Under the pieces are notes generated by a model. It saw nothing but the letters and a program-made list of their open reading frames with translations, was not told the origin of the DNA and ran no database searches. The translations under genes were made by a program, and so were the position numbers. From Candidatus Gastranaerophilales bacterium (GTDB taxonomy: Bacteria; Cyanobacteriota; Vampirovibrionia; Gastranaerophilales; Gastranaerophilaceae), in assembly GCA_944325625.1 (NCBI GenBank), contig CALVAP010000004.1:186001-250000 (forward strand): 64,000 bases of DNA, written 5' to 3'. Shown piece by piece: positions 1-64,000 of the stretch (the stretch's first letter is position 1; every line of letters starts with the position of its first letter).

Positions 1-293
1 GGTTCATTATTGGCAGAAAGGCTTACAAAAGCGGTCATCATAAACATACAAACCGCACCTACCAAAAAACCGGAAACCAAATATACTGCAGGTGTCTTTT
101 CTTTTGCTGTAGAAATATTAAAATTACCCAACAACGTATCCAGTTCTTTTTCTTTCTTTGGACGAACATACACCCCGGGAGTATTTTCTTCGTACGAAAT
201 ATTCGAGTTGTGTCCGCTTCTTGTCTTAAATCCCTCAAGCTGTTGAATTTTTTCTCTCGAAAGATTTGAACGATATAGAGTTGAGCTTTTCAT
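1..293 (-). CDS. Partial single-pass membrane protein, unknown function (N-terminal 97 residues)
   Basis: An open frame on the minus strand starts with ATG at 293, preceded by GAGGGG at a good ribosome-binding distance, and runs off the left edge without a stop. The visible protein begins MKSSTLYRSNLSREKIQ. It has a polar N-terminal region of about 70 residues and then one hydrophobic stretch (VYLVSGFLVGAVCMFMMTAF) that looks like a membrane anchor. This is the topology of a type II membrane protein with its main domain outside the window. I do not recognise the family. The plus-strand frame over the same bases is its shadow. Confidence 0.7.
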   Translation of the reverse strand, partial: MKSSTLYRSNLSREKIQQLEGFKTRSGHNSNISYEENTPGVYVRPKKEKELDTLLGNFNISTAKEKTPAVYLVSGFLVGAVCMFMMTAFVSLSANNE

Positions 294-431
294 ATTTTCC
301 CCTCATTCTTATATATAACTATATTATTTTAGATATACAACAAAAGTCAAGACTTCTAGAATTTCGTATTACATATCTATACATTTATTCAAATCACAAA
401 CAAAATATTTTTTGCGCATTTTCCAAAGAAA

Positions 432-461
432 TAAAAAAAGAACCCTTAAAAATAAGGGTTC
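432..461 (-). terminator. Intrinsic terminator after the HEAT-repeat gene
   Basis: On the minus strand an 8-bp stem (GAACCCTT with AAGGGTTC) is followed directly by seven T, about 20 bases after the stop of the gene ending at 481. This is a textbook rho-independent terminator. Confidence 0.85.
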
Positions 462-480
462 CTCTCAAACTTTTATTGAA

Positions 481-768
481 CTAAGCTGCTTTTGAGCCTT
501 TTATTTCATCGATAAGATAGCTCGCAACCCATTCAAAATCTTTATTCGAAGATGCAGCTTTCTTAAGACAAGCAACTGACGGTTCGCCAATTCTTATCAA
601 TGTCATTGCTACCACACCGCGAATTTTTCCGGTAACCACTTGTAACTGGTGTACCAATTCCGGAACTGCATTCTCTCCGATATCCACAAGAACATTTTCA
701 ATATCATTTTTTGTCTTAACGTCTGCACTATCCAACTTTGATATTAATTCCGAAACTGATTCTGACAT
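481..768 (-). CDS. Small HEAT-repeat-like protein (95 aa)
   Basis: The protein is all-helical with two HEAT-like repeats (VLVDIGENAVPELVHQL and then TLIRIGEPSVACLKKA). It has no signal peptide or membrane segment, so a cytosolic protein-binding adaptor is likely; the partner is unknown. The start chosen at 768 has AAGGAAGTGA just upstream, nearly the perfect Shine-Dalgarno. Two upstream in-frame ATGs exist: 807, with AAAGG 8 nt upstream, and 828, with no good site. The gene sits alone between two terminators and has its own -10 box at 854-859, so it is probably monocistronic. Confidence 0.75.
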   Translation of the reverse strand: MSESVSELISKLDSADVKTKNDIENVLVDIGENAVPELVHQLQVVTGKIRGVVAMTLIRIGEPSVACLKKAASSNKDFEWVASYLIDEIKGSKAA

Positions 769-853
769 TGTCACTTCCTTATTTAATTTCTCTACAACTG
801 CTTGCATATTTAAAACCTTTACATACATGCTTATATTTTCTTTTCACATTTAC

Positions 854-859
854 ATTATA
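854..859 (-). promoter_or_regulatory. Probable -10 box of the HEAT-repeat gene
   Basis: A perfect TATAAT on the minus strand lies 26-86 bases upstream of the candidate start codons. No convincing -35 hexamer is present, so activation through a nearby element such as the palindrome at 896-917 is possible. Confidence 0.4.
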
Positions 860-895
860 AATAGAAAAAACAGGATATAAGGATTTTTTAATAAA

Positions 896-917
896 TTCTT
901 TATATCGATATAAAGAA
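896..917. promoter_or_regulatory. 22-bp perfect palindrome upstream of the HEAT-repeat gene
   Basis: The sequence is perfectly self-complementary over 22 bp around a central ATCGAT. It lies between the terminator of the oxidoreductase operon and the -10 box at 854-859, roughly 40 bp upstream of that box. The position and symmetry suit an operator for a dimeric regulator. It lacks a T-run and is AT-rich, so a terminator is unlikely. Confidence 0.35.
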
Positions 918-935
918 ACCTTAAATACTTCACAC

Positions 936-962
936 AAAAAAGAACCGCCATAATGACGGTCC
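936..962 (-). terminator. Intrinsic terminator of the 2-oxoacid oxidoreductase operon
   Basis: On the minus strand a 6-bp stem (ACCGTC with GGCGGT, one G-T pair) is followed by TTCTTTTTTG, about 20 bases after the ferredoxin-like delta gene ends at 985. Confidence 0.7.
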
Positions 963-984
963 TTTTAAATACGATTTAAAATGT

Positions 985-1272
985 CTATTTTCTTTGAACC
1001 TTGATTGCACAATCAGGACAAGTCATAGCACATGTGCCACAACCAATACATTTTTCCGGATCAGGTTTTACCACCGGCGTTTCAAACAGTCCCAATTCAC
1101 TTTTATCTTTATTTGGTTCTTCTATTGGGTGCAAGCATTTTACCGGGCATTTTGCAACACACAAATAGCAGCTTTTGCACAATTTATTGAAAAGATACCA
1201 ATCTGCTTTGCCTTTTGCTACATTTTCTACTTTTACACCTGTGTATTTAATATCTTCTTTTGTCATTGTCAT
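985..1272 (-). CDS. 2-oxoacid:ferredoxin oxidoreductase, delta (ferredoxin-like) subunit
   Basis: This 95-residue protein carries two 4Fe-4S motifs: CKSCYLCVAKCP around residues 32-43 and CIGCGTCAMTCP around residues 75-86. It would pass electrons from the TPP active site to free ferredoxin. GGAGG lies upstream of the ATG (second in-frame Met at codon 3). It is the last gene of a four-gene minus-strand operon in the order alpha, beta, gamma, delta, with gaps of 2-23 bases. The linker between the clusters is rather long. The delta subunit alone does not reveal the substrate. Confidence 0.9.
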   Translation of the reverse strand: MTMTKEDIKYTGVKVENVAKGKADWYLFNKLCKSCYLCVAKCPVKCLHPIEEPNKDKSELGLFETPVVKPDPEKCIGCGTCAMTCPDCAIKVQRK

Positions 1273-1289
1273 TATATATTTCCTCCAAA

Positions 1290-1856
1290 CTACACCGTAG
1301 CTTCCTTAAGAAGGCTCATACCTACTTCAAGTGCTTTGTGGTTTTTAGTTCTCAATTCAGGTTTTGCTTCGAATTTCTTTCCAAGCGCATGTTCCATAGC
1401 GTTTTTGATATCTTCTACATCAAGAACCTTTGTAGCTTCTAGAATTACACCAAGAATAATGATGTTAAAAACTCTTGCTCCTAATTCAGGATTAGTGTTT
1501 GCAATTTCATTAGCGTTAACAGGGATAATTCTTTTTGCCTTAACTTCAGGTTTCTTTGTACATACTGATGAATCATATATAACTGTAGTATTTTCATCAA
1601 CATATGTAGAGCATCTATCTATTGCGCGGTCAGAAACCATAATAACTATATCCGCTTTAGAGTATCTTGGTTCACCAATTTTTTCATCAGCTATCTGACA
1701 AAATGCAATAGAAACTCCGCCTCTTTGTTCTACACCAAAGTTTGGAATATACAATACTTGCTTACCGGCTTCATATCCTGCTTCAACCAATATTTTGGCT
1801 ACTGATTGAACACCATGTCCGCCTTCTCCTGCAAGTGCGATTTTTGTTCTTGCCAT
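1290..1856 (-). CDS. 2-oxoacid:ferredoxin oxidoreductase, gamma subunit
   Basis: This 188-residue protein has the POR-gamma Rossmann-like fold, opening with a nucleotide-type loop (GEGGHGVQS) and carrying the family block QRGGVSIAF. The subunit takes part in CoA-dependent oxidative decarboxylation of 2-oxoacids to acyl-CoA, CO2 and reduced ferredoxin. Its gene lies 2 bases after the beta gene, so it is co-transcribed and probably translationally coupled. Length is normal for the family and no disruption is seen. Confidence 0.92.
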   Translation of the reverse strand: MARTKIALAGEGGHGVQSVAKILVEAGYEAGKQVLYIPNFGVEQRGGVSIAFCQIADEKIGEPRYSKADIVIMVSDRAIDRCSTYVDENTTVIYDSSVCTKKPEVKAKRIIPVNANEIANTNPELGARVFNIIILGVILEATKVLDVEDIKNAMEHALGKKFEAKPELRTKNHKALEVGMSLLKEATV

Positions 1857-1858
1857 AA

Positions 1859-2620
1859 TTACACCTCTTCCTTTTTAGTCGGAGTAACAAATTCTTTAAC
1901 TTCAAAGAATTCTTCCATTTCTTTTAATCTATCCAATGTTTTAATATTGTTAGTTCTCCAGTTATTAGGACAAACTGACAACACTTCAACAAATGAAAAA
2001 CCGCCGTTTGCAACATTTTCCAATGCGGCTTTAAGAACTTTTTTAAGTGCTCTTACATTACCCATTGTAGAACGAGCAACATATGATTTTTCAGGATCAG
2101 CAATAGCTGCAATCATTTCTGCACCCTTAGCAGGTTTTCCTGTAACTGAGCAATCACGTCCGTACGGAGTTGTTTCAGTAACTTGTCCGGGCATTGTTGT
2201 CGGTGACATTTGTCCGCCTGTCATACCGTAGTTGGTATTGTTTGCAAGCAAAATCAACATATTTTCGCCTCTAACAGAAGCATTCACAAGGTGCTGCGAA
2301 CCGATTGCCAATCCGCCGCCATCTCCCATATATGCGATACCGACTGTTCCGGGATTTGCTCTTGTTACACCATATATTACCGGAGTTGTTCTTCCGTGGT
2401 GTGTTTGTACCGTATCGATATTCATATAGTTCCAAGAAAGTAACGAACATCCGATATCACATCCGAACACCGCTCTTTCATTAAGACCCAATTCATCAAT
2501 CGTTTGAGCCAATGTTTTTAATATAGTACCGTGACCGCAACCGGGACAGAATTTCGAAGCGCCAGCTTCTGCACACTGTGCTTGGGCTAAGTCAGGTTTT
2601 ACTTCTAAAACGTTTGCCAT
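1859..2620 (-). CDS. 2-oxoacid:ferredoxin oxidoreductase, beta (TPP-binding) subunit, VorA-like
   Basis: This is the thiamine-pyrophosphate subunit. It has the N-terminal FCPGCGHG cysteines that help hold an iron-sulfur cluster, the Mg-TPP motif GDGGGLAIG with a following NN pair, and the block NYGMTGGQMSPTT. The last block resembles branched-chain (VorA-type) enzymes at least as much as 2-oxoglutarate enzymes, so substrate class is inference. The ATG at 2620 has GGAG about 7 nt upstream. The reduced ferredoxin could feed the ferredoxin-type glutamate synthase encoded at 16-20 kb. Confidence 0.93.
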   Translation of the reverse strand: MANVLEVKPDLAQAQCAEAGASKFCPGCGHGTILKTLAQTIDELGLNERAVFGCDIGCSLLSWNYMNIDTVQTHHGRTTPVIYGVTRANPGTVGIAYMGDGGGLAIGSQHLVNASVRGENMLILLANNTNYGMTGGQMSPTTMPGQVTETTPYGRDCSVTGKPAKGAEMIAAIADPEKSYVARSTMGNVRALKKVLKAALENVANGGFSFVEVLSVCPNNWRTNNIKTLDRLKEMEEFFEVKEFVTPTKKEEV

Positions 2621-2643
2621 TATTATTTATCTCCTTCAATTCC

Positions 2644-3747
2644 TTATACAGTTGCCGGTTCTTTAACCATAGATTCAACTTTATTTACTATGTCATCACC
2701 TGTTACACCAACACCCATTTTGAATAATGTTGAATATGGTGTCGTTAAGCCATAAAGTTTTTCTAAACACATTTGAGCTAATTGTCCGTCAGCTGATTCT
2801 GTAAACAATACTTGTTTAGCACGTTTTACTGCTTCTCTCATTGGTTTAACAGGAAGCGGTCTGATTGTTATCGGTCTGAACAAGCCTGCTTTTATTCCTT
2901 TTTCTCTTAATTCATCAACTGCCGTCATTGCTGAACGTGCAACTATACCGTGTGCTATAACAAGAACTTCTGCATCTTCCGTTTTGTATTCAAAGTATTC
3001 TTCAATTTCCGGAGCAATGCGTTCATATTCTTCTTTATATGCATCAAGGTGTTCCATAAGTTCTTCTTCAAGGTTAAATGTATTTCTAAGGTGAGTTGCC
3101 GGTCTGTCAACACCAACTTTGCCTTCTGCTCTTAAGAATGCTTCAGTCGGAACCATTGAAATTCCTCTTGATGCCGGATCATACAATGTTACAGGTTCTC
3201 TCATCTTACCTTGATAGCCGTCTGCCAACATATATGTTGGGAATCTGTATTTCCATGCTGTATTGAATGCTTTTATCATATAGTCGTACAAATCTTGGTG
3301 TCCGGCTGTTGAATATACAATCCTAAATCCTTCTCCGTTTCCACCAAAACAAGTTAAACGAGTTTCTTGTTGTGCATAAATAACTGTTGCTGTAGACGGA
3401 CCGCCTCTTTGCATAACTGCACATACAAACGGTAATCTCATCATTTCTGCCATTGATTGTGCATCTTGCATTATTACGTTACCGGGACCTGCTGTCGCTG
3501 TGAACGCTCTTTTTCCTGCAAGAATACCACCCAATGTTGAAAATCCTGCTGAAATTTCATCTTCTGTTTGCAAGAAACCTGCTTCTGTTTTTGGAAGCAA
3601 TTTACACCATGTGTGCATAATTTCGTTTTGCGGTGTAATAGGGTAACCGTACATGAACTCTGCTTGCGCAGCATTTGCCGCGTATGCAATTACTTCATTT
3701 CCGGTCAAAAACATTCTTGTGTCTTGAGTAATTAATTTTTTTACCAT
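2644..3747 (-). CDS. 2-oxoacid:ferredoxin oxidoreductase, alpha subunit, VorB-like
   Basis: This 367-residue subunit contains the pyrimidine-binding block GYPITPQNEI near its start, followed by the TATAGPGNVIMQD region. GYPITPQNEI is the VorB form rather than the GYPITPS of many KorA proteins, pointing to branched-chain or broad-range 2-oxoacids; this is inference from motif memory. The start at 3747 is preferred because AAGGTG precedes it, whereas an in-frame start at 3780 has no site. It is the first gene of the operon. A possible promoter (TTGACG, 19 bp, TAAAAT) lies at 3825-3855. Confidence 0.92.
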   Translation of the reverse strand: MVKKLITQDTRMFLTGNEVIAYAANAAQAEFMYGYPITPQNEIMHTWCKLLPKTEAGFLQTEDEISAGFSTLGGILAGKRAFTATAGPGNVIMQDAQSMAEMMRLPFVCAVMQRGGPSTATVIYAQQETRLTCFGGNGEGFRIVYSTAGHQDLYDYMIKAFNTAWKYRFPTYMLADGYQGKMREPVTLYDPASRGISMVPTEAFLRAEGKVGVDRPATHLRNTFNLEEELMEHLDAYKEEYERIAPEIEEYFEYKTEDAEVLVIAHGIVARSAMTAVDELREKGIKAGLFRPITIRPLPVKPMREAVKRAKQVLFTESADGQLAQMCLEKLYGLTTPYSTLFKMGVGVTGDDIVNKVESMVKEPATV

Positions 3748-3824
3748 TTTTTTCACCTTTTTATGTAGTAACAGATACACTAGTTTATATCGTGTGATTT
3801 ATCCAAGTGTCCTCAAAGCCTGAG

Positions 3825-3855
3825 ATTTTATTTTCCAACTACAAGCTTTCGTCAA
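3825..3855 (-). promoter_or_regulatory. Candidate promoter of the 2-oxoacid oxidoreductase operon
   Basis: On the minus strand TTGACG (3850-3855) and TAAAAT (3825-3830) are separated by 19 bp, slightly longer than optimal. The predicted leader would be about 70 nt. No riboswitch fold is recognised in it. Confidence 0.35.
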
Positions 3856-3913
3856 CATTTTACTACAAAAAAAATTTTAAAAACACAATATTTTTTTTGT
3901 GTAAAATATAGAC

Positions 3914-4099
3914 ATGGCAAGAACTTCAAAAGAATGGAAAATATGCGTTTTTTGCAAGTATAACAAATACTGCGAAGCAGGTGCTGGAAGAATTCTGGGA
4001 CTTCCTCCAAACTCTCCTATAATAAATGAAATTGGTTGCTTCGACTATGAAACTTACAAAAACCAAAAAGCTGTTCAAATCAAACTTTTTGAAACCTAG
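3914..4099 (+). CDS. Small Cys-containing protein (61 aa), unknown
   Basis: The protein has a CVFCKYNKYC motif (C-x2-C-x5-C, residues 11-20) and a fourth Cys near residue 41. It could bind zinc or an iron-sulfur cluster. There is no Shine-Dalgarno, but TAAAAT (3902-3907) ends exactly 6 nt before the ATG, the spacing seen at several other starts here, suggesting a leaderless mRNA. It converges with bioY, overlapping by 4 bases. A similar-length frame on the opposite strand lacks any start signal. I do not recognise the family. Confidence 0.5.
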   Translation: MARTSKEWKICVFCKYNKYCEAGAGRILGLPPNSPIINEIGCFDYETYKNQKAVQIKLFET

Positions 4100-4788
4100 C
4101 CCATCGCCAACCATAGAACTTTTTTGACCGGTCTGGCTATAATTATTGCAAAAACTGAACAGACAAAATCAAAAAGTACCTTTATTCCGCTTTGAATAGC
4201 TATCATATCCATAAACAACTCAAAAGAATCATGCTTAAATATGACAACAACTGTAGTGTATAAAATCCCGATAAAATGGATTATCAAAACGCCAAAAAAT
4301 GCTGCCTTCAAAACATTTTTGAAAGAAAAACTGCCGCTTAAAATATTTCCCGCAATAATAACCGCAGGCACAAAAGCTAAAATATAACCGAAATTATATT
4401 CAAAAATATATCGCCAGCCCCCGCCCAGCGCGAATACGGGAAAATAGCTCAATCCTGCAACAATATATAACAAAACCGACAAAACCCCAAACCGACTTCC
4501 CAATAATGCAGCGATAAACAATATAACCGGCACCTGCGGTATATACTGATAACCAAGCACAAACAACCAAGCACTATGATTATCCTGCGCCAAAAATCTC
4601 AGCGGATGTAATATTGCTTCCACTGGAAGTTTATACGACGTTGAAACAGCCAATTCCGTAAATGTCGCAATTACTATCAAAAATGCACACAAATATGCAA
4701 CTATCAACACGCCAAGAGTAAGTTTCAAGCTTGAATTGTTATAATTAAATTTATTTAATTCTTCTTCAATTCTTTTTTTATTTTTCAA
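4096..4788 (-). CDS. bioY: BioY-type biotin transporter substrate-binding membrane protein
   Basis: This 230-residue integral membrane protein has about six hydrophobic segments and the BioY-like stretch GVLSVLLYIVAGLSYFPVF plus a following Gly-rich loop. BioY is the biotin-binding S-component of ECF transporters; no EcfA or EcfT gene is in the window, so shared modules elsewhere or stand-alone action must be assumed. The start is TTG at 4788 with AGAGG 7 nt upstream, inside the end of rimI (11-base overlap). A polar tail of about 20 residues precedes the first helix. A biotin role fits bioF, birA and oadA in the same window. Confidence 0.8.
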   Translation of the reverse strand: MKNKKRIEEELNKFNYNNSSLKLTLGVLIVAYLCAFLIVIATFTELAVSTSYKLPVEAILHPLRFLAQDNHSAWLFVLGYQYIPQVPVILFIAALLGSRFGVLSVLLYIVAGLSYFPVFALGGGWRYIFEYNFGYILAFVPAVIIAGNILSGSFSFKNVLKAAFFGVLIIHFIGILYTTVVVIFKHDSFELFMDMIAIQSGIKVLFDFVCSVFAIIIARPVKKVLWLAMG

Positions 4789-5311
4789 AACAAACCTCTA
4801 TATTGCTTATTTGTTGCTTTACTCGATTATACAACATTTTAAACTTATCATACCAAATATTTTCCGTCCACATTATCAAAGCGTTCTCTAAATTATCCTG
4901 ATAGTAATCCTTTCGCTCTCCTAGCGAATTAAAACCAAATTTTTGATACAAAGAAATAGCTGCTGCGTTAGATACTCTAACCTCAAGCGTAATATACTTA
5001 ACTTTGTTCAAATAACAATCATCAATAAAATTGGTTAACAGAACCTGAGCAACCTTTTGCCGTCTAAATTTATCAGAAACCGCAACCGTAGTAATATGCG
5101 CCTCATCAAGAATAATCCAAGCTCCCATATAACCCAGCAAATCACCATTCTCGTTTCTTGCAACATAATATCTTGCAATGTTATTGTCAATCTCATCAAC
5201 AAAAGCACTTCTAGACCAATGATGCTCGCCATATGCAATAGCCTCAACCTCGCAAATATCATCAACATCAGATAATCTCATGTAATTTATTTTTATTTTA
5301 TCTATGCTCAT
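4778..5311 (-). CDS. rimI: Ribosomal-protein-alanine N-acetyltransferase-like GNAT enzyme (RimI)
   Basis: This is a GNAT-fold acetyltransferase with the acetyl-CoA motif A near VAVSDKFRRQKVAQVLL and the RimI-typical block TLEVRVSNAAAISLYQKFGF. RimI acetylates the N-terminal residue of ribosomal protein S18; other GNAT substrates cannot be excluded. The C-terminal extension of about 25 residues is longer than in E. coli RimI. The ATG overlaps the stop of pth in an ATGA arrangement, so the two are translationally coupled, and bioY follows with an 11-base overlap. Confidence 0.85.
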   Translation of the reverse strand: MSIDKIKINYMRLSDVDDICEVEAIAYGEHHWSRSAFVDEIDNNIARYYVARNENGDLLGYMGAWIILDEAHITTVAVSDKFRRQKVAQVLLTNFIDDCYLNKVKYITLEVRVSNAAAISLYQKFGFNSLGERKDYYQDNLENALIMWTENIWYDKFKMLYNRVKQQISNIEVCFEK

Positions 5312-5886
5312 GCGTCTATTGTACCATTAAATTTATTTTGTGCCTCAACTATTCCACAAGAAATATAACATTCAAGCGCATCCGCAGCTTTTACAATAAC
5401 ATCCTTCAACAAAAGTTCCTCCTGCGATGTAAAATCGCCCAAAACGAACTTCTCTGAAGGCATATAAGGCGGTTGTGGTCCGATTGCGACTTTTAATCTT
5501 GCAAAATTCTTATTGTTGCCCAGAGATTTAATAATAGATTTTATCCCGTTATGTCCTCCGTCTGAGCCGTTTGCGCGAAACCTCAGCGTACCGAGATTTA
5601 GCGAGATATCGTCATAAACAACAATAATATCCGAAATATCTGACTTAAAATATCCCATAATCATAGCAACGGCTTCTCCGGACAAGTTCATATATGTTTG
5701 GGGCTTGACAAGCAACACCTGCTGCGAGTTCAAAATCCCCTTCTGGATTTGAGATTTGAATTTACTTTCGGTATAAAAGCCACCCCCAATCCTTTCTGCC
5801 AAACAATCCAAAACCCTAAACCCGACATTGTGTCGAGTATTTTTATATTTTTCTGTCGGATTACCCAAACCGATTATAATTTTCAT
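5308..5886 (-). CDS. pth: Peptidyl-tRNA hydrolase
   Basis: This 192-residue protein has the family hallmarks: IIGLGNPTEKYKNTRHNVGF with the catalytic His and substrate-binding Asn near the start, KPQTYMNLSGEAV in the middle, and GSDGGHNGIKSII. The enzyme releases peptides from peptidyl-tRNA that drops off stalled ribosomes. AAGGTAGTGAGAA precedes the ATG. It is the first gene of a compact pth-rimI-bioY unit, and all key residues appear intact. Confidence 0.96.
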   Translation of the reverse strand: MKIIIGLGNPTEKYKNTRHNVGFRVLDCLAERIGGGFYTESKFKSQIQKGILNSQQVLLVKPQTYMNLSGEAVAMIMGYFKSDISDIIVVYDDISLNLGTLRFRANGSDGGHNGIKSIIKSLGNNKNFARLKVAIGPQPPYMPSEKFVLGDFTSQEELLLKDVIVKAADALECYISCGIVEAQNKFNGTIDA

Positions 5887-6010
5887 TTCTCACTACCTTT
5901 TTCTTAAGCCGTTCGTAAAAATTATAACAGATTAATATGATACAACCTACCAATTTAATTTTTCTTAAAAAGGGGGAATTATATAAATAATGTTAGATGG
6001 AGGAGTACCA

Positions 6011-6577
6011 ATGCCAGCCAAAAATAAATCTATTGTGAATTTAAAAAGTTCGGAGAAAGTTGCACTTTTCCTTGAAAGAAATAATCTACATAAAAAAGAC
6101 TTTGCAGAAATGATAGGAGTAACTTTGTCCTATGTTTATAACCTAATAGATAATGCAATTCCGTTTTCAACCCGCTCAACTACAATCGAACGTATTGCCA
6201 CAGTTATGGATGTTGAACCAGAAGAATTCGATGAATACAAGATACCTCAAGAACCAATTTTAATAGACGATTCCGTTGAATTTTTGAGAGAAAAACAGCA
6301 CGAAAAAAATCTCTCTACTGTTCAGTTCTTAAAGGCTTTTCCACGCAAAAAACGATTAGAAATCGTCGATATACTAAGAGGTGCAAGCCCAATTCCGCTT
6401 GATTGGAAAGAATTGACTTTAATTGCTCAGGTTTTAGATATAAGAAACGAAGATATATACCCCTACTGGGAAGCTCGGCTTAGAAACCTTATGCAAGCAG
6501 CAGGCGTAAATATGCAATCAAATGCAGGCTTGATAAATACAATGTTCAGCTGCGCAAGAGAATATATCGAAAAATAA
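6011..6577 (+). CDS. XRE-family helix-turn-helix transcriptional regulator
   Basis: The N-terminal third (about residues 10-60) is a Cro/C1-type HTH: KKDFAEMIGVTLSYVYNLID, followed by a TIERIATVMDVEPEEF helix. A second HTH-like segment (RKKRLEIVDILRG and ELTLIAQVLDI) around residues 105-145 suggests a duplicated or dimerisation domain. The start at 6011 has GGAGGAG 6 nt upstream; the in-frame ATG at 5990 has no comparable site. It is followed by its own terminator and lies just upstream of two prepilin genes, but nothing in the sequence proves that it regulates them. Confidence 0.85.
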   Translation: MPAKNKSIVNLKSSEKVALFLERNNLHKKDFAEMIGVTLSYVYNLIDNAIPFSTRSTTIERIATVMDVEPEEFDEYKIPQEPILIDDSVEFLREKQHEKNLSTVQFLKAFPRKKRLEIVDILRGASPIPLDWKELTLIAQVLDIRNEDIYPYWEARLRNLMQAAGVNMQSNAGLINTMFSCAREYIEK

Positions 6578-6593
6578 ACTTTCCCTATATATT

Positions 6594-6637
6594 AATACCG
6601 CGCTTTCCAAAATTTAGGTCAAGGCGGTATTTTTTTA
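6594..6637 (+). terminator. Intrinsic terminator of the XRE regulator gene
   Basis: An 8-bp perfect stem (AATACCGC with GCGGTATT) encloses a 22-nt loop and is followed by a run of seven T, 17 bases after the stop codon. Confidence 0.75.
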
Positions 6638-6807
6638 TCTTCAAACAGGTTCTATCACATTGTCATTAATCAAACCAATCCAAAATTATTTTCCCCCACC
6701 ACCCCTAATAGCCATAAAGGTAAGATATGCGTCGTATCAGTGAGGTATACGCGTATGAGGAAAGAATAGCCTGCATCAGCTGTATATCGCAATTTTTGTA
6801 AAATTTA

Positions 6808-6836
6808 TTGCAATTTATTCCATAATTTTGTAAAAT
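6808..6836 (+). promoter_or_regulatory. Promoter of prepilin copy 1
   Basis: TTGCAA (6808-6813) and TAAAAT (6831-6836) are separated by exactly 17 bp. An identical hexamer pair and spacer lies at the other two family members. Predicted transcription starts near 6843, giving a leader of about 37 nt that contains AGGAGG before the ATG at 6880. Confidence 0.75.
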
Positions 6837-6939
6837 CATATATGTTGAATATGTACATAATTATAGGAGGCAATATTTTATGAATTTTGACAGTTATATT
6901 ATTAAAAATGTCGAAATCGCACAAACTGTGCCGCTAAGC
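6808..6939 (+). repeat. 132-bp prepilin leader cassette, copy 1
   Basis: This block spans the promoter, the 5' leader, the AGGAGG site and the first 20 codons. It recurs with identical length at 7771-7902 and 33773-33904. Copy 1 differs from copy 3 at only three positions by eye and from copy 2 at about nine. Inside the coding part, changes are synonymous or Ile/Val. Each copy ends directly at, or one codon before, a cytosine tract. Confidence 0.9.
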
Positions 6940-7679
6940 TGCCCCCCCCCCCTTTCGCAAAGTCACCTTCTAATAAGGTTTTGAGGGGGTTTAGGCGTCA
7001 CACTAATCGTGCTTTTACCCTGGCTGAAACTCTTATCACATTAACCATTATCGGTGTCATAGCTGCTATGACTATCCCTACCCTTGTTTCTAAGTACCAA
7101 AAACATTCTTATGTCACAGGGCTTAAAAAAGCTTATTCCACCCTATCTAACATAATGCCTCTTGCAATGCGTGATGATGAGGTATGGGAGTATTATGACA
7201 GCGGAAGCATTGATTGGTATGAGAGTGGACCCAAAATTATAAACAAATACATGAAAGTTGTTAAAACTTGTGAAGACCAAAACCGAAAAGATTGTGTTGA
7301 GGTGGATGATTACGGAAGGCCAATACTGGGTTGGGGTGATCCAATTTATGTAACTGCTGATGGCATGACTTGGGGATATCACTATGGTCATTCAGTGGAT
7401 ATAAATGGCAAAAAAGGTCCTAATGAGTGGGGTAGAGATATCTTTACGTTTTACATAGCAGAATCTAACCGAAACGGAGTAGCTCAAGGTACGGTTATAC
7501 CCTACGGCTCAAAATTACAAGCCAAGTACGAGGGTTCTGCTGCCTACTACTGGAACAATAACCCGAGTTCACCTAGCTGTACCACTGAGATTGTTAAACA
7601 ATATGGAAAAGACATTGGTTGGAACGGTACAGTAAAATGCGCCGGTCGAGTACTTGAAGAAGGAGCGATGAACTACTAA
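6880..7679 (+). CDS. Prepilin-like protein, copy 1, interrupted by a C11 tract (apparently phase-OFF)
   Basis: AGGAGG precedes the ATG at 6880, which opens a leader MNFDSYIIKNVEIAQT. The frame enters a C11 run (6942-6952) and stops at 6982-6984. The prepilin body is open in another frame from within the tract to the stop at 7679 with no stop in between: AKSPSNK, then RAFTLAETLITLTIIG (type IV prepilin signal with Glu at +5), then a globular domain with the family blocks KVVKTC, YVTADGMTW, GPNEWGRDIF and a C-terminal CAGRVLEEGAMNY. A tract of 9 or 12 C would fuse leader and body (about 266 residues). A TTG at 6981 is the only internal start before the signal. Function is presumably a surface pilus or pseudopilus subunit. 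Confidence 0.85.
6942..6952 (+). repeat. C11 homopolymer tract in prepilin copy 1
   Basis: Eleven consecutive C lie inside codons 21-25, long enough for slipped-strand mispairing. Gain of one C or loss of two joins the upstream and downstream frames. Confidence 0.9.
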
Positions 7680-7707
7680 TACAACTCTTAATAAGCTTAC
7701 ATCACAC

Positions 7708-7730
7708 GAGGCGAGCGAATTGCTCGCCTC
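7708..7730 (+). terminator. Strong hairpin after prepilin copy 1
   Basis: A perfect 9-bp GC-rich stem (GAGGCGAGC with GCTCGCCTC) with a 5-nt loop lies about 30 bases after the stop. No T-run follows, so it may act as an mRNA 3'-end stabiliser or an imperfect terminator. Confidence 0.6.
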
Positions 7731-7770
7731 TCGCCTTTAGCTCAAAAACTAAAATACATTGACAAATTTA

Positions 7771-7799
7771 TTGCAATTTATTCCATAATTTTGTAAAAT
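7771..7799 (+). promoter_or_regulatory. Promoter of prepilin copy 2
   Basis: TTGCAA (7771-7776), 17 bp, TAAAAT (7794-7799): identical hexamers and spacer to copies 1 and 3. Confidence 0.75.
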
Positions 7800-7902
7800 C
7801 GTGTATGGCGAATATGTACATAATTATAGGAGGCAATATTTTATGAATTTTGACAGCTACATAGTCAAAAATGTCGAAATCGCACAAACTGTGCCGCTAA
7901 GC
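7771..7902 (+). repeat. 132-bp prepilin leader cassette, copy 2
   Basis: This is the same 132-bp layout as at 6808-6939 and 33773-33904. It is the most divergent copy, mainly between the -10 box and the ribosome site and at third codon positions of the leader. Its coding part still gives MNFDSYIVKNVEIAQT, so the peptide is conserved while the DNA has drifted. Confidence 0.88.
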
Positions 7903-8626
7903 TACCCCCCCCCCCGCCCCCCAGAAGTTAGCTTTTAATAAGGGTTTTGGGCTTTTTAGGCGTTGTAAAAAACTCGCTTTTACCTTAGCTGAAACTCTTA
8001 TCACACTTACTATTATCGGCGTTATTGCTGCTATGACTATTCCTACTCTTGTTTCTAAGTACCAAAAACATTCTTATGTTACCGGACTTAAAAAAGCTTA
8101 TTCTAATCTTTCTAATGCAATGGCTCTTGCCATGCGTGATGATGAGGTTTTGGAATATTATTCTGATGGGCGTATTGATTGGAGTAACAGTTTTTCAGGA
8201 ATTGTAAATAAATATATGAAAGTTGTTAAAACTTGTGATAGTAGTAATTATTCAGAATGTGTTGAGGTGGATGAAAATGGAGAACCAATACAAGGGAACA
8301 TTTCAGGTGATATATTTGTAACTGCTGATGGTATGACTTGGGGGGGATATAACATAACTGTTGACATAAATGGTAAAAAAGGACCCAATAGGTGGGGAAG
8401 AGATATCTTTATATTTGAGATAGCTGACTCCAACAGAAACGGAGTAGCTCAAGGTACGGTTATCCCTGTAGGCTCAAGATTATATGCTAAATATGTACAT
8501 AATGCTGATGAAATATGGGATAATTACTGCACCACTGAGATTGTTAATAGAGACGGAAGAAATATTTATGGTGGTGCTAAATATTGCACTGGTCGGGTAT
8601 TAGAAGAAGGTGCCATGAATTACTAA
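7843..8626 (+). CDS. Prepilin-like protein, copy 2, interrupted by a C11-G-C6 tract (apparently phase-OFF)
   Basis: The ATG at 7843 follows AGGAGG and encodes the conserved leader, then Pro codons from the C tract, and stops at 7936-7938. The body frame is open from the tract through QKLAFNKGFGLFRR, the signal LAFTLAETLITLTIIG and a globular domain to 8626. Before the ATG at 8033, which lies inside the hydrophobic helix, this frame has no ATG, GTG or TTG, so an intact prepilin can be made only by reading through the tract. One C fewer (or two more) restores the fusion of about 261 residues. The middle region differs strongly from copies 1 and 3 while both ends are conserved. Confidence 0.85.
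7905..7922 (+). repeat. C11-G-C6 tract in prepilin copy 2
   Basis: The tract is a run of 11 C, one G and 6 more C. It encodes Pro residues around a single Arg or Ala depending on frame. Loss of one C in either run would bring the gene into frame. Confidence 0.9.
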
Positions 8627-8643
8627 ATTTTTGAACTTAAAAA

Positions 8644-8674
8644 AACGCCCTCCAAAAATTTTGGGCGTTCTTTT
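8644..8674 (+). terminator. Bidirectional terminator between prepilin copy 2 and the RTX-repeat gene
   Basis: A 7-bp stem (AACGCCC with GGGCGTT) is followed by TTCTTTT on the plus strand. On the minus strand it is followed by a run of T derived from the A-run at 8638-8645. It can serve both convergent genes. Confidence 0.75.
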
Positions 8675-8689
8675 AAGCAAAATATTTTT

Positions 8690-9241
8690 TTACTGATAAA
8701 TATTAATAACCGTATCAAAGTCCTCGTCAGTTTCATCTGTTTGCTCTTCTTCCGATTCTTCACTTTCAACGTCATCAGCATAAATCGGATCTAAAAGCAG
8801 TCCTTGATTTTTTATGTATTGAAAAGCAAAAGCAGGAGTTTTAATTATATCTGCTATATCATCAGCATTTGGAGCAAAATTTATGTTAAAGCCCGATATA
8901 TAGACCTCATCTGAACCTGTACCTTTGTCTATATTTACATTCCCATATTGAGAATATATCTTGTCATCGCCTGCTCCTGCATTTATTTCTGTTCCCATTC
9001 CAACAGAAATTATAGAATCATCTCCATCTTGAGTGTCTATAACAACTCCACCGGCTATCGTAGTTACTGTATCATCTCCTGCTCCGGTTACTATCTTTGT
9101 TCCGTTTGCATAGTTTACAACCGTATCTGAACCATCACCGCCGGCATATACGTTTCCATGCCCGTTTCTATCACTGCTTTGGTTTACAAAGTACTCCTCC
9201 ATTGCAAGTGAATAGTTTACCATGTCCACTCTTGTTATCAT
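8690..9241 (-). CDS. Small RTX-type (calcium-binding nonapeptide repeat) protein
   Basis: This 183-residue protein has five RTX-like turns with Gly-x-Gly-Asp/Ser-Asp: GGDGSD (34-39), GAGDD (53-57), DGDD (72-75), GAGDD (89-93) and GTGSD (107-111). Such repeats form a Ca2+-filled beta-roll in proteins exported by type I secretion. The tail is very acidic (ESEESEEEQTDETDEDFD) and ends in hydrophobic residues, which resembles an RTX export signal, but no toxin or enzyme domain and no N-terminal signal peptide is present. GGAG 8 nt upstream supports the ATG at 9241. No type I secretion genes are adjacent. Much shorter than typical RTX toxins or adhesins. Confidence 0.75.
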   Translation of the reverse strand: MITRVDMVNYSLAMEEYFVNQSSDRNGHGNVYAGGDGSDTVVNYANGTKIVTGAGDDTVTTIAGGVVIDTQDGDDSIISVGMGTEINAGAGDDKIYSQYGNVNIDKGTGSDEVYISGFNINFAPNADDIADIIKTPAFAFQYIKNQGLLLDPIYADDVESEESEEEQTDETDEDFDTVINIYQ

Positions 9242-9374
9242 AGTATCTCCAATCTATTTCTTACCTTTATAAAAACATTTAGTATATAAATATTGCTGTT
9301 TTTGTATATATCAAATTAACATTTCTTTACTTTTGTACTATCAAAAATTTTTTTGTTAAAATTTTAAACAGGAT

Positions 9375-9989
9375 ATGAGCAGTATAAACAAGATTAAAAC
9401 AGAGCCTTCCTTTGGTTCTCTTATACAAATTTCGCAAAGAGCCTACAATGCGGCTCCTCTGCGCCGACTCTACAGAAGCGGGAAATATATTGACTCACCT
9501 TGGAGTATTTTCGACTCAAAATACTTCAAAGAGGGCTACACCGATGATGCTTCTTTCTGCAGCGCGGGCGTTATCAAAAATTCTGATGGAGATGGTTTTA
9601 TGTTTCACCTTAAGCCAAATCAGGATTTAAATTTGGTATACGAAAACTTGGAAATTGCAACTGAAAATCTCCAACGCCCAAGACAAAAGCTCACAGGACT
9701 ACTTGTTGGTGGGAACGTGGATTATAAACCAAGCGTAAGACTTTATGAAATGCTTCAAGAAATTTTTAAACAGCTAAAAATAGACTACTCAGCACTCTTG
9801 GGTCAAAAACAAGCGTCACCCAAATTCCCCAAAATTCCAACATCAAACCTGTACTACAATGGAGTTGACGACAGATACGCTCTGGGGCTTGTAAATAAAG
9901 ATAACCTAGAAATTTACGGAATGAAATATCTTAAACGATATTTCGATACCATAAGAATTCGCAAAGGCGATAAGATCAAATTTGATTAG
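9375..9989 (+). CDS. Conserved-looking protein of unknown function (204 aa)
   Basis: The protein is soluble, without signal peptide or membrane segment. It has an N-terminal basic stretch (PLRRLYRSGKYI), an apparent alpha/beta core (GVIKNSDGDGFMFHLKP, then KLTGLLVGGNVDY) and a C-terminal KRYFDTIRIRKGDKIKFD. The LTGLLVGG strand-loop recalls CheD-like or deamidase folds, but this is too weak for a name. A possible promoter (TTGTAC, 18 bp, TAAAAT at 9333-9362) lies just upstream. Its end overlaps the convergent GGDEF gene by 4 bases. Confidence 0.6.
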   Translation: MSSINKIKTEPSFGSLIQISQRAYNAAPLRRLYRSGKYIDSPWSIFDSKYFKEGYTDDASFCSAGVIKNSDGDGFMFHLKPNQDLNLVYENLEIATENLQRPRQKLTGLLVGGNVDYKPSVRLYEMLQEIFKQLKIDYSALLGQKQASPKFPKIPTSNLYYNGVDDRYALGLVNKDNLEIYGMKYLKRYFDTIRIRKGDKIKFD

Positions 9990-10861
9990 TAATCTATATT
10001 AACTTGTGAGAACTGAACAATTTTATTCTTACCACGTTTTTTTGCATTATAGAGTGCGTGTTCTGCATACCTGATAAGAGTATTTGCATTTTCTTCAACA
10101 TTTTCTAAGAACGGATAACAAGAAATTCCACCTGAAATTGTTATTTGGTGGCGTTCTTCTTCTCCTGCCGGAATAAATTCCATTTTTTCAATATCACGTC
10201 TAAATCTTTCTGCAAACAAGAATGCATTCTCTTCCGAAGTATTTGGCAGAACAACTATAAACTCCTCATCACCATAACGTGTGAGAATATCTTCTTTTCT
10301 AATCAACGCCTTGAGCATTTCTGCCATACGCTTCAAAAGAATATCTCCCCATTCGTAACCGTATATATCGTTAACAACTTTGAAAAAGTCTATGTCGAAC
10401 AAAACACAAGAAAGTTTCGTACCATAACGACGGGAACGTGACATTTCACTTTCCAAACGTTCTTGGAGATATCTTCTGTTATGAAGCCCTGTCAACTCAT
10501 CTGTCGTTGATACAAGTCTTATCATATCTCGCATTTCTCTTATTTTCACAAGGTTTTTTACACGAATATTCAGCTCCGTTTTATTAATGGGAGTTAAGAT
10601 ATAATCATACGCAAGTCCTCTTACGGTAATGTCATTGATTATTTTGTCACTAACAATCAAGGTTGGAAAAGAGAACTTAGTAACCATTGCAACTTCTTTT
10701 AACTTTGCCTCAGATACTTCCATTACCACCAAAGACGGGTTTACCAGAACCATATCTTTGATATCTGCAACGTTTAAAACCCTAACCTCCAACTCGTCGT
10801 TTTCAATTAAGTTTGCGACATTTGAATGTCCTTTTTCCGTATAAATAATAACATTACGCAT
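9986..10861 (-). CDS. GGDEF-domain protein (putative diguanylate cyclase) with receiver-like N-terminus
   Basis: Residues 1-115 resemble a response-regulator receiver (DYILTPINKTEL near the end). The conserved Asp/Lys set is not clear, so it may be a degenerate receiver. Residues 118-285 form a GGDEF domain (TTDELTGLHNRRYLQERL, then FDIDFFKVVND). The signature reads GDEEF (197-201) instead of GGDEF or GGEEF. The inhibitory site RKED (188-191) is intact at the usual 5-residue distance. Substitution of the second Gly may lower cyclase activity, so it could act as a c-di-GMP or GTP sensor. c-di-GMP often governs pili and flagella, both encoded here, but a link is inference. Confidence 0.88.
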   Translation of the reverse strand: MRNVIIYTEKGHSNVANLIENDELEVRVLNVADIKDMVLVNPSLVVMEVSEAKLKEVAMVTKFSFPTLIVSDKIINDITVRGLAYDYILTPINKTELNIRVKNLVKIREMRDMIRLVSTTDELTGLHNRRYLQERLESEMSRSRRYGTKLSCVLFDIDFFKVVNDIYGYEWGDILLKRMAEMLKALIRKEDILTRYGDEEFIVVLPNTSEENAFLFAERFRRDIEKMEFIPAGEEERHQITISGGISCYPFLENVEENANTLIRYAEHALYNAKKRGKNKIVQFSQVNIDY

Positions 10862-10946
10862 GATTTTTTCCTTCGATTGTATATAATTTTACTTCTATAT
10901 TTTATCAAAATTCAAAAAAAAGTACAGATAAAATCCTCGATTATCA

Positions 10947-12107
10947 TCAATTTATATGAGAAAATATATCAAAAAACTGTTCCAGTTCACAGAAATCTAT
11001 ATTGGCACTCAAAGAAATCCTCAAACGAGCAGTCCCTTTTGGCACCGTAGGATGTCTTATCGGCAAGAGATAATAACCACAGTCAATTAACTTTTCAGAA
11101 ATATCCACTGCCTTTTGATTTTCACCCAAAATAACAGGAACAATCTGGCTTTCGCCTGCTGTTTTAATATTTATCGTCCTTAACTTTTCTCTAAGTCGTT
11201 GCGCATTATCCAAAAGCAGAAGCCTCTTTGCATATGTAAACGGTAATATCGTTTCCAACACAAATTTTGAAAATTCGACACTAATCTCAGGCAGTAATGT
11301 CGAAAAGATAAAAGGTCTTGCCTTATTAATTAAATAAGAAATAAGTATTTCATTACCTACAACAAACCCACCATAGGAACCAATTGATTTTCCAAACGTT
11401 GCTACCAACAAATCAATATCGTCAAGACAACCGACTTCTTCCGCAACTCCCAGACCATTTCGCCCAAAAATTCCAAATGCATGAGCCTCGTCAATTACTA
11501 ATACAGCGTTATATTTTTGTTTAATTTCTACAAGCTTTTTAATGTCTGCTATGTCCCCATCCATAGAAAACACACTCTCAGAGGCAATTATAATATTTTC
11601 ATAATTATGTGCGTGCTTTTGTATGAGCGCTTCAAGATTCTCATAATCCAAATGTTTATATCTGAAAAAATCTCCACCAGAAAGCCTTAAGCCGTCAATA
11701 ATACTCGCGTGGTTTAATTTGTCTGAAAATACTACCGACTTTTTTGTCAGTAACGCTTGAAAGACACCAACATTAGTATGATATCCGCTATTAAACAACA
11801 AAGCCCTTTCTTTATTAAAAAGTTTAGCAAGCAAACTTTCAAGTTCCACATAACATGTTGTATTTCCCGTCAAAAGCCTTGCTGAACCGGAGCCCAAAGC
11901 ACCTTTGTATGTCGATACAAATTGTCTGGAGATTTCAACATCCGAATTTATTCCAAGATAATCATTAGATGACATATTGAGAAGTTTTTTTTCGGTATTA
12001 CCATCCCTTAGGTATATATACTTGCCTTCTCGCCTGACATCTGCAATTGAACGAAAACAATTATCTTCCTTTAGTTTTTCCAATTCTTGATTATAAAAAT
12101 CAATCAT
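10947..12107 (-). CDS. bioF: 8-amino-7-oxononanoate synthase
   Basis: This 386-residue PLP enzyme of the alpha-oxoamine synthase family has SNDYLGI near residue 47, DEAHAFG near 206, and the PLP-lysine motif FGKSIGSYGG with Lys at 240. The C-terminal RHPTVPKGTARLRISLSA is typical of BioF rather than glycine C-acetyltransferase. It condenses pimeloyl-thioester with L-alanine in biotin synthesis. It lies 13 bases after an alanine:Na+ symporter gene, so the alanine importer and alanine-consuming enzyme probably share a transcript. No other bio synthesis gene is in the window. Confidence 0.88.
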   Translation of the reverse strand: MIDFYNQELEKLKEDNCFRSIADVRREGKYIYLRDGNTEKKLLNMSSNDYLGINSDVEISRQFVSTYKGALGSGSARLLTGNTTCYVELESLLAKLFNKERALLFNSGYHTNVGVFQALLTKKSVVFSDKLNHASIIDGLRLSGGDFFRYKHLDYENLEALIQKHAHNYENIIIASESVFSMDGDIADIKKLVEIKQKYNAVLVIDEAHAFGIFGRNGLGVAEEVGCLDDIDLLVATFGKSIGSYGGFVVGNEILISYLINKARPFIFSTLLPEISVEFSKFVLETILPFTYAKRLLLLDNAQRLREKLRTINIKTAGESQIVPVILGENQKAVDISEKLIDCGYYLLPIRHPTVPKGTARLRISLSANIDFCELEQFFDIFSHIN

Positions 12108-12120
12108 ATCGCCCCCAAGG

Positions 12121-13644
12121 CTATTTTAACCAGCCTCTGATTGTTTTTGAACATACATTATGCTCTTTACAATAAACTTTTAAGTCGTACTTTATATCTC
12201 TCATCAAGATATACAAAGCTATCATATTGGGTACCGCCATAGCCAGCATTCCTGCATCCGTAAAGTCTATAATGCTCTTTAGGTTTATTGATGAACCCGC
12301 AACAATAAATGCACAGAATAAAATTTGATAAAAGATAATCCTTTTTTTACCTTCACCAAACATATAAGTCCAGCCCTTTTGCCCGTAATACGCCCAAGAA
12401 ATAATGGTCGAAAGCGCAAACAAAATTATAACTATTGCCAGAACATATGGGGACCAGGATATAACCGACGAAAACGCAGAAGATGTAAGTTGTATTCCTG
12501 AAATACCTTCATAAAAATCCTTATATGAACCTGTAATTGAAATAGTTAATGCCGTCAATGTACATAAACAAGCTGTTATGAAAGGTTCAAGAAGTGAAAC
12601 AAAACCTTGAGAAATAGGCTCCTTTGTCTTAACAGTAGCATAAGCAATCGGGGCCGAACCTGTACCTGCTTCATTTGACTGAACAGAACGCCTCAAACCT
12701 ATTATGATTGTTCCTGCAACTCCACCATAAACTGCTTCGGGGAAAAACGCTCCTTTTATTATCGTCATTATAGTCGAAGGAATTGCAGGTAAATTAAAGA
12801 GTATTACTATCAACCCTATAAATACGTATAAAAAACACATAAAAGGAACAATTTTTTCCGTTACTTTTGCTATGCTTTTAATCCCGCCTATGATAATAAG
12901 CGCAACAATTATGGCTATAATTAGTCCGAACAACCAAGCATTATGATAGAATATGCTGTTTTCACCTCCGGTAATAGATGTAATCTGCTGAGTAGCCTGA
13001 TTAATCTGAAGCATATTTCCACCACCAAGGGCTCCGGGAATAAGCAAGAAAGCAAAAATCATCGCTAATGGTTGACCTAACCATCTAAGCCCCTTTCTCG
13101 TTAACCCATGAGCAATATAATGCATTGGTCCTCCAGATACTGTCCCATCAGCGTTGAACCTTCTGTATTTTACTGCAAGGGATGCCTCTGCAAACTTTAA
13201 CGACATTCCAAATATTGCACCGACTATAATCCAAAATATAGCTCCCGGTCCGCCTATAGAAATTGCAATAGCAACTCCGGCAATACTTCCAAGCCCTATT
13301 GTTCCTGACAATGCAGTTGCCAGAGCTTGAAACGATGAAACCTCTCCTGTTCCATCCGTATTTTTTTCTTCTTGTTGTTTTTTAGTCAATAATGATATTG
13401 CGTGCTTAAAACCCCAAAAGGCTATCCCGCGAAAATATATTGTGAAAAAAATTCCGCCTATAAGTATCCACAAAACCGTTATAGGAATTTGCTCTCCAAA
13501 AATATTTACAGGATAAAATACTATTTTGGAAAAGATATCTGAAATTGGTGCTATCGCTGAATCAATAATTTGATCTATCGGTTTTGCATAACAACTCTGA
13601 ATTCCCACCAAAAACGATAACATTAAAAATAAAAACTTTCTCAT
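12121..13644 (-). CDS. Sodium:alanine/glycine symporter (AGCS family)
   Basis: This 507-residue transporter has about 11 hydrophobic segments after a cleavable-looking N-terminal segment ending in SCYA. AGCS signatures are present: ALATALSGTIGLGSIAGVA, GGPGAIFW, SGGPMHYI and SNEAGTGSAPIAYA. It imports alanine (or glycine) with Na+. In this organism the Na+ gradient could come from the decarboxylase pump at 36-39 kb (inference). It heads a two-gene unit with bioF. GGGAATATAT precedes the ATG. Confidence 0.93.
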   Translation of the reverse strand: MRKFLFLMLSFLVGIQSCYAKPIDQIIDSAIAPISDIFSKIVFYPVNIFGEQIPITVLWILIGGIFFTIYFRGIAFWGFKHAISLLTKKQQEEKNTDGTGEVSSFQALATALSGTIGLGSIAGVAIAISIGGPGAIFWIIVGAIFGMSLKFAEASLAVKYRRFNADGTVSGGPMHYIAHGLTRKGLRWLGQPLAMIFAFLLIPGALGGGNMLQINQATQQITSITGGENSIFYHNAWLFGLIIAIIVALIIIGGIKSIAKVTEKIVPFMCFLYVFIGLIVILFNLPAIPSTIMTIIKGAFFPEAVYGGVAGTIIIGLRRSVQSNEAGTGSAPIAYATVKTKEPISQGFVSLLEPFITACLCTLTALTISITGSYKDFYEGISGIQLTSSAFSSVISWSPYVLAIVIILFALSTIISWAYYGQKGWTYMFGEGKKRIIFYQILFCAFIVAGSSINLKSIIDFTDAGMLAMAVPNMIALYILMRDIKYDLKVYCKEHNVCSKTIRGWLK

Positions 13645-13722
13645 ATATATTCCCGTCTCGACTACTTCCTCTAAGCGTGTCTTTTATTGTATCAAAAACA
13701 TACAAAAAATAAAATTAAGATG

Positions 13723-14868
13723 TTATAAAGATTTGCAATACTGCCCCAGTATTGTTTTTCGAGCCGCTCCGGTGCAAGATGGAATATTGTTTGCCACATC
13801 ATAATAGTAAGCATAAGCTAACATTGCAAAAGCTATAGCCTCTTTGAATTTATTGGAAACTCCAAAGTCCTCATGCGTTTTTATTGCAATATTTTCTCCA
13901 AATTCTTCAGCTATCAACCTTTTTAATGTATTATTGTATGCGCCTCCACCACCCAAAACGATTTCTTTGATGTTAGTTTTTGGCAAAACAAATTTTTTGT
14001 AACTATCCGCAATAGCTCTGGCAGTAAATGCTGTCATAGTTGCTATCATATCATTGGGTGAGAGCTTATATTTACCTTCCAACCTTTGCGCAAATTCATA
14101 GCTAAAAAGCTCCCTACCTGTTGTCTTAGGCGGTTCTTGTTCAAAATACTCCAGCTTCATAAGTTCTTCAATAACATCATTATGTATTTTTCCAAGTGAA
14201 GCTATCTCGCCATTTTTATCGTAAGGCTTATTAAAATATTTATTTGTAAAATAATCTATCAAAACATTTGCAGGTCCGTTATCAAATGCACACGTTTGAC
14301 ACTCCGGTGATACTACTGTTACATTTGCAATTCCGCCAAGATTTTGAATAGCTCGCGCAGTCTTATCTTTTCCAAAAATTTTCTCATCCGCAAAACAAAC
14401 TAAAGGTGCACCATTTCCACCTACTGCCATATCTGCTGTCCTAAAGTTCCCGATTGTATCTATTTCGGTATTCTTTGCAATTACTGAGATATCTCCTATT
14501 TGTAAGGTGCTATTCATCGGGATTCCATCATTCATATCTTTTGTTGGATAATGATAAATCGTCTGCCCGTGTGAACCAATAAAATCAACATCACTGGATG
14601 GCAAATCAGCCTCTGTTAACAACTGTTCTACGGCATTAGAAAAATGTTCCGCTACAAGAAAATTCATTACACAAATCTCTTTTAAGCTCACTTTTTCATT
14701 AAAAAGGGACTTAATCCTATTTTGAAATGCCAATGGGTAATGATATACCGTGCTGTGAATTTCTTCAAAAGAAAAATCAGGATTTATTTTGACAAATGCA
14801 GCATCTACCCCATCTACGGAAGTTCCGCTCATAAGTCCTATCACATATTTTGTCTTTCTGGTTCCCAT
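13723..14868 (-). CDS. anmK: Anhydro-N-acetylmuramic acid kinase
   Basis: This 381-residue sugar kinase starts with the family motif GLMSGTSVDGVDAAF and contains NLGGIANVTV, DNGPANVLID and VLGGGGAYNNTL. It hydrolyses and phosphorylates 1,6-anhydroMurNAc released during peptidoglycan recycling, giving MurNAc-6-P. Together with nagZ at 26.4 kb it indicates wall recycling. No MurQ etherase is in the window. There is no Shine-Dalgarno; TAAAAT ends exactly 6 nt before the ATG, with TTGTCT 17 bp further up, so a leaderless transcript is likely. Confidence 0.95.
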   Translation of the reverse strand: MGTRKTKYVIGLMSGTSVDGVDAAFVKINPDFSFEEIHSTVYHYPLAFQNRIKSLFNEKVSLKEICVMNFLVAEHFSNAVEQLLTEADLPSSDVDFIGSHGQTIYHYPTKDMNDGIPMNSTLQIGDISVIAKNTEIDTIGNFRTADMAVGGNGAPLVCFADEKIFGKDKTARAIQNLGGIANVTVVSPECQTCAFDNGPANVLIDYFTNKYFNKPYDKNGEIASLGKIHNDVIEELMKLEYFEQEPPKTTGRELFSYEFAQRLEGKYKLSPNDMIATMTAFTARAIADSYKKFVLPKTNIKEIVLGGGGAYNNTLKRLIAEEFGENIAIKTHEDFGVSNKFKEAIAFAMLAYAYYYDVANNIPSCTGAARKTILGQYCKSL

Positions 14869-14874
14869 AAAGCA

Positions 14875-14903
14875 ATTTTACAATGCTATAGAATTAAAGA
14901 CAA
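14875..14903 (-). promoter_or_regulatory. Promoter of anmK, leaderless type
   Basis: On the minus strand TTGTCT (14898-14903), 17 bp, TAAAAT (14875-14880), then 6 nt and the ATG at 14868. Transcription would start at or within a base or two of the start codon. Confidence 0.55.
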
Positions 14904-14938
14904 TAATTTATTTTCAAAAAACAAATTCTCCAAATTCG

Positions 14939-15025
14939 TTAAGCTATTGACTTTTTTAAGGTCATTAATCTCAATTTTAACTTTATTAGGTGTAAACGTA
15001 ATTGCAGAGTAATTTGATTTTCCAT
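14939..15025 (-). other. Possible tiny or frameshifted ORF between anmK and the Ala-rich gene
   Basis: An ATG at 15025 with AAGGA 8 nt upstream opens a 28-codon frame. The overlapping frame, entered just after this ATG, stays open for about 45 codons (containing AITFTPNKVKIEINDL) and would be joined by one extra G next to the ATG. It may be a small protein broken by a frameshift, or chance. It is the only feature in the 180-bp gap. Confidence 0.2.
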
Positions 15026-15050
15026 GTGATATTCCTTTTCACTTGATATA

Positions 15051-16217
15051 TTATACTTCTTCTTGGTTTAAAAACTTAACACTGTTTGCTACGTTAGTAA
15101 AATTTGTTCCGCTAGTATTGTTAGTTGAATTTGAACCGGTTAATCCGAAATATGCATTTGGATTGTCTCCTGCTGCTTGAGCTGCAGCTCTTGCATTAGC
15201 TTCGGTTTGTTCTGAATTACCGAATACCGCCTGCGCCGCTGCCGCTTGTGCTGCCGCATTTACTGCTCCGTTACCGTTCATAGCGTTTTCCAGTTGGCTC
15301 AACAAATCCTGCTGTTGAGTGTTAGTCGCCTGCATAACTTGTGGTACAACTTGTGCTGCAGTTGTTAGGGCTTTATCTGCTGCACTCAATATTTTATCAG
15401 CTACACTTGTCTCTTGTTTTGCTGCAGTTTCTGCTTGTGCTGAAGACTGAGCTTTTGTTTTTGCCTGTTCCAATGCTGCCTTATCACTCTCCAACTGCTG
15501 TTTGCTTTGCTCCAATTTTTGTTCTGCTGCTTTTAACTCAGCCTGTGCTTTCTTTTCTTCTGCTTGCGCCTTAGTCAATGCAGCTTTTGCCTTGGCTACG
15601 GCTGCAGCTTTTGTCGGATCTTCGCTTGGTAATGATTCCGCAGCTTGCAAATCCGCTTCTGCAGATTTTACCGATGCTTGTGCTTTTTCTAGTGACGACT
15701 TGCATTCTGTAACTTTTGCTTCATTATCTTTTACTACACCTTCTTGTTGCGTTACTTTATTTTCTGCTTGTGTTTGTGCTGCTTTATCTGCTTGTGCCTG
15801 TTGCGTCGCAGCCGCCTCTGCAGCCTTTGCCTGATTTTGGTTTGCTTGTGCCGTCGTCTTATCACCTTGAGCTGCTGCCTTATTTGACTGCGCTTGTTGA
15901 ACATTGGCGCTATCACCTACAAACCAGCCTTTTACTGTTTCCCAAAGCGTTTGCAGTATCCCCTTGTCTTGTTCACCCGACGCTTGTGTTGCTATATCTG
16001 CAAGTTCTTGACTTGTCATTTGTACCGCATTTGTAGTATTGGTTTTTCCTGCCAACATTGATGGTAACGCACCGGTTGCAGCCGCATTTGTTGTCGCTCC
16101 GCTCATAAACACACTTGGAGAACTCGTCGTAGATGTTGTACTCGTAGTACTTGCCGCTTGTGTGCTTTGCTGCTGTTTTACTCTAATATCTTCCGCATTT
16201 GTTACTTGTATAGCCAT
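15051..16217 (-). CDS. Ala/Gln-rich coiled-coil protein, unknown function (388 aa)
   Basis: The sequence is low-complexity: a Ser/Thr-rich N-terminal tail (residues 10-40), a short ordered part (GILQTLWETVKGWFVGDS near 105), a long heptad-patterned coiled coil rich in Ala, Lys, Gln and Glu (about 115-270), then an Ala/Asn-rich tail. There is no signal peptide or membrane helix. GAGAGG precedes the ATG at 16217. Such proteins may be structural filaments, scaffolds or surface proteins exported by a non-Sec route; the sequence alone does not say which. Its composition is far from its neighbours'. Long opposite-strand frames here are artefacts of the Ala-rich codons. Confidence 0.75.
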   Translation of the reverse strand: MAIQVTNAEDIRVKQQQSTQAASTTSTTSTTSSPSVFMSGATTNAAATGALPSMLAGKTNTTNAVQMTSQELADIATQASGEQDKGILQTLWETVKGWFVGDSANVQQAQSNKAAAQGDKTTAQANQNQAKAAEAAATQQAQADKAAQTQAENKVTQQEGVVKDNEAKVTECKSSLEKAQASVKSAEADLQAAESLPSEDPTKAAAVAKAKAALTKAQAEEKKAQAELKAAEQKLEQSKQQLESDKAALEQAKTKAQSSAQAETAAKQETSVADKILSAADKALTTAAQVVPQVMQATNTQQQDLLSQLENAMNGNGAVNAAAQAAAAQAVFGNSEQTEANARAAAQAAGDNPNAYFGLTGSNSTNNTSGTNFTNVANSVKFLNQEEV

Positions 16218-16310
16218 GATAATACCTCTCTTTATCTCTCATATATATAACAAATATATAGAGATAAAATAATTGCTATATAAATGCGTGTTTATTAAAA
16301 ATTGTTACAA

Positions 16311-17381
16311 CTAGCTTATTTCTCTAATATTACTATGCATTGTCCAGCTTGCTCGCGGACAAACAGCTGCACAAATACCGCAGCCTATACATTTTGTATC
16401 ATCTGAACTGTATATCTTTTCACATTCCGAAATCGCCTTTTGGGGGCAGTTATTCAAACAAATCTTGCAATCAATACAAGTTTCTTTGTTCCAAATCGGC
16501 TTATTCAATCGTCCTTCACCTGTTGTTGTTAAAGGATATACTCTAAAGTCTTCTTCTATAAAATCACCAAAAATTCCGCCTTCTACCCAATTTGTCCGCC
16601 TAAAATCTGCAACAGAGAAAGTTTCTTCTCTCTCATTTAGAGGTTTTGGAACAATTTTTTTCCACTGTGAATAATCTGTCAGTTCTTGCTTTAGGCTTTC
16701 CTTGTCTATGGCTTTTAGGAAATTATCAAAACCTTTATCCAAAAACGCCATATCCTCACTATCAAGCGGCAAAACGGTAACGCTCGGGGCAACATCAGCA
16801 ATTTTTCCACGAAAGTAAATCACTCCCCCAACCATACCAACACAAGAGCGCTCTCCCATTACAGAAGGCATATAATCACACCCGTAACCGCAAATTACGC
16901 CTATACCCCCACCCATAAATTCAAAGCTGAAAGACCCTGTATTTTTCAATACCCAAAACTGTGGCGGATTAAATTTCGGGTCATGTTTCATTAGCGCACC
17001 TGAGCGAGTACCTACCCTACCACCGACATATATTTTACCGCCTGCTGCACAATGAGCTGCTGTATCTCCACAATCGCCTTTTACTACTATCTCTGCACCT
17101 GAATTAAGCCAACCGACATCTGCAGGGGCCGAACCTTCCACTAGGATTTTTGTCCCCGCCATCGCCATTGAGCCTACTCTTTGTCCTGGGTTTGTTACTT
17201 TGAACGTCAGTTTATTCCCTTTTTCTCTCGCCCACAACGAGCCGCCAATATTGTGCTGACCACAAGCGTCTATTTCAAAATCAGTATACCCCTCTTCAAT
17301 CTTTGCATAAATTGTTTGCAAAAGTTGTTGAGTAGACATTCTTTCATTATTTTCAAGTGTTTTTATCTTACAAGTTTCCAT
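16311..17381 (-). CDS. Archaeal-type glutamate synthase, GXGXG-domain subunit with C-terminal ferredoxin
   Basis: Residues 1-230 contain the beta-helical GXGXG domain of glutamate synthase: CGQHNIGGSLWAREKG, VNSGAEIVVKGDCGD-like turns and GGKIYVGGRVGTRSGAL. The C-terminus adds two 4Fe-4S motifs (CIDCKICLNNCP and CIGCGICAAVCP). In bacterial GOGAT this domain is fused to the large chain; here it is a separate subunit, as in many archaea. The ATG at 17381 is favoured because AGGTGA precedes it and overlaps the stop of the central-domain gene; a GTG at 17387 is possible. Last gene of the operon. Confidence 0.9.
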   Translation of the reverse strand: METCKIKTLENNERMSTQQLLQTIYAKIEEGYTDFEIDACGQHNIGGSLWAREKGNKLTFKVTNPGQRVGSMAMAGTKILVEGSAPADVGWLNSGAEIVVKGDCGDTAAHCAAGGKIYVGGRVGTRSGALMKHDPKFNPPQFWVLKNTGSFSFEFMGGGIGVICGYGCDYMPSVMGERSCVGMVGGVIYFRGKIADVAPSVTVLPLDSEDMAFLDKGFDNFLKAIDKESLKQELTDYSQWKKIVPKPLNEREETFSVADFRRTNWVEGGIFGDFIEEDFRVYPLTTTGEGRLNKPIWNKETCIDCKICLNNCPQKAISECEKIYSSDDTKCIGCGICAAVCPRASWTMHSNIREIS

Positions 17382-17387
17382 TTTCAC

Positions 17388-19016
17388 CTAACAAACATAT
17401 TGAATATCCAAACGTTGGGCCACATGCTTATCCACAGTGACCAATGCATCCGAACGCCCTATTGGTAAAGCTGAATTACCAACAGGCGCCATTAGTTTTT
17501 TCAACTCTAAATCCGTTGCTACAAAATAATTAACAAGGTTTTGCGCAACTTTATCAATATCCAAACGCTTCGTCAAACACATATCTTGTGTTGCAATCCC
17601 TGCCGGACATAGCCCCGTATTGCACGCATTACATTTTTCCAAATCATTACCTATACATCCCGCAATTTGAAGCAGTAATCGACCCGTAAAGACACCGTTT
17701 GCCCCAAGACAAATCAACTTGAATGCATCAGCCGCTAGGCTGCCTGTTTGTCCCAAGCCTCCGCCTGCAAAAAGCGGAATTTCGCCCTGTCTTCCTTGAT
17801 GAACAGCTGCCAAATAACAATCACGAAGTTTAGACGTAATAGGATGTCCCGTATGATTAAGCGATATTTCATGCGCCGCACCTGTGCCTCCTGCAAGTCC
17901 ATCTAGGAAAAATCCGCCCACTATATTATATGGATCTCTCAAAAGATTATTGTACACTGCTACACTCGTTACAGAAGCCGCTACTTTTATCGCTACCGGA
18001 ACTTTAAACTTGAATGCTGCATTCATTGATAAAAACATTTTTTGTACACTTTCCTCAATAGAATACAAGCCTTGATGTGTTGGCGGGCTTAATAAGTCTG
18101 CCTTTGGTACTCCTCTTATTTCTTGAACATATTTTGCAACCTTATTTGCCATTAATAAACCGCCATCACCGGGTTTTGCACCTTGACCTATTTTTATCAA
18201 TATTCCTGCAGGATCCTCTACCATATCCGGCATTGCCTGAATAATCCTGTTCCAACCAAAATGCCCCGATGCAATTTGAAGTATCATATATTTTACATAT
18301 TTTGATTTCAGCAGCCTTACCGGAATACCTCCTTCGCCTGTACACATTCTTATCGGGATTCCTAAAACTTCATTCAAATAAGCTGTTGCAATTGCCATCG
18401 CTTCCCACATTCGCCATGAAACTGCACCTATTGACATATCTCCCATTATTACTGGATAAATCCACCTGTTTGGAGGTAAAGATGACGTTAAATCCAATTT
18501 TCCATTACTGTTTTCAAGTCCCAGCTTATCTGCAGACAAAACTCGCCCAAATGGCGTTCTTAACTCAAAAGTATGTCTTGTCGCATCCAATGACGGGTCT
18601 GTCATCTGGGAAATTCGTCCTATCTTTATTTTATCTAACGTTCGACCTTCTGTATTAAGATTTGAACGACCGCCTTTTTTTAAAGACTCTCCCTTATCTG
18701 CTCTATATCTTATTGAGTATCTGTCATCTTTATTTCTTACGGGTTTTATCGCACCGTTTGGACAAACATAAGAGCACATACCACAACCTCTACAATAGTT
18801 AGAGTGCGATACACACTGCTCTATCACCACTATTTTTTCAAAAGACGGTTTTTGTGCTATTGAACCCGATTTTCGTCTTTCTTCAACAACAGGTTTTATC
18901 GCACCAAATGAACACGCAGCAGTACATTTACCACATCTGATACACTTTGTTTCATCGTATTCTATTACCCATGGTAAATCATCTTTATGTAATTCATTTA
19001 CGCCTACTGCTGCCAT
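17388..19016 (-). CDS. Archaeal-type glutamate synthase, FMN-binding synthase subunit with N-terminal ferredoxin domains
   Basis: The 542 residues hold two 4Fe-4S motifs at the start (CIRCGKCTAAC near 25 and CRGCGMCSYVCP near 75) and then the TIM-barrel synthase domain: KIGQGAKPGDGG, GGTGAAHEI and GLGQTGSLAADAFKL. A Cys-rich block (CNACNTGLCPAGIATQD) binds the 3Fe-4S cluster and marks glutamate synthase. It converts 2-oxoglutarate plus channelled ammonia to glutamate. No GltD NAD(P)H subunit is nearby, so ferredoxin is the likely donor. Its start overlaps the amidotransferase gene by 13 bases. Confidence 0.94.
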   Translation of the reverse strand: MAAVGVNELHKDDLPWVIEYDETKCIRCGKCTAACSFGAIKPVVEERRKSGSIAQKPSFEKIVVIEQCVSHSNYCRGCGMCSYVCPNGAIKPVRNKDDRYSIRYRADKGESLKKGGRSNLNTEGRTLDKIKIGRISQMTDPSLDATRHTFELRTPFGRVLSADKLGLENSNGKLDLTSSLPPNRWIYPVIMGDMSIGAVSWRMWEAMAIATAYLNEVLGIPIRMCTGEGGIPVRLLKSKYVKYMILQIASGHFGWNRIIQAMPDMVEDPAGILIKIGQGAKPGDGGLLMANKVAKYVQEIRGVPKADLLSPPTHQGLYSIEESVQKMFLSMNAAFKFKVPVAIKVAASVTSVAVYNNLLRDPYNIVGGFFLDGLAGGTGAAHEISLNHTGHPITSKLRDCYLAAVHQGRQGEIPLFAGGGLGQTGSLAADAFKLICLGANGVFTGRLLLQIAGCIGNDLEKCNACNTGLCPAGIATQDMCLTKRLDIDKVAQNLVNYFVATDLELKKLMAPVGNSALPIGRSDALVTVDKHVAQRLDIQYVC

Positions 19017-20110
19017 CTTCTCACCGTCAAATCATTATCTACTATTACCATTTCTCTCTCATGCGGATATATATCCTGCGATATGTTTCTTCTGGGCATC
19101 AAGTCATTAACGCCGGTAACCTCTGATGTCATTATTACCATATTCTCATCACGACCCACTACTATAGGGCGTAACTTCTTAGAATCACATACGCAAAGCA
19201 ATTTTCCATCAGGCATCACTGCCAATATTGAATTCGGTCCGTTTATTTCAAGATGACCTAAAGATGCTTTTATCCTCAAAAGCACGTCCTTATCTTGCCT
19301 TCTTTCTATCTCCTCAAACGGCAATGGTGTTATTGTGTGCTTAAAATACTCAAGCGGCCACTTTAAAATTTTGTGAATATAATGCAACGTATACAAAAAG
19401 CACTGCGAATCACTTTCAAAACCTATATAGCCCTTGTGAAGTTTCTGCTGGAAAAGCTTATTCTTTTCATAAAAGGTGTTCTCTCCGTTTGCCAAAACTG
19501 TATAGCCGTCAAGGAAAAACGGATGCGCTGCATAACGAACTATGTCATAGTTTGTATTTTGACGACATTGAGCTGTTATAACTTTTGCACATAAGTCATC
19601 ATTCTCTTCCCATAAGCCAAAATAAGTTCCAATATCTTTTGGACAACCAATCTCTTTTAGTGTCAATACATCAGGCCAAAAAGAGTACACATAGCCTATG
19701 TTATCCTTTTCCAATTCTTTTCGTAAAAGAAGGCTTGTTTCCACCAATAGTTCTTCTTTTTCTTCCTTTGTAGCATATTTATGGCTTTTAGGATATTTAA
19801 ATGTTTCAAAAATATAATTTGGCATAGGCTCAATTTTTAAGCCTTTTTCATTATGAACATCCGGCGTCCACTGCAAAACCCTTGTAAAACCTAAATCGTG
19901 CAAAATATCTTCTGCTCTTCTTGTCCCTTCTACGGTTGCAGCCATGGAAAGTGTCGGTAAATCCTTGTAATCTTCAAATATCCCACCCAAATCCTGCATT
20001 ACAAATGCAAAACCCGAATTGTCATGTCCTTTTTGCTGCGAACGCATCAATTTTAATGACACTGACGGGTGTAGATATTTTTTCGATTTTATCGCTCCTA
20101 TTCTGCACAT
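19004..20110 (-). CDS. Archaeal-type glutamate synthase, class II glutamine amidotransferase subunit
   Basis: The protein begins MCRIGAIKSKK, so Cys2 becomes the N-terminal nucleophile after Met removal, as in Ntn-type amidotransferases. Further blocks include QQKGHDNSGFAF (substrate loop) and NGPNSILAVMPDG. It hydrolyses glutamine and supplies ammonia to the FMN subunit encoded next. At 368 residues it is a free-standing version of the GltB N-terminal domain. The start at 20110 is fixed by the N-terminal Cys. It lacks a Shine-Dalgarno but has a near-consensus promoter 7 nt upstream of the ATG. Confidence 0.92.
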   Translation of the reverse strand: MCRIGAIKSKKYLHPSVSLKLMRSQQKGHDNSGFAFVMQDLGGIFEDYKDLPTLSMAATVEGTRRAEDILHDLGFTRVLQWTPDVHNEKGLKIEPMPNYIFETFKYPKSHKYATKEEKEELLVETSLLLRKELEKDNIGYVYSFWPDVLTLKEIGCPKDIGTYFGLWEENDDLCAKVITAQCRQNTNYDIVRYAAHPFFLDGYTVLANGENTFYEKNKLFQQKLHKGYIGFESDSQCFLYTLHYIHKILKWPLEYFKHTITPLPFEEIERRQDKDVLLRIKASLGHLEINGPNSILAVMPDGKLLCVCDSKKLRPIVVGRDENMVIMTSEVTGVNDLMPRRNISQDIYPHEREMVIVDNDLTVRRWQQ

Positions 20111-20117
20111 GGTTATT

Positions 20118-20147
20118 ATTTTATGTCTACAAAACAGCTAGTGTCAA
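20118..20147 (-). promoter_or_regulatory. Near-consensus promoter of the glutamate synthase operon
   Basis: On the minus strand a perfect TTGACA (20142-20147), 18 bp, TAAAAT (20118-20123), then only 7 nt to the ATG. The mRNA would be leaderless or nearly so. No NtrC- or NtcA-type operator is evident. Confidence 0.65.
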
Positions 20148-20212
20148 TATTAAAAACAGGTTTTTGCACAATCTTTATATTATCTTTATATGAAACACTC
20201 TAAATTTAGAGA

Positions 20213-20929
20213 CTATAGATTATCCTCGAAACCTGGCGAACGAGACGGCAAACTTCCATATCCGGGATTTGATGAAACGGTTTTTCTTATATATTTATCC
20301 GTATAGTTTCCTTTTATGAAAAGTTTTTTTAGCATATCTTCCCTAATAACAAGAGGATGATTTATTTGCGCCTGTTTGGGGTAATCTTCACTCAATTGTG
20401 TCCATACGGCAGCCTCCATCGTCCAGGCATAAGTTTCTTCGTTAATCGAATTAAATTCGTCCTGATGCAACGCTTCATGTGCCAACAATGCTGCCAGTGC
20501 TATCGGCGGAGCATCTTTATGTTTTTCATTTACATAAATGTACAGCTTTTCTTTCTTCTTCGTTCCTAAAGCATCAAAATCCGCATATTGAGCACCCATA
20601 TCCGCTAATCTTTTAAATTCTATTTTTATAGGATATTCGCTCAAATTGTTGCCCAATATCGCCAATCGTGAAAAATTTCCAACGCTCTCTTTCATCGCAT
20701 TTAATGCCAAAAGGATTCTAACTTCTGAAGTTACTTTTTTATACTCTTCAAACAATGCCTTAAGCTCATCTTCCGTAATATTTTCCAACTCAAGAGTTTT
20801 GTCTTTCTTTATTCCATGGACTTCTTTTTGAATATCAGGCTTTTTAAATATAAAAGCATTTGCACATACACCATTTGCAAAAAGTGCACTAATCAGCAAT
20901 AAACTTGTTAAACTTCTTCTTATCTTCAT
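20213..20929 (-). CDS. Secreted putative zinc metallopeptidase (HEALH)
   Basis: The protein starts with a clear signal peptide (MKIRRSLTSLLLISALFANG, cleaved after about residue 24). It contains the zincin motif HEALH near residue 151, followed by a Glu-rich segment (EFNSINEETYAW) that could supply the third zinc ligand. It resembles small HExxH proteins of unknown substrate. The start at 20929 is chosen because it places the signal peptide at the N-terminus; an ATG 8 codons upstream is possible. A 14-bp palindrome just after the stop (20198-20211) is at best a weak terminator. Confidence 0.75.
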   Translation of the reverse strand: MKIRRSLTSLLLISALFANGVCANAFIFKKPDIQKEVHGIKKDKTLELENITEDELKALFEEYKKVTSEVRILLALNAMKESVGNFSRLAILGNNLSEYPIKIEFKRLADMGAQYADFDALGTKKKEKLYIYVNEKHKDAPPIALAALLAHEALHQDEFNSINEETYAWTMEAAVWTQLSEDYPKQAQINHPLVIREDMLKKLFIKGNYTDKYIRKTVSSNPGYGSLPSRSPGFEDNL

Positions 20930-21066
20930 ACACCGCTCTTCTATATCACTCATAATACATTATTACATTATTTTTTTTTAAGGACAAATTTTTATAAATC
21001 AATTTACCATGTTAGAATAGATTGACGTAAACTAATGAAAAATTGTTTCCAAAAAAGGAGAAAATT

Positions 21067-21354
21067 ATGACATCACTTGTTAAAGCAAGCCACATCTTGG
21101 TTAAAACAGAAGAAGAAGCAAATGAACTCAGAGAAAAAATCGTAAACGGCGAAACATCTTTTGAAGATGCAGCAGCAATGCATTCGCTTTGTCCTTCCGG
21201 CGCAAATGGCGGAGATTTAGGTTTTTTTGGCAGAGGACAGATGGTTAAACCGTTTGAAGACGCTTGTTTTTCTATGGAAGTAGCTGAAGTTTCCAACCCT
21301 ATTCAAACTCAGTTTGGTTGGCACTTAATCCAACTTACAGGCAAAGAGGATTAA
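21067..21354 (+). CDS. Parvulin-type peptidyl-prolyl cis-trans isomerase
   Basis: This is a single stand-alone PPIC domain of 95 residues: VKASHILVKTEEEANEL at the start, a Gly-rich GANGGDLGFFGRGQMVKPFE centre and QTQFGWHLIQLTG at the end. It lacks signal peptide or chaperone domain, so it is a cytosolic parvulin like E. coli PpiC. AAGGAG 7 nt before the ATG at 21067 fixes the start; the longer frame from 21043 includes that ribosome site. It precedes the aminopeptidase P gene by 12 bases, suggesting a protein-maturation operon acting on prolyl bonds. Confidence 0.93.
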   Translation: MTSLVKASHILVKTEEEANELREKIVNGETSFEDAAAMHSLCPSGANGGDLGFFGRGQMVKPFEDACFSMEVAEVSNPIQTQFGWHLIQLTGKED

Positions 21355-21366
21355 TTAACACAAGAT

Positions 21367-22965
21367 ATGCTAAAAGATAAACTCGTTGACTTTATCAAAG
21401 AAATTGGCTGCGATTATTTAATCGTAAATTCAACAAACGAATTTTTGGTAGAGTATAATGAGCTTGAACAAAACGCAAGATATTTCTTAACAGGCTTTTC
21501 CGGTTCTACCGGAGAAGCTTTACTAAACAAAGAAGGGCAAATTTCCCTATTCGTTGATGGCAGATACCACACTCAAGCTGATAATGAAGTATTCAAAAAT
21601 ATTGAGGTCGTAAAACTCCAGCTTGGGGAAACTTTTTTGTCTGCACTTGAAACCAAACTGATACCAAATTCCAAACTGGCGATTGTTGCTGGAAAAACAT
21701 CATTATCTTTTTATAAAAATCTTGCTAAAACGTTAGGCGAAAAAAATATTGACATTATTGCACTTGACAAAGATCCAGTTTTTGAATTTACGGAACTTAA
21801 AAAGTTTCAAGATGCGCCTATAGTTGATATTCCTTTAAATATTTCTGGAATATCTTCAGCAGAAAAAATAAATACCATCCAAAATCAATTATCACAAAAT
21901 GAAGTAAGAATTATTACCAACCTCGAACAAATTGCCTGGTTACTTAACAAACGCTCGTTTGCACAAAATTTTTCATCTTGCTTTAAAGCGAAAATGATTA
22001 TCGAGAAAGACTCGTATAAAGTATTTAACTCAAATGAGCTTTCTTATTATAACAATTACTTAAAAGATGTCGATAAAATCTTTATATTTTCGCCAAAATC
22101 ACTTTCTTACGGAGATTATTTACTTATCAAAAACAAATCATCTGCGCTTGAAAAAGATGAAATTGAATTGCAAAAAGCTATAAAAAATGCTGCCGAAATC
22201 GAACATATGAAACATTGTTTTGCTAAAACAGATATAGTAGTAACCAAAACATCGGACTATGTAAATAAATCAACTTCTCTAACCGAACAAGAATTAGTAA
22301 AATTTGTAGAAAAAGAATTTTTTGCACAAGGCGCAACATCATTGAGCTTTAATACAATTCTCGCAAGCTCAAAAAACTCTGCTCTTGCTCACTATTCAAC
22401 TGATATGAAAACCGAAACACCAATACAAGAAGGAGCTTTGATACTTCTTGATTGCGGAGCTTACTTTGAAGGTGGCTATGCAACAGATATAACCAGAGTT
22501 TTTTGCATGGGCGAGCCCTCACCAGAAGCCAAAAAAGTTTATACAACAGTCCTTAAAGCAAATTTAAACGCCTACCACATAGAACCACAAAAAAATCTCA
22601 ACGGGTTTAAAATAGACGAAATAGCAAGAAATGTAATAAAGTCGTCAAATTTAGATAACTACAACTTTAATCATGCCACAGGTCATGGGGTGGGAATAAG
22701 TGTACATGAATATCCCCCGTCAATTTCTCCTTCCCAATTAGCTAAAGAACCGCTCAAAGACGGTATGACTTTTACTATTGAGCCTGGGGCGTATAACCCG
22801 TCTTTTGGCGGTGTAAGACTTGAAAATACCGTTTACCTCCAAAATGGAGAAATAAAATCTTTTTCTAAAGTTCGCTTTGAAGAAAAACTTATAGACTATA
22901 GCCTTTTGAACGAACAGGAAAAAATCTGGCTAAAAGAATGGCAGGAGAACGCTTTATGCCTATAG
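21367..22965 (+). CDS. pepP: Xaa-Pro aminopeptidase (aminopeptidase P, M24B)
   Basis: The 532-residue protein has two creatinase-type N-terminal domains (about 1-290) and a C-terminal pita-bread domain. Metal ligands are visible: LDCGAYFEGGYATDITR (two Asp), HATGHGVGISVHEYP (His), FTIEPGAY (Glu) and GVRLENTVY (Glu). It removes N-terminal residues preceding proline. The tripartite architecture matches the long aminopeptidase P type. It lies 12 bases after parvulin and overlaps the following methyltransferase gene by 10 bases. No Shine-Dalgarno is obvious, so coupling to parvulin is likely. Confidence 0.93.
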   Translation: MLKDKLVDFIKEIGCDYLIVNSTNEFLVEYNELEQNARYFLTGFSGSTGEALLNKEGQISLFVDGRYHTQADNEVFKNIEVVKLQLGETFLSALETKLIPNSKLAIVAGKTSLSFYKNLAKTLGEKNIDIIALDKDPVFEFTELKKFQDAPIVDIPLNISGISSAEKINTIQNQLSQNEVRIITNLEQIAWLLNKRSFAQNFSSCFKAKMIIEKDSYKVFNSNELSYYNNYLKDVDKIFIFSPKSLSYGDYLLIKNKSSALEKDEIELQKAIKNAAEIEHMKHCFAKTDIVVTKTSDYVNKSTSLTEQELVKFVEKEFFAQGATSLSFNTILASSKNSALAHYSTDMKTETPIQEGALILLDCGAYFEGGYATDITRVFCMGEPSPEAKKVYTTVLKANLNAYHIEPQKNLNGFKIDEIARNVIKSSNLDNYNFNHATGHGVGISVHEYPPSISPSQLAKEPLKDGMTFTIEPGAYNPSFGGVRLENTVYLQNGEIKSFSKVRFEEKLIDYSLLNEQEKIWLKEWQENALCL

Positions 22966-23720
22966 AAAATGAAATAACCGCTACTTCTAACTCACTGGTG
23001 AAAGAAACCGCAAAACTTGCTCAAAAAAAATATCGAACTGAAACAGGATTGTTTTTAGTAGAAGGTCAAAAATCTGTTGAAGAAGCGTTTTTGCAACCTG
23101 AAATTGAGTTTATCAATATTTTTGTTCTAAAGGAAAAAGCTCATAAATATCCTCAAATTGGAAATAAAATAATTACAAATGAAGCTGTACTAAAAAAAAT
23201 TTCAACAACACAAACAGCTCCCGAAATTGTAGCAGTGGCAAGACAAATAAAGTTTAAGCCTGAAGATATTCAATCCAAAAATAAAATAATCCTGCTTGAG
23301 AATATAAAAGACAGCGGAAACTTGGGAACAATAATAAGAACCTGCTGTGCATTGGATGTTGAAGCCATAATTCTTGCAGGCGAAACCGTTGATATTTACA
23401 ATCCAAAAACTATTCGCTCCGCAGTTGGGAACATGTTTAAAATCCCGTTTTTAGAAGTTCAATCCGTTGAAGACGCAAAAAAAATATTGCCCCAACACAA
23501 ATTTTACGCAACAGTAGTCCCACAAAACGGAACCAAAAGTATAAAAGATATAAAAATCAATGAAAAATCAGTCATACTTTTTGGTTCAGAAGCTTTTGGA
23601 CTAAGCGAAAATGCAATTAGGATTTGCGACGAAAACATAACCATTCCCATTTCTCAAAATGTTGAATCCTTAAACCTCAGCACTGCTGTAACTATATGCG
23701 TATGGGAACTTTTTAAATAA
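22956..23720 (+). CDS. TrmH/SpoU-family RNA 2'-O-methyltransferase
   Basis: The N-terminal 100 residues form the SpoU substrate-binding domain (YRTETGLFLVEGQKSVEEA). The C-terminal half is the knotted SPOUT domain with motif 1 (DSGNLGTIIRTCCAL), motif 2 (LFGSEAFGLSE) and motif 3 (VESLNLSTAVTICVWEL). It methylates a 2'-OH in rRNA or tRNA using AdoMet; the exact nucleotide cannot be told. The start at 22956 has AGGAG 8 nt upstream and lies inside the end of pepP. Confidence 0.92.
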   Translation: MPIENEITATSNSLVKETAKLAQKKYRTETGLFLVEGQKSVEEAFLQPEIEFINIFVLKEKAHKYPQIGNKIITNEAVLKKISTTQTAPEIVAVARQIKFKPEDIQSKNKIILLENIKDSGNLGTIIRTCCALDVEAIILAGETVDIYNPKTIRSAVGNMFKIPFLEVQSVEDAKKILPQHKFYATVVPQNGTKSIKDIKINEKSVILFGSEAFGLSENAIRICDENITIPISQNVESLNLSTAVTICVWELFK

Positions 23721-23755
23721 ATTTGTCACTTGTTTGTACAAATCCTTTTCCGTAG

Positions 23756-23761
23756 TATAAT
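23756..23761 (+). promoter_or_regulatory. -10 box 6 nt before the DUF486 start
   Basis: A perfect TATAAT followed by 6 nt and the ATG at 23768. The -35 region is weak. It belongs to the set of apparent leaderless starts in this window. Confidence 0.5.
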
Positions 23762-23767
23762 AAGCCT

Positions 23768-24109
23768 ATGTTAAGACCATTTTTACCAATAATATTACTG
23801 ACGATATCAAACATATTTATGACCTTCGCATGGTATGGGCATTTAAAATTTCGAAGCTCGGCTTTATGGCTTGTAGTTCTTGTCAGCTGGGGAATTGCAT
23901 TATTTGAATACTGTTTTCAGGTACCGGCAAATCGTATCGGATATGAATACTACGACGCTGCCCACCTAAAAACTATTCAAGAAGTTATAACACTCGTTGT
24001 ATTCTCAATTTTTTCTGTTTTGTATTTAAAAGAACAACTAAAATGGAACTATATTGTTGGTTTTGCCTTCATTATACTTGCAGTGTTCTTCATTTTTAAA
24101 AAGTGGTAA
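23768..24109 (+). CDS. DUF486 (DMT-like) four-helix membrane protein
   Basis: This 113-residue protein has four hydrophobic helices and the family blocks TFAWYGHLKF, SWGIALFEYCFQVPANRIGY and LKTIQEVITLVVFSIFSVLY. DUF486 proteins resemble half-size drug/metabolite transporters and probably dimerise; no substrate is established. The ATG has no Shine-Dalgarno but a TATAAT 6 nt upstream. The coding end overlaps the long form of the next frame only; the preferred start of that gene is at 24181. Confidence 0.88.
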   Translation: MLRPFLPIILLTISNIFMTFAWYGHLKFRSSALWLVVLVSWGIALFEYCFQVPANRIGYEYYDAAHLKTIQEVITLVVFSIFSVLYLKEQLKWNYIVGFAFIILAVFFIFKKW

Positions 24110-24120
24110 ATTCCTCTTTT

Positions 24121-24149
24121 TTGCAAACAACGCAATGTTCTGTTATAAT
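24121..24149 (+). promoter_or_regulatory. Promoter of the secreted hydrolase gene
   Basis: TTGCAA (24121-24126), 17 bp, TATAAT (24144-24149), with transcription predicted near 24156 and AGGA before the ATG at 24181. This supports the short start over the in-frame codon at 24103. Confidence 0.6.
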
Positions 24150-24180
24150 GCAATTTGTTAAGTTTAATGGGTCAGGATTT

Positions 24181-25365
24181 ATGAAAAGAGTGCTTACTAT
24201 ATTTTTAGCAGGTTGGCTTTTGCTTAGCGCAAACACAGTTGCTTGTGCAAAAGAGCCTACAACCGTAACCTTTATTTATATTAACGGCTCAAATGACTTT
24301 AGCTACGACAATCGTCTGAAATTTAAAGAAGATTTCGAACAAAAAGTACAAAAAATGCATCCACAAATGCTAAAAGGATTTGAAGAAGATGAACTTATAA
24401 AAGAAAAATTCTTAAAAAACGGTGAATATAAAATTAATCCTGAACCTATAGTTTTTTACTGGGGGGAAAAAAGCCTTGCAGAGGTTGAGAAGATAGATAA
24501 AGATCTTCTTGCCGCAAAAAAATATACTCCTAGAATTGCACAAAAGGTCAGAAGTGTTTTTACCCACTGCCTGCATGATGCAATATGGGTTCAAAAATAT
24601 CCTAATATGTCGGTTGTAATTGATGATTTACAAAAGGTGGTGAGAAATGAAACAGCAAAAGGCAATAAAGTTGTACTTTTTGGCTACAGTGCAGGTTCTT
24701 TTATTACATACCAGTATTTCTTAAACAAATTCACATCTATAATTCCAAAAGAACTGGCATCGCAATCCCCTTCAGAAGAAATACGAGAAATTGCCAATAA
24801 ATACCAAACCCAACCGACATGCCTTGATGCATTGATTGAAGCGGATTTGGTAAAACTCAATGCAAATGGAAATTTCAATGTAAGTTTAAATGTCGAAGCT
24901 TTTGAAAAGAACTACCATAAACTTGATGAAAAGACTAAAACCGCTTGTTTCAAAAGTGACGAGGTAAAAGGCGTGGTCAATTTCGCCTCTCCATTAATTC
25001 TTTTCTATTCGGATATTTCTGATGCATCAACCAGTTTAAATTTTCTCTCTCAACTCATGATAAAAAATATTATTGAAAATGATATCTTTTACCTGACAGT
25101 AAATTACAGAAATGATCCGCTGGGCTTCCCTTCATCACAAAATTTAACCCTAAAACAACTACAAAATTCGAAGTCTATTCTCGCAAAATATTTTAAAGCA
25201 GGAAACGGATTTTTTTACAATAAATCGGACATTTATGTTCCAAGAACATTTATCTCTGCACACCTTGCTTATTGGGACACACCTAAAAGATTTGTAAAAG
25301 GGGTAGTTAGAGCATACAATGATGGCTATGCAAACTTCTATGACTTACCTAACAAAAATTTTTAA
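24181..25365 (+). CDS. Secreted alpha/beta-hydrolase-like protein (esterase/lipase type)
   Basis: After a signal peptide (MKRVLTIFLAGWLLLSANTV, cleavage near Ala-Cys-Ala), the mature protein has an alpha/beta-hydrolase pattern. A beta-strand leads to the nucleophile elbow GYSAGS (VVLFGYSAGSFITYQYF); a later NYRNDPLG could give the Asp and ISAHLAYW the His of a triad. The fold is inferred from these motifs; the substrate is unknown. The start at 24181 is supported by AGGA 5 nt upstream, the promoter at 24121-24149 and the signal peptide. About 394 residues. Confidence 0.75.
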   Translation: MKRVLTIFLAGWLLLSANTVACAKEPTTVTFIYINGSNDFSYDNRLKFKEDFEQKVQKMHPQMLKGFEEDELIKEKFLKNGEYKINPEPIVFYWGEKSLAEVEKIDKDLLAAKKYTPRIAQKVRSVFTHCLHDAIWVQKYPNMSVVIDDLQKVVRNETAKGNKVVLFGYSAGSFITYQYFLNKFTSIIPKELASQSPSEEIREIANKYQTQPTCLDALIEADLVKLNANGNFNVSLNVEAFEKNYHKLDEKTKTACFKSDEVKGVVNFASPLILFYSDISDASTSLNFLSQLMIKNIIENDIFYLTVNYRNDPLGFPSSQNLTLKQLQNSKSILAKYFKAGNGFFYNKSDIYVPRTFISAHLAYWDTPKRFVKGVVRAYNDGYANFYDLPNKNF

Positions 25366-25481
25366 TTTTGTTACAAAAATGATGTAGTTTGCAATTATTG
25401 TGAAACATTCGTTTTTATAAATACATAGGAATGCAATTTTTTGCATAATTGTGATGTGTAGAAATTTTGTGAAGGTAAAAG

Positions 25482-26384
25482 TTGAGCATAGGTGAAAATT
25501 TACGCATCGGTTTCAATACCGTTGCGCAAAACAGCCCATACATTTATAGTCCAAACGTACAGAATAACCGCTCTGTACGTACAAATTCATTTTACCCTAA
25601 TAATATAAAACAACCCATTAGGGATATATTTGCTCGCCAATCTCAACCCAATTGTCAATCAACTCCACAAGAGTTCTTATCTGACATACAAAATCGCTTT
25701 TTAACAAAATTTAGTCCGACAGACCTTGTACTAAAATATACGGATAAAGATTTCCTTGATAAGGCAATTAAATCAAATCCCCAAATAGCTTCAATTCTTG
25801 CAGAACATAATTTAAGTTCTGAACCGACCCCAAGTAATGTAACTGGTATAATAAAAAGTCATCTTTTACCCACTATGCTATACGCAAAAGAGATAATGCA
25901 AAAAAGCGGAGAATACTTTTCACCTGCTGACTACGAAGAAATGGCACAAGCCGCGCTTTTGCATGATATAGGCAAAACCCTGATCCCCTCTGAAATACTC
26001 AACAAAAAAGGTAAACTTACTCCACAAGAACGAGAAATTGTAGACTTACATAGCGAATTAGGATATGAGATATTAAAATCTACAAGCATAAATCCCAGAG
26101 TTCTGGAGCTTATAAGAACCCATCACAAAAGCCATTCTCAATCCCGCAAAACACAAATTCTCACCATAGCAGATGTTTATTCCGCCCTCAAAGAAAAACG
26201 TTCTTATAAAGAAGCTTTGCCGGAAGCAAAGGCAATGGCAATTCTCAGACAAACCACAGCAGACAAAGGTTGTAATGAGAAATATATATCGGCATTAACT
26301 AAATCTGAACAAAATAATGACCAACTATGCGCTCGAGAACAAAAGATTAATCTATCAAACAAACAGCTATGTCATATGGCGTAA
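25482..26384 (+). CDS. HD-domain phosphohydrolase, HD-GYP-like without GYP motif
   Basis: The first 120 residues are polar and unrecognised. Residues 121-270 form an HD domain: ALLHDIGK with the HD pair at 161-162, LHSELGYEILK, RTHHKS and ADVYSALKEKRSYKEAL. The last block is typical of HD-GYP c-di-GMP phosphodiesterases, but the GYP triplet expected after HH is absent, so substrate and activity are uncertain. The start is TTG at 25482 with AAGG 6 nt upstream. It could oppose the GGDEF protein at 9986-10861, though this is speculation. Confidence 0.82.
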   Translation: MSIGENLRIGFNTVAQNSPYIYSPNVQNNRSVRTNSFYPNNIKQPIRDIFARQSQPNCQSTPQEFLSDIQNRFLTKFSPTDLVLKYTDKDFLDKAIKSNPQIASILAEHNLSSEPTPSNVTGIIKSHLLPTMLYAKEIMQKSGEYFSPADYEEMAQAALLHDIGKTLIPSEILNKKGKLTPQEREIVDLHSELGYEILKSTSINPRVLELIRTHHKSHSQSRKTQILTIADVYSALKEKRSYKEALPEAKAMAILRQTTADKGCNEKYISALTKSEQNNDQLCAREQKINLSNKQLCHMA

Positions 26385-26386
26385 AA

Positions 26387-27373
26387 TTATTTCAAAAATC
26401 TATTTTTAATAGTACTAATAAAATCAAACGACTTTTCTACATTATTAATAAGTAATTTGTCAGATTTAACAATATTGAAAACATCCTCAATTATTTTAAT
26501 AGTATCATCCGCCTCATCCCTAAACAAAAACAGATTAATTCCTGCTCTAATACCGTACAATAGAGCTTCTTGCGGAGTAAAGCCCCTTAATCCGCCCATT
26601 TGCATATCGTCAGAAACTATAAGTCCGTTAAAATTAAGATTTTTTCTTAAATAACCCAAAACAGAAGTCGAAAGCGAAGAAGGTATCACTTCTTTATCAA
26701 AAGCTTTACAGTGGATATGAGCAACCATAACAGCCGGTATATCATTTTCTATTGCTGTTTTAAATGGTTTTATATGAACCCTCTCGAGTTCACTCAAACT
26801 CAAATCCAAAACAGGAAGGCTTAAGTGAGAATCTACATCCACATCACCATGCCCGGGAAAATGCTTACCCACGGGTATAATACCATTTTCCATATAAGTT
26901 TTCATTGCGCAAACAGCAAACTTTTCTACCTCATTAGCCGTCTTCCCGTACGCTCGCTCTGCTATTATGGGATTATTAGGGTTTGTATCTACATCTAATA
27001 CAGGCGCAAAATTCATATTGAAGCCCATTGATTTGATAAGTTCGGATATTTGCTGAGTCTGCGACATTACACAATCAATACCCCTTTGAGCTTGATATCT
27101 TGCAGAGAGAAACTTCTTTCCTCCAAAAATCTTCTCTGTCCTCTCAACCCTTCCTCCTTCTTCATCAATACCTATAAATGGAGGTATAAGAGCAATTTTT
27201 TTGATTGAATCTGTGAAATTTTTAGTTTGCTCTATAGTATCAATATTTCGTGTAAAAAAAATAACTCCGCCAAGCCCAACTTGCAGAGAATTATATAAAT
27301 TTCCACCCATTTCTAATTCCAACGCCTTGGGCGCAAGTACAAACATTTGATAAAATTTATTTTTTAAATCCAT
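26387..27373 (-). CDS. nagZ: Beta-N-acetylhexosaminidase (GH3)
   Basis: This is a single-domain GH3 enzyme of 328 residues. It has GIDEEGGRVER near the substrate, the NagZ loop KHFPGHGDVDVDSHLSLP carrying the catalytic Asp/His pair, and the nucleophile in LIVSDDMQMGGL. It removes GlcNAc from muropeptides in wall recycling, upstream of AnmK. I prefer the ATG at 27373 because TATGAT ends 6 nt before it, matching other leaderless starts, and the protein then begins MDLKNKFYQMF. The ATG at 27388 would lie inside that promoter. Confidence 0.92.
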   Translation of the reverse strand: MDLKNKFYQMFVLAPKALELEMGGNLYNSLQVGLGGVIFFTRNIDTIEQTKNFTDSIKKIALIPPFIGIDEEGGRVERTEKIFGGKKFLSARYQAQRGIDCVMSQTQQISELIKSMGFNMNFAPVLDVDTNPNNPIIAERAYGKTANEVEKFAVCAMKTYMENGIIPVGKHFPGHGDVDVDSHLSLPVLDLSLSELERVHIKPFKTAIENDIPAVMVAHIHCKAFDKEVIPSSLSTSVLGYLRKNLNFNGLIVSDDMQMGGLRGFTPQEALLYGIRAGINLFLFRDEADDTIKIIEDVFNIVKSDKLLINNVEKSFDFISTIKNRFLK

Positions 27374-27379
27374 GTTTTT

Positions 27380-27409
27380 ATCATACATTTAAGTGATATC
27401 AAAAAGCAA
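27380..27409 (-). promoter_or_regulatory. Candidate promoter of nagZ, leaderless type
   Basis: On the minus strand TTGCTT (27404-27409), 18 bp, TATGAT (27380-27385), then 6 nt and the ATG at 27373. Confidence 0.45.
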
Positions 27410-27458
27410 TGGTTTGTTGTAAATTATACTTGTAAGTTTTAGTAATCTTGGGGATAAA

Positions 27459-27905
27459 ATGAAGAAGTTATTATTATTTGTTGTTCTTGCAATTTTTGTA
27501 ATCAGTAGTATAACAGCTAATTCAACTCTTGCGGCAAAAAAATCATCAAAAAAATCATCAATAAATGCTGCTCAAATACAAGAAATGTCTGATACTGTAG
27601 ACAAATTAACCGCAAAAATCTATGCCGGTAGTTTGTTCTCTCCGGAAGACAATGTAAATTTAATAAATGTCAAAATAAAGTTAGATAACCAAATGTTGAT
27701 TTCCCCTGATCCGACACTAGCACCCTTATACTACAAAGCAGGAAACTTATATAAAGCACGTGAATATAAAAACGAAGCAATTGATTGCTACCAAACAATA
27801 TTAGAAAACTTTGGGGAAACAGCACTTGCCCCTAAAGCACTCAAAGAGCTAAATTCACTTGGTGTAAAAGTTAATATGCCACAACCAAATACAATTACAC
27901 CCTAA
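27459..27905 (+). CDS. Secreted TPR-like protein, unknown
   Basis: This 148-residue protein has a signal peptide (MKKLLLFVVLAIFVISSITA, cleavage near TLA-A), a Lys/Ser-rich linker and one clear TPR-like helix pair (APLYYKAGNLYKAREYKNEA then DCYQTILENFG). It probably mediates protein contacts in the periplasm. It sits 50 bases before the peptide-binding protein gene in the same direction and may be co-transcribed. No catalytic residues are apparent. Confidence 0.75.
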   Translation: MKKLLLFVVLAIFVISSITANSTLAAKKSSKKSSINAAQIQEMSDTVDKLTAKIYAGSLFSPEDNVNLINVKIKLDNQMLISPDPTLAPLYYKAGNLYKAREYKNEAIDCYQTILENFGETALAPKALKELNSLGVKVNMPQPNTITP

Positions 27906-27955
27906 CTAACCCGAAAGACTGTTTTTTGATGCCTTATTTATGGTAATTTATATTT

Positions 27956-29797
27956 ATGTTTAAAAAAGTTATTTTCACTGTTCTAATAATAACCGGAGTC
28001 GCTATTATGCTAAAATCATGCATTAATGCAGATACGCCGGAGAACGAAATTGAAAAAGAAAAAATAGCAACCCCCAAACAAGAACTCAGCCAAATTATTC
28101 CGCCACCCAAGACTGTGACAATAAACGGGGTAGATTATCTTCAATCCCAAGCTCCAATAGGAAAATTTGGCGGAAAACTAATAACATCAACAATCGGAGA
28201 AGGTCCAAAAACCTTTAACCCTTGGAATTCGAAAGATGCAACATCTTCCTCAATGTCAGAACTCATGTTTGACGGACTTGTTACAACAAACGTATATACC
28301 GGAGAAGTTGAACCAAAATTGGCAAAGTCATTCAATCTATCTCCTGATGGAACCCAATATACGTTTGAACTAAGACATGGAATAAACTGGTCTGACGGAA
28401 AACCCATAACTGCCAAAGACGTTTTTTTTACCTATAATACAATAATTTTTGGCGGTTATGGAAACACTAGCACCCGAGATTCTATGCTAATTAATGGCGA
28501 ACTTCCAAAAATTGAAATGACCGACAATTACACAATAAAATTTACAACCAAACAACCATTTGCGCCTTTTCTACGAATGCTTTCGACTCCTATTGCGCCT
28601 CAACATATACTTGAACCTGTATGCAAAAAAGGCAAAAGTTACTTTGAATCCTTCTGGGGACCGACGACAAAACCTTCCGAATTTATCACAAGCGGAGCAT
28701 TTAAACTGACAGAATATGTTCCTGCACAACGTGCAATATATAAAAGGAACCCAAACTACTATGTAATTAATACAAAAGACCAAAAACTTCCCTACTTAGA
28801 CCAATATATAGTGCTAATAGTTGGGGACTTAAACAATGAACTTCTCAAGTTCAAAGCCGGTGAAATTGATATCATAAACCTTAGAGGTGTAAACGTTCCG
28901 GATTTCAAAAAACAAGAACCAATGTCTGATTACAAAATATACAACCTAGGTCCCTCATCAGGAACTATGTTTATAACTTTTAATCTCAACAAAAGAAAAA
29001 ATGGTGAAGGAAAATTCTATGTAGATGAAAAAAAACAAATATGGTTTAATGATAGGAATTTTAGAAGCGCAATAGATTATGCTATTGATAGAGAAAATAT
29101 GATTTTTAATATAACAAATGGAGTTGCCAAACCCTTACACACCGCAGAAGCACTACCATCAATATTTTTAAACAAAGAAATAGCAAACGGACACCCCAGA
29201 GACTTACAAATAGCAAAAGAATATCTAAAACTTTCAGGTTTCTATCAGGACAAAAACTCTCAACTCTATGATAAATACGGTAATGCCGTAGAATTTGACC
29301 TCTACACAAATGCCGGTCACACAGAAAGAGAAGCAACAGGGGTTATGATAAAACAAGACCTTGCAGATTTGGGGATAAAAGTAAATTTTAAACCGATAGA
29401 GTTTAATTCGCTTGTAAACAAACTGACTAATACTCTGGATTGGGAAACAGCAATAATGGGACTAACCGGCAGCTCGCTGGAACCGCACGGTGGAAAAAAC
29501 GTCTGGAATAGTAACGGTCCTTTGCATCTGTTCAATCGAAGATTAAACAACGAAAAAGATTTGTTACCTTGGGAAAAAGAACTCAACGAAATATATGAAA
29601 AAGGTGCACTGGAGCTTGATTTTGCTAAACGAAAAAAATTATACGACAGATATCAAGAAATAATATACGAAGAAAAACCAATAATATACCTATACTCACC
29701 CCTACAAATGAGTGCAATAAGAAAAAAATTCAATAATATTTTTCCAACCCCGCTTGGAGGAGTCGTTCATAATCTTGATGAAATATATATAAAATAA
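27956..29797 (+). CDS. Extracellular solute-binding protein family 5 (oligopeptide/dipeptide type)
   Basis: The 613-residue protein has an N-terminal hydrophobic segment ending in MLKSC, an atypical lipobox with Lys at -2 that may anchor it as a lipoprotein. The body follows the SBP_bac_5 pattern: GPKTFNPWNSKDATSSSM, LVTTNVYTGEVEPKLAKS, FELRHGINWSDGKPITAKDV and FRSAIDYAIDRENM. It would deliver peptides or similar ligands to an ABC importer, but no cognate permease or ATPase lies beside it. A terminator follows at 29809. Confidence 0.93.
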   Translation: MFKKVIFTVLIITGVAIMLKSCINADTPENEIEKEKIATPKQELSQIIPPPKTVTINGVDYLQSQAPIGKFGGKLITSTIGEGPKTFNPWNSKDATSSSMSELMFDGLVTTNVYTGEVEPKLAKSFNLSPDGTQYTFELRHGINWSDGKPITAKDVFFTYNTIIFGGYGNTSTRDSMLINGELPKIEMTDNYTIKFTTKQPFAPFLRMLSTPIAPQHILEPVCKKGKSYFESFWGPTTKPSEFITSGAFKLTEYVPAQRAIYKRNPNYYVINTKDQKLPYLDQYIVLIVGDLNNELLKFKAGEIDIINLRGVNVPDFKKQEPMSDYKIYNLGPSSGTMFITFNLNKRKNGEGKFYVDEKKQIWFNDRNFRSAIDYAIDRENMIFNITNGVAKPLHTAEALPSIFLNKEIANGHPRDLQIAKEYLKLSGFYQDKNSQLYDKYGNAVEFDLYTNAGHTEREATGVMIKQDLADLGIKVNFKPIEFNSLVNKLTNTLDWETAIMGLTGSSLEPHGGKNVWNSNGPLHLFNRRLNNEKDLLPWEKELNEIYEKGALELDFAKRKKLYDRYQEIIYEEKPIIYLYSPLQMSAIRKKFNNIFPTPLGGVVHNLDEIYIK

Positions 29798-29808
29798 ACC
29801 GATAAAAT

Positions 29809-29835
29809 AAAAGCCCCGAGTTATTCGGGGCTTTT
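29809..29835 (+). terminator. Bidirectional terminator between the peptide-binding protein gene and tRNA-Gly
   Basis: A GC-rich stem (AAGCCCCGA with TCGGGGCTT) is followed by TTTT on the plus strand and by TTTTATTTT on the minus strand. It can end both the binding-protein mRNA and the tRNA transcript. Confidence 0.85.
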
Positions 29836-29841
29836 AAAATA

Positions 29842-29914
29842 AGCGGAAGACGAGGCTCGAACTCGCAACAACCTGCTTGGAAGGCAGGGACTCTACCAAT
29901 TGAGTTACTTCCGC
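29842..29914 (-). tRNA. tRNA-Gly (anticodon TCC)
   Basis: A 73-nt cloverleaf folds on the minus strand. The acceptor GCGGAAG pairs with CTTCCGC, the D arm is ACTC/GAGT with AATTGGTA, the anticodon stem is CCTGC/GCAGG with loop CTTCCAA (anticodon TCC), and the T arm is GCGAG/CTCGT with TTCGAGC. CCA is not encoded, so it must be added by nucleotidyltransferase. It lies between the peptide-binding protein gene and the deaminase gene. Confidence 0.97.
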
Positions 29915-29964
29915 AACCTTTGTACATAAAATATACAATAAACCGTTTTTTATTTCAAGTATAT

Positions 29965-30339
29965 TTATTTCCACCTATCAGGAAGAAGTTCTTCAATTGT
30001 AGCAACTCTGTCTTTTAATAATACCAGACAATCTATATTCTCACGATTTATTTGATAAATAAATTCCCGACATCTGCCACAAGGTGCAACAATATCATGT
30101 TTCTGACTGTAAGCAACAAGTTTTACAATACGATTTTCCCCCTCAGCCAACATAGCGGCAATCGCAGCATGTTCTGCGCAAAATCCCATCGAACAAGGGG
30201 TTTCTATAGAAACTCCTTTATAAACCTTACCCGACTGAGCTTCTATAGCCGCACCGACTTTTCCAACACAAGTATGTTTGGAAATCTGCCAGGGTTTTGC
30301 AGCATTCTTTGCAATTTCTTTTAATTCTTCGAATTCCAT
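29965..30339 (-). CDS. cdd: Cytidine deaminase-like enzyme
   Basis: The 124-residue protein has both zinc motifs: CAEHAAI (catalytic Glu and first ligand) and PCGRCREF (two Cys ligands). It deaminates cytidine and deoxycytidine in pyrimidine salvage, which fits the pyrimidine-nucleoside phosphorylase at 34.7 kb. It is slightly short compared with homotetrameric Cdd (about 130 residues), and blasticidin-S-type deaminases share these motifs, so the substrate is inferred. The start at 30339 has AAGG close by. Confidence 0.85.
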   Translation of the reverse strand: MEFEELKEIAKNAAKPWQISKHTCVGKVGAAIEAQSGKVYKGVSIETPCSMGFCAEHAAIAAMLAEGENRIVKLVAYSQKHDIVAPCGRCREFIYQINRENIDCLVLLKDRVATIEELLPDRWK

Positions 30340-30532
30340 ACCTTACACTCAAAATACTCTTCGACTACATTTTAGCATGAAATTTATAAGAACTGTATCA
30401 TAAGCTGTGACTCAGAATTTTTATTACAACTTACTTATTTACAAAAGTTAAATTTTTATCTTAAAAGAGCAATTTTCTTAAAACAAACACCTTTATTAAT
30501 ATGAGGAGTTTATTGACCACTAGAGGAACGAA

Positions 30533-30736
30533 ATGAAAGAACAAGAACTGAATACAATCATGGGGGTTATCTCAGACCCGATACATAATGTTTACAAGAC
30601 AAACGGAAGAAAAGAAATTGAAGAAATTCAACGAATAATCAGAATTTTTAAAATTAACGAAGAACAAAAAATCAAACATCGAATGCTATCAATAAAAAAC
30701 CTTGCAACATTCAAACTTGTTCTGAGTAATAATTAG
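30533..30736 (+). CDS. Small charged protein (67 aa), unknown
   Basis: The frame begins with ATG preceded by GAGGAACGAA, a good ribosome site. It encodes a Lys/Glu/Ile-rich helical protein (EIEEIQRIIRIFKINEEQKI). It has no signal peptide, cysteines or recognisable domain. It is isolated: the deaminase gene diverges upstream and the permease gene converges downstream. It may be a small regulator; the ribosome site is the main support for calling it. Confidence 0.5.
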   Translation: MKEQELNTIMGVISDPIHNVYKTNGRKEIEEIQRIIRIFKINEEQKIKHRMLSIKNLATFKLVLSNN

Positions 30737-30776
30737 TAAATCTACAGCAGCAAACGTACCACCTGAAAAATTAGGT

Positions 30777-31601
30777 TTAATCTTTTATACTGCCTGCTAA
30801 AATATCATTGATAAAATATTTCTTACCCAAAAGGAATACCAAAACTACAGGGATAACAGAAATAACAGAACACGCCATAAGTTCACCCCAAACAACGATT
30901 TCGCGATAACTGCCCTTAAACGCAGCCAAAGCGACAGGCAATGTTCTCATACTATCTGAATTAGTGACAATCAAAGGCCACATAAAACTATTCCAAGAAG
31001 TTACAAACGTAAAAACTGCAATAGTCATAATAGCAGGTAAAGCTAGAGGAACCGCAACTTTTATAAATATCTCAAAATTATTAGATCCATCGATTTTAGC
31101 AGCTTCCTCCAAACTTTTAGGAAATTTGGTAAACCACTGGCGCATCAAAAAAACGCCAAATCCTCCAAAAAATCCCGGCAAAATAAGTGCTTGATAACTG
31201 TCAATCCACCCGAGTTCCCTCATCAAATAAAATAATGGTATTATATTTACTTGTGGCGGAACCATCATAGTCATAAGTATAATAATAAATAAAAACTCTT
31301 TCCCCCTAAACTCAAATCTCGCAAAAGCATACCCCGCCATAGTTGAAACGATTATTTGCCCCAAAGTTGTTACTACAGATACAATCAAACTATTCAAAAA
31401 ATATCCGACCAAAGGCAGTGAACAAAAAACATTCTTATAATTTAAAAAATCAATTTGAGATGGTAAAAACTTAATAGGATAAGAAAAGATTTCTTCATTC
31501 GTCATAAAAGAAGTAGAAATCATCCACAAAAAAGGTAATATCATTGATATTGCGCACAATACAAGGACAATATATCCAAAAGTTTTTCTAAGATTCAACA
31601 T
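30777..31601 (-). CDS. Carbohydrate ABC transporter permease (MalG/UgpE type), orphan
   Basis: This 274-residue protein has six membrane helices and the MalG-family EAA loop (SLEEAAKIDGSNNFEIFIKV) that contacts the ATPase. CUT1 importers normally need a MalF-type partner, a sugar-binding protein and an ATPase. None is adjacent: the flagellin gene lies upstream and a small ORF downstream. It is therefore either the last part of a split system or served by components elsewhere. The coding sequence looks intact. Confidence 0.9.
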   Translation of the reverse strand: MLNLRKTFGYIVLVLCAISMILPFLWMISTSFMTNEEIFSYPIKFLPSQIDFLNYKNVFCSLPLVGYFLNSLIVSVVTTLGQIIVSTMAGYAFARFEFRGKEFLFIIILMTMMVPPQVNIIPLFYLMRELGWIDSYQALILPGFFGGFGVFLMRQWFTKFPKSLEEAAKIDGSNNFEIFIKVAVPLALPAIMTIAVFTFVTSWNSFMWPLIVTNSDSMRTLPVALAAFKGSYREIVVWGELMACSVISVIPVVLVFLLGKKYFINDILAGSIKD

Positions 31602-31611
31602 AAAACAATTA

Positions 31612-31645
31612 TAAACAAAAAAAACCCGAAGTTTGAACTTCGGGT
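31612..31645 (-). terminator. Intrinsic terminator of the flagellin gene
   Basis: On the minus strand a 10-bp stem (ACCCGAAGTT with AACTTCGGGT) with a very small loop is followed by eight T, about 30 bases after the flagellin stop. It separates flagellin from the downstream permease. Confidence 0.9.
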
Positions 31646-31677
31646 AATATTGCCATCATCAGTTAATAAAAAACTTA

Positions 31678-32523
31678 TTATATCAATGATAATGCAACTT
31701 GCGGAGCTTGGTTAGCTTGAACCAAAAGTGAAGCTGCAGCTTGTTGCAAAATTTGACCGTTAATATATTCAGAGGATTCAGCTGCAATATCAGCATCCAT
31801 AATCGTTGATTTAGATGAAGTCAAGTTTTCGATTGTAGTTGTCAATGATGAAGCTGCTGAATCCAACCTGTTTTGAACAGCACCGATTGCGGTTCTCTTT
31901 GTTTGAACAGCTTCCAAAGCCGTATCTACAGACTCAACAAAGGCTTGTAATCCAACTATATTGTCAGGTACAAACGCTGTAGCGATATCACCAACAGCCA
32001 CACCCAACGTACTTGCTTGTGAATCACCAAATACACCGGTAATTTCAATTACGTCGTTTTCAGTCGGATTAGCACCAACTTGCAAGCTTATCGTATCAAC
32101 TGAGCCATCAAGAAGTTTTTTACCGTTATACTCAGAAACCTGTGAAACACGGTTAATTTCTGCTATCCGTGACTCAACCTCAGCCTTGATAGCGTCGATT
32201 GATGCTTGGTCATAAATACCGTTTGCCGCAGTTAATGCCAAGTCTCTTATACGCAAAAGGTTGTCTTGAATACCTGACAAGTCCCCTTCTGCTACAGATA
32301 TCATATCATTACCCATCTGAACGTTCTTTTGTGCAACTTCTGAACCCCTAATGTTTTTGTCCAAAGATGTTGCAACATATAAGCCTGCTGCGTCATCTTT
32401 TGCTGAGTTAATTTTGTAACCCGTTGTCATTCTTTCCATTGCTTGATTCATCTTATTTGTAGATGTTGTCAAGTTGTTTTGCGCAATTAACGAAGGTATG
32501 TTTGTTTGTACTACGATTCCCAT
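31678..32523 (-). CDS. fliC: Flagellin
   Basis: This short flagellin of 281 residues has conserved D0/D1 ends (QNNLTTSTNKMNQAMERMTTG; DAAGLYVATSL; C-terminal QILQQAAASLLVQANQAPQ) and a very small central variable domain. The D1 helix LLRIRDLALTAANG keeps the Arg and Leu of the region recognised by TLR5 in enterobacterial flagellins, an inference by motif. AAAGGAG precedes the ATG at 32523. It is a monocistronic unit ending in a strong terminator; no hook, motor or chaperone genes are in the window. No convincing sigma-28 promoter was found. Confidence 0.97.
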   Translation of the reverse strand: MGIVVQTNIPSLIAQNNLTTSTNKMNQAMERMTTGYKINSAKDDAAGLYVATSLDKNIRGSEVAQKNVQMGNDMISVAEGDLSGIQDNLLRIRDLALTAANGIYDQASIDAIKAEVESRIAEINRVSQVSEYNGKKLLDGSVDTISLQVGANPTENDVIEITGVFGDSQASTLGVAVGDIATAFVPDNIVGLQAFVESVDTALEAVQTKRTAIGAVQNRLDSAASSLTTTIENLTSSKSTIMDADIAAESSEYINGQILQQAAASLLVQANQAPQVALSLI

Positions 32524-32878
32524 TTTGAATCTCCTTTCAAATCTTTTGTACTACATCCATGTATTCACTATTTTTATTTTTTCTGGATTTTATAGAAAAC
32601 GGCTCTCAAAAATCTCCGAAAACAAACTTGACATCATCACCAAAAACGGCTACAATGCAGCTGTAATCGTAGTTTTTAGTCTTTTCCTTTTTCTATATTT
32701 ACATAGTACAAAATTCCTATTTGATTGTGAATTGAAACAAAGTACAATTTTTTTTGAACAAAAGTTGAGAATTTCTACAACTTTAGTTGAAAAATTTAAA
32801 AATATTTAAGATTTTGGTATCGAAAAGGGCAAAACGGCTTCGCTCATGCTAAAATGTTATAAACAAAAGGAGTAATAA
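32524..32878. other. 355-bp divergent intergenic region between flagellin and the YhaM-like gene
   Basis: The region carries regulatory DNA for flagellin (minus) and the YhaM-like gene (plus). It contains a near-perfect plus-strand promoter at 32628-32656, more than 200 bp before the next start codon, and a closer AT-rich -10-like TTATAAAC at 32852-32863. The segment 32560-32640 should hold the flagellin promoter, but no clear hexamers could be assigned. No open frame with a ribosome site was found. Confidence 0.5.
32628..32656 (+). promoter_or_regulatory. Near-consensus sigma70-type promoter in the flagellin/YhaM gap
   Basis: TTGACA (32628-32633, perfect), 17 bp, TACAAT (32651-32656). Transcription toward the YhaM-like gene would give a 5' leader of about 215 nt or a separate small RNA. 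Confidence 0.55.
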
Positions 32879-33706
32879 ATGATTGATTTAGATAAAGATT
32901 ATGAGGTAGTAGTATTTGCTGTTGGTGAAACCAAAGCAGGTACCAAAATGGGGAAATTACAACTAAAAGATAATGAAGATAATACACTTAATTGTGTCTT
33001 GTGGGAAGAAGCACTAAATCGAATGGACGAAAAAATATTTCGTACAGGTAACATTGTAAAAATTGTAACCGGAACCTACAATCCGCAATACAACAACTGT
33101 CACGTATCATCTTTGGCGCTTATAAAAGAAGCAAAACTTGGGCTCGATGAAACAGAAAGAGAACAGAAGTTTGCACAAATAACAGAGTATGCACAAAGTA
33201 TCAAGAATGAAAAACTCCAAAAATTTGTTTTAGAACTACTTTTTGAATACGAAGAAAAATTTAAACTCGCTCCTGCCGCAAAACTTATGCACCACAACTA
33301 CATAGGCGGACTTCTTGTTCATACGCTTGAATGTCTGGATTACGCAAAAAATATTTGTGCTAATTTTTACCGCAAAGTTAATCTTGATAAAGTATACGCT
33401 GCGTGCATTCTGCATGATTTTGGAAAAATATTTGAATACACAATCAATATAGAAACCGGACTCATAGATTACGACAACGACTTTAAAAAACAATGGATAA
33501 GTCACTCTCAATGGGGATATTCCAACTGTATGACAGCAGGATTCATAGATGTAGCAAAAATGATTGCAACTCACCACGGGAGGCTTGAATGGGGTGCAAT
33601 TGTTGACCTCAACGAACGTGATCTTGAACCCATTGACTATCTCATCCACCATATCGATGATTTATCAGCAAAATTTGGTCAAATAAGCATTGCTGATTTA
33701 AGCTAG
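32879..33706 (+). CDS. yhaM: YhaM-like 3'-5' exoribonuclease (OB-fold plus HD domain)
   Basis: The 275-residue protein has an N-terminal OB-fold (about 1-85) for nucleic acid binding. A linker follows, then an HD phosphohydrolase domain with HHNYIGGLLVHTLECL near 138, ACILHDFGKI near 175 and ATHHGRLEWGA near 236. This arrangement is that of YhaM/CBF1 exonucleases, which trim RNA or DNA from the 3' end with Mn2+. AAAGGAG precedes the ATG. With rny and ymdB it adds to a Firmicutes-like RNA-turnover set. Confidence 0.88.
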   Translation: MIDLDKDYEVVVFAVGETKAGTKMGKLQLKDNEDNTLNCVLWEEALNRMDEKIFRTGNIVKIVTGTYNPQYNNCHVSSLALIKEAKLGLDETEREQKFAQITEYAQSIKNEKLQKFVLELLFEYEEKFKLAPAAKLMHHNYIGGLLVHTLECLDYAKNICANFYRKVNLDKVYAACILHDFGKIFEYTINIETGLIDYDNDFKKQWISHSQWGYSNCMTAGFIDVAKMIATHHGRLEWGAIVDLNERDLEPIDYLIHHIDDLSAKFGQISIADLS

Positions 33707-33772
33707 GTACAAATACCCATAGGATAATTATAAAAGAACAAATAATTTTTATAATCATATTTGTAAGATTTG

Positions 33773-33801
33773 TTGCAATTTATTCCATAATTTTGTAAAA
33801 T
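33773..33801 (+). promoter_or_regulatory. Promoter of prepilin copy 3
   Basis: TTGCAA (33773-33778), 17 bp, TAAAAT (33796-33801), the same as the promoters of copies 1 and 2. Confidence 0.75.
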
Positions 33802-33904
33802 CATATATGTTGAATATGTACACAATTATAGGAGGCAATATTTTATGAATTTTGACAGCTATATTGTTAAAAATGTCGAAATCGCACAAACTGTGCCGCT
33901 AAGC
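33773..33904 (+). repeat. 132-bp prepilin leader cassette, copy 3
   Basis: This is the third instance of the promoter, ribosome-site and 20-codon leader block, about 26 kb from copies 1 and 2. It is nearly identical to copy 1, with one change in the untranslated part and two in the leader codons, one synonymous and one Ile to Val. Confidence 0.9.
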
Positions 33905-34631
33905 CCCCCTCCCCCAGAAGTTAGCTTCTAATAAGGGTTTTGGGCTTTTTAGACGTCACACTAATCGTGCTTTTACCTTGGCTGAAACTCTTATCACTTT
34001 AACCATTATTGGAGTCATAGCTGCTATGACTATCCCCACTCTTGTTTCTAAGTACCAAAAACATTCTTATGTCACCGGACTTAAAAAAGCTTATTCTACT
34101 CTTTCTAATGTCATGGCTCTTGCTATGCACGATGATGAGGTGTTGGAGTATTTTAGCGCTGGAAGCATTGATTTGTATAATAGTTGGCCAAAGATTGTAA
34201 AAAAATACATGAAAGTTGTTAAAACTTGTGAATATCCCAACCTCGGAGATTGTGTTGAGGTGGACGATAACGGACACTCAATACAAGGTGACAACGATAC
34301 AATTTATGTAACTGCTGATGGCATGACTTGGTCATCCAGTGGATTTGATATCAACGGAAAAAAGGGACCTAATCAATGGGGTAGAGATATCTTTGCATTT
34401 TATATAGCAAACGCCGATCGAAATGGAGTAGCTCAGGGCACTGTTATACCTTGGGGCTCAAAATTACAAGCCAAGTACGAGGGTTCTGATACCTACTACT
34501 GGAATAATAACCCGAATTCACCACTCTGTACCACTGAGATTGTTAAACAATACGGAAAAGACAACTACTATTGGGCCCAGGCAAAAAGTTGCGCAGGTCG
34601 AGTGCTTGAAGAAGGCGCGATGAACTACTAA
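33845..34631 (+). CDS. Prepilin-like protein, copy 3, interrupted by a C6-T-C5 tract (apparently phase-OFF)
   Basis: The ATG at 33845 follows AGGAGG and encodes MNFDSYIVKNVEIAQTVPLS, then prolines, and stops at 33929-33931. The body frame is open from the tract through PQKLASNKGFGLFRR and the prepilin signal RAFTLAETLITLTIIG to 34631. Its first start-like codon is the TTG at 33978, already inside the signal. One C fewer or two more would join them (about 262 residues). Much of the 3' half is nearly identical to copy 1 (GSKLQAKYEGSDTYYWNNNP region), suggesting recent duplication or gene conversion; the middle differs. The interrupted tract should slip less than C11, so this copy may be more stably OFF. 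Confidence 0.85.
33904..33915 (+). repeat. C6-T-C5 tract in prepilin copy 3
   Basis: A twelve-base pyrimidine tract interrupted by one T lies at the same place as the longer tracts of copies 1 and 2. It lies in Pro codons and marks the leader/body frame switch. Confidence 0.88.
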
Positions 34632-34652
34632 ACTTCCATAATTAAATAGTTA

Positions 34653-34687
34653 AAAAGCGGGTGAAGGATAAGCCCCCCGCTTTTTTA
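34653..34687 (+). terminator. Terminator between prepilin copy 3 and the pyrimidine phosphorylase gene
   Basis: The stem AAAAAGCGGG pairs with CCCGCTTTTT and ends in TTTTTT on the plus strand. The symmetric A-run lets it work on the minus strand too. Confidence 0.85.
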
Positions 34688-34693
34688 GTCAAA

Positions 34694-35995
34694 CTATTCT
34701 ATCACCGCAAAAATCAAAGACTTTTCTTCTGGTAGCTCTTTTGAGAACTTAAAAGCTTCCATAACCATATCCGCTGCGATTTTTGTATCTTTAATATTCG
34801 TATATATTGTTGCTATAGGCTCATTTTCTTTTACCACTTCACCTGTTTTTTTGTTCAGATACACACCTGCTGAGTAATCAATAATATCTGTTTTTTTCTC
34901 TCTACCTGCTCCCAAAATCTTTGAGGCTTTTGCTATTTTCATCGCATCAATCGAGCTGACATAACCATTTTCTTGTGACAAAATTTCAATCTTCTTAGAA
35001 GCTTGTGGTAACAAATTGTAGTCGTACACAACTTTTGAATTTCCACCCTGAGAAGAAATAAGAGCCTCAAAACATTTTAGTGCCTTTTTACTTTCTACTA
35101 CTTTTTTAATCATTTCAAGTGCTTGTTTTTCATCTTGCGCCTTTTGTTCTTTAATAAGCGCAAGAGAAGCTATTTTGTACGTAATTTCCTCTAAGTCTTT
35201 ACAAATATTTCCCTTCAAAAACTCAATAACTTCAATTACTTCAACAGCATTACCAACCGCTCTTCCCAATGGCTCATCCATAGATGTTACGACCGCGCTT
35301 AATTTTTTACCAAGATTTTTTCCGACCTCTACCATTAATGCTGAAAGCTCATTCGCTTCTTTCGGCGTTTTCATAAACGCTCCCGAACCGTATTTTACAT
35401 CAAGAATTATATTATTTGCACCGGAAGCAAGTTTTTTTGATACTATAGACGATGCTATCAAAGGCATACTGTCTACAGTTGCTGTTACATCTCTAAGAGC
35501 ATATAGTTTTCCGTCTGCCGGTGCAAGATTCGTCGTTTGAGAAGCGATTGCTGCACCTATTTCTTTGACCTGTGAAAAAATTTTTTCCATAGACAAGGCA
35601 CAGTTAAAGTTTGGTATAGCTTCAAGTTTATCTATCGTACCTCCAGTAAAGCCCAAACCTCTGCCCGAAAGTTTTACTATCGGAACACCCAGTGCTTGTA
35701 ATATTGGAATAAGTATCAATGTAATTTTATCCCCCACTCCGCCTGTTGAGTGCTTATCTACAATATTTTCAGATATTGCAGACAAATCCAATACTTCGCC
35801 GGACTTAATCATTGCTCTTGTCAAGTTTGTTGTCTCTTCAATATCCATACCATTGAAATATACAGCCATGAGCCACGCAGATATTTGATAATCGGCAGCT
35901 GAACCATCCATAATTGATTTTATTAAAAATTCAATTTCTTCACGTGAGTGTTTTTGCCCTTTTTTCTTTTTTTCAATTAAATCAACAACTCTCAT
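34694..35995 (-). CDS. deoA: Pyrimidine-nucleoside (thymidine) phosphorylase
   Basis: This 433-residue protein has the family phosphate-binding motif KHSTGGVGDK, the glycosyltransferase-3 block KLSGRGLGFTGGTIDKLEA, and SGAFMKT. It cleaves thymidine, uridine or deoxyuridine with phosphate to free base and (deoxy)ribose-1-phosphate, and works with cytidine deaminase in salvage. Sequence pattern and size resemble Firmicute Pdp as well as DeoA; which nucleosides it takes cannot be told. A GGGG site precedes the ATG, and a good promoter lies at 36024-36051. Confidence 0.93.
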   Translation of the reverse strand: MRVVDLIEKKKKGQKHSREEIEFLIKSIMDGSAADYQISAWLMAVYFNGMDIEETTNLTRAMIKSGEVLDLSAISENIVDKHSTGGVGDKITLILIPILQALGVPIVKLSGRGLGFTGGTIDKLEAIPNFNCALSMEKIFSQVKEIGAAIASQTTNLAPADGKLYALRDVTATVDSMPLIASSIVSKKLASGANNIILDVKYGSGAFMKTPKEANELSALMVEVGKNLGKKLSAVVTSMDEPLGRAVGNAVEVIEVIEFLKGNICKDLEEITYKIASLALIKEQKAQDEKQALEMIKKVVESKKALKCFEALISSQGGNSKVVYDYNLLPQASKKIEILSQENGYVSSIDAMKIAKASKILGAGREKKTDIIDYSAGVYLNKKTGEVVKENEPIATIYTNIKDTKIAADMVMEAFKFSKELPEEKSLIFAVIE

Positions 35996-36023
35996 ATATG
36001 CCCCATAATTTTTCTATAAGATA

Positions 36024-36051
36024 ATTATACACCCGTATTGGTTTCTGTCTA
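36024..36051 (-). promoter_or_regulatory. Promoter of the pyrimidine phosphorylase gene
   Basis: On the minus strand TAGACA (36046-36051), 16 bp, TATAAT (36024-36029), about 30 bases upstream of the ATG at 35995. Confidence 0.5.
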
Positions 36052-36071
36052 TAAATTAAAAAAACAATACA

Positions 36072-36103
36072 AACAAAAGAAGCTCCGAAAATTGGAGCTT
36101 CTT
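36072..36103 (-). terminator. Terminator of the birA-oadGAB operon
   Basis: On the minus strand a 10-bp stem (AAGAAGCTCC with GGAGCTTCTT) with a 7-nt loop is followed by TTGTTTG, just after the stop of oadB. Confidence 0.75.
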
Positions 36104-36125
36104 AAAGTATTAAACAATTGCTTTA

Positions 36126-37301
36126 TTAATGGCAAAGTGCTAACAATACACCAGCTGCAACACCTGAACCTATTACACCGGCAACGTTAGGACCCATTGC
36201 GTGCATAAGAAGATAGTTATTCGGGTTATATTCCAAACCTACCTTGTTAGCTACACGAGCAGCCATTGGTACAGCCGAAACACCTGCCGCACCTATAAGC
36301 GGGTTGATAGGCGTTTTGGAGAACTTGTTCATTATCTTACCAAATATTACGCCTGCTGCTGTTGCAAAACTGAATGCAATAATTCCCAAAATTAAAATAA
36401 ACAATGTTTGTGTTGTCAAAAACTGATCTGCTGAAAGTTTTGAACCAACTGATAAACCAAGGAAAATGGTTACAATGTTAATCAAAGCATTTTGCATAGT
36501 ATCTGACAATCTTTCAACAACGCCACATTCTTTACACAAGTTACCAAATGTCAACGCCCCAATAAGAGGACAAGCATCCGGCAAGAAAATTACGCACAGC
36601 GAAAGTACAACAAGCGGAAAAACAATTTTTTCGCGTTTAGAAACCGCTCTAAGCTGTTCCATTTCAATAACACGTTCTTCTTTTGTTGTGAAAAATTTCA
36701 TAATCGGAGGCTGAATAACAGGAACCAACGCCATATAAGAATATGCAGCAACTGCGATTGCACCTAATAATTCTGGTGCCAACTTAGAAGTTACATAAAT
36801 TGAGGTAGGACCATCCGCACCACCAATTATACCTATTGCACCGGCTTGAGGAAGAGTAAACCCAAACACACAAAGTGCCAGCAATAATGCACCGAATATA
36901 CCAAACTGTGCCGCTCCGCCTAAAAGTGCTGTTTTAGGGTTTGCAATCAACGGTCCAAAGTCCGTCATAGCGCCCACACCCATAAATATAATCAGCGGGA
37001 ATAAACCTTGGTGAATACCTGCCTCATAGATTATTCCCAAAAATCCGTGAGGTCCTGCTATGTCTGCTACCGGAATATTTGACAAAAATCCACCAAACGC
37101 TATCGGCACCAACAACAACGGTTCATATTGTTTTTTTATTCCCAACCAAAGTAAGAACAAACATATAACCAACATTATCGGTGAACCAAATTGATGTAAG
37201 AATTGTTCAAATCCGTTTGTTATCGCGGGGTCTGCAGGCTGTATAAAGTTCGCAATACCTGTAGACTGCCAGAGAGTCATTAATCCGTCTTGAATGTTCA
37301 T
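36126..37301 (-). CDS. oadB: Na+-translocating decarboxylase beta subunit
   Basis: The 391-residue membrane protein has about 10-11 helices and the functional block [20 protein letters not shown], holding the Asp known to be essential for Na+ transport in OadB. Further conserved parts are [15 protein letters not shown] and [14 protein letters not shown]. It couples decarboxylation of carboxybiotin to outward Na+ pumping. It is the last gene of the operon birA-oadG-oadA-oadB. The related glutaconyl- and methylmalonyl-CoA decarboxylase beta subunits share these motifs, but the OadA-type alpha subunit here favours oxaloacetate. Confidence 0.95.
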
Positions 37302-37314
37302 TATTCTCTCCTTC

Positions 37315-39129
37315 CTAGCCTACCACTGCAAGTACTTGTCCAGATTGTACCTGATTTCCAACTTCTACTTCGAGTGAACGTACAACTCCGGAAACAGGTG
37401 ATGTGATTTCAGTTTCCATTTTCATCGCTTCTACTATCAACAACACGTCGCCTTCTTGAATAGTATCGCCTTCTGAAACTTCAATACGAAGAACATTACC
37501 CGGCAATTTTGCCTTGATTTCCTGTCCTTCTGCAGGAGCATGCGCTGCTGCTTCAATTCCGGATTTTACTGCTATATCATATAATTTTCCGTTAACTGTT
37601 GCTTTAGACCCTTCCAGTGCAACAGCGTATTTCTTTCCATTTACTGTTACTGTATATCCGTTAGATTTTTCTGACGAAGATGCAGAATCTTTTGCTGCTT
37701 GAGCTTCTGCACTAACTTTGTTTACAGATACACTTCCTTTGCCAAGTAAGAAGTCTATTCCTTTGTCAACATTACCGTCTTTACAAGCTGCGGCTATAAA
37801 CAAGTTTTCATCTGTAACGGGAAGTCCTGCAGCTTTCAATCTTTCTTCTGCTGCCTTCAATCCCTTTTCAGGATCTTTTTCGTTCAAGTCAACTACTTTT
37901 TCTGTAGTTGGAGCCATATTCATTTTTTCTTCTGCCCATTTTACAAGCTCAGGATCAGGCTCACAAGGAGTTTTTCCAAAATAACCCAAAAGCATTTTTG
38001 CATATCCGGGGTTTGCTTGTTGCCATGGTTCGTCTGTTATTGCGTTCAAGAAAGATTGTTGTGCATAGAATTGAGAAACAGGTGTTACAGATGTTGCAAA
38101 ACCGCCTCTTTCCACTACTTCTTTCATATTTGCTATCAATTTTGGGAACTTATCAAGCATACCCATATCTTTAAGCTGATTTACAGTCGTTGCTGTAGCA
38201 CCACCTGGCAACGGCGCTTGGATAAGTATCGGGTTCACTGCCAATGATATCGGTGAAATAGGATAATCCTTCATACATTCTTTGAAGATTTCTTCTGTAT
38301 CCATTATTTTCTTGATGTCTAATCCCAAGTCATAATCAGTACCCTTAAGAGCGTGCCACATTGAAATAATATCAGGTTGTCCTGTTCCGCCTGATACCGG
38401 TTTCATAGCCAAGTCAATTCCGTCTGCTCCACCTTCTAATGCCGCAAGATATGCAGCTAATCCTGTTCCTGCAGTTTCATGTGAATGGAATCTGATATGT
38501 GCATCTGAGCCTAGAATTTCTCTTGCCATTTTTACGGTTGCATATACTTTTCTAGGATTAGATGTTCCTGAAGCATCTTTAAACGCCAATGAATCAAACG
38601 GCAAACCCGAATCAAGAATATTCCTCAATACTCTTTCATAAAATGCTACATCATGTGCACCTTCACATCCATATGGAAGCTCCATCATTGTTATAGTTAC
38701 TTCATGCTGTAAACCATGTTTCTTAATCGATTGAGCTGAATCTATCAAGTTATTTACATCGTTCAATGCATCAAAGTTTCTTATTACATTAACACCATGT
38801 TTTGCAAACATTTTTGCGTGCAAGTCAATTACATCTCTGGGTTGAGAATTAAGCCCAACAACGTTTACACCGCGAGCAAGCGATTGTAATTTTACATCAG
38901 GTCCTACAGCTGCTCTGATTTTATCCATTGTCTCAAATGCATTTTCATTACAGAAAAAGATAGGAGCCTGAAAACGAGCACCACCTGCTGTTTCAAAGTG
39001 CTTTAATCCAGCATCCACTGCTGATTGAAGTGCCGGGATAAAGTCATCTACTAGCACTTTTGCCCCATAAATCGACTGGAAACCATCTCTAAAAGAGGTA
39101 TCCATTACTTTAATCATTTTTTTTGACAT
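37315..39129 (-). CDS. oadA: Oxaloacetate decarboxylase alpha subunit (carboxyltransferase plus biotinyl domain)
   Basis: Residues 1-450 form the carboxyltransferase TIM barrel and conserved region: [10 protein letters not shown] at the start, [13 protein letters not shown], and [19 protein letters not shown] with a metal-binding His pair. After an Ala/Ser/Glu linker of about 50 residues comes a biotinyl domain with [10 protein letters not shown]; Lys570 is the biotin site. The first motif reads [10 protein letters not shown] rather than the usual DTTLRDGxQS, a mild variation. It transfers CO2 from oxaloacetate to biotin. Pyruvate carboxylase subunit B is the main alternative, but oadG and oadB next to it favour the Na+ pump. 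Confidence 0.94.
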
Positions 39130-39167
39130 GTTTTATTCCTCTTATTACTAATAATTAAAACTTTTAC

Positions 39168-39404
39168 TTAAGCTCTAGCCATAACAGCTGCAATTGCTAT
39201 TGCAATCTGTTCATCTTCTTTTACTGATGTGTTTCTTTTAGTTTTTGCCGTACTTGCAACAACCTCAGGAAATATCTTATTCAAATACGACACAACATTT
39301 GACATAATTCCCATTGCAAAAATAAGAACAGACAAGAACAATAGTACTACGCCCATACCTATGCACATAGCTATCAGTCCTTCTTCAAATAACATCAAAT
39401 TCAT
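39168..39404 (-). CDS. oadG: Na+-pumping decarboxylase gamma subunit
   Basis: This small protein of 78 residues has one N-terminal membrane helix (GLIAMCIGMGVVLLFLSVLI), a short linker, and a C-terminal segment EDEQIAIAIAAVMARA typical of OadG, which contacts the alpha subunit. It holds the decarboxylase complex together at the membrane. GGGAG precedes the ATG, which overlaps the birA stop by 4 bases. Confidence 0.9.
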   Translation of the reverse strand: MNLMLFEEGLIAMCIGMGVVLLFLSVLIFAMGIMSNVVSYLNKIFPEVVASTAKTKRNTSVKEDEQIAIAIAAVMARA

Positions 39405-40123
39405 TGTATTTCTCCCATTGTTATAACTATATCATTATTGGTTATATTATCACATAAAAGTATTGCGCCGTCTTTAGTAAGCGCTTTTACCCTTCCTTTA
39501 TGGATTTGAGATACTGTACTTACCGTTATTTCAGTATCTAAAAAGCATGCCTGTTCTAAATAATCATGCTTTATATTTTCAAATCCTTCCTTCACAAAAG
39601 CTTGATAAGTTTCCTCAAATTCACAAACTAACTTACTTAAAAACTCATCTCTTTCTATATCCCTATTGAGTTCCAAATTTAATGATGTCGCAGGTTTATC
39701 AATGCTTTCTATTTCCTCTAAACTCATATTCAAGTTTATTCCAACACCAAGCGCTATGCCTTTTATCTTGTGCCCTGCAGTACTCGTTTGTGCCAAAATT
39801 CCGGCAATTTTCTTTCCTCCGATTAAAATATCGTTTGGCCACTTTATTTGCGGCATGACACCATATTCTTTTAGAACTCTGCAAACAACCACACAAAGAT
39901 ACTGTGTCAAATTAACGTATGGAAAATTCGGTTCTTCAGGTTTTAAAACTATTGTAAGATATATATTTTGGCTATTTTGAGAAACCCAAACTCTATCAAG
40001 TCTGCCTTTACCATTTGTCTGGCGGTTGCAATAAATAAATGACATATCCGAGAGCTCTTCCATATGCTCTTTTGCATATGTGTTTGTTGAATTCAATTCT
40101 TCCTTAAAGATTAACTCCGCCAT
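39401..40123 (-). CDS. birA: Biotin-[biotin carboxyl carrier] protein ligase
   Basis: The 240-residue protein has the catalytic loop QTNGKGRLDRVWVS, the central KWPNDILIGGKKIAGIL and GVGINLN. It lacks the N-terminal helix-turn-helix of E. coli BirA, so it is a group I ligase without repressor function. It attaches biotin to the Lys of OadA. It is the first gene of the operon and overlaps oadG by 4 bases, a tight coupling of the modifying enzyme to its substrate. Confidence 0.94.
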   Translation of the reverse strand: MAELIFKEELNSTNTYAKEHMEELSDMSFIYCNRQTNGKGRLDRVWVSQNSQNIYLTIVLKPEEPNFPYVNLTQYLCVVVCRVLKEYGVMPQIKWPNDILIGGKKIAGILAQTSTAGHKIKGIALGVGINLNMSLEEIESIDKPATSLNLELNRDIERDEFLSKLVCEFEETYQAFVKEGFENIKHDYLEQACFLDTEITVSTVSQIHKGRVKALTKDGAILLCDNITNNDIVITMGEIQ

Positions 40124-40212
40124 TTCCCAGCTTCTTCACAGCCCAAAATACATATATATCCATTGTACAACGAACATATTTTTTGTGCACATTCATTACC
40201 AAAAATTAAATG

Positions 40213-40242
40213 TTGAAACATAACTTGTTTGTATAGTAAAAT
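40213..40242 (+). promoter_or_regulatory. Promoter of the secreted Lys-tail protein gene, leaderless type
   Basis: TTGAAA (40213-40218), 18 bp, TAAAAT (40237-40242), then 6 nt and the ATG at 40249. Confidence 0.55.
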
Positions 40243-40248
40243 AAAATT

Positions 40249-41391
40249 ATGGGTAGAGGAATTGCAAAAAAAATAATTTCATTATCACTATTGTCCTGCT
40301 TTTTATGGACGAGTTTTCCTTGTGCAAATATTGCCCATGCAGAACCTCTTCATGGCGGTATTCAAAAAGAAGGCGAAGGATTGCATCAGGATAATATTTT
40401 TACCGGAGAAATTCATACTGTTGAATCTCGAGAAACCATCAATATGACCGTATCACAAGTGCTTAGCGGGGCATATTCTCAAGAGGGTGACGAGTTTTTT
40501 GCCGAGATAACTCAAGAGGTAAAAGGCAAAAAAGGAGTTGTATTGCCTGTAGGTACAATTGCCCATGGAACAATTCGCCAACTTGAAGAAGCAAAACGAC
40601 TTGGTCGAGATGCCTGGATTGAAATGGAGTTTGATTATCTTATAACTCCGGATGGCAGAGAAATCCCTATCAAGGCAAAGATGTCATCCAAAGATAATCC
40701 GATTGTTGGAGGAACTAAAGTTGTTGCCCAAAATATCGGCTATACCGCTGCCGGTGGAGTAGTTGGAGGATATGCGGCTTTACAACTGTTTGGTATTGAA
40801 GGAGCCATTGCTTCTCAAGGTTATACCCTTTTGGGCGGGGCTGCTCTTGGCGGAGCAGTTGCACTTGGTATGGCACTCTTTAGAAAGGGAAAGGATGTTC
40901 TGCTTTCTCCAGGCGATGAAATTAAGGTTCAAATTACCTCTGATTTGCCGCTTCCTGTTATCTCTGAAGATGCACTAAGACAAGATGAAATTAAACTTGA
41001 GGGCTTGGATGTTAGAATGTCCAACATAGAAATTGAAAAAGACCCATTCGGTGAAAAAAATACTTATGGCATAACCTTATCTATAATAAATTCAACTAAA
41101 TATACATTCTCCTCATTCGATATTGCCTTAATGGATGAGATGAATAATGTTTATTACGCCTCCATCTTTGGCGAAACCAATATGGCTTTTATGAACTTAA
41201 AACCGGGGGATAGAATAGCCGGTAAAATGGCATTCCCGGTTACAGATTTGAAGCGCAAACATTGGCTTGTTTTCTTTGACAAAAGAACGAGAAAACCCGC
41301 TGCCAAACTTTCTATTGATAATGCAAAACGCGACATTGAACAAAGCAAAAAAGACAAGAAAAACAAGAAAAAACGACGCAAAAAAGATTAA
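40249..41391 (+). CDS. Secreted protein of unknown function with Lys-rich C-terminus
   Basis: A signal peptide (MGRGIAKKIISLSLLSCFLW, cleavage near AHA) precedes a beta-rich domain (about 50-160) with GVVLPVGTIAHGTIRQL and LITPDGREIPIKA. These recall beta-barrel segments of VirB10/TrbI-like or SH3-type proteins, but no assignment is secure. A Gly/Ala-rich hydrophobic stretch (about 165-215) may be a membrane-associated hairpin. The end is extremely basic (KKDKKNKKKRRKKD), as in proteins that contact nucleic acid, LPS or peptidoglycan. No Shine-Dalgarno; TAAAAT ends 6 nt before the ATG. It abuts tyrA tail to tail. Confidence 0.75.
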   Translation: MGRGIAKKIISLSLLSCFLWTSFPCANIAHAEPLHGGIQKEGEGLHQDNIFTGEIHTVESRETINMTVSQVLSGAYSQEGDEFFAEITQEVKGKKGVVLPVGTIAHGTIRQLEEAKRLGRDAWIEMEFDYLITPDGREIPIKAKMSSKDNPIVGGTKVVAQNIGYTAAGGVVGGYAALQLFGIEGAIASQGYTLLGGAALGGAVALGMALFRKGKDVLLSPGDEIKVQITSDLPLPVISEDALRQDEIKLEGLDVRMSNIEIEKDPFGEKNTYGITLSIINSTKYTFSSFDIALMDEMNNVYYASIFGETNMAFMNLKPGDRIAGKMAFPVTDLKRKHWLVFFDKRTRKPAAKLSIDNAKRDIEQSKKDKKNKKKRRKKD

Positions 41392-42198
41392 TTACTTTGT
41401 ATTTTTACCGTTTAAATCATACAGCTTTGAACGTTCTATTCTTATTTCTTCTATTTTTTCTCTGTATCCGTTTTTTAAATCATTTATTGAAGAGCTTAGC
41501 TCATCAATAGCATTTTTTATATTAATTGTGTTCATATTTACCATATCACACGCCATATCAACGTTAGACATAGCAAGCCTCGTCATATCCCTAAAACCGC
41601 TAGCCGCAAGCTCCAATGCCAAATCATCATTCTTTACCATGTTAAATAAAGCCTGTGAAACAACCATTGGCATATGAGAAATCTTTGCTACAGCTTCATC
41701 GTGCTCCCTTGCTTCTGCATATATAACTTTAGCACCGGTTTGTTCTATTATCTTCTCCAATTTTGCCGTTACACTTCTTGGCGTTTCAAATTTTGGAGTT
41801 ATTACCCACTTTGCACCTTCAAAAAGCTCCTTAAATGAGTGTTCAAAACCAAAGTTCTCTGTACCTGCCATCGGGTGTGTACCCACAAAATTGAAAGAGT
41901 AGTCTTTTTCCATAACAAATGCTTTTAGACTGGATACATCCGCAACTATTGTTTCTTTGGGCAGATATTTTTGAAGTGCATCTAATGTTTTTAATACACA
42001 ATTCATCGGAACAGCTACAAATATCACCTCACACTCACTTAAAATTGAAAAGTCAGCAGATATCTTTTGGCAATAAACATCGGCTGTTTCTATTGTTTTG
42101 GGATTTCGCGTAACCGCATACATCTCAAAGTCTTTTTCACTAAGACTTTTTAAAATAGAACCACCTATTAATCCTAAACCGATTATTCCAATCTTCAT
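41392..42198 (-). CDS. tyrA: Prephenate dehydrogenase
   Basis: The 268-residue protein starts with the NAD(P) fingerprint GIIGLGLIGGS and has the prephenate-binding blocks GTHPMAGTENFGF, HDEAVAKISHMPMVVSQAL and ASGFRDMTRLA. It makes 4-hydroxyphenylpyruvate for tyrosine; arogenate as the substrate is possible. There is no ACT or chorismate mutase domain. TATGAT ends 6 nt before the ATG, and the divergent hinT promoter overlaps this short region. Confidence 0.93.
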   Translation of the reverse strand: MKIGIIGLGLIGGSILKSLSEKDFEMYAVTRNPKTIETADVYCQKISADFSILSECEVIFVAVPMNCVLKTLDALQKYLPKETIVADVSSLKAFVMEKDYSFNFVGTHPMAGTENFGFEHSFKELFEGAKWVITPKFETPRSVTAKLEKIIEQTGAKVIYAEAREHDEAVAKISHMPMVVSQALFNMVKNDDLALELAASGFRDMTRLAMSNVDMACDMVNMNTINIKNAIDELSSSINDLKNGYREKIEEIRIERSKLYDLNGKNTK

Positions 42199-42237
42199 GG
42201 TATAATCATACTACAATTTTTATAGAAAGGGTAGCGT

Positions 42238-42576
42238 ATGAAAAAAGATGATTGTATTTTCTGCAAAATTGCAAATGGAGAGTTCAACACAGAGTTTATT
42301 CTTGAAACAGATAAAATTGTCGCATTCAGAGATATTAACCCTCAAGCTCCTGAGCATATCCTGATTGTTCCGAAAGAACACTTCGAAAATATTGTTTCTA
42401 TTGATGATAAAGAACTTTTCTGTGAACTTCTTGAAGGAATTAAAAAAGTCACAGAAAAAATCGGACTTAAAGAATTCCGTACAGTCATAAATACCGGAAA
42501 ACAAGCAGGACAAACTGTTTTCCACACTCATATTCATATCTTAGGCGGAAAAGAGCTAAAACCGACTTTTGACTAA
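42238..42576 (+). CDS. hinT: HIT-family nucleotide-binding hydrolase
   Basis: This 112-residue protein carries the histidine triad in the C-terminal HTHIHILGG and the N-terminal CIFCKIANGE that can bind zinc. HinT-type enzymes hydrolyse AMP-lysine and other purine phosphoramidates. AAAGGG precedes the ATG. The length and both motifs are normal. It is divergent from tyrA with a 39-base gap, so the two promoters must overlap around 42199-42215. Confidence 0.95.
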   Translation: MKKDDCIFCKIANGEFNTEFILETDKIVAFRDINPQAPEHILIVPKEHFENIVSIDDKELFCELLEGIKKVTEKIGLKEFRTVINTGKQAGQTVFHTHIHILGGKELKPTFD

Positions 42577-42603
42577 AGCTTTCTAACCTAAACTCTAAAT
42601 AAT

Positions 42604-43071
42604 TTATGACTTCATTTTTTCTATAATGGAGGTTGTTGATTTGCCTTCCACAAAGCTTATAAACTCTATTCGTCCGCCATTTTCCATAATTATTTTTGCT
42701 TCGGGAAGGGTTTCTACAGTATAATCAGCACCTTTTGTATGCACATCAGGTTTTATCTGGGCAATTAAGCTTGATGGCGAATCCTCATCAAACAACACTA
42801 CAAAATCAACACAACTCAATGCACATAATATCTCTGCTCTATCATTTTCATTATTGACAGGTCTACTGGGACCTTTTATTGAGCGAACCGATTTATCACT
42901 GTTCAACATCACTATTGAATAATCGGCAAATGTTTTTGTTTTTTGTAAGTATCTTACATGTCCTACATGAAGAATGTCAAAACAGCCGTTTGTTGTAACG
43001 ACTGTTTTGCCTTCTTTTCTTATCTTTTCAACTACTTGTGAAATCTCACTTCTTGGAATAACTCTACCCAT
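42604..43071 (-). CDS. rfaE2: D-glycero-beta-D-manno-heptose 1-phosphate adenylyltransferase (RfaE2-type)
   Basis: The protein is a single nucleotidyltransferase domain: TNGCFDILHVGHVRYL (with the HxGH motif), NSDKSVRSIKGPSRP, KGADYTVETLPEA and STTSIIEKM. It activates heptose-1-phosphate to ADP-heptose for LPS core; the kinase half (RfaE1) is not in this window. The start at 43071 has AAAGGA upstream; the frame could extend 5 codons further. It overlaps the preceding foldase gene's stop at 43073 region, hence an operon. Confidence 0.9.
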   Translation of the reverse strand: MGRVIPRSEISQVVEKIRKEGKTVVTTNGCFDILHVGHVRYLQKTKTFADYSIVMLNSDKSVRSIKGPSRPVNNENDRAEILCALSCVDFVVLFDEDSPSSLIAQIKPDVHTKGADYTVETLPEAKIIMENGGRIEFISFVEGKSTTSIIEKMKS

Positions 43072-43072
43072 A

Positions 43073-44203
43073 TTAGTCCTTTGCACTTTTATTTTCAGGG
43101 TTGAGCGCAGGTTCTTTTGCTGCTTTTTCCTTTATTTGCTTTTGTATCGTTTCAGGATTGTAACTTGGGTCGTTGAAAATAATTGTTGCTTCATTTTTCA
43201 ATTTATCAACATGTTTTTGAAGAATATTCACTTTTTCTTGTTGAGACAAGAATGTTTTAATATCTTCTTTTACCTTATCAAAACTTTCAACGCCTGCTTC
43301 TTGTCTGTCGGTCACCATTATTATATGGTACCCGAACGGAGTAACAACAATTTCTGAAATTGTACTTGGTTTTTGACTAAATGCAACTTTTGAAAATTCA
43401 TCAACCATCTGTTCTTTTGTAAAGTAACCCAAATCTCCGCCTTGTTTTGCGCTGGCTACGTCATCAGAATTATCTTTTGCTACTTTTGCAAACATTGTCG
43501 GATCTTTTTTCACTTCATCGAGTAGTTTTTTTGCTTTATCATACTTTTGTGCTAAATCAGCTTTTACTTTTTCATCAATTTGAGCCGGAGTTAGATTTTT
43601 ATTTGCAGCGTCTGCTGTTATTATCGCTCTTATTTCATCTTTGTTTGCTGCAACAAGTATATGCGAAGCTTTAACTCTTTCAGGGTGTTTGAACTTATCT
43701 ATATTAGTCTTATAAAATTTTTCTGCGTCCTTATCAGAAATATTTACGACTTTAAGTTCATCTACCAACTTTTTGATTTTTACTTCTTCTTCTAAATCAC
43801 TTTTAAATTGATTTGCTGTAATTCCATTTTGTTTAAGAATTTCATTAAACTTTTCTTTGCTTCCAACTTGGTCAATTATATTTCTAAGCTCTTTGTCAAC
43901 ATCTTCTGATGAAACTTTTATTTTTTTACTCTTGATATCTTGATCAAGCAAATTTTTAACAATCAACTCATTAACAACTCTATCTTTTAACATCAAATAT
44001 ATAAAACTGTTAGGGTCATTTTTAAGATCTACACCCATCTGTGCAACCATAGAATTTTTTGTTACGGCGTCAAACGCTTTTTGAAACTCTGTTTGGGTAA
44101 TAGGTTCATCATTTATTGTAATAATCGTGTTTTTATCCGAAACACAACCTGTAACTAACGTTGCAAGTAAAGCCAATGAGGCTAATGTTTTTAATGTTTT
44201 CAT
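43073..44203 (-). CDS. SurA/PrsA-like periplasmic peptidyl-prolyl isomerase lipoprotein
   Basis: The signal peptide ends in a lipobox (LVTGC), so it is a lipoprotein. The next 150 residues form a SurA-N-type chaperone domain (VVNELIVKNLLDQDIK). A PPIC parvulin domain follows with VKASHILVAANK and GGDLGYFTKEQMVDEF, then VVTPFGYHIIMVTD. The tail is Lys/Ala/Pro-rich. It should help outer-membrane or surface proteins fold. GAGG precedes the ATG. It lies downstream of mfd by 32 bases. Confidence 0.92.
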   Translation of the reverse strand: MKTLKTLASLALLATLVTGCVSDKNTIITINDEPITQTEFQKAFDAVTKNSMVAQMGVDLKNDPNSFIYLMLKDRVVNELIVKNLLDQDIKSKKIKVSSEDVDKELRNIIDQVGSKEKFNEILKQNGITANQFKSDLEEEVKIKKLVDELKVVNISDKDAEKFYKTNIDKFKHPERVKASHILVAANKDEIRAIITADAANKNLTPAQIDEKVKADLAQKYDKAKKLLDEVKKDPTMFAKVAKDNSDDVASAKQGGDLGYFTKEQMVDEFSKVAFSQKPSTISEIVVTPFGYHIIMVTDRQEAGVESFDKVKEDIKTFLSQQEKVNILQKHVDKLKNEATIIFNDPSYNPETIQKQIKEKAAKEPALNPENKSAKD

Positions 44204-44235
44204 TTCTATCCTCTTTTCTTTTTCAAAGCATGTCT

Positions 44236-47200
44236 CTATGCCTTATAATCATATCTTAATTTAGAAATATAGTAAAATAAATCAGACAATATGGTATAAA
44301 TTTCTTCAAAATTTAAGTAAGCCGTATTCAAAAGCAAGATAGAACGCCCCTCTCGACAAGAAGACGGTGCGTCTGTATACTTAATATACTTAACATTTTC
44401 TTTGTTCAATTTAGATTTTATCATTGACCATTCGCCACGCTGATAAGGGGTGTAAATTCTTATATTATCAGGAGTTTCTCGCACTAAAGGAATTTTTGCT
44501 TCACTTGCTAAAACTCTCAACCTAACCAGTCTTGCCAGGTTTTCTACTTCCAACGGTAATTTTGAGAACCGATCTTTCCACTGGGCTAGGATTAAATCCA
44601 ATTCACTTGTAGACTTAACATCCGAAAGCCTCTTATATTCTATTATTTTTTGTTCTTTCGAACCTACCCACTCATCCGGAATAAATGCCGTTACATTTAT
44701 ATCAATGATACTGTGACATACATCTTCAACAGCCTCGCCTTTTACCTCTTGCACCGCTTCTTCTAAAAGTTGACAGTATGTATCAAAACCTACATTTACC
44801 ATATGCCCATGCTGTTTTGTGCCTAATATATTCCCAACACCACGAATTTCTATATCCCTTAATGCTATTTGATATCCACTGCCAAGCGTTGTGAAACTTT
44901 TTATTGCATCTAATCTGGATAATGCTTCCTGTGTTAACCTGTTTCTATCGCGATAAAAACAATAACAATATGCCTGACGCTCACATCTTCCTACTCGTCC
45001 TCGTATTTGATATAATTGAGCTAACCCAAGCTTATGGGCATCATATATCAATATTGTATTGGCATTTGAAATATCCAGTCCTGACTCAATTATTGTTGTA
45101 CAGAGCAAAACATCGTATTTATGCTCCTCAAACTCTATCATTATATTTTCGAGTTCTTTCTCTTCCATTTGCCCGTGTGCTACAGCTATCCTTAGATTTG
45201 GAATTAAATTTCTTAATCCCGCAGCAAACTCGTATATAGTTTCCACCCTGTTGTATAAGAAAAAGACCTGCCCGTCTCTATCCAACTCGTGTAAGATTGC
45301 GTTCTTTACAGTATTGTCATCAAAATTTCCCACAAATGTCTTTATCGGAAGTCTGTTTTTGGGCGGAGTATTTATCACAGACATATCCTTGATTCCCGAA
45401 AGCGACATATATAAAGTCCTTGGTATAGGTGTTGCTGACATCGATAAAATATCAATATTTTTACGAAGCATTTTAAGCTGCTCTTTATGCTTAACCCCAA
45501 AACGATGTTCCTCATCTACAACCAAAAGTCCTAAATCTTTGAACTGTATATCTTTTTGCAAAAGTCTATGCGTACCAACAACTACATCCACCTCGCCAAG
45601 CGCAAGTTTTCTTGCTGTTTCTTTCTGTTCTTTTGCGCTGCGAAAACGCGATAAAAGTTCAACTTTTATCGGAAACGGCTTAAACCGCTCTGATAAAGTT
45701 TGATAATGCTGTAATGCAAGAATTGTTGTAGGAACGATTAGCGCAGCTTGTTTTCCGCTCATTACTGCTTTAAATACAGCTCTTATTGCAACTTCCGTCT
45801 TTCCAAAACCTACATCTCCACATATCAATCTGTCCATCGGTTTGTCAGATTCCATATCTGATTTTGTATCTTCTATCGCCTTCATCTGATCAGGCGTTTC
45901 CGTATACTCAAAAGCCTCCTCCATTTCATATTGCCAGAGCGTATCCGGGTCAAACTCTATTCCTTTAGACGCTTTTCTTCTTGCGTATAACCTTATGAGT
46001 TCTTCTGCTATATCTTCTACTGCTTTTTTTACACGAGATTTTATCGTGTTCCAATCGTTGCCGCCCATTTTCGATAACCTTGGCGCTTGAGATGCAGAAC
46101 CCCTGTATCTCGCCAACATATTAATTTGCTCGGCAGGAATATGAAGTTTGTCACCGTTTTGGTACTCTATGCTTAGATAATCCTTCTGTTGTCCGTCTAT
46201 TTCCTGCTTTGAAAGCCCTATGTAACGACCTATTCCATGAATATGATGTACGACATATTCACCCTCTTTTATATCATTAACGCTTTCTAAAAACTCTTGC
46301 TTCTCTTTGTTATATGAACGTTTTGATGTCGTAATATCTTTGGACTTTTTATTAAACAATTCCTTATCACTTAAAACACACAGCCCAAAATCCTCAATCA
46401 TTGCACCACCACATGCAATATTTGACGTTACGTATATAGTAATGTCATCTTCATAAACGTCCGAATATGGAAGCTCAAAATCTCTAAGAACTTCCTCTAC
46501 TCTGGATTTGTAATCCGTAGCAACTACCACTTTTTTATTAAGTTTTCGCTGTTCCTCTATAAATTCTGCAATTTTATATACATCACTTGAAAAACTCGGA
46601 ATAAGATTACTCTCAAATTCAATTATATCAACATCCTCGGTATCTATGAAGTTATCAAAAGATACTCTCTGATGTCGAGCAACAGATTTAATCAGCTCAT
46701 CATATACAACATGATTAAATCCGCTAATCTCAGGTGATATACCCTCTTTTACATTAGTTAAATAATTTTTTTGATAATTTTCATCAATCTGCGCGAAACG
46801 GGAAAACACTTCAGAACTCTCATCAAAAACTATCGCCCAATCATCTCCCAAAAAATCACTTAGTACCGCCGTATCCTCATTCAACAAACATTGAAAATAC
46901 TCTATTCCTTCAAAATACTTTTCGTTTTCCAGCTTCTGCGAAATTTCTTCTCCAAAAGGCTCTAAAATCTCCTTTGTGTTTTTATTAATAATGAACTTAT
47001 ACAAAGGCAAAATTTTTACGGATTTTACCTTTTTAAAACTGCGTTGATTTTGAGGGTCAAAATATCTTATATCAGTAACCGTATCTCCCCAAAGCTCAAT
47101 TCTCAAAGGAGATTCATCAACATTATAGATATCTATTATATCTCCCCGTATCGAAAACTCGCCTATATCCACAACCATAGTTGAGCGTTTGTAACCTAAA

Positions 47201-47655
47201 TCCGCAAGTCTTTTCGCAAGTTCTTGCGTATCTATCTCATCATCTACCTTTATTTCAATTGAGTTAATATCAAAAAACTCTCGTTTCGCAAACCTTTCTG
47301 CTAACGCCCTTATCGGAACCAGTACTATATCTTGCTCATTCAGGTTGTTTAATATCTCTATTTGCTGTGCATATTTGTATAAATTTAAAGGGAGTCCCTC
47401 ATACATCGAAACATCTTGATACGGAAAAATTTTTGATGACCTGTTAAAAAGTTTTTTTAAATCATTTTGATATCTTAATGCTTTTTGTTCTGATGCCGTT
47501 ATAAAAAAAATCTTCTTCTTTTTAGCAAGAAAATCTAAAAGCATTAACCTCAAAAATGACGTCAACCCGCTTATACAAAACGACGCCCTTTTTCTCATTT
47601 TACTTGCTAATCGCTCTATTTTTTCACTGTTGATATGTTGAATAAAATCCGTCAT
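44236..47655 (-). CDS. mfd: Transcription-repair coupling factor
   Basis: The 1139 residues match the full Mfd plan: a UvrB-like N-terminal part, a CarD/RID-type RNA polymerase-interaction domain near 470-530 (GEYVVHHIHGIGRYIGL), and a RecG-like translocase with Walker A GDVGFGKTEVA and DEEH box (VVDEEHRFGVKH). GRVGRCERQAYCY in motif VI and a C-terminal TRCF domain (TAFIPDEWVGSKEQK) complete it. It strips stalled RNA polymerase at lesions and recruits UvrA. The start codon overlaps the glyoxalase stop by one base. Confidence 0.97.
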   Translation of the reverse strand: MTDFIQHINSEKIERLASKMRKRASFCISGLTSFLRLMLLDFLAKKKKIFFITASEQKALRYQNDLKKLFNRSSKIFPYQDVSMYEGLPLNLYKYAQQIEILNNLNEQDIVLVPIRALAERFAKREFFDINSIEIKVDDEIDTQELAKRLADLGYKRSTMVVDIGEFSIRGDIIDIYNVDESPLRIELWGDTVTDIRYFDPQNQRSFKKVKSVKILPLYKFIINKNTKEILEPFGEEISQKLENEKYFEGIEYFQCLLNEDTAVLSDFLGDDWAIVFDESSEVFSRFAQIDENYQKNYLTNVKEGISPEISGFNHVVYDELIKSVARHQRVSFDNFIDTEDVDIIEFESNLIPSFSSDVYKIAEFIEEQRKLNKKVVVATDYKSRVEEVLRDFELPYSDVYEDDITIYVTSNIACGGAMIEDFGLCVLSDKELFNKKSKDITTSKRSYNKEKQEFLESVNDIKEGEYVVHHIHGIGRYIGLSKQEIDGQQKDYLSIEYQNGDKLHIPAEQINMLARYRGSASQAPRLSKMGGNDWNTIKSRVKKAVEDIAEELIRLYARRKASKGIEFDPDTLWQYEMEEAFEYTETPDQMKAIEDTKSDMESDKPMDRLICGDVGFGKTEVAIRAVFKAVMSGKQAALIVPTTILALQHYQTLSERFKPFPIKVELLSRFRSAKEQKETARKLALGEVDVVVGTHRLLQKDIQFKDLGLLVVDEEHRFGVKHKEQLKMLRKNIDILSMSATPIPRTLYMSLSGIKDMSVINTPPKNRLPIKTFVGNFDDNTVKNAILHELDRDGQVFFLYNRVETIYEFAAGLRNLIPNLRIAVAHGQMEEKELENIMIEFEEHKYDVLLCTTIIESGLDISNANTILIYDAHKLGLAQLYQIRGRVGRCERQAYCYCFYRDRNRLTQEALSRLDAIKSFTTLGSGYQIALRDIEIRGVGNILGTKQHGHMVNVGFDTYCQLLEEAVQEVKGEAVEDVCHSIIDINVTAFIPDEWVGSKEQKIIEYKRLSDVKSTSELDLILAQWKDRFSKLPLEVENLARLVRLRVLASEAKIPLVRETPDNIRIYTPYQRGEWSMIKSKLNKENVKYIKYTDAPSSCREGRSILLLNTAYLNFEEIYTILSDLFYYISKLRYDYKA

Positions 47656-48032
47656 TAATCCTTAGCTATAAATTCAATCATATTTCCATCCGGATCACTT
47701 ATAAATGCTACTTTCAAACCCGCCTCTTCCATATAAAATGGTTCATAAACCCATTCGTAGCCAAGATTTTCCACTCTTTGTGCCAGCTCATCCATATTAT
47801 CTACTTCAAACGCAAAATGCCCAAAAGCACTACCGGTAGTATAACCCTCCTCAGGAGTTTCATCGTTATGCGTAAGTTCTATCTCTACACCCGTTTTTTC
47901 ATCAAGCAAATAATACAACATACAATCTTCAAGCCTCAATGTTCGAGAAGGCTTTAAACCAATAAGGTCTTTATAAAATCTCATTGCTTCATCAATATCT
48001 GCAACTCTTATCATCGCGTGTAAAAATTTCAT
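47655..48032 (-). CDS. gloA: Glyoxalase I-like (VOC family) protein
   Basis: The 125-residue protein has the paired beta-alpha-beta-beta-beta modules of lactoylglutathione lyase: HAMIRVADIDEAMRFYKDLIG, VEIELTHN, GHFAFEVDNMDEL and DPDGNMIEFI. Putative metal ligands His5, a Glu near 52, a His near 72 and Glu near 121 are present. It would detoxify methylglyoxal with a thiol cofactor; other VOC activities are possible. AAGGAG lies 5 nt before the ATG. It is coupled to mfd by a one-base overlap. Confidence 0.9.
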   Translation of the reverse strand: MKFLHAMIRVADIDEAMRFYKDLIGLKPSRTLRLEDCMLYYLLDEKTGVEIELTHNDETPEEGYTTGSAFGHFAFEVDNMDELAQRVENLGYEWVYEPFYMEEAGLKVAFISDPDGNMIEFIAKD

Positions 48033-48254
48033 AAAAACTCCTTCTTTATCAATATTCCTCTATCTCAGGTTAACGCCAAAAAAAGTTTTTTTCAATATAT
48101 TAACAAATACTAACCTCACAACTCTTTCTTAGTCCCCAACTCACAATACAAAACTAATATAACTTTTTGTAAAAAACCAACTTGAAATGTGTTACTATTC
48201 ACTAAAAAAGGGAATAATTATATTAGGGATAGAAAAAACAAAAGGGGGGTTATA

Positions 48255-49010
48255 ATGAATATTGAAAACAACTTAAGCTCACACTTAAAAATAGCCAGAA
48301 CTCTTTCTCTAAGCTCCGCTCCTTTTATACATAAAAACTATATTAGGGCTTTAAGAGAATTAACAAATAAAAAAGCTTTTACCCTGGTGGAAACACTAAT
48401 TACTTTAGTTATTATAGGTGTCATCGCCGCAATGACTATCCCCACTTTGATTTCTAAATACCACGAACAAGAAACAGTCACAAAGCTCAAAAAAGCTCAA
48501 TCTATTCTCGCTAACGCTATATCTATGCAAAAAGCGAAGGGAGACGAGTTCGAAAGCCATACTTCATACGGCTTTTCGGCTGATACACTCACAAACAACC
48601 TCAAAGGACTTAATTGTTATACATCCCCCAATCTGGATATTTGTAGCGAGTTTGGATCACGGTCTATCGTCCCAGATGGAGGTATGTTGTTAGATGATGG
48701 GATTGCAGTGGGGAATCATAACCTTGGTAACGAACACATATGTGTAGCTTTTGAGAAAAAAAGCAGTTACAAAACCTATTTTGATGATAATCCATACAGT
48801 TATTGTTTTTGGGTAAGTGACGATTACACACTCATTCCTTTTGGCGCAGAAAGCAATGTGAAATTACAGGACAATTCAATCGCTCCCTCATTGACACAGG
48901 AAGAAACTTGTCCACACGAACCAGTAGGAAATAACTTCAGCGGATGTACATACTGGACTCTTAGAACAGGCAAAGTTACCAAAAAAGCCGGAGAATGGTT
49001 CGACGATTAA
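48255..49010 (+). CDS. Prepilin-like protein with long leader, no homopolymer tract
   Basis: ATG at 48255 follows a G-rich ribosome site (AAGGGGGG, 5 nt). A leader of about 45 residues (MNIENNLSSHLKIARTLSLS and more) precedes the prepilin signal KAFTLVETLITLVIIGVIAAM. The leader has the same layout as the three tract-bearing genes and weak similarity (KIARTLSLS against EIAQTVPLS), but its frame is continuous. The globular domain of about 190 residues has several Cys (NLDICSEF, CVAFEKK, CFWVSDD) and the motif YTLIPFG. It is probably a constitutively translated relative. The frame extends back to a GTG at 48189 without a ribosome site. Confidence 0.85.
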   Translation: MNIENNLSSHLKIARTLSLSSAPFIHKNYIRALRELTNKKAFTLVETLITLVIIGVIAAMTIPTLISKYHEQETVTKLKKAQSILANAISMQKAKGDEFESHTSYGFSADTLTNNLKGLNCYTSPNLDICSEFGSRSIVPDGGMLLDDGIAVGNHNLGNEHICVAFEKKSSYKTYFDDNPYSYCFWVSDDYTLIPFGAESNVKLQDNSIAPSLTQEETCPHEPVGNNFSGCTYWTLRTGKVTKKAGEWFDD

Positions 49011-49017
49011 TATCATG

Positions 49018-49686
49018 TTACTTAAAAAATTGTCCGCCCATTAAATAAAACTTAGAACAAGTTACACCTGTTTCTAATCTTCTACAGTTGCGTTGATTTT
49101 CTTCGTATGAAAGCCCTGTTCCAAATGGTTCCAATCTATTGTTATATATATTCAATCCAAAAACATCCAAACCAAAGCGATTTGGAAGTTTAACTCCATT
49201 CATATCAAAAATCATAACAGCACACAGGTTATCTGTTTCAAAACAATCTTGATTCAACCAATTTAAACCTGCTATTATAGTACCATCGGGAGAATATGTG
49301 AAATTTTGAGCATAATATTTGGACTCTTTGGGCACCTGTTTCCCGTTCAAAAATCTATACTTATAATTTTTTAACGATTTTTGCTCTTTTTTATTCCCAA
49401 CAACATCAGTATTAAGCGTGCTTTTAAACATATTCAAAATTTCTTGATTTCGACTTTGGCTACCGGACTTTACATAGTCCATAAGTTGTTGTCTTTGTGT
49501 CAGCAAAATAACATTGTACGAATATTGGGCGGATTCAAGTGTTTTTTTCCAGTTATATATAACTTTACTTTGCTGACTTACTCCAAAAATCTTCCCCAAT
49601 AGAATACAGAACATCACAATAGTTATAAAAACTATTATAACAATTTCTGCAAAACTCAAAACCAATTTGTTCGTCTTTTTTGCCAA
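49018..49686 (-). CDS. Divergent pilin-like protein with degenerate prepilin signal
   Basis: This 222-residue protein has a basic N-terminus (MAKKTNK) and one hydrophobic helix (LSFAEIVIIVFITIVMFCIL) resembling a type IV pilin alpha1 helix; the expected FTLxE is reduced to SFAE. The body shares the C-terminal pattern of the prepilin family here (DMNGVKLPNRFGLDVFGL and RLEPFG, matching NGKKGPNxWGRDIF and VIPxGS) and a late Cys pair. It faces the preceding prepilin gene tail to tail with a 7-base gap. A minor pilin or pseudopilin is likely. Confidence 0.7.
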   Translation of the reverse strand: MAKKTNKLVLSFAEIVIIVFITIVMFCILLGKIFGVSQQSKVIYNWKKTLESAQYSYNVILLTQRQQLMDYVKSGSQSRNQEILNMFKSTLNTDVVGNKKEQKSLKNYKYRFLNGKQVPKESKYYAQNFTYSPDGTIIAGLNWLNQDCFETDNLCAVMIFDMNGVKLPNRFGLDVFGLNIYNNRLEPFGTGLSYEENQRNCRRLETGVTCSKFYLMGGQFFK

Positions 49687-49696
49687 AATGCCTCCG

Positions 49697-50566
49697 CTAA
49701 TTACGGGCTAAATCAAGTCTGTGCTTTTCAGCATATAATTTGTCATAAATCCAATCAGGTATAAAATGCTTACCCATAATGATTTGTCCGTTATTTGGAT
49801 TTGGTGCATGGAAATCAGACCCACCTGTAACTATTAGTCCTAATTTTTCTGCTAACGTTGAAAAATATTCAACCATAGCCGGCGAATGCTTTCTATGATA
49901 AGCCTCTAAGCCTCTCAACCCATAATGCATAAGCTCTTTGGTTACTTCTTCCGCTATATCAACATCAAACGGATGGGCAAAAACCGGCACACCACCTGCT
50001 TCATATATAACCTCCACCGCTTCATGGGGAGATACACTATTCCTCTTCACATATACGGGTGAGTCGTCATTTATGTATTTGTTATATGCCTCTATTACAC
50101 TGCCCGTACCGCCTTTTGTTGTTATCGCTTTGGCTATGTGGGGTCTACCTATACTTCCGCCTTCTGCTACAAGCTTCTTTATATCTTCAAACTTTATTGC
50201 TATTCCTGCTTTCCTATTCAAAAGCTCAACTATTGCTTTTGTTTGTTCTACACGAGCCTTCTGCTGCGTTTTAAGCATGGATTGAAAATCACTGTTCTCC
50301 GTATCCATAAAATAACCGAGAATATGTATCTCATAACCTTTATAAAGCGTATTTATCTCTACCCCTTTGATTATTTCAAGAGGTTTTGTGCCATTTTTCT
50401 CTGCAAGCTGTTTGGCATATTTAATGGCAGGCTCATGCGATAATACATTATCGTGATCCGTCAGCGCTATAGCATCCAACCCCGCTTCCAACGCGGCATC
50501 TACAACCTTCTGCGGCGAAAACATCCCGTCTGAGTAGGTTGTGTGAATGTGTAAGTCGATTTTCAC
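49697..50566 (-). CDS. PHP-domain metal-dependent phosphoesterase (TrpH/RNase AM-like)
   Basis: The 289-residue protein has the four PHP motifs: HIHTTYSDG, LTDHDNV, a GVEIN block and a final GSDFHAPNP. These bind two or three metal ions. Family members hydrolyse 3',5'-bisphosphates or act as 5'-3' exoribonucleases; the substrate here is inferred only from context. It follows ymdB by 18 bases and precedes the minor pilin gene. GGAAAG precedes the ATG. Confidence 0.88.
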   Translation of the reverse strand: MKIDLHIHTTYSDGMFSPQKVVDAALEAGLDAIALTDHDNVLSHEPAIKYAKQLAEKNGTKPLEIIKGVEINTLYKGYEIHILGYFMDTENSDFQSMLKTQQKARVEQTKAIVELLNRKAGIAIKFEDIKKLVAEGGSIGRPHIAKAITTKGGTGSVIEAYNKYINDDSPVYVKRNSVSPHEAVEVIYEAGGVPVFAHPFDVDIAEEVTKELMHYGLRGLEAYHRKHSPAMVEYFSTLAEKLGLIVTGGSDFHAPNPNNGQIIMGKHFIPDWIYDKLYAEKHRLDLARN

Positions 50567-50584
50567 TTTCCTATCCTTTCATAA

Positions 50585-51403
50585 TTATATTTCCTCACTG
50601 TAATTCTTTTCTATACTAAAACTTTTTATCGAAACGGCATTTCCTGTATTTACACAAATTTCAACTATTAATCCGTTCAACATAACTTCTTCTCCCTGCG
50701 CAGGTAGATATTTTTGGGGAAGTTGGGTTAAAAATCTGTTTAATGAAGTATTATAATCCATTCCTATAACACTATCTTTTACCCCGCAAAACCCCGCATC
50801 GGTTATATATGCCGTTTTTCCAGCAATAATTTGCGCATCCGCTGTCTGAACATGCGTATGCGTTCCAACAACTGCACTTACGCCCAGCTCTGATGCCCAC
50901 CGCGCAAAACATATCTTCTCGGCTGTTGCTTCTGCATGAAAGTCTATAAATATTATAGGGGTTATCTGCTTTATACGTTCTATCTCTGTTTTTAATAATG
51001 ACCAATAGTTGTCAACCAGCCCCATAAAAGTCATACCTAATACATTTATGACACCTATTTTTACCCCTTTACAATCAAAGATACGACTACCTACCCCCGG
51101 AGTACCTTGCGGGTAATTTATCGGTCTTATAAGCTTGGGCGCATCTTCTATGTAATCAAATATATCTTTCTTATCCCAAATATGGTTACCAGACGTCATA
51201 CAATCAAGCACTTCGGACAATTCGACATAATTTTTCTGTGTCAAACCAAACCCATGGGATGCGTTTTCAACGTTCGCTATAACGAAATCACAGCTTAAAT
51301 TCTCTATAACAGCGACTTGACCGCTCAAAAATTCTCTCACGAGTCTTCTTGCCGAGCGGCCTGCCAAATCGCCTAAAAACATTATTTTTACTGTATCTGT
51401 CAT
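50585..51403 (-). CDS. ymdB: YmdB-family metallophosphoesterase
   Basis: The 272-residue protein has the calcineurin-like motifs GDLAGRSARR, NVENASHGFG, MTSGNHIWDKKD, FIDFHAEATAEK and VVGTHTHVQTADAQI. YmdB of Bacillus hydrolyses 2',3'- and 3',5'-cyclic nucleotides and interacts functionally with RNase Y. The same gene pair is adjacent here, with the ATG at 51403 only 3 bases after the rny stop. A TTG one codon upstream is possible. All metal ligands appear present. Confidence 0.94.
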   Translation of the reverse strand: MTDTVKIMFLGDLAGRSARRLVREFLSGQVAVIENLSCDFVIANVENASHGFGLTQKNYVELSEVLDCMTSGNHIWDKKDIFDYIEDAPKLIRPINYPQGTPGVGSRIFDCKGVKIGVINVLGMTFMGLVDNYWSLLKTEIERIKQITPIIFIDFHAEATAEKICFARWASELGVSAVVGTHTHVQTADAQIIAGKTAYITDAGFCGVKDSVIGMDYNTSLNRFLTQLPQKYLPAQGEEVMLNGLIVEICVNTGNAVSIKSFSIEKNYSEEI

Positions 51404-51406
51404 CAA

Positions 51407-52915
51407 TTATTTTGCCAGTTCTGTTGTTCTGAATTCTCTGACTACAGTAACTCGAATTTGTCCGGGGTAATCCATTTCGTCCTCGATTCGCTTCGCAATA
51501 TCTCTTGCAAGCTTCGCCGAGGTTACATCATCAAACATTTCAGGCTGAACTATTACCCTTACTTCACGTCCTGCCTGTACTGCAAATGATTGTTTTATTC
51601 CCTCATAGCTCGTTGCTATTTCTTCAAGTTTCTGTAATCTCTTTATGTATATTTCTAATGTATCACGCCTTGAGCCAGGACGTCCTGCTGAAGCTGCATC
51701 CGCCAGTTTTACCAGTACCGCTTCTATTGTATTTGCCGTTATATCATCGTGGTGTGCTTCTATGGCGTGAATAATTTCTTCTTTTTCACCATATCTTCTC
51801 GCCAATTCAACACCCAACTGTATGTGAGTTCCTTCTTGTGATTGGTCAACGGCTTTTCCTATATCATGAAGCAATCCTGCACGCTTCGCTACTGCAACAT
51901 TGGCACCCAATTCTGCTGCCAACATCCCTGCTATGTGCCCTACTTCTAACGAATGTTTTAACACATTCTGCCCGTAACTGGTTCTATAATACAAGCGTCC
52001 TAACGTTTTTATAAGCTCTTTATTTAAGCCCATAACTCCCATATCCAACGCAGCATTTTCACCTTCTTGCTTTATTTTTTGCTCTATCTCTTCTCTTGCT
52101 TTATTCACCATATCTTCTATTCTTACTGGGTGAATACGTCCGTCTACTATCAACTTTTCCAAAGCAAGTTTTGCTATTTCCCTTCTTACCGGGTCAAATC
52201 CCGATAAAACAACCGCTTCTGGCGTATCATCTATGATAAAATCCACTCCTGTTAACGTTTCAAGGGTTCTAATATTTCTTCCTTCTCGTCCTATTATGCG
52301 CCCTTTCATATCATCTGAGGGGAGGTTCACCACAGATACCGTAGATTCAACTACCGTATCTATCATGCACCTTTGCATTGTTGTAGTCAGAATTTCTTTC
52401 GCTTTCTCATCGGATACTTCTTTTATTTTTTGCTCATTCTCGCGAATAATCTGATTAAATTCTTGAGCCAGGTCCTGCTTGAGCTGTTCCATTAGCATAT
52501 TTTTTGCTTCTTCTCTGGACATGCCTGATATCCGCTCCAGCTCGCCAACTTGTTTCGCTATCACTTCTGCCAGATAATCTTCTTTTTCCAGAAGTTCATC
52601 CAACTTTTTGTTCATTTGTTCTTCTTTATCTGTTGCTGCTTGGATTTTATCTTCCAGCATATCTTCTTTTTTAGCTAATTTTGATTCTTGACGTGTCAAA
52701 TCGTTTCTTCTTTCTCTAACTTCGTCATTGAATTTCTCAATTTCGCTATTTAGAGCTTCTCTTGCTGCTATTTTAGCTTCTTTTCTGATTAGCTCCTCTC
52801 TGTTTTTAAGTTCTTTTTCAACATTTTTGTTCGTTTCTGATAATTTCTTTGCCTTGTTCCAAAGAACAAAACTCAAACCTGCAAATGCAATCGCAGCTAT
52901 AATAAAAATTACCAA
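51407..52915 (-). CDS. rny: Ribonuclease Y
   Basis: The layout is that of RNase Y: N-terminal membrane helix, a charged coiled coil (about 20-180), a KH domain ([18 protein letters not shown]), an HD domain ([11 protein letters not shown] with EAHHDDI) and a C-terminal YmdA-type domain ([15 protein letters not shown]). It is a membrane-anchored endonuclease that starts mRNA decay. The start is uncertain: TTG at 52915 has no Shine-Dalgarno and leaves a short helix. The frame stays open back to 52949, and an ATC at 52934-52936 has AAGAGG 8 nt upstream, giving a longer anchor ([11 protein letters not shown]). A non-AUG start would be unusual. Confidence 0.95.
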
Positions 52916-53290
52916 TAATAAATTTGTAGTTTCGATTGTCCTGTCCTCTTCTTATGTATATAACATCTTTCCTGCACACTTTTGTGTGAGGAATTTCATT
53001 CATTAAAATTACTTTTTGTTGTAATTAGTTCATATATTATAAAATTTATTTTATATTTCTAACTAAGCTTATAGTAACATTTTTAGACCCGATTTACAAG
53101 TTATATTTAATGACTTTATATTCTTAATTGCTTGTTTTTTCGATATATACACATTATTGCTCTTTTAAGAAACATTAAGTTGATAATATTTTTTGAATTT
53201 ACTCTCTAATTACCCTTTCATTATTTTTTGGGGGAATAAATCATTTTTTATAATTGCTTATCATTGAAAGTATAAATCAGGAGCATAATC
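52916..53290. other. 375-bp gap upstream of rny
   Basis: Beyond the possible extended rny start (to 52936), this gap contains a small hairpin (CACAC TTTT GTGTG, 52975-52988) in the presumed rny 5' leader and about 250 bp of very AT-rich DNA with no frame that has a start and ribosome site. The right end carries AGGAG before the small ORF at 53291. No RNA gene is recognised. Confidence 0.5.
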
Positions 53291-53467
53291 ATGAAAATAA
53301 ATCCTTATTCAACAAATCATGACGTAAAATTTTTGAAATCAAATATCACAAATCAACAAAAAAATAGTTATATACCAATTTCAGAACTATCCGGTGAAGT
53401 TTTTTTTCATAACAAAAACAAAATAAAAACCCCGAAAAACTTTCGGAGTCTTTATTTTTATATTTAA
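53291..53467 (+). CDS. Possible small protein (58 aa), unknown
   Basis: The ATG has AGGAG 8 nt upstream, a better ribosome site than most genes here. The frame of 58 codons begins MKINPYSTNHDVKFLKSNIT. The last third runs through the terminator of the convergent dapL gene (53421-53448), so the original gene may have been longer and lost its end, or the terminator shapes both. No domain, signal peptide or cysteine is visible. Confidence 0.4.
   Translation: MKINPYSTNHDVKFLKSNITNQQKNSYIPISELSGEVFFHNKNKIKTPKNFRSLYFYI
53421..53448 (-). terminator. Terminator of dapL
   Basis: On the minus strand an 8-bp stem (CTCCGAAA with TTTCGGGG, one G-T pair) with a 3-nt loop is followed by TTTTTATTT, 24 bases after the dapL stop. 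Confidence 0.8.
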
Positions 53468-53471
53468 AAAT

Positions 53472-54650
53472 TTAAAATAATTTGGAAAATCTTTCCATTG
53501 CTTCCTTCGTCTTAGCCTTATCCCCAAATGATGTAAGTCGGAAAAAGTTTTTACCATTTTTCCCAAACCCTGCTCCGGGGGTTCCAACTACTTGAATTTC
53601 ATTCAACAACTTGTCAAAAAATTCCCAAGAATCCATCCCATTTGGACACTTCAACCATATGTACGGAGAATGTTTCCCACCTGTATACCAAATACCTTTT
53701 GCGTCCATTGTATCTGCTATGACCTTTGCATTTTCACGATAGTAATCTATAGCTTGTTTAATTTCTTCTTGTGCTTCTTCACTAAACACAGCTTGAGCAC
53801 CTCTTTGAACTATATATGGAACACCATTAAATTTTGTTGTCTGACGACGCAACCACATTTTTCTCAAGTGTATTCCATCTACCACCAAATCATCAGGAAC
53901 AATAGTATAACCGCATCTTGTACCAGTAAAGCCTGCCGTTTTTGATAATGAACAGAATTCTATGGCACACTTTTTGGCACCTTCTATCTCATAGATACTT
54001 CTTGGAAGATTTTTATCCGTTATAAAACATTCATATGCAGCATCATAAAGTATTACCGCCTCATTCTCAAGCGCATAATCAACCCATTCTTTTAGCTGCT
54101 CTTTATTATAAACCGCTCCGGTCGGATTATTTGGGGAACATATGTATATGATATCAACCTTCTGCGATTTATCCGGCATTGGCAAAAATCCGTTTGATTC
54201 GTTTGCTTCTGCATATATTATTTTTCTTCCTGCCATGGTATTTGTATCTACATATACAGGATAAACCGGATCAGGAACAAGAACCGTATTATCTTTATCA
54301 AATAAATCCAAAATGTTTCCTACATCGCTTTTGGCCCCGTCACTTATAAATATTTCTTCAATCTCAACCTTTGTATTACGTGATTGATAATATTTTTGAA
54401 CTGCTTCTCTTAAAAAATCATAACCTTGTTCTGGTCCATATCCCCTGAAGGTTTCTTTTTGACCCATTTCAGCTACCGCATCTTGCATTGCTTTTACAAC
54501 GGTTTTTGAAAGTGGCAGAGTAACATCTCCAATTCCCAACCTTATTATATTTTTATCAGGATTAGCTTTTGAATATTCACTCACTTTTTTTGCAATTGTC
54601 GAGAACAAATAACTATCTTCCAATTTTTGATAATTCTTATTAATTTTCAT
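53472..54650 (-). CDS. dapL: LL-diaminopimelate aminotransferase
   Basis: This 392-residue fold-type I PLP enzyme has RLGIGDVTLPLS, FRGYGPEQGYDFLREAV, ISDGAKSDVGNI, CSPNNPTGAVYNK and the PLP-Lys motif CSLSKTAGFTGTRCGY. These are characteristic of the DapL of cyanobacteria, plants and chlamydiae. It converts tetrahydrodipicolinate to LL-DAP in one step, for lysine and the cell wall. The start at 54650 has GAGGTG 6 nt upstream; a GTG three codons earlier is in frame. This supports a cyanobacteria-related host. Confidence 0.95.
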   Translation of the reverse strand: MKINKNYQKLEDSYLFSTIAKKVSEYSKANPDKNIIRLGIGDVTLPLSKTVVKAMQDAVAEMGQKETFRGYGPEQGYDFLREAVQKYYQSRNTKVEIEEIFISDGAKSDVGNILDLFDKDNTVLVPDPVYPVYVDTNTMAGRKIIYAEANESNGFLPMPDKSQKVDIIYICSPNNPTGAVYNKEQLKEWVDYALENEAVILYDAAYECFITDKNLPRSIYEIEGAKKCAIEFCSLSKTAGFTGTRCGYTIVPDDLVVDGIHLRKMWLRRQTTKFNGVPYIVQRGAQAVFSEEAQEEIKQAIDYYRENAKVIADTMDAKGIWYTGGKHSPYIWLKCPNGMDSWEFFDKLLNEIQVVGTPGAGFGKNGKNFFRLTSFGDKAKTKEAMERFSKLF

Positions 54651-54738
54651 TAAAAACACCTCACTATCTATCTATTAGAATTATTATATTTTAAAAAACG
54701 CTAATTACAAGCCATTGCTTTTTTCTCCTCAATGAATG

Positions 54739-56025
54739 TTATAAAAGCTCTTCCACATTTATTTCAGTCAAAAGCTCTATCCATTCGGTGTAATAACAAC
54801 TCAAAGCATCGATATAATTCATCATTATCCCCATATGAGCCTGCTCCATTAAAATGAGATTACTGAGATCAGTTTTGCCTTTTGCATAGTTCTCTTCCGT
54901 TGACTTCAAGGTCTTTGCTGAAGTTTCCAGAAGTTCTTCTCTGTAGTAATTAAGATTTTTTCGCGCAAGCTCAAACTGCCCGTATGCTTTTTTAAGTTCC
55001 TGTACTACAGAATTTTTTATTGATATCTTGTTAAGCTCTTTTTTTTCGAGCTCTAATCTGGCATTTTGAATTTCGGGGGTATATTTGTATAAAAGCGGCA
55101 AATCCATCTCTCCACCAACATAAGCACCACTTACCGCACCATGCCCGTCAACCTCCTCATTGTTCTGGTAGGCGGTTAAATATGCATACCCGCCTCTTAG
55201 GTTTATGTCGGGTATCCTTTGACTCATAACCACTTTTAAATTATCTTTGGCGACATCTATTTCATTCTGGGAGATTATAATATCAAACCTGTTCTTAAAG
55301 GCTAACTGTTTTATCTTTTCAAAATCAATTAACGGCAAATCCGGAGAAGGCGTCATCAGCTTTAAAAATTCCCCGTCTTGCGGCAATTCTTCATCTGCTA
55401 TATCATATGCGCTGTTTTCTTCAACATTTAAAACTTTATTAAAATAAAATGTCTGCACATCAACTTGATTTAACGCCTGATTATATAGCATCTCCAACTG
55501 CTTATACATTATCTTAGCCTGCATTAATTCAACTTGCTCTGCTTTCCCTTCTTCGCAACGTTTTTGAGTTAGTTCTACCATTCCCTGCATAACTTTTTGC
55601 TGGTCTTCAACTATTTTCAACACAGATTTTGCCGCTGCCAACCTAACATATGCATCTCTCACACTCATTTTAAGATTAAAAGCCTCCAAATCTGTGTTAG
55701 AAAGTGCCAACCTTTGCTCCGACAACGCTTTTGCTTTCCTCGGTCCCCTTTTCATCACCTCAACCGGCACAGATAATCCCACCTGATGGGGGTTTCCCTG
55801 TGAAATTCGCCCCAACAAAAACATAGTCTCTATCTTGGGATTTTGAAGTCTGTTTGCTATTTTTATGTTGTTACTCGCAATCTCTATGTCTTTTCTGCTT
55901 TGTGCCAAATCATGATTTTTTTCAAGAGCCAGATTAATTGCCTCGCCCAAACTCAACTTCTGCGCCGCACTTGCAGGTTGAATACCCAAACATATTATTA
56001 CTAATAATATCCACAATACTCTCAT
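54739..56025 (-). CDS. TolC-like outer-membrane efflux protein
   Basis: After a signal peptide (MRVLWILLVIICLGIQPASA) come two OEP repeats with long coiled-coil helices (KLSLGEAINLALEKNHDLAQ at the start of the first; DFEKIKQLAFKNRFDIIIS at the second). The family phrase KRCEEGKAEQVELMQAKI is present. About 428 residues. It should form a trimeric outer-membrane duct for a tripartite pump or type I exporter; no partner gene is adjacent, though the RTX protein at 8.7 kb could be cargo (speculation). TATAAT ends 6 nt before this ATG, which also fits the signal peptide; the upstream extension of 37 codons is unlikely. Confidence 0.88.
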   Translation of the reverse strand: MRVLWILLVIICLGIQPASAAQKLSLGEAINLALEKNHDLAQSRKDIEIASNNIKIANRLQNPKIETMFLLGRISQGNPHQVGLSVPVEVMKRGPRKAKALSEQRLALSNTDLEAFNLKMSVRDAYVRLAAAKSVLKIVEDQQKVMQGMVELTQKRCEEGKAEQVELMQAKIMYKQLEMLYNQALNQVDVQTFYFNKVLNVEENSAYDIADEELPQDGEFLKLMTPSPDLPLIDFEKIKQLAFKNRFDIIISQNEIDVAKDNLKVVMSQRIPDINLRGGYAYLTAYQNNEEVDGHGAVSGAYVGGEMDLPLLYKYTPEIQNARLELEKKELNKISIKNSVVQELKKAYGQFELARKNLNYYREELLETSAKTLKSTEENYAKGKTDLSNLILMEQAHMGIMMNYIDALSCYYTEWIELLTEINVEELL

Positions 56026-56031
56026 AGCGCT

Positions 56032-56037
56032 ATTATA
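56032..56037 (-). promoter_or_regulatory. -10 box 6 nt before the TolC-like start
   Basis: A perfect TATAAT on the minus strand, then AGCGCT and the ATG at 56025. The -35 region is weak. Leaderless type. Confidence 0.5.
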
Positions 56038-56096
56038 AACCAACCCATTTTTATATGATATTCTTTCCACTTCTTTTGTAACAATATTACCGTAAT

Positions 56097-56126
56097 AAAA
56101 AAGCCTCCTATTAGGGAGGCTTTTTT
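56097..56126 (-). terminator. Terminator of pfp (bidirectional form)
   Basis: AAAAAAGCCTCC pairs across a 5-6-nt loop with GGAGGCTTTTTT, with T-runs on both strands. On the minus strand it follows the pfp stop by 18 bases. Confidence 0.9.
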
Positions 56127-56143
56127 GTTTCAACATATTGGAA

Positions 56144-57823
56144 CTACGCTTTTACCAGTTTGCCTTCTGTTTCCAGTTTCAATGTTTGAGTCGTTATATC
56201 ACAAACACTTGAGGGACCAAAATACTGTATAGCACCAGGGAAAACATAGTCATCATTGAGTGCCCAATTTTCACGATTATCCTCTAACTTTTTGAATACC
56301 GGACCGTTCAAATCAACCAATGCTTTTTGAATAACAGGTTTCATCTTACCATGGCGTTTTTCCATATTCATCATCATTGTCAAAGGAATTCCCCCTGCTA
56401 TCCATTCAGAAGCGGGAGCAGTCAAGTTTCTTACAGATGACAAGTATCCAGTTAAACCGAATTGCATTAATGCATATGCGTTATAACCCAATGAATAACA
56501 ATAGTCAGCATCAAAGTTAGATGGGAATGCACATCTGCCTTCATATCCGAAGAAATGAGCTTGTGAGCCAAATTTTCCGCTAAACTGACCTGCTTTCTTC
56601 ATTTCTTTCAACTTCGTTTCTATCATTGCTATTAAAAGTTTTTCCGTTTCTATCTTTGAAACTTGTACGTTACCATGTGGGTCTCTATCCATTAACAATT
56701 GTGACTTTATCAATGTCGGAAGAGATTTAAATACTTTTGCATTCGATGCGTCCAATGCTTTTTCTATTATTGCAAATTTTTCTTCTTCGTTTTTAACGGC
56801 ATTCAATTTTCCTTCAATCTCGGCCATTATGTCATTAAGGTTTGCAATCATCGCCTTCATCTCAGGTACAAACTCAATCAATCCCTCCGGAATTAATGCT
56901 ATACCAAAGTTTTTGCCTTGTGCTGCACGCTTTGCGATAACACTTGACATGTAATCTACAATAGATTCCAATGACATTTGTTTTGCTTCAACTTCTTCAG
57001 ATATCATTGTTATGTTCGGTTGCGTTTGCAATGCTACTTCCAAGCCGACATGCGTTGCGCTTCTTCCCATAAGCTTTATAAAGTGCCAGTATTTTTTAGC
57101 AGAATTTGCATCTCTTTGAATATTTCCTACCAACTCCGCATAAGTTTTGCAAGCTGTATCAAATCCAAAAGATATTTCTATCTGTTCATTTTTCAAATCA
57201 CCGTCAATAGTTTTCGGACATCCGATAACCTGAATACCCGCTTTTTTCGCCGCAAAATATTCTGCCAGCATGCAAGCATTTGTATTAGAATCATCGCCGC
57301 CAATGATTACGATTCCATTAATACCAAGTTTTTTACAATTTTCCCATGCTTTTAGGAATTGACCTTCTGTTTCCAACTTCGTTCTGCCTGAGCCTATTAT
57401 GTCAAAACCTCCGGTATTTCTATAATCATCTATAAATTCATCCGTAAATTCAATATAATTGCCCTCAATAATGCCTGAAGGTCCACCTAAAAATCCATAT
57501 AGTTTATTATCAGGATTAGCTTGTTTTATAGCATCATATAATCCGGCAATAACATTGTGTCCTCCGGGGGCTTGTCCGCCTGATAATATTACACCAATAT
57601 TTCTCTTTTCTGAAATAACTTCCTCTTCTGATGCTTTAAATGTTACGGTCGGTCCGCCATAACAATTTGGGAATAATGATTTAATATCCGCTTGATCTCT
57701 TACTGATTGCGTTTTTTCTCCCTCGATAAGATCAAGCTTTTTTATTCCTGCTTGTAACGCACTCGGTAATTTGGGCTGATATTTCAGCCTTTCAATTTGT
57801 AATGTTGATAATGTTCTTTTCAT
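56144..57823 (-). CDS. pfp: Diphosphate-fructose-6-phosphate 1-phosphotransferase
   Basis: The 559-residue enzyme is of the long PPi-PFK type. It has GVILSGGQAPGGHNVIAG, GGDDSNTNA (Asp following GGD is the mark of PPi use instead of ATP), the catalytic PKTIDGDLKN, and KLMGRSATHVGLEVAL. It runs glycolysis reversibly with pyrophosphate, saving ATP, as in many anaerobes. GGAG lies 7 nt before the ATG. It stands alone with its own terminator. Confidence 0.95.
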   Translation of the reverse strand: MKRTLSTLQIERLKYQPKLPSALQAGIKKLDLIEGEKTQSVRDQADIKSLFPNCYGGPTVTFKASEEEVISEKRNIGVILSGGQAPGGHNVIAGLYDAIKQANPDNKLYGFLGGPSGIIEGNYIEFTDEFIDDYRNTGGFDIIGSGRTKLETEGQFLKAWENCKKLGINGIVIIGGDDSNTNACMLAEYFAAKKAGIQVIGCPKTIDGDLKNEQIEISFGFDTACKTYAELVGNIQRDANSAKKYWHFIKLMGRSATHVGLEVALQTQPNITMISEEVEAKQMSLESIVDYMSSVIAKRAAQGKNFGIALIPEGLIEFVPEMKAMIANLNDIMAEIEGKLNAVKNEEEKFAIIEKALDASNAKVFKSLPTLIKSQLLMDRDPHGNVQVSKIETEKLLIAMIETKLKEMKKAGQFSGKFGSQAHFFGYEGRCAFPSNFDADYCYSLGYNAYALMQFGLTGYLSSVRNLTAPASEWIAGGIPLTMMMNMEKRHGKMKPVIQKALVDLNGPVFKKLEDNRENWALNDDYVFPGAIQYFGPSSVCDITTQTLKLETEGKLVKA

Positions 57824-57874
57824 AAGTATCTCCGTTCTACTCCTGATATTAGCTTATGTTTTAATTTTAGCACA

Positions 57875-57904
57875 AAAAATCTTCGAATTAATTCGAAGAT
57901 TTTT
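57875..57904 (-). terminator. Terminator of the small basic protein gene
   Basis: A nearly perfect inverted repeat (AAAAATCTTCGAATT with AATTCGAAGATTTTT) ends in a T-run on the minus strand, 11 bases after the stop at 57915. Confidence 0.8.
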
Positions 57905-57914
57905 ATTCTTTAGA

Positions 57915-58172
57915 TTATTCAAAAAGATTAGATATCCTCTTTCTTAATTTGTCAACCCCTTTGTATAAACGAGAATATCCCCCCTGTACTACACCGTTTT
58001 TATCTTGTTGTAAAACAGTTTTAACGTATGTTCCGTCATTTTGGTCAATTCTAATTGTATACTTGTTTGCCCTAATTGATGTCAAAGTATCTTGATGATT
58101 TTTGTTTGCAAAACGTTCAATTCGACTGGCAACTTCATGCACCTGTGACTTCCCTATTGTCCCTATTCGCAT
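57915..58172 (-). CDS. Small basic protein (85 aa), unknown
   Basis: The frame has an AAAGGG-type ribosome site and a strong terminator, so it is likely real and monocistronic. The protein is basic, begins MRIGTIGKSQVHEVASRIE, has a beta-rich middle (NKYTIRIDQNDGTYVKTVL) and a Lys/Arg-rich helix at the end (GVDKLRKRISNLF). No signal peptide or known domain is seen. Confidence 0.65.
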   Translation of the reverse strand: MRIGTIGKSQVHEVASRIERFANKNHQDTLTSIRANKYTIRIDQNDGTYVKTVLQQDKNGVVQGGYSRLYKGVDKLRKRISNLFE

Positions 58173-58241
58173 AACAGCCCTTTACCTTTCTTTAATCTAA
58201 CCCTGTAATAAAAAGCACTCAATCAATTAGCTATATTAATG

Positions 58242-59801
58242 TTAATTGTTTCTATAGTCTTTGATATCTATAACCTTGCCTAACTCTCTTGGCATATATT
58301 CTGCACATGTAGACCAGATAACAGTTTCCATAGGCCCGGAGATGGAAGGATTGATTTTACACTTTAGGCAGTCACCCTTTACCATATTCGTAGAACCGTC
58401 AACTTTTGACGTAAATAATCCGCAAGAATGACATATCTTTATCCTAAAGCCTATTTGGTCAAGCTTTTCTACTATCTCACTCACTGCATCATACATTCTT
58501 ATCTGGTTATTAGAAGAATACTTTTTCTTTTTATATCTCAAAACAGCTCTAGCCAGCCCGTCTTCGGATATCAAGTCCAAATAACAATGCAGGTTGTTCT
58601 TTCCGTCAGTTACAATTGCATCCACTGTAGAAATATCTCTGGTTATAAAACTCTTTTTGGGTACAAACATAGTAGCAAAATGCTTATAGAACTTACTCTT
58701 TTCAAAGTTCTTGCAAGAACGATAAAACGGAAACATCAACAAATACTTAACATCCGCTTTGTTGAATTTGGCAATAAACAAAGAAGCTACAAAACTTACC
58801 GTTAATATCAACGCAAATGTAATTATCACTGAAAAATCAAAGAAGAAATAGTAATTATAAGAAAAAGCTATTAATCCCAAATACGATAATATTAAAACCC
58901 AAATGTTAGGCTTTATACTATTTAGGACAAATTCCGCAAACTGAAATCTGGACTTAAAGAATAGTCTAAAACAATGACGAACCATATCAAACCTGTACAA
59001 AGGTCTGGCTTTACGGCTTTTTACATCATTTACATCCAGTTTCGTAACAAGGTTTGGACTATAAATACAATTAAACCCGCTTTTTATAAGCAAAGTAGTA
59101 TACTTCAGCTCCGATTCAACATTTTTAAAGTCCACACATCTAATCTTTTCAATTACTTCCTGTTTTATCACACAAGCATCAGAATCAATAATGGAACTCA
59201 AGCCCATTACACTTCTTGCTAGCAGGGTAATACGGTTTGTATAATGACTGTAGGCCATCTTAATTTTAGATGTTAATGTTTCCTTTGAATCAACAAGCTC
59301 TGTCTGAGCAACTATAACATCATGCTTGAACAATGCCTTGTTAACATTGGTCAAATAATCGTACGAAATTTTTCTTTTGGCATCAAGAAACGCAAACGCA
59401 TTCACATTCTGCAAAGAAACTAATCTCTCTAAAAGCCAGGAAACAGCCTCATCCTTTCCAACAGGCTGTCCGTCTCCCAAACGCCATATCTTCGCCCCAC
59501 CAATAAACTCCAACTTATTTGATGTTTCGTCGGAACAATTATCCAGTATTATATGTGTTTGATAATTGGTTTTGGGATAATCTTGTTTATTCATCATCTC
59601 CAACAAAGAAACAACATCACCCTCATTATTTCCTGAATATATCACCATAATTATGTTGTTTTCATATGGCGGTTCGTAATGCTTAAGACGTTCTATTCGT
59701 CTTGATTTTGATGCAAAATATACACTTATGGCGTAGTAAATCGTGTAAATTCCAACATAAATACTAATTAAAATTAATAAAATTATACAAATATCAGTCA
59801 T
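58242..59801 (-). CDS. Membrane-bound family 2 glycosyltransferase with C-terminal Cys-pair domain
   Basis: Residues 1-30 form a membrane helix. The GT2-like catalytic part follows (MVIYSGNNEGDVVSLLEMM, ILDNCSDETS, FLDAKRKISYDYL, IDSDACVIKQEV), then at least two or three membrane helices (about 300-350). The C-terminal 150 residues are unusual for GT2 and end in two Cys pairs (CHSCG and CLKC) that could bind zinc. The usual DxD and QxxRW motifs are not clear, so activity may be altered. AAGGA before ATG 59801 fixes the start. Likely role: an envelope or extracellular polysaccharide. Confidence 0.8.
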   Translation of the reverse strand: MTDICIILLILISIYVGIYTIYYAISVYFASKSRRIERLKHYEPPYENNIIMVIYSGNNEGDVVSLLEMMNKQDYPKTNYQTHIILDNCSDETSNKLEFIGGAKIWRLGDGQPVGKDEAVSWLLERLVSLQNVNAFAFLDAKRKISYDYLTNVNKALFKHDVIVAQTELVDSKETLTSKIKMAYSHYTNRITLLARSVMGLSSIIDSDACVIKQEVIEKIRCVDFKNVESELKYTTLLIKSGFNCIYSPNLVTKLDVNDVKSRKARPLYRFDMVRHCFRLFFKSRFQFAEFVLNSIKPNIWVLILSYLGLIAFSYNYYFFFDFSVIITFALILTVSFVASLFIAKFNKADVKYLLMFPFYRSCKNFEKSKFYKHFATMFVPKKSFITRDISTVDAIVTDGKNNLHCYLDLISEDGLARAVLRYKKKKYSSNNQIRMYDAVSEIVEKLDQIGFRIKICHSCGLFTSKVDGSTNMVKGDCLKCKINPSISGPMETVIWSTCAEYMPRELGKVIDIKDYRNN

Positions 59802-59906
59802 AACTCTTTTCCTTACTAACATTATATTCTAAAAAAATTAAATTACCAGCAAAAAAATTTTTATACTTCAAGCATATGAAAAACAGGACCAAACCTTACT
59901 AAATCT

Positions 59907-59935
59907 TTGACTTTTTGTCCTTCAAGCCCTAAAAT
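59907..59935 (+). promoter_or_regulatory. Promoter of the mla operon, leaderless type
   Basis: TTGACT (59907-59912), 17 bp, TAAAAT (59930-59935), then 6 nt and the ATG at 59942. This is the clearest example of the recurring leaderless arrangement. Confidence 0.65.
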
Positions 59936-59941
59936 AATCTC

Positions 59942-60751
59942 ATGAGCTCAATAAAAAATTATTTCAAATTAACAGCGACATACCACATTCTAAAACTACT
60001 TGCAAGATTGGCAGAAGATTTTTTCGAAACACTCGGAGAAATGGCAAAATATTTTGTAAAATCTGTATTTTATGCTTTAAAAATGGATTTTTCGCGAAAA
60101 GAGTTGATTAATCAGTGTTCTCGTTTTGCAGTTGACAGCCTTCCTATTACTCTTTCAATCGTAGGGATGACGTCTGTTATTATCTCTATGCAAACAGCAG
60201 GTGAAATGGTAAAACAGGGTGCGGGCTCTTATGTGGGTATGCTTAGTGCACTTATAATGATTAGAGAACTTAGCGCCATAATGTCAGGATTTGCAATCAT
60301 TTCAATGATAGGCTCATCTTTTGCCTCAGAACTTGCTACTATGCGGGTCACTGAACAGATTGACGCTATTAAAGTTCTTAAAGTCAGCCCTATAAAATAC
60401 CTGTTTACACCCAAAGTTATAGCCGGGTTTGTAATGATGCCGATTGTTGTCATTTTTGCCTCATTTATAGGCATTATATGCTCAGGGCTTGCCGCAAAGA
60501 TTGTTGCTGATATCAGTTGGCTCAATTATATAAGTTCACTATGGCATGGACTTGTTCTAAGAGATATAAATATATGTATTCTTAAATCTGCAGTCTTTGG
60601 CGCAACTATTGCACTTATCAGCTGTTCTTGCGGATATAAAGCATTTGGTGGCGCAAAAGGCGTAGGACTCGCTACAACAAAAGCTGTTGTTTGGTCTTTC
60701 ATCGCCATTGTGGTTTGGGATTATATTTTTGCATTAGTATTTTATTTTTGA
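59942..60751 (+). CDS. mlaE: MlaE-type phospholipid ABC transporter permease
   Basis: The 269-residue protein has the MlaE domain: about five helices with VDSLPITLSIVGMTSVIISMQ, IRELSAIMSGFAIISMIGSSFASELATMRVTEQIDA (the EQIDAI motif contacting the ATPase), and a C-terminal SCSCGYKAFGGAKGVGLATT. It moves phospholipids between the membranes with MlaF and MlaD encoded next. It is the first gene of an operon that ends with lpxK. Confidence 0.94.
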   Translation: MSSIKNYFKLTATYHILKLLARLAEDFFETLGEMAKYFVKSVFYALKMDFSRKELINQCSRFAVDSLPITLSIVGMTSVIISMQTAGEMVKQGAGSYVGMLSALIMIRELSAIMSGFAIISMIGSSFASELATMRVTEQIDAIKVLKVSPIKYLFTPKVIAGFVMMPIVVIFASFIGIICSGLAAKIVADISWLNYISSLWHGLVLRDINICILKSAVFGATIALISCSCGYKAFGGAKGVGLATTKAVVWSFIAIVVWDYIFALVFYF

Positions 60752-60767
60752 TAAAAAGAAGGACATA

Positions 60768-61496
60768 ATGAGTATAAAAGTTGAACATTTAACAAAATCT
60801 TTTCGTGACAAAACCGTTTTAAATGACGTTTCTTTTGGGGTTGCAGATGGCGAAATTCTTGCAATAGTCGGATTTAGCGGCTCGGGAAAAAGTACTATTT
60901 TGAAACTTATATGCAACCTGATTAAACCCGATAGCGGAACGATAACTACAACAGGCGGTGATATTGCTATGTCTTTTCAATATTCTGCATTGTTTGACAG
61001 CTTGAATGTTGAGGATAATATCTCTTTTGCTCTTCGCGAAAGAAAAGACCTGCGCAATAAGTTTTCTGAAGCAGAAATAAAAGAAAAAGTGAGCCAAAAG
61101 CTCAAAATGGTAGGACTTGAAGGTATTGAAAAAAAATATCCTCATGAGCTTTCAGGCGGAATGCAAAAACGGGTGAGTTTTGCCCGTGCTATCATCACCG
61201 ACCCCACAATTATACTCTATGATGAACCTACTGCGGGTTTGGACCCTGTTTCATCAACAATTATCGAGGATTATATAGTAACTCTTAAAAATGAACTAAA
61301 AGCAACTTCTATCGTTGTCACACACCAAATGTCCACCATTTTGAGGACGGCAGATAAGGTTATTATGTTGTATGATGGAAACATAGTTTTTCATGGGACA
61401 AAAGATGAATTCCTAAACCAAGACAACCCTTATACAAAACAATTCATCACAGCAAGTATCGAAGGACCTATGAAAGTTCAAGCAAAGGAATACTAA
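60768..61496 (+). CDS. mlaF: MlaF-type phospholipid ABC transporter ATPase
   Basis: The 242-residue ATPase has Walker A GFSGSGKST, the signature LSGGMQKR, Walker B IILYDEPTAGLDP and a switch His in VVTHQMSTI. The Q-loop reads AMSFQYSALFDSLNV, as in MlaF. AAGGAC lies before the ATG, 16 bases after mlaE. It powers lipid transport across the periplasm. Confidence 0.95.
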   Translation: MSIKVEHLTKSFRDKTVLNDVSFGVADGEILAIVGFSGSGKSTILKLICNLIKPDSGTITTTGGDIAMSFQYSALFDSLNVEDNISFALRERKDLRNKFSEAEIKEKVSQKLKMVGLEGIEKKYPHELSGGMQKRVSFARAIITDPTIILYDEPTAGLDPVSSTIIEDYIVTLKNELKATSIVVTHQMSTILRTADKVIMLYDGNIVFHGTKDEFLNQDNPYTKQFITASIEGPMKVQAKEY

Positions 61497-61514
61497 AAGT
61501 AAAGTGAGATAAAA

Positions 61515-62876
61515 ATGAAATTTTCTTCATCGTTTAAAGTCGGATTACTAACTCTTGTTTCATTAATTATAATGATTTTTGCAGTAATGTGGATAAAAGG
61601 AAGAGCATTATCTTCAGGAGAGAGGATTAGCGTAAACTTCAAAGATGTCAACGGTTTACGTGCCGGCTCCGGAGTCCAAATGATGGGATACCGTGTTGGA
61701 CAGGTCGAAGAAATTACACCCGTAATTCAAGGTGACAACAGCTACGTCAGAGTTAAATTTGTTATAATCGAACCTGATATAACAATTCCTACGGCTTCTG
61801 AAATCTCTATTCAGCAGTCAGGGTTGATAGGTGAACAGTTTCTTGAAATAATGCCGCCTCGAATTAGAAATGTTTATATGCCTGTTATCAAAAGCGCTAA
61901 AGCACTAAAAATAGGCGATAAAGTAGAAATGCTTTTGAGCAACGAAATGTACGATATAGGACTTATTAAAAGTATAGAAATTGTCCCTACTGAATCACTT
62001 TCTATCCTACAGCGTGAAGACATTAATACCGAATATACTTATAAAATATCTTATGTTATAACAATGCCCGGACTTATTCTTCCGGAAAAAATTGACGCAA
62101 GAATTGTTTCCGATAACTCAACAACTAAACTCAAACTAGCCCCTCAAAGTAACATAAAATTATTTTTACCAAAAACAGACTCAAAATTTACTGTAATCGA
62201 ACCAATGAGACTCTCCGACTTTATGGAACTTCAATATCGTTCCGCTGAAGCCTTGACAGAGACCAACCATAAAATAAGTGCAATTTTATCAGAAGACGTT
62301 ATAAGAGATTTACAAAATACCGCCAAGAATCTTGAAGACCTTACGGTTCAAGCCAAATCAACTTTTGAAAAAGCTGAAATGCTCATTGAAACTTCAAGAA
62401 AAGAAATTGAAACGACCATGACATCTGTTAACACTCTAACCGAAAAAGTAATTGTCATGACAGATAATATCAATAATATCGTTGGCGATAAACAATTCAA
62501 AGAACAGCTTATGAGTACAACTGCTCACATAGAAAGACTTTCTGGAAATATTAACAAATTACTTGAAGACGAAAAAACAAAAGAGACTCTGGATAATATC
62601 AATGCGATATCCAAAAATGTTAATGATATCTCAACTTTTGTAAACAATATGTCACAAGATGAAGCGTTTAAAAAGAGACTCACAACAACTGTTGATAACT
62701 TTAATAATGCTCTTGTTCAGCTCGATACAACACTCACTACAATTAACACTATCACTGAAGATGACAAAAATCTGCTTAAACGAACAATAAACGATACATA
62801 CGAAACAAGCAAAAACCTTAGAAAATTCTCTGAAAAACTTAATAAACACTTCCTGCTTTTCAGATTACTTTTTTAA
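61515..62876 (+). CDS. mlaD: MlaD-like MCE-domain lipid-binding protein with long C-terminal helices
   Basis: An N-terminal membrane anchor (GLLTLVSLIIMIFAVMWIKG) precedes an MCE domain (ISVNFKDVNGLRAGSGVQMM, GYRVGQVEEI, SGLIGEQFLEI). An insertion with a second beta-region (about 130-240) and a long Thr/Asn/Lys helical tail (about 250-450) follow. E. coli MlaD is about 183 residues; this one, at 453, resembles the longer cyanobacterial and chloroplast TGD2-like types, which may span the periplasm. It is the third gene of the operon. Confidence 0.9.
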   Translation: MKFSSSFKVGLLTLVSLIIMIFAVMWIKGRALSSGERISVNFKDVNGLRAGSGVQMMGYRVGQVEEITPVIQGDNSYVRVKFVIIEPDITIPTASEISIQQSGLIGEQFLEIMPPRIRNVYMPVIKSAKALKIGDKVEMLLSNEMYDIGLIKSIEIVPTESLSILQREDINTEYTYKISYVITMPGLILPEKIDARIVSDNSTTKLKLAPQSNIKLFLPKTDSKFTVIEPMRLSDFMELQYRSAEALTETNHKISAILSEDVIRDLQNTAKNLEDLTVQAKSTFEKAEMLIETSRKEIETTMTSVNTLTEKVIVMTDNINNIVGDKQFKEQLMSTTAHIERLSGNINKLLEDEKTKETLDNINAISKNVNDISTFVNNMSQDEAFKKRLTTTVDNFNNALVQLDTTLTTINTITEDDKNLLKRTINDTYETSKNLRKFSEKLNKHFLLFRLLF

Positions 62877-62890
62877 AAATTTAAGATAAA

Positions 62891-63940
62891 ATGAAAACGT
62901 TCTTTACAAAATTACATTATGAAAAAAAACCAAATATCATGCAAAAGACGCTTTTGACAATCTTGTCACCTGCGTCTTTCGCATATTATGTAATCAGCGA
63001 ACTAAGAAACAACCTTTATAAAAAAAATCTCCTAAAATCTTATTCACCAAAAATCCTAACAGTTTCAATAGGCAACCTGACAACAGGAGGAACGGGCAAA
63101 ACCCCAATAACCGCATCCATTGCAAACTATTTAAACCAAAAAGGTTACAAAACGGCAATTTTATCTCGCGGATATGGTTCAAAATTAAATCCCAAAAATG
63201 TTAATGTTATTTCCAATGGGGAAAAAATATTTTATAACGCAAATATTGGTGGAGATGAACCTGTTTGGCTCGCTCATAACTGTCCACAGAGCATTGTTCT
63301 AACTTCTTCTGATAGAATAAAAATCGCAAAGTTTGCCCAAGATATGGGCTGCAACGCACTAATTCTTGATGACGGATTTCAACATCAAAGATTAAACAGA
63401 AATATCAACATACTTGTTGCAGATAGTGAAAAAATGTTCGGAAACAAAAAGCTTTTACCCTGCGGTCCACTGCGCGAGAGCTTAAAAAACCTTTCCAGAG
63501 CTAATGCTTTTATTATCGTAAATAAAACCAATCAACCCACCAATAAAGAAATTTATAAAGACTTGCCATCTGAAATTTTAAAAATTGAGTGCAATTTTGT
63601 AACCGACAAAGTCTATGAAATTCATTCAAATCAATTACTGGATACGCAAACAAATCAAAGAGTTTTAGCCTTTAGTGCAATAGGACAACCGGAACAGTTT
63701 TATAATTTGATTAAAGAAAACGGGCTTGAACTTATTAAAACAATAAGCTTTCCCGATCATCATAGCTATTCTTTAAATGACATTGACAACATAATTTTCA
63801 CTGCTCAAAATCTACAAATCGATACCATAATCACTACAGAAAAAGATTCGGTTAAAATTCAAAACCTAACCAATCATCCTATTTTTGCATTAAAATTAAA
63901 AGCCAACTTTTCACCTGAAGCGATTTTTGCTAATCGTTAA
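62891..63940 (+). CDS. lpxK: Tetraacyldisaccharide 4'-kinase
   Basis: The 349-residue protein has an N-terminal membrane helix (LSPASFAYYVISEL), Walker A GNLTTGGTGKTP, SRGYGSK, GDEPVWLA and LDDGFQHQRLNR, all typical of LpxK. It phosphorylates the lipid A precursor, proving LPS synthesis. There is no evident Shine-Dalgarno; the ATG is 14 bases after mlaD. Its end overlaps the convergent gene at 63937 by 4 bases. Confidence 0.95.
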   Translation: MKTFFTKLHYEKKPNIMQKTLLTILSPASFAYYVISELRNNLYKKNLLKSYSPKILTVSIGNLTTGGTGKTPITASIANYLNQKGYKTAILSRGYGSKLNPKNVNVISNGEKIFYNANIGGDEPVWLAHNCPQSIVLTSSDRIKIAKFAQDMGCNALILDDGFQHQRLNRNINILVADSEKMFGNKKLLPCGPLRESLKNLSRANAFIIVNKTNQPTNKEIYKDLPSEILKIECNFVTDKVYEIHSNQLLDTQTNQRVLAFSAIGQPEQFYNLIKENGLELIKTISFPDHHSYSLNDIDNIIFTAQNLQIDTIITTEKDSVKIQNLTNHPIFALKLKANFSPEAIFANR

Positions 63941-64000
63941 GCAGCATTATTAGCCTTGTTTGCTTTTTTCTTTGCATCGGCTGAAACAACTTTCTTACCT
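63937..64000 (-). CDS. 3' end of a Lys/Ala-rich protein gene (partial)
   Basis: A minus-strand frame enters from the right edge and ends at 63937 with a tail containing KKVVSADAKKKANKANNAA. The composition resembles the basic C-terminus of a ribosomal or DNA-binding protein, but 20 codons are too few to identify it. It overlaps the convergent lpxK stop by 4 bases. Confidence 0.5.
   Translation of the reverse strand, partial: GKKVVSADAKKKANKANNAA

Follow-up and report, generated by a model that had tools for sequence, protein, structure and literature searches.

Split prepilin genes in the window

The window, as the whole stretch of 64,000 nucleotides is called here, carries on its forward strand three copies of a gene in which a short leader and a prepilin-like body stand in different frames on the two sides of a C tract. 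In copy 1, a promoter-like TTGCAA-N17-TAAAAT, assigned by consensus match only, is found at 6808-6836 and a Shine-Dalgarno sequence, AGGAGG, at 6865-6870. The leader ORF as assembled (6880-6984) starts with ATG at 6880, ends with the stop at 6982-6984 and consists of 20 codons, MNFDSYIIKNVEIAQTVPLS, followed by CPPP and a short out-of-frame tail. The C11 tract occupies 6942-6952. Beyond it the prepilin body (6953-7679) has a basic prefix and then, at 7011, the motif A-FTLAETLITLTIIG, with 222 codons up to the stop. The Shine-Dalgarno sequence, the leader, the tract and the out-of-frame body had been described in the earlier note, and each of them was found in place. When the sequence was read directly, the body was open to 7679 in a frame that the leader does not enter. 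Copy 1 is OFF as assembled, and the gain of one C or the loss of two joins leader and body into one frame, the ON state. A TTG at 6981 in the body frame, chosen as start by the ORF finder, has no Shine-Dalgarno sequence. A Cro/C1-type helix-turn-helix protein is encoded immediately upstream of copy 1 (5990-6577, forward strand) and could be a regulator.

Copy 2 has the same promoter-like sequence at 7771-7799 (consensus match) and a leader ORF that as assembled covers 7843-7938. Its C11 tract (7905-7915) is followed by a G and C6 (7917-7922), the gene is OFF, and the body extends over 7923-8626 with the motif at 7976. Just past this copy, on the reverse strand, lies a gene (8690-9241) for a 183-residue protein with GAGDD/GDGSD-like repeats; it has an RTX-like look and no Pfam match. 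A third copy in the window (33845-34631) is an addition to what the earlier note had found. Its promoter-like sequence, again by consensus match, is at 33773-33801, the leader ORF as assembled at 33845-33931 and the body at 33916-34631, with the motif at 33969. Here the tract is interrupted, C6 T C5 (33904-33915), and the gene is OFF; such a tract is probably slow to switch, or locked. A tract-free prepilin gene on the same strand (48255-49010), in which a 40-residue leader is in frame, served as the constitutive comparator.

The tracts are far from what base composition would give. In the window, which has 36% GC, C runs of at least 8 gave 8 overlapping matches against 0.22 expected from dinucleotide shuffles. 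None of 100 shuffles reached 8 such matches, and all the observed ones lie in copy 1 or copy 2.

The nature of the body was assessed from profiles and structure. TIGR02532 scored 21.3, 17.2 and 21.6 bits for copies 1, 2 and 3 (cut-off 16.3), and PF07963 scored 24 bits for copy 1 (cut-off 21.2). In the AlphaFold model of copy 1 (pLDDT 90.1), residues 3-52 form an N-terminal helix, and the head is alpha/beta. With Foldseek, run against PDB alone, there was no useful match for the body model; the structural matches listed by a second aligner were all type IV pilins, at low Z scores of 2.8-4.3 (4.3 for PAK pilin). The LPXTG sortase motif is absent from all three window bodies, and one Peptidase_A24 prepilin peptidase in the genome scored over cut-off (G000:C4:119187). 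The profile matches and the peptidase indicate that the body is a type IV prepilin-like protein; the fold agrees with this but is not decisive. Going by the family, the residues encoded by the tract (PPP or GGG) would lie upstream of the prepilin-peptidase site, in the part that is removed, so the tract could vary without harming the mature pilin.

Tract genes in the genome and among relatives

The window's genome (G000; 1.70 Mb in 17 contigs, 99.7% complete) contains 16 C or G runs of at least 9. The DNA around every run was read, and 14 of the 16 lie between a short leader led by a Shine-Dalgarno sequence and a prepilin body. The remaining two (C4:178889 and C16:36641) have no adjoining prepilin, and no clear ORF was seen through either (L004, 2990-2999; L011, 3042-3050). 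All 14 tract genes are out of frame as assembled. Under random thirds and independence, 0/14 ON would be expected in 0.3% of cases, a figure that overstates independence, ten of the copies being paralogues with related flanks. The leader MNFDSYIVKNVEIAQTVPLS and the promoter-like TTGCAA-N17-TAAAAT are common to 10 of the 14, and a conserved stretch of 134 nt, with the promoter-like site inside it, is present in 13 copies. The leaders of the other four genes (L003, L005, L006 and L007) are unrelated; their tracts are G11, G11, C13 and C12 respectively, and the leader of L005 starts with GTG. Thus, the tract arrangement originated, or was spread, on more than one occasion. The earlier note had proposed a comparison with related genomes. 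The tract lengths proved not to be fixed: near-identical paralogues of this one genome, with flanks 80-90% identical, have tracts of 9, 11, 12 and 13, and 12 and 13 occur next to a near-identical flank.

The survey of relatives covered assembled genomes, one per species. Pattern scans of 383 genomes from the window's family found a tract with a prepilin in 41, and a reversed control pattern gave no match in these. The association recurs in independent assemblies of at least nine genera, and in a class-wide draw the matches fell within the family, bar one outside. The named records with this architecture are MAGs of Candidatus Gastranaerophilales or Melainabacteria and Fusobacterium sp. CAG:439. 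Records of the FR900xxx series that carry the latter label (L203, L206, L213 and others) cluster with Gastranaerophilales and appear to be misnamed. Matches of the genome-wide scan in high-GC bacteria were set aside as chance, most of them being without an open prepilin body, and none of 12 matches in viral contigs had the architecture. In genus g17 (G068, G119) the reversed control pattern gave up to 18 matches, which points to some other C-run element in that genus. Beyond what the earlier note had described, the system is thus genome-wide and lineage-wide, and the share of genes that are OFF as assembled is far above two-thirds.

Among 140 tract genes scored, a set that includes related copies and a few leaders picked by a simple start-plus-Shine-Dalgarno score, 10 were ON (7%) and 130 OFF; one base more was needed in 105 and two in 25. 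These calls rest on assembled homopolymer length, which may err at single loci but not so consistently across independent assemblies. Lengths were 9-14 both family-wide and in the window's genus, where the genes scored comprised 7 and 7 OFF at the two offsets and 2 ON. Genus g7 (the CAG:439 group) had n=10 with one base needed in 82 of about 103 genes, and genus g51 had n=9 with one base needed in 10 of 12. The one-base-short offset of g7 is common to C and G tracts and to all three codon registers. In G169, a g7 genome with some 75 tracts (an estimate: about 311 overlapping 7-mers were counted, and a 10-base run yields four), nearly all runs of at least 7 among those listed are exactly 10 long, and nearly all are one base short. 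A prepilin follows every sampled run of at least 9 in this genome except a G10 in L319, which has a short frame only. Ascertainment was checked with runs of at least 7: in G169 a single run of 8, away from prepilins, was found among those listed, and the g7 loci when rescanned gave lengths of 9-12 only.

Two pairs of orthologues were compared, the second of them telling for how the offset is kept. L121 and L183, from two close species and 99.4% identical, both have a tract of 10. L190 (C10) and L305 (C9), 96% identical, differ by a 23-base deletion past the tract together with one C fewer; the deletion alone would have turned the gene ON, and its pairing with the loss of one C kept the one-base-short offset. 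In some MAGs a contig stops in a C run of 40-52 beside a prepilin (L099, 1-48; L109, 1-52; L176); a real tract is likely to lie there, its excessive length being an artefact of sequencing or assembly.

Leader and body as one gene

Selection was compared between reading frames. In 12 distinct leader sequences, the ATG frame has a pN/pS of 0.17 and no stops, whereas the two shifted frames contain 28 and 22 stops, at pN/pS values of 1.37 and 0.82. The leader is therefore translated, and its sequence matters. The bodies, at 63-88% amino-acid identity, have a pN/pS of 0.04 over the first 30 codons and 0.36-0.42 after them. They are under purifying selection although assembled OFF, and hence are not dead genes. 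The prefix between tract and motif is under weak selection (0.65 in frame against 0.98 and 0.84) and was not used as support.

Tract-free relatives connect the two parts. The paralogues L033 and L034 of the window's genome have the same leader, which reads without a tract straight into the body. The same-genus species G001 and G002 have many tract-free copies, in which a homologous leader (M-x-F-D-S-Y-I ... TVPL) continues in frame into the same body. Leader and body thus belong together. These sequences make it probable that the continuous tract-free gene came first and that the tract was acquired later, where leader and body meet. Contigs of G001 often begin inside tract-free pilin copies (e.g. 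L054, L057, L058, L070); near-identical pilin repeats break this assembly, and copy numbers are probably underestimated. Past the tract, an ATG, GTG or TTG in the body frame is present in 21 of the 130 OFF genes and has a Shine-Dalgarno sequence in one.

Probable slippage at the tract

We consider it probable that these genes form a dispersed repertoire of type IV prepilins, phase-variable by slipped-strand mispairing, with an OFF length as the modal tract length. The C or G run at the junction of leader and body would decide whether a ribosome continues into the pilin body. Mispairing of slipped strands at DNA replication would shift the run by about one base, and the gene would toggle. The mature pilin would be identical at any in-frame length, since PPP or GGG would be cut off. 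With an OFF length as the common one, most copies would be silent in most cells and few variants made at once. We infer in this scheme the change of length within a population, the making of pilin by ON cells and what the pilins bind.

As in contingency genes, gain or loss of one repeat unit alters the frame of an otherwise single gene, length varies among copies and genomes, and ON and OFF alleles both exist in the family. The proposal of the earlier note, an ON/OFF pilin contingency gene that is OFF here, draws support from these properties and from the tract-free in-frame relatives, switching itself being a prediction from sequence. A tract fixed everywhere, or an assembly error, had been named in that note as grounds against the proposal; neither holds, as tract length differs between near-identical paralogues and both states occur in the family. 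Counted against phase variation were the lack of an ON tract gene among the 14 of the window's genome, the tract of 10 shared by the close-species orthologues L121 and L183, and the length and offset in g7, which are tighter than free switching would leave them unless selection or a strong length equilibrium acted. Two causes, alone or together, could account for the excess of OFF genes: selection for one-in-many expression, and an equilibrium of slippage that lies one base away from ON. Missing mismatch repair was rejected as the source of instability: MutS, the one component checked, is present, which was likewise counted against phase variation, and mismatch repair is not obviously absent.

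The nearly uniform offset of the CAG:439-type genus invites a different explanation there. Its C10 or G10, one base short in front of nearly the whole pilin repertoire, may be a genus-wide rule of recoding or gated expression, under which pilins would be made only via RNA or ribosome slippage or in rare N+1 DNA variants; we regard this as rather unlikely. Recoding in general, the main rival, would let either the ribosome (-1) or RNA polymerase (one extra base) slip on the run, and an out-of-frame gene would still yield pilin in a low and fixed proportion. The strong conservation of the offset in g7 and g51, its occurrence with C-type and G-type leaders and in all three codon registers, and the missing body-frame start codon in most OFF genes are what such a mechanism would give. 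However, no single programmed shift serves the window's genus, where the offsets are split evenly and two genes are in frame. Natural in-frame alleles exist (the 7% above), a heptamer site would not need a pure run as long as 10-13, and no stable pseudoknot-free RNA structure was found past the tract (mean z +0.23, n=60). Programmed ribosomal frameshifting is recognised by a constant offset across the family and a downstream stimulatory structure; the offset is nearly constant in g7 and g51 but not across the family, and no such structure was seen in the 60 genes. Recoding is therefore unlikely as the general explanation.

It is very unlikely that the body starts independently and that the leader serves as a regulatory (proline-stalling) upstream ORF of its own: the TTG at 6981 in copy 1 and an ATG near the motif in a few g7 G-type genes could serve as starts, but starts past the tract are as rare as given above, and leader and body are fused as one ORF in the tract-free relatives. 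Miscounted tracts or dead copies are a highly improbable account, for although homopolymers are error-prone in sequencing, a database G-tract length can differ from that of the population (PMC9187656) and a few MAG contigs terminate in C40-52, interrupted and long tracts alike are out of frame, the bodies are under strong purifying selection, and prepilins accompany the tracts in separately assembled genomes of at least nine genera.

Slipped-strand phase variation, the reading preferred here, has its closest precedent in the G-tract pili of Bifidobacterium breve UCC2003. In its sortase-dependent pilus loci bbr_0113 and bbr_1889, leader and body ORFs are out of frame across G10/G11; at bbr_1889, G10, the annotated length, is OFF and present in 93.4% of cells, and slippage by one base joins the ORFs (PMC9187656). 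The dependence of these pili on replication slippage was shown experimentally, and ON cells were enriched in the mouse gut (PMC9187656). As here, the organism is a gut commensal, leader and body are split, and the sequenced length is OFF. The B. breve pilins carry a Sec signal and LPXTG and belong to two operons, whereas the present genes are of type IV prepilin type, number 14 in the genome and dozens in a sister genus, use C as well as G runs and belong to a distant phylum.

In Neisseria, pilC has a poly-G run in its signal-peptide region, and the pilin PilE varies by recombination with silent copies. The neisserial opa genes have CTCTT repeats in the leader-coding region (PMC3960869). A repeat in a cleaved leader, frame switching by slipped strands and families of paralogues are common to opa, pilC and the genes described here, but the opa repeat is a pentamer, and PilC is not a pilin but an adhesin of the pilus tip. 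Campylobacter jejuni NCTC11168 has 29 poly-G/C loci with runs of at least 7 (PMC4965091). Like the present case, it combines an AT-rich genome with G/C runs about as long as those seen here, and the runs switch surface functions; its switched genes are of many kinds, whereas here nearly every run is at a prepilin and most genes are OFF as assembled.

Animal guts commonly harbour Gastranaerophilales, a group related to cyanobacteria of which hardly any member has been cultured. The earlier note knew of no phase-variable pilin family in this lineage, and the literature searched contained no description of phase variation in Gastranaerophilales. The homopolymer contingency gene is a known kind. 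What is new, as far as that literature shows, is that type IV prepilins are the genes switched, that the window's genome has 14 of them and a sister genus dozens, that OFF is the default, and that the lineage is an uncultured one of the gut. Such split genes will probably be overlooked or cut short by gene callers. The same architecture usually stays at 9 in g51 and at 10 in g7, each one base short of ON, and so offers a clear natural test of how tract length is set. If the reading is true, these bacteria would possess a large and mostly silent repertoire of switchable pilins, and its bearing on population heterogeneity, adhesion and evasion of phages or immunity could be tested from existing metagenome reads.
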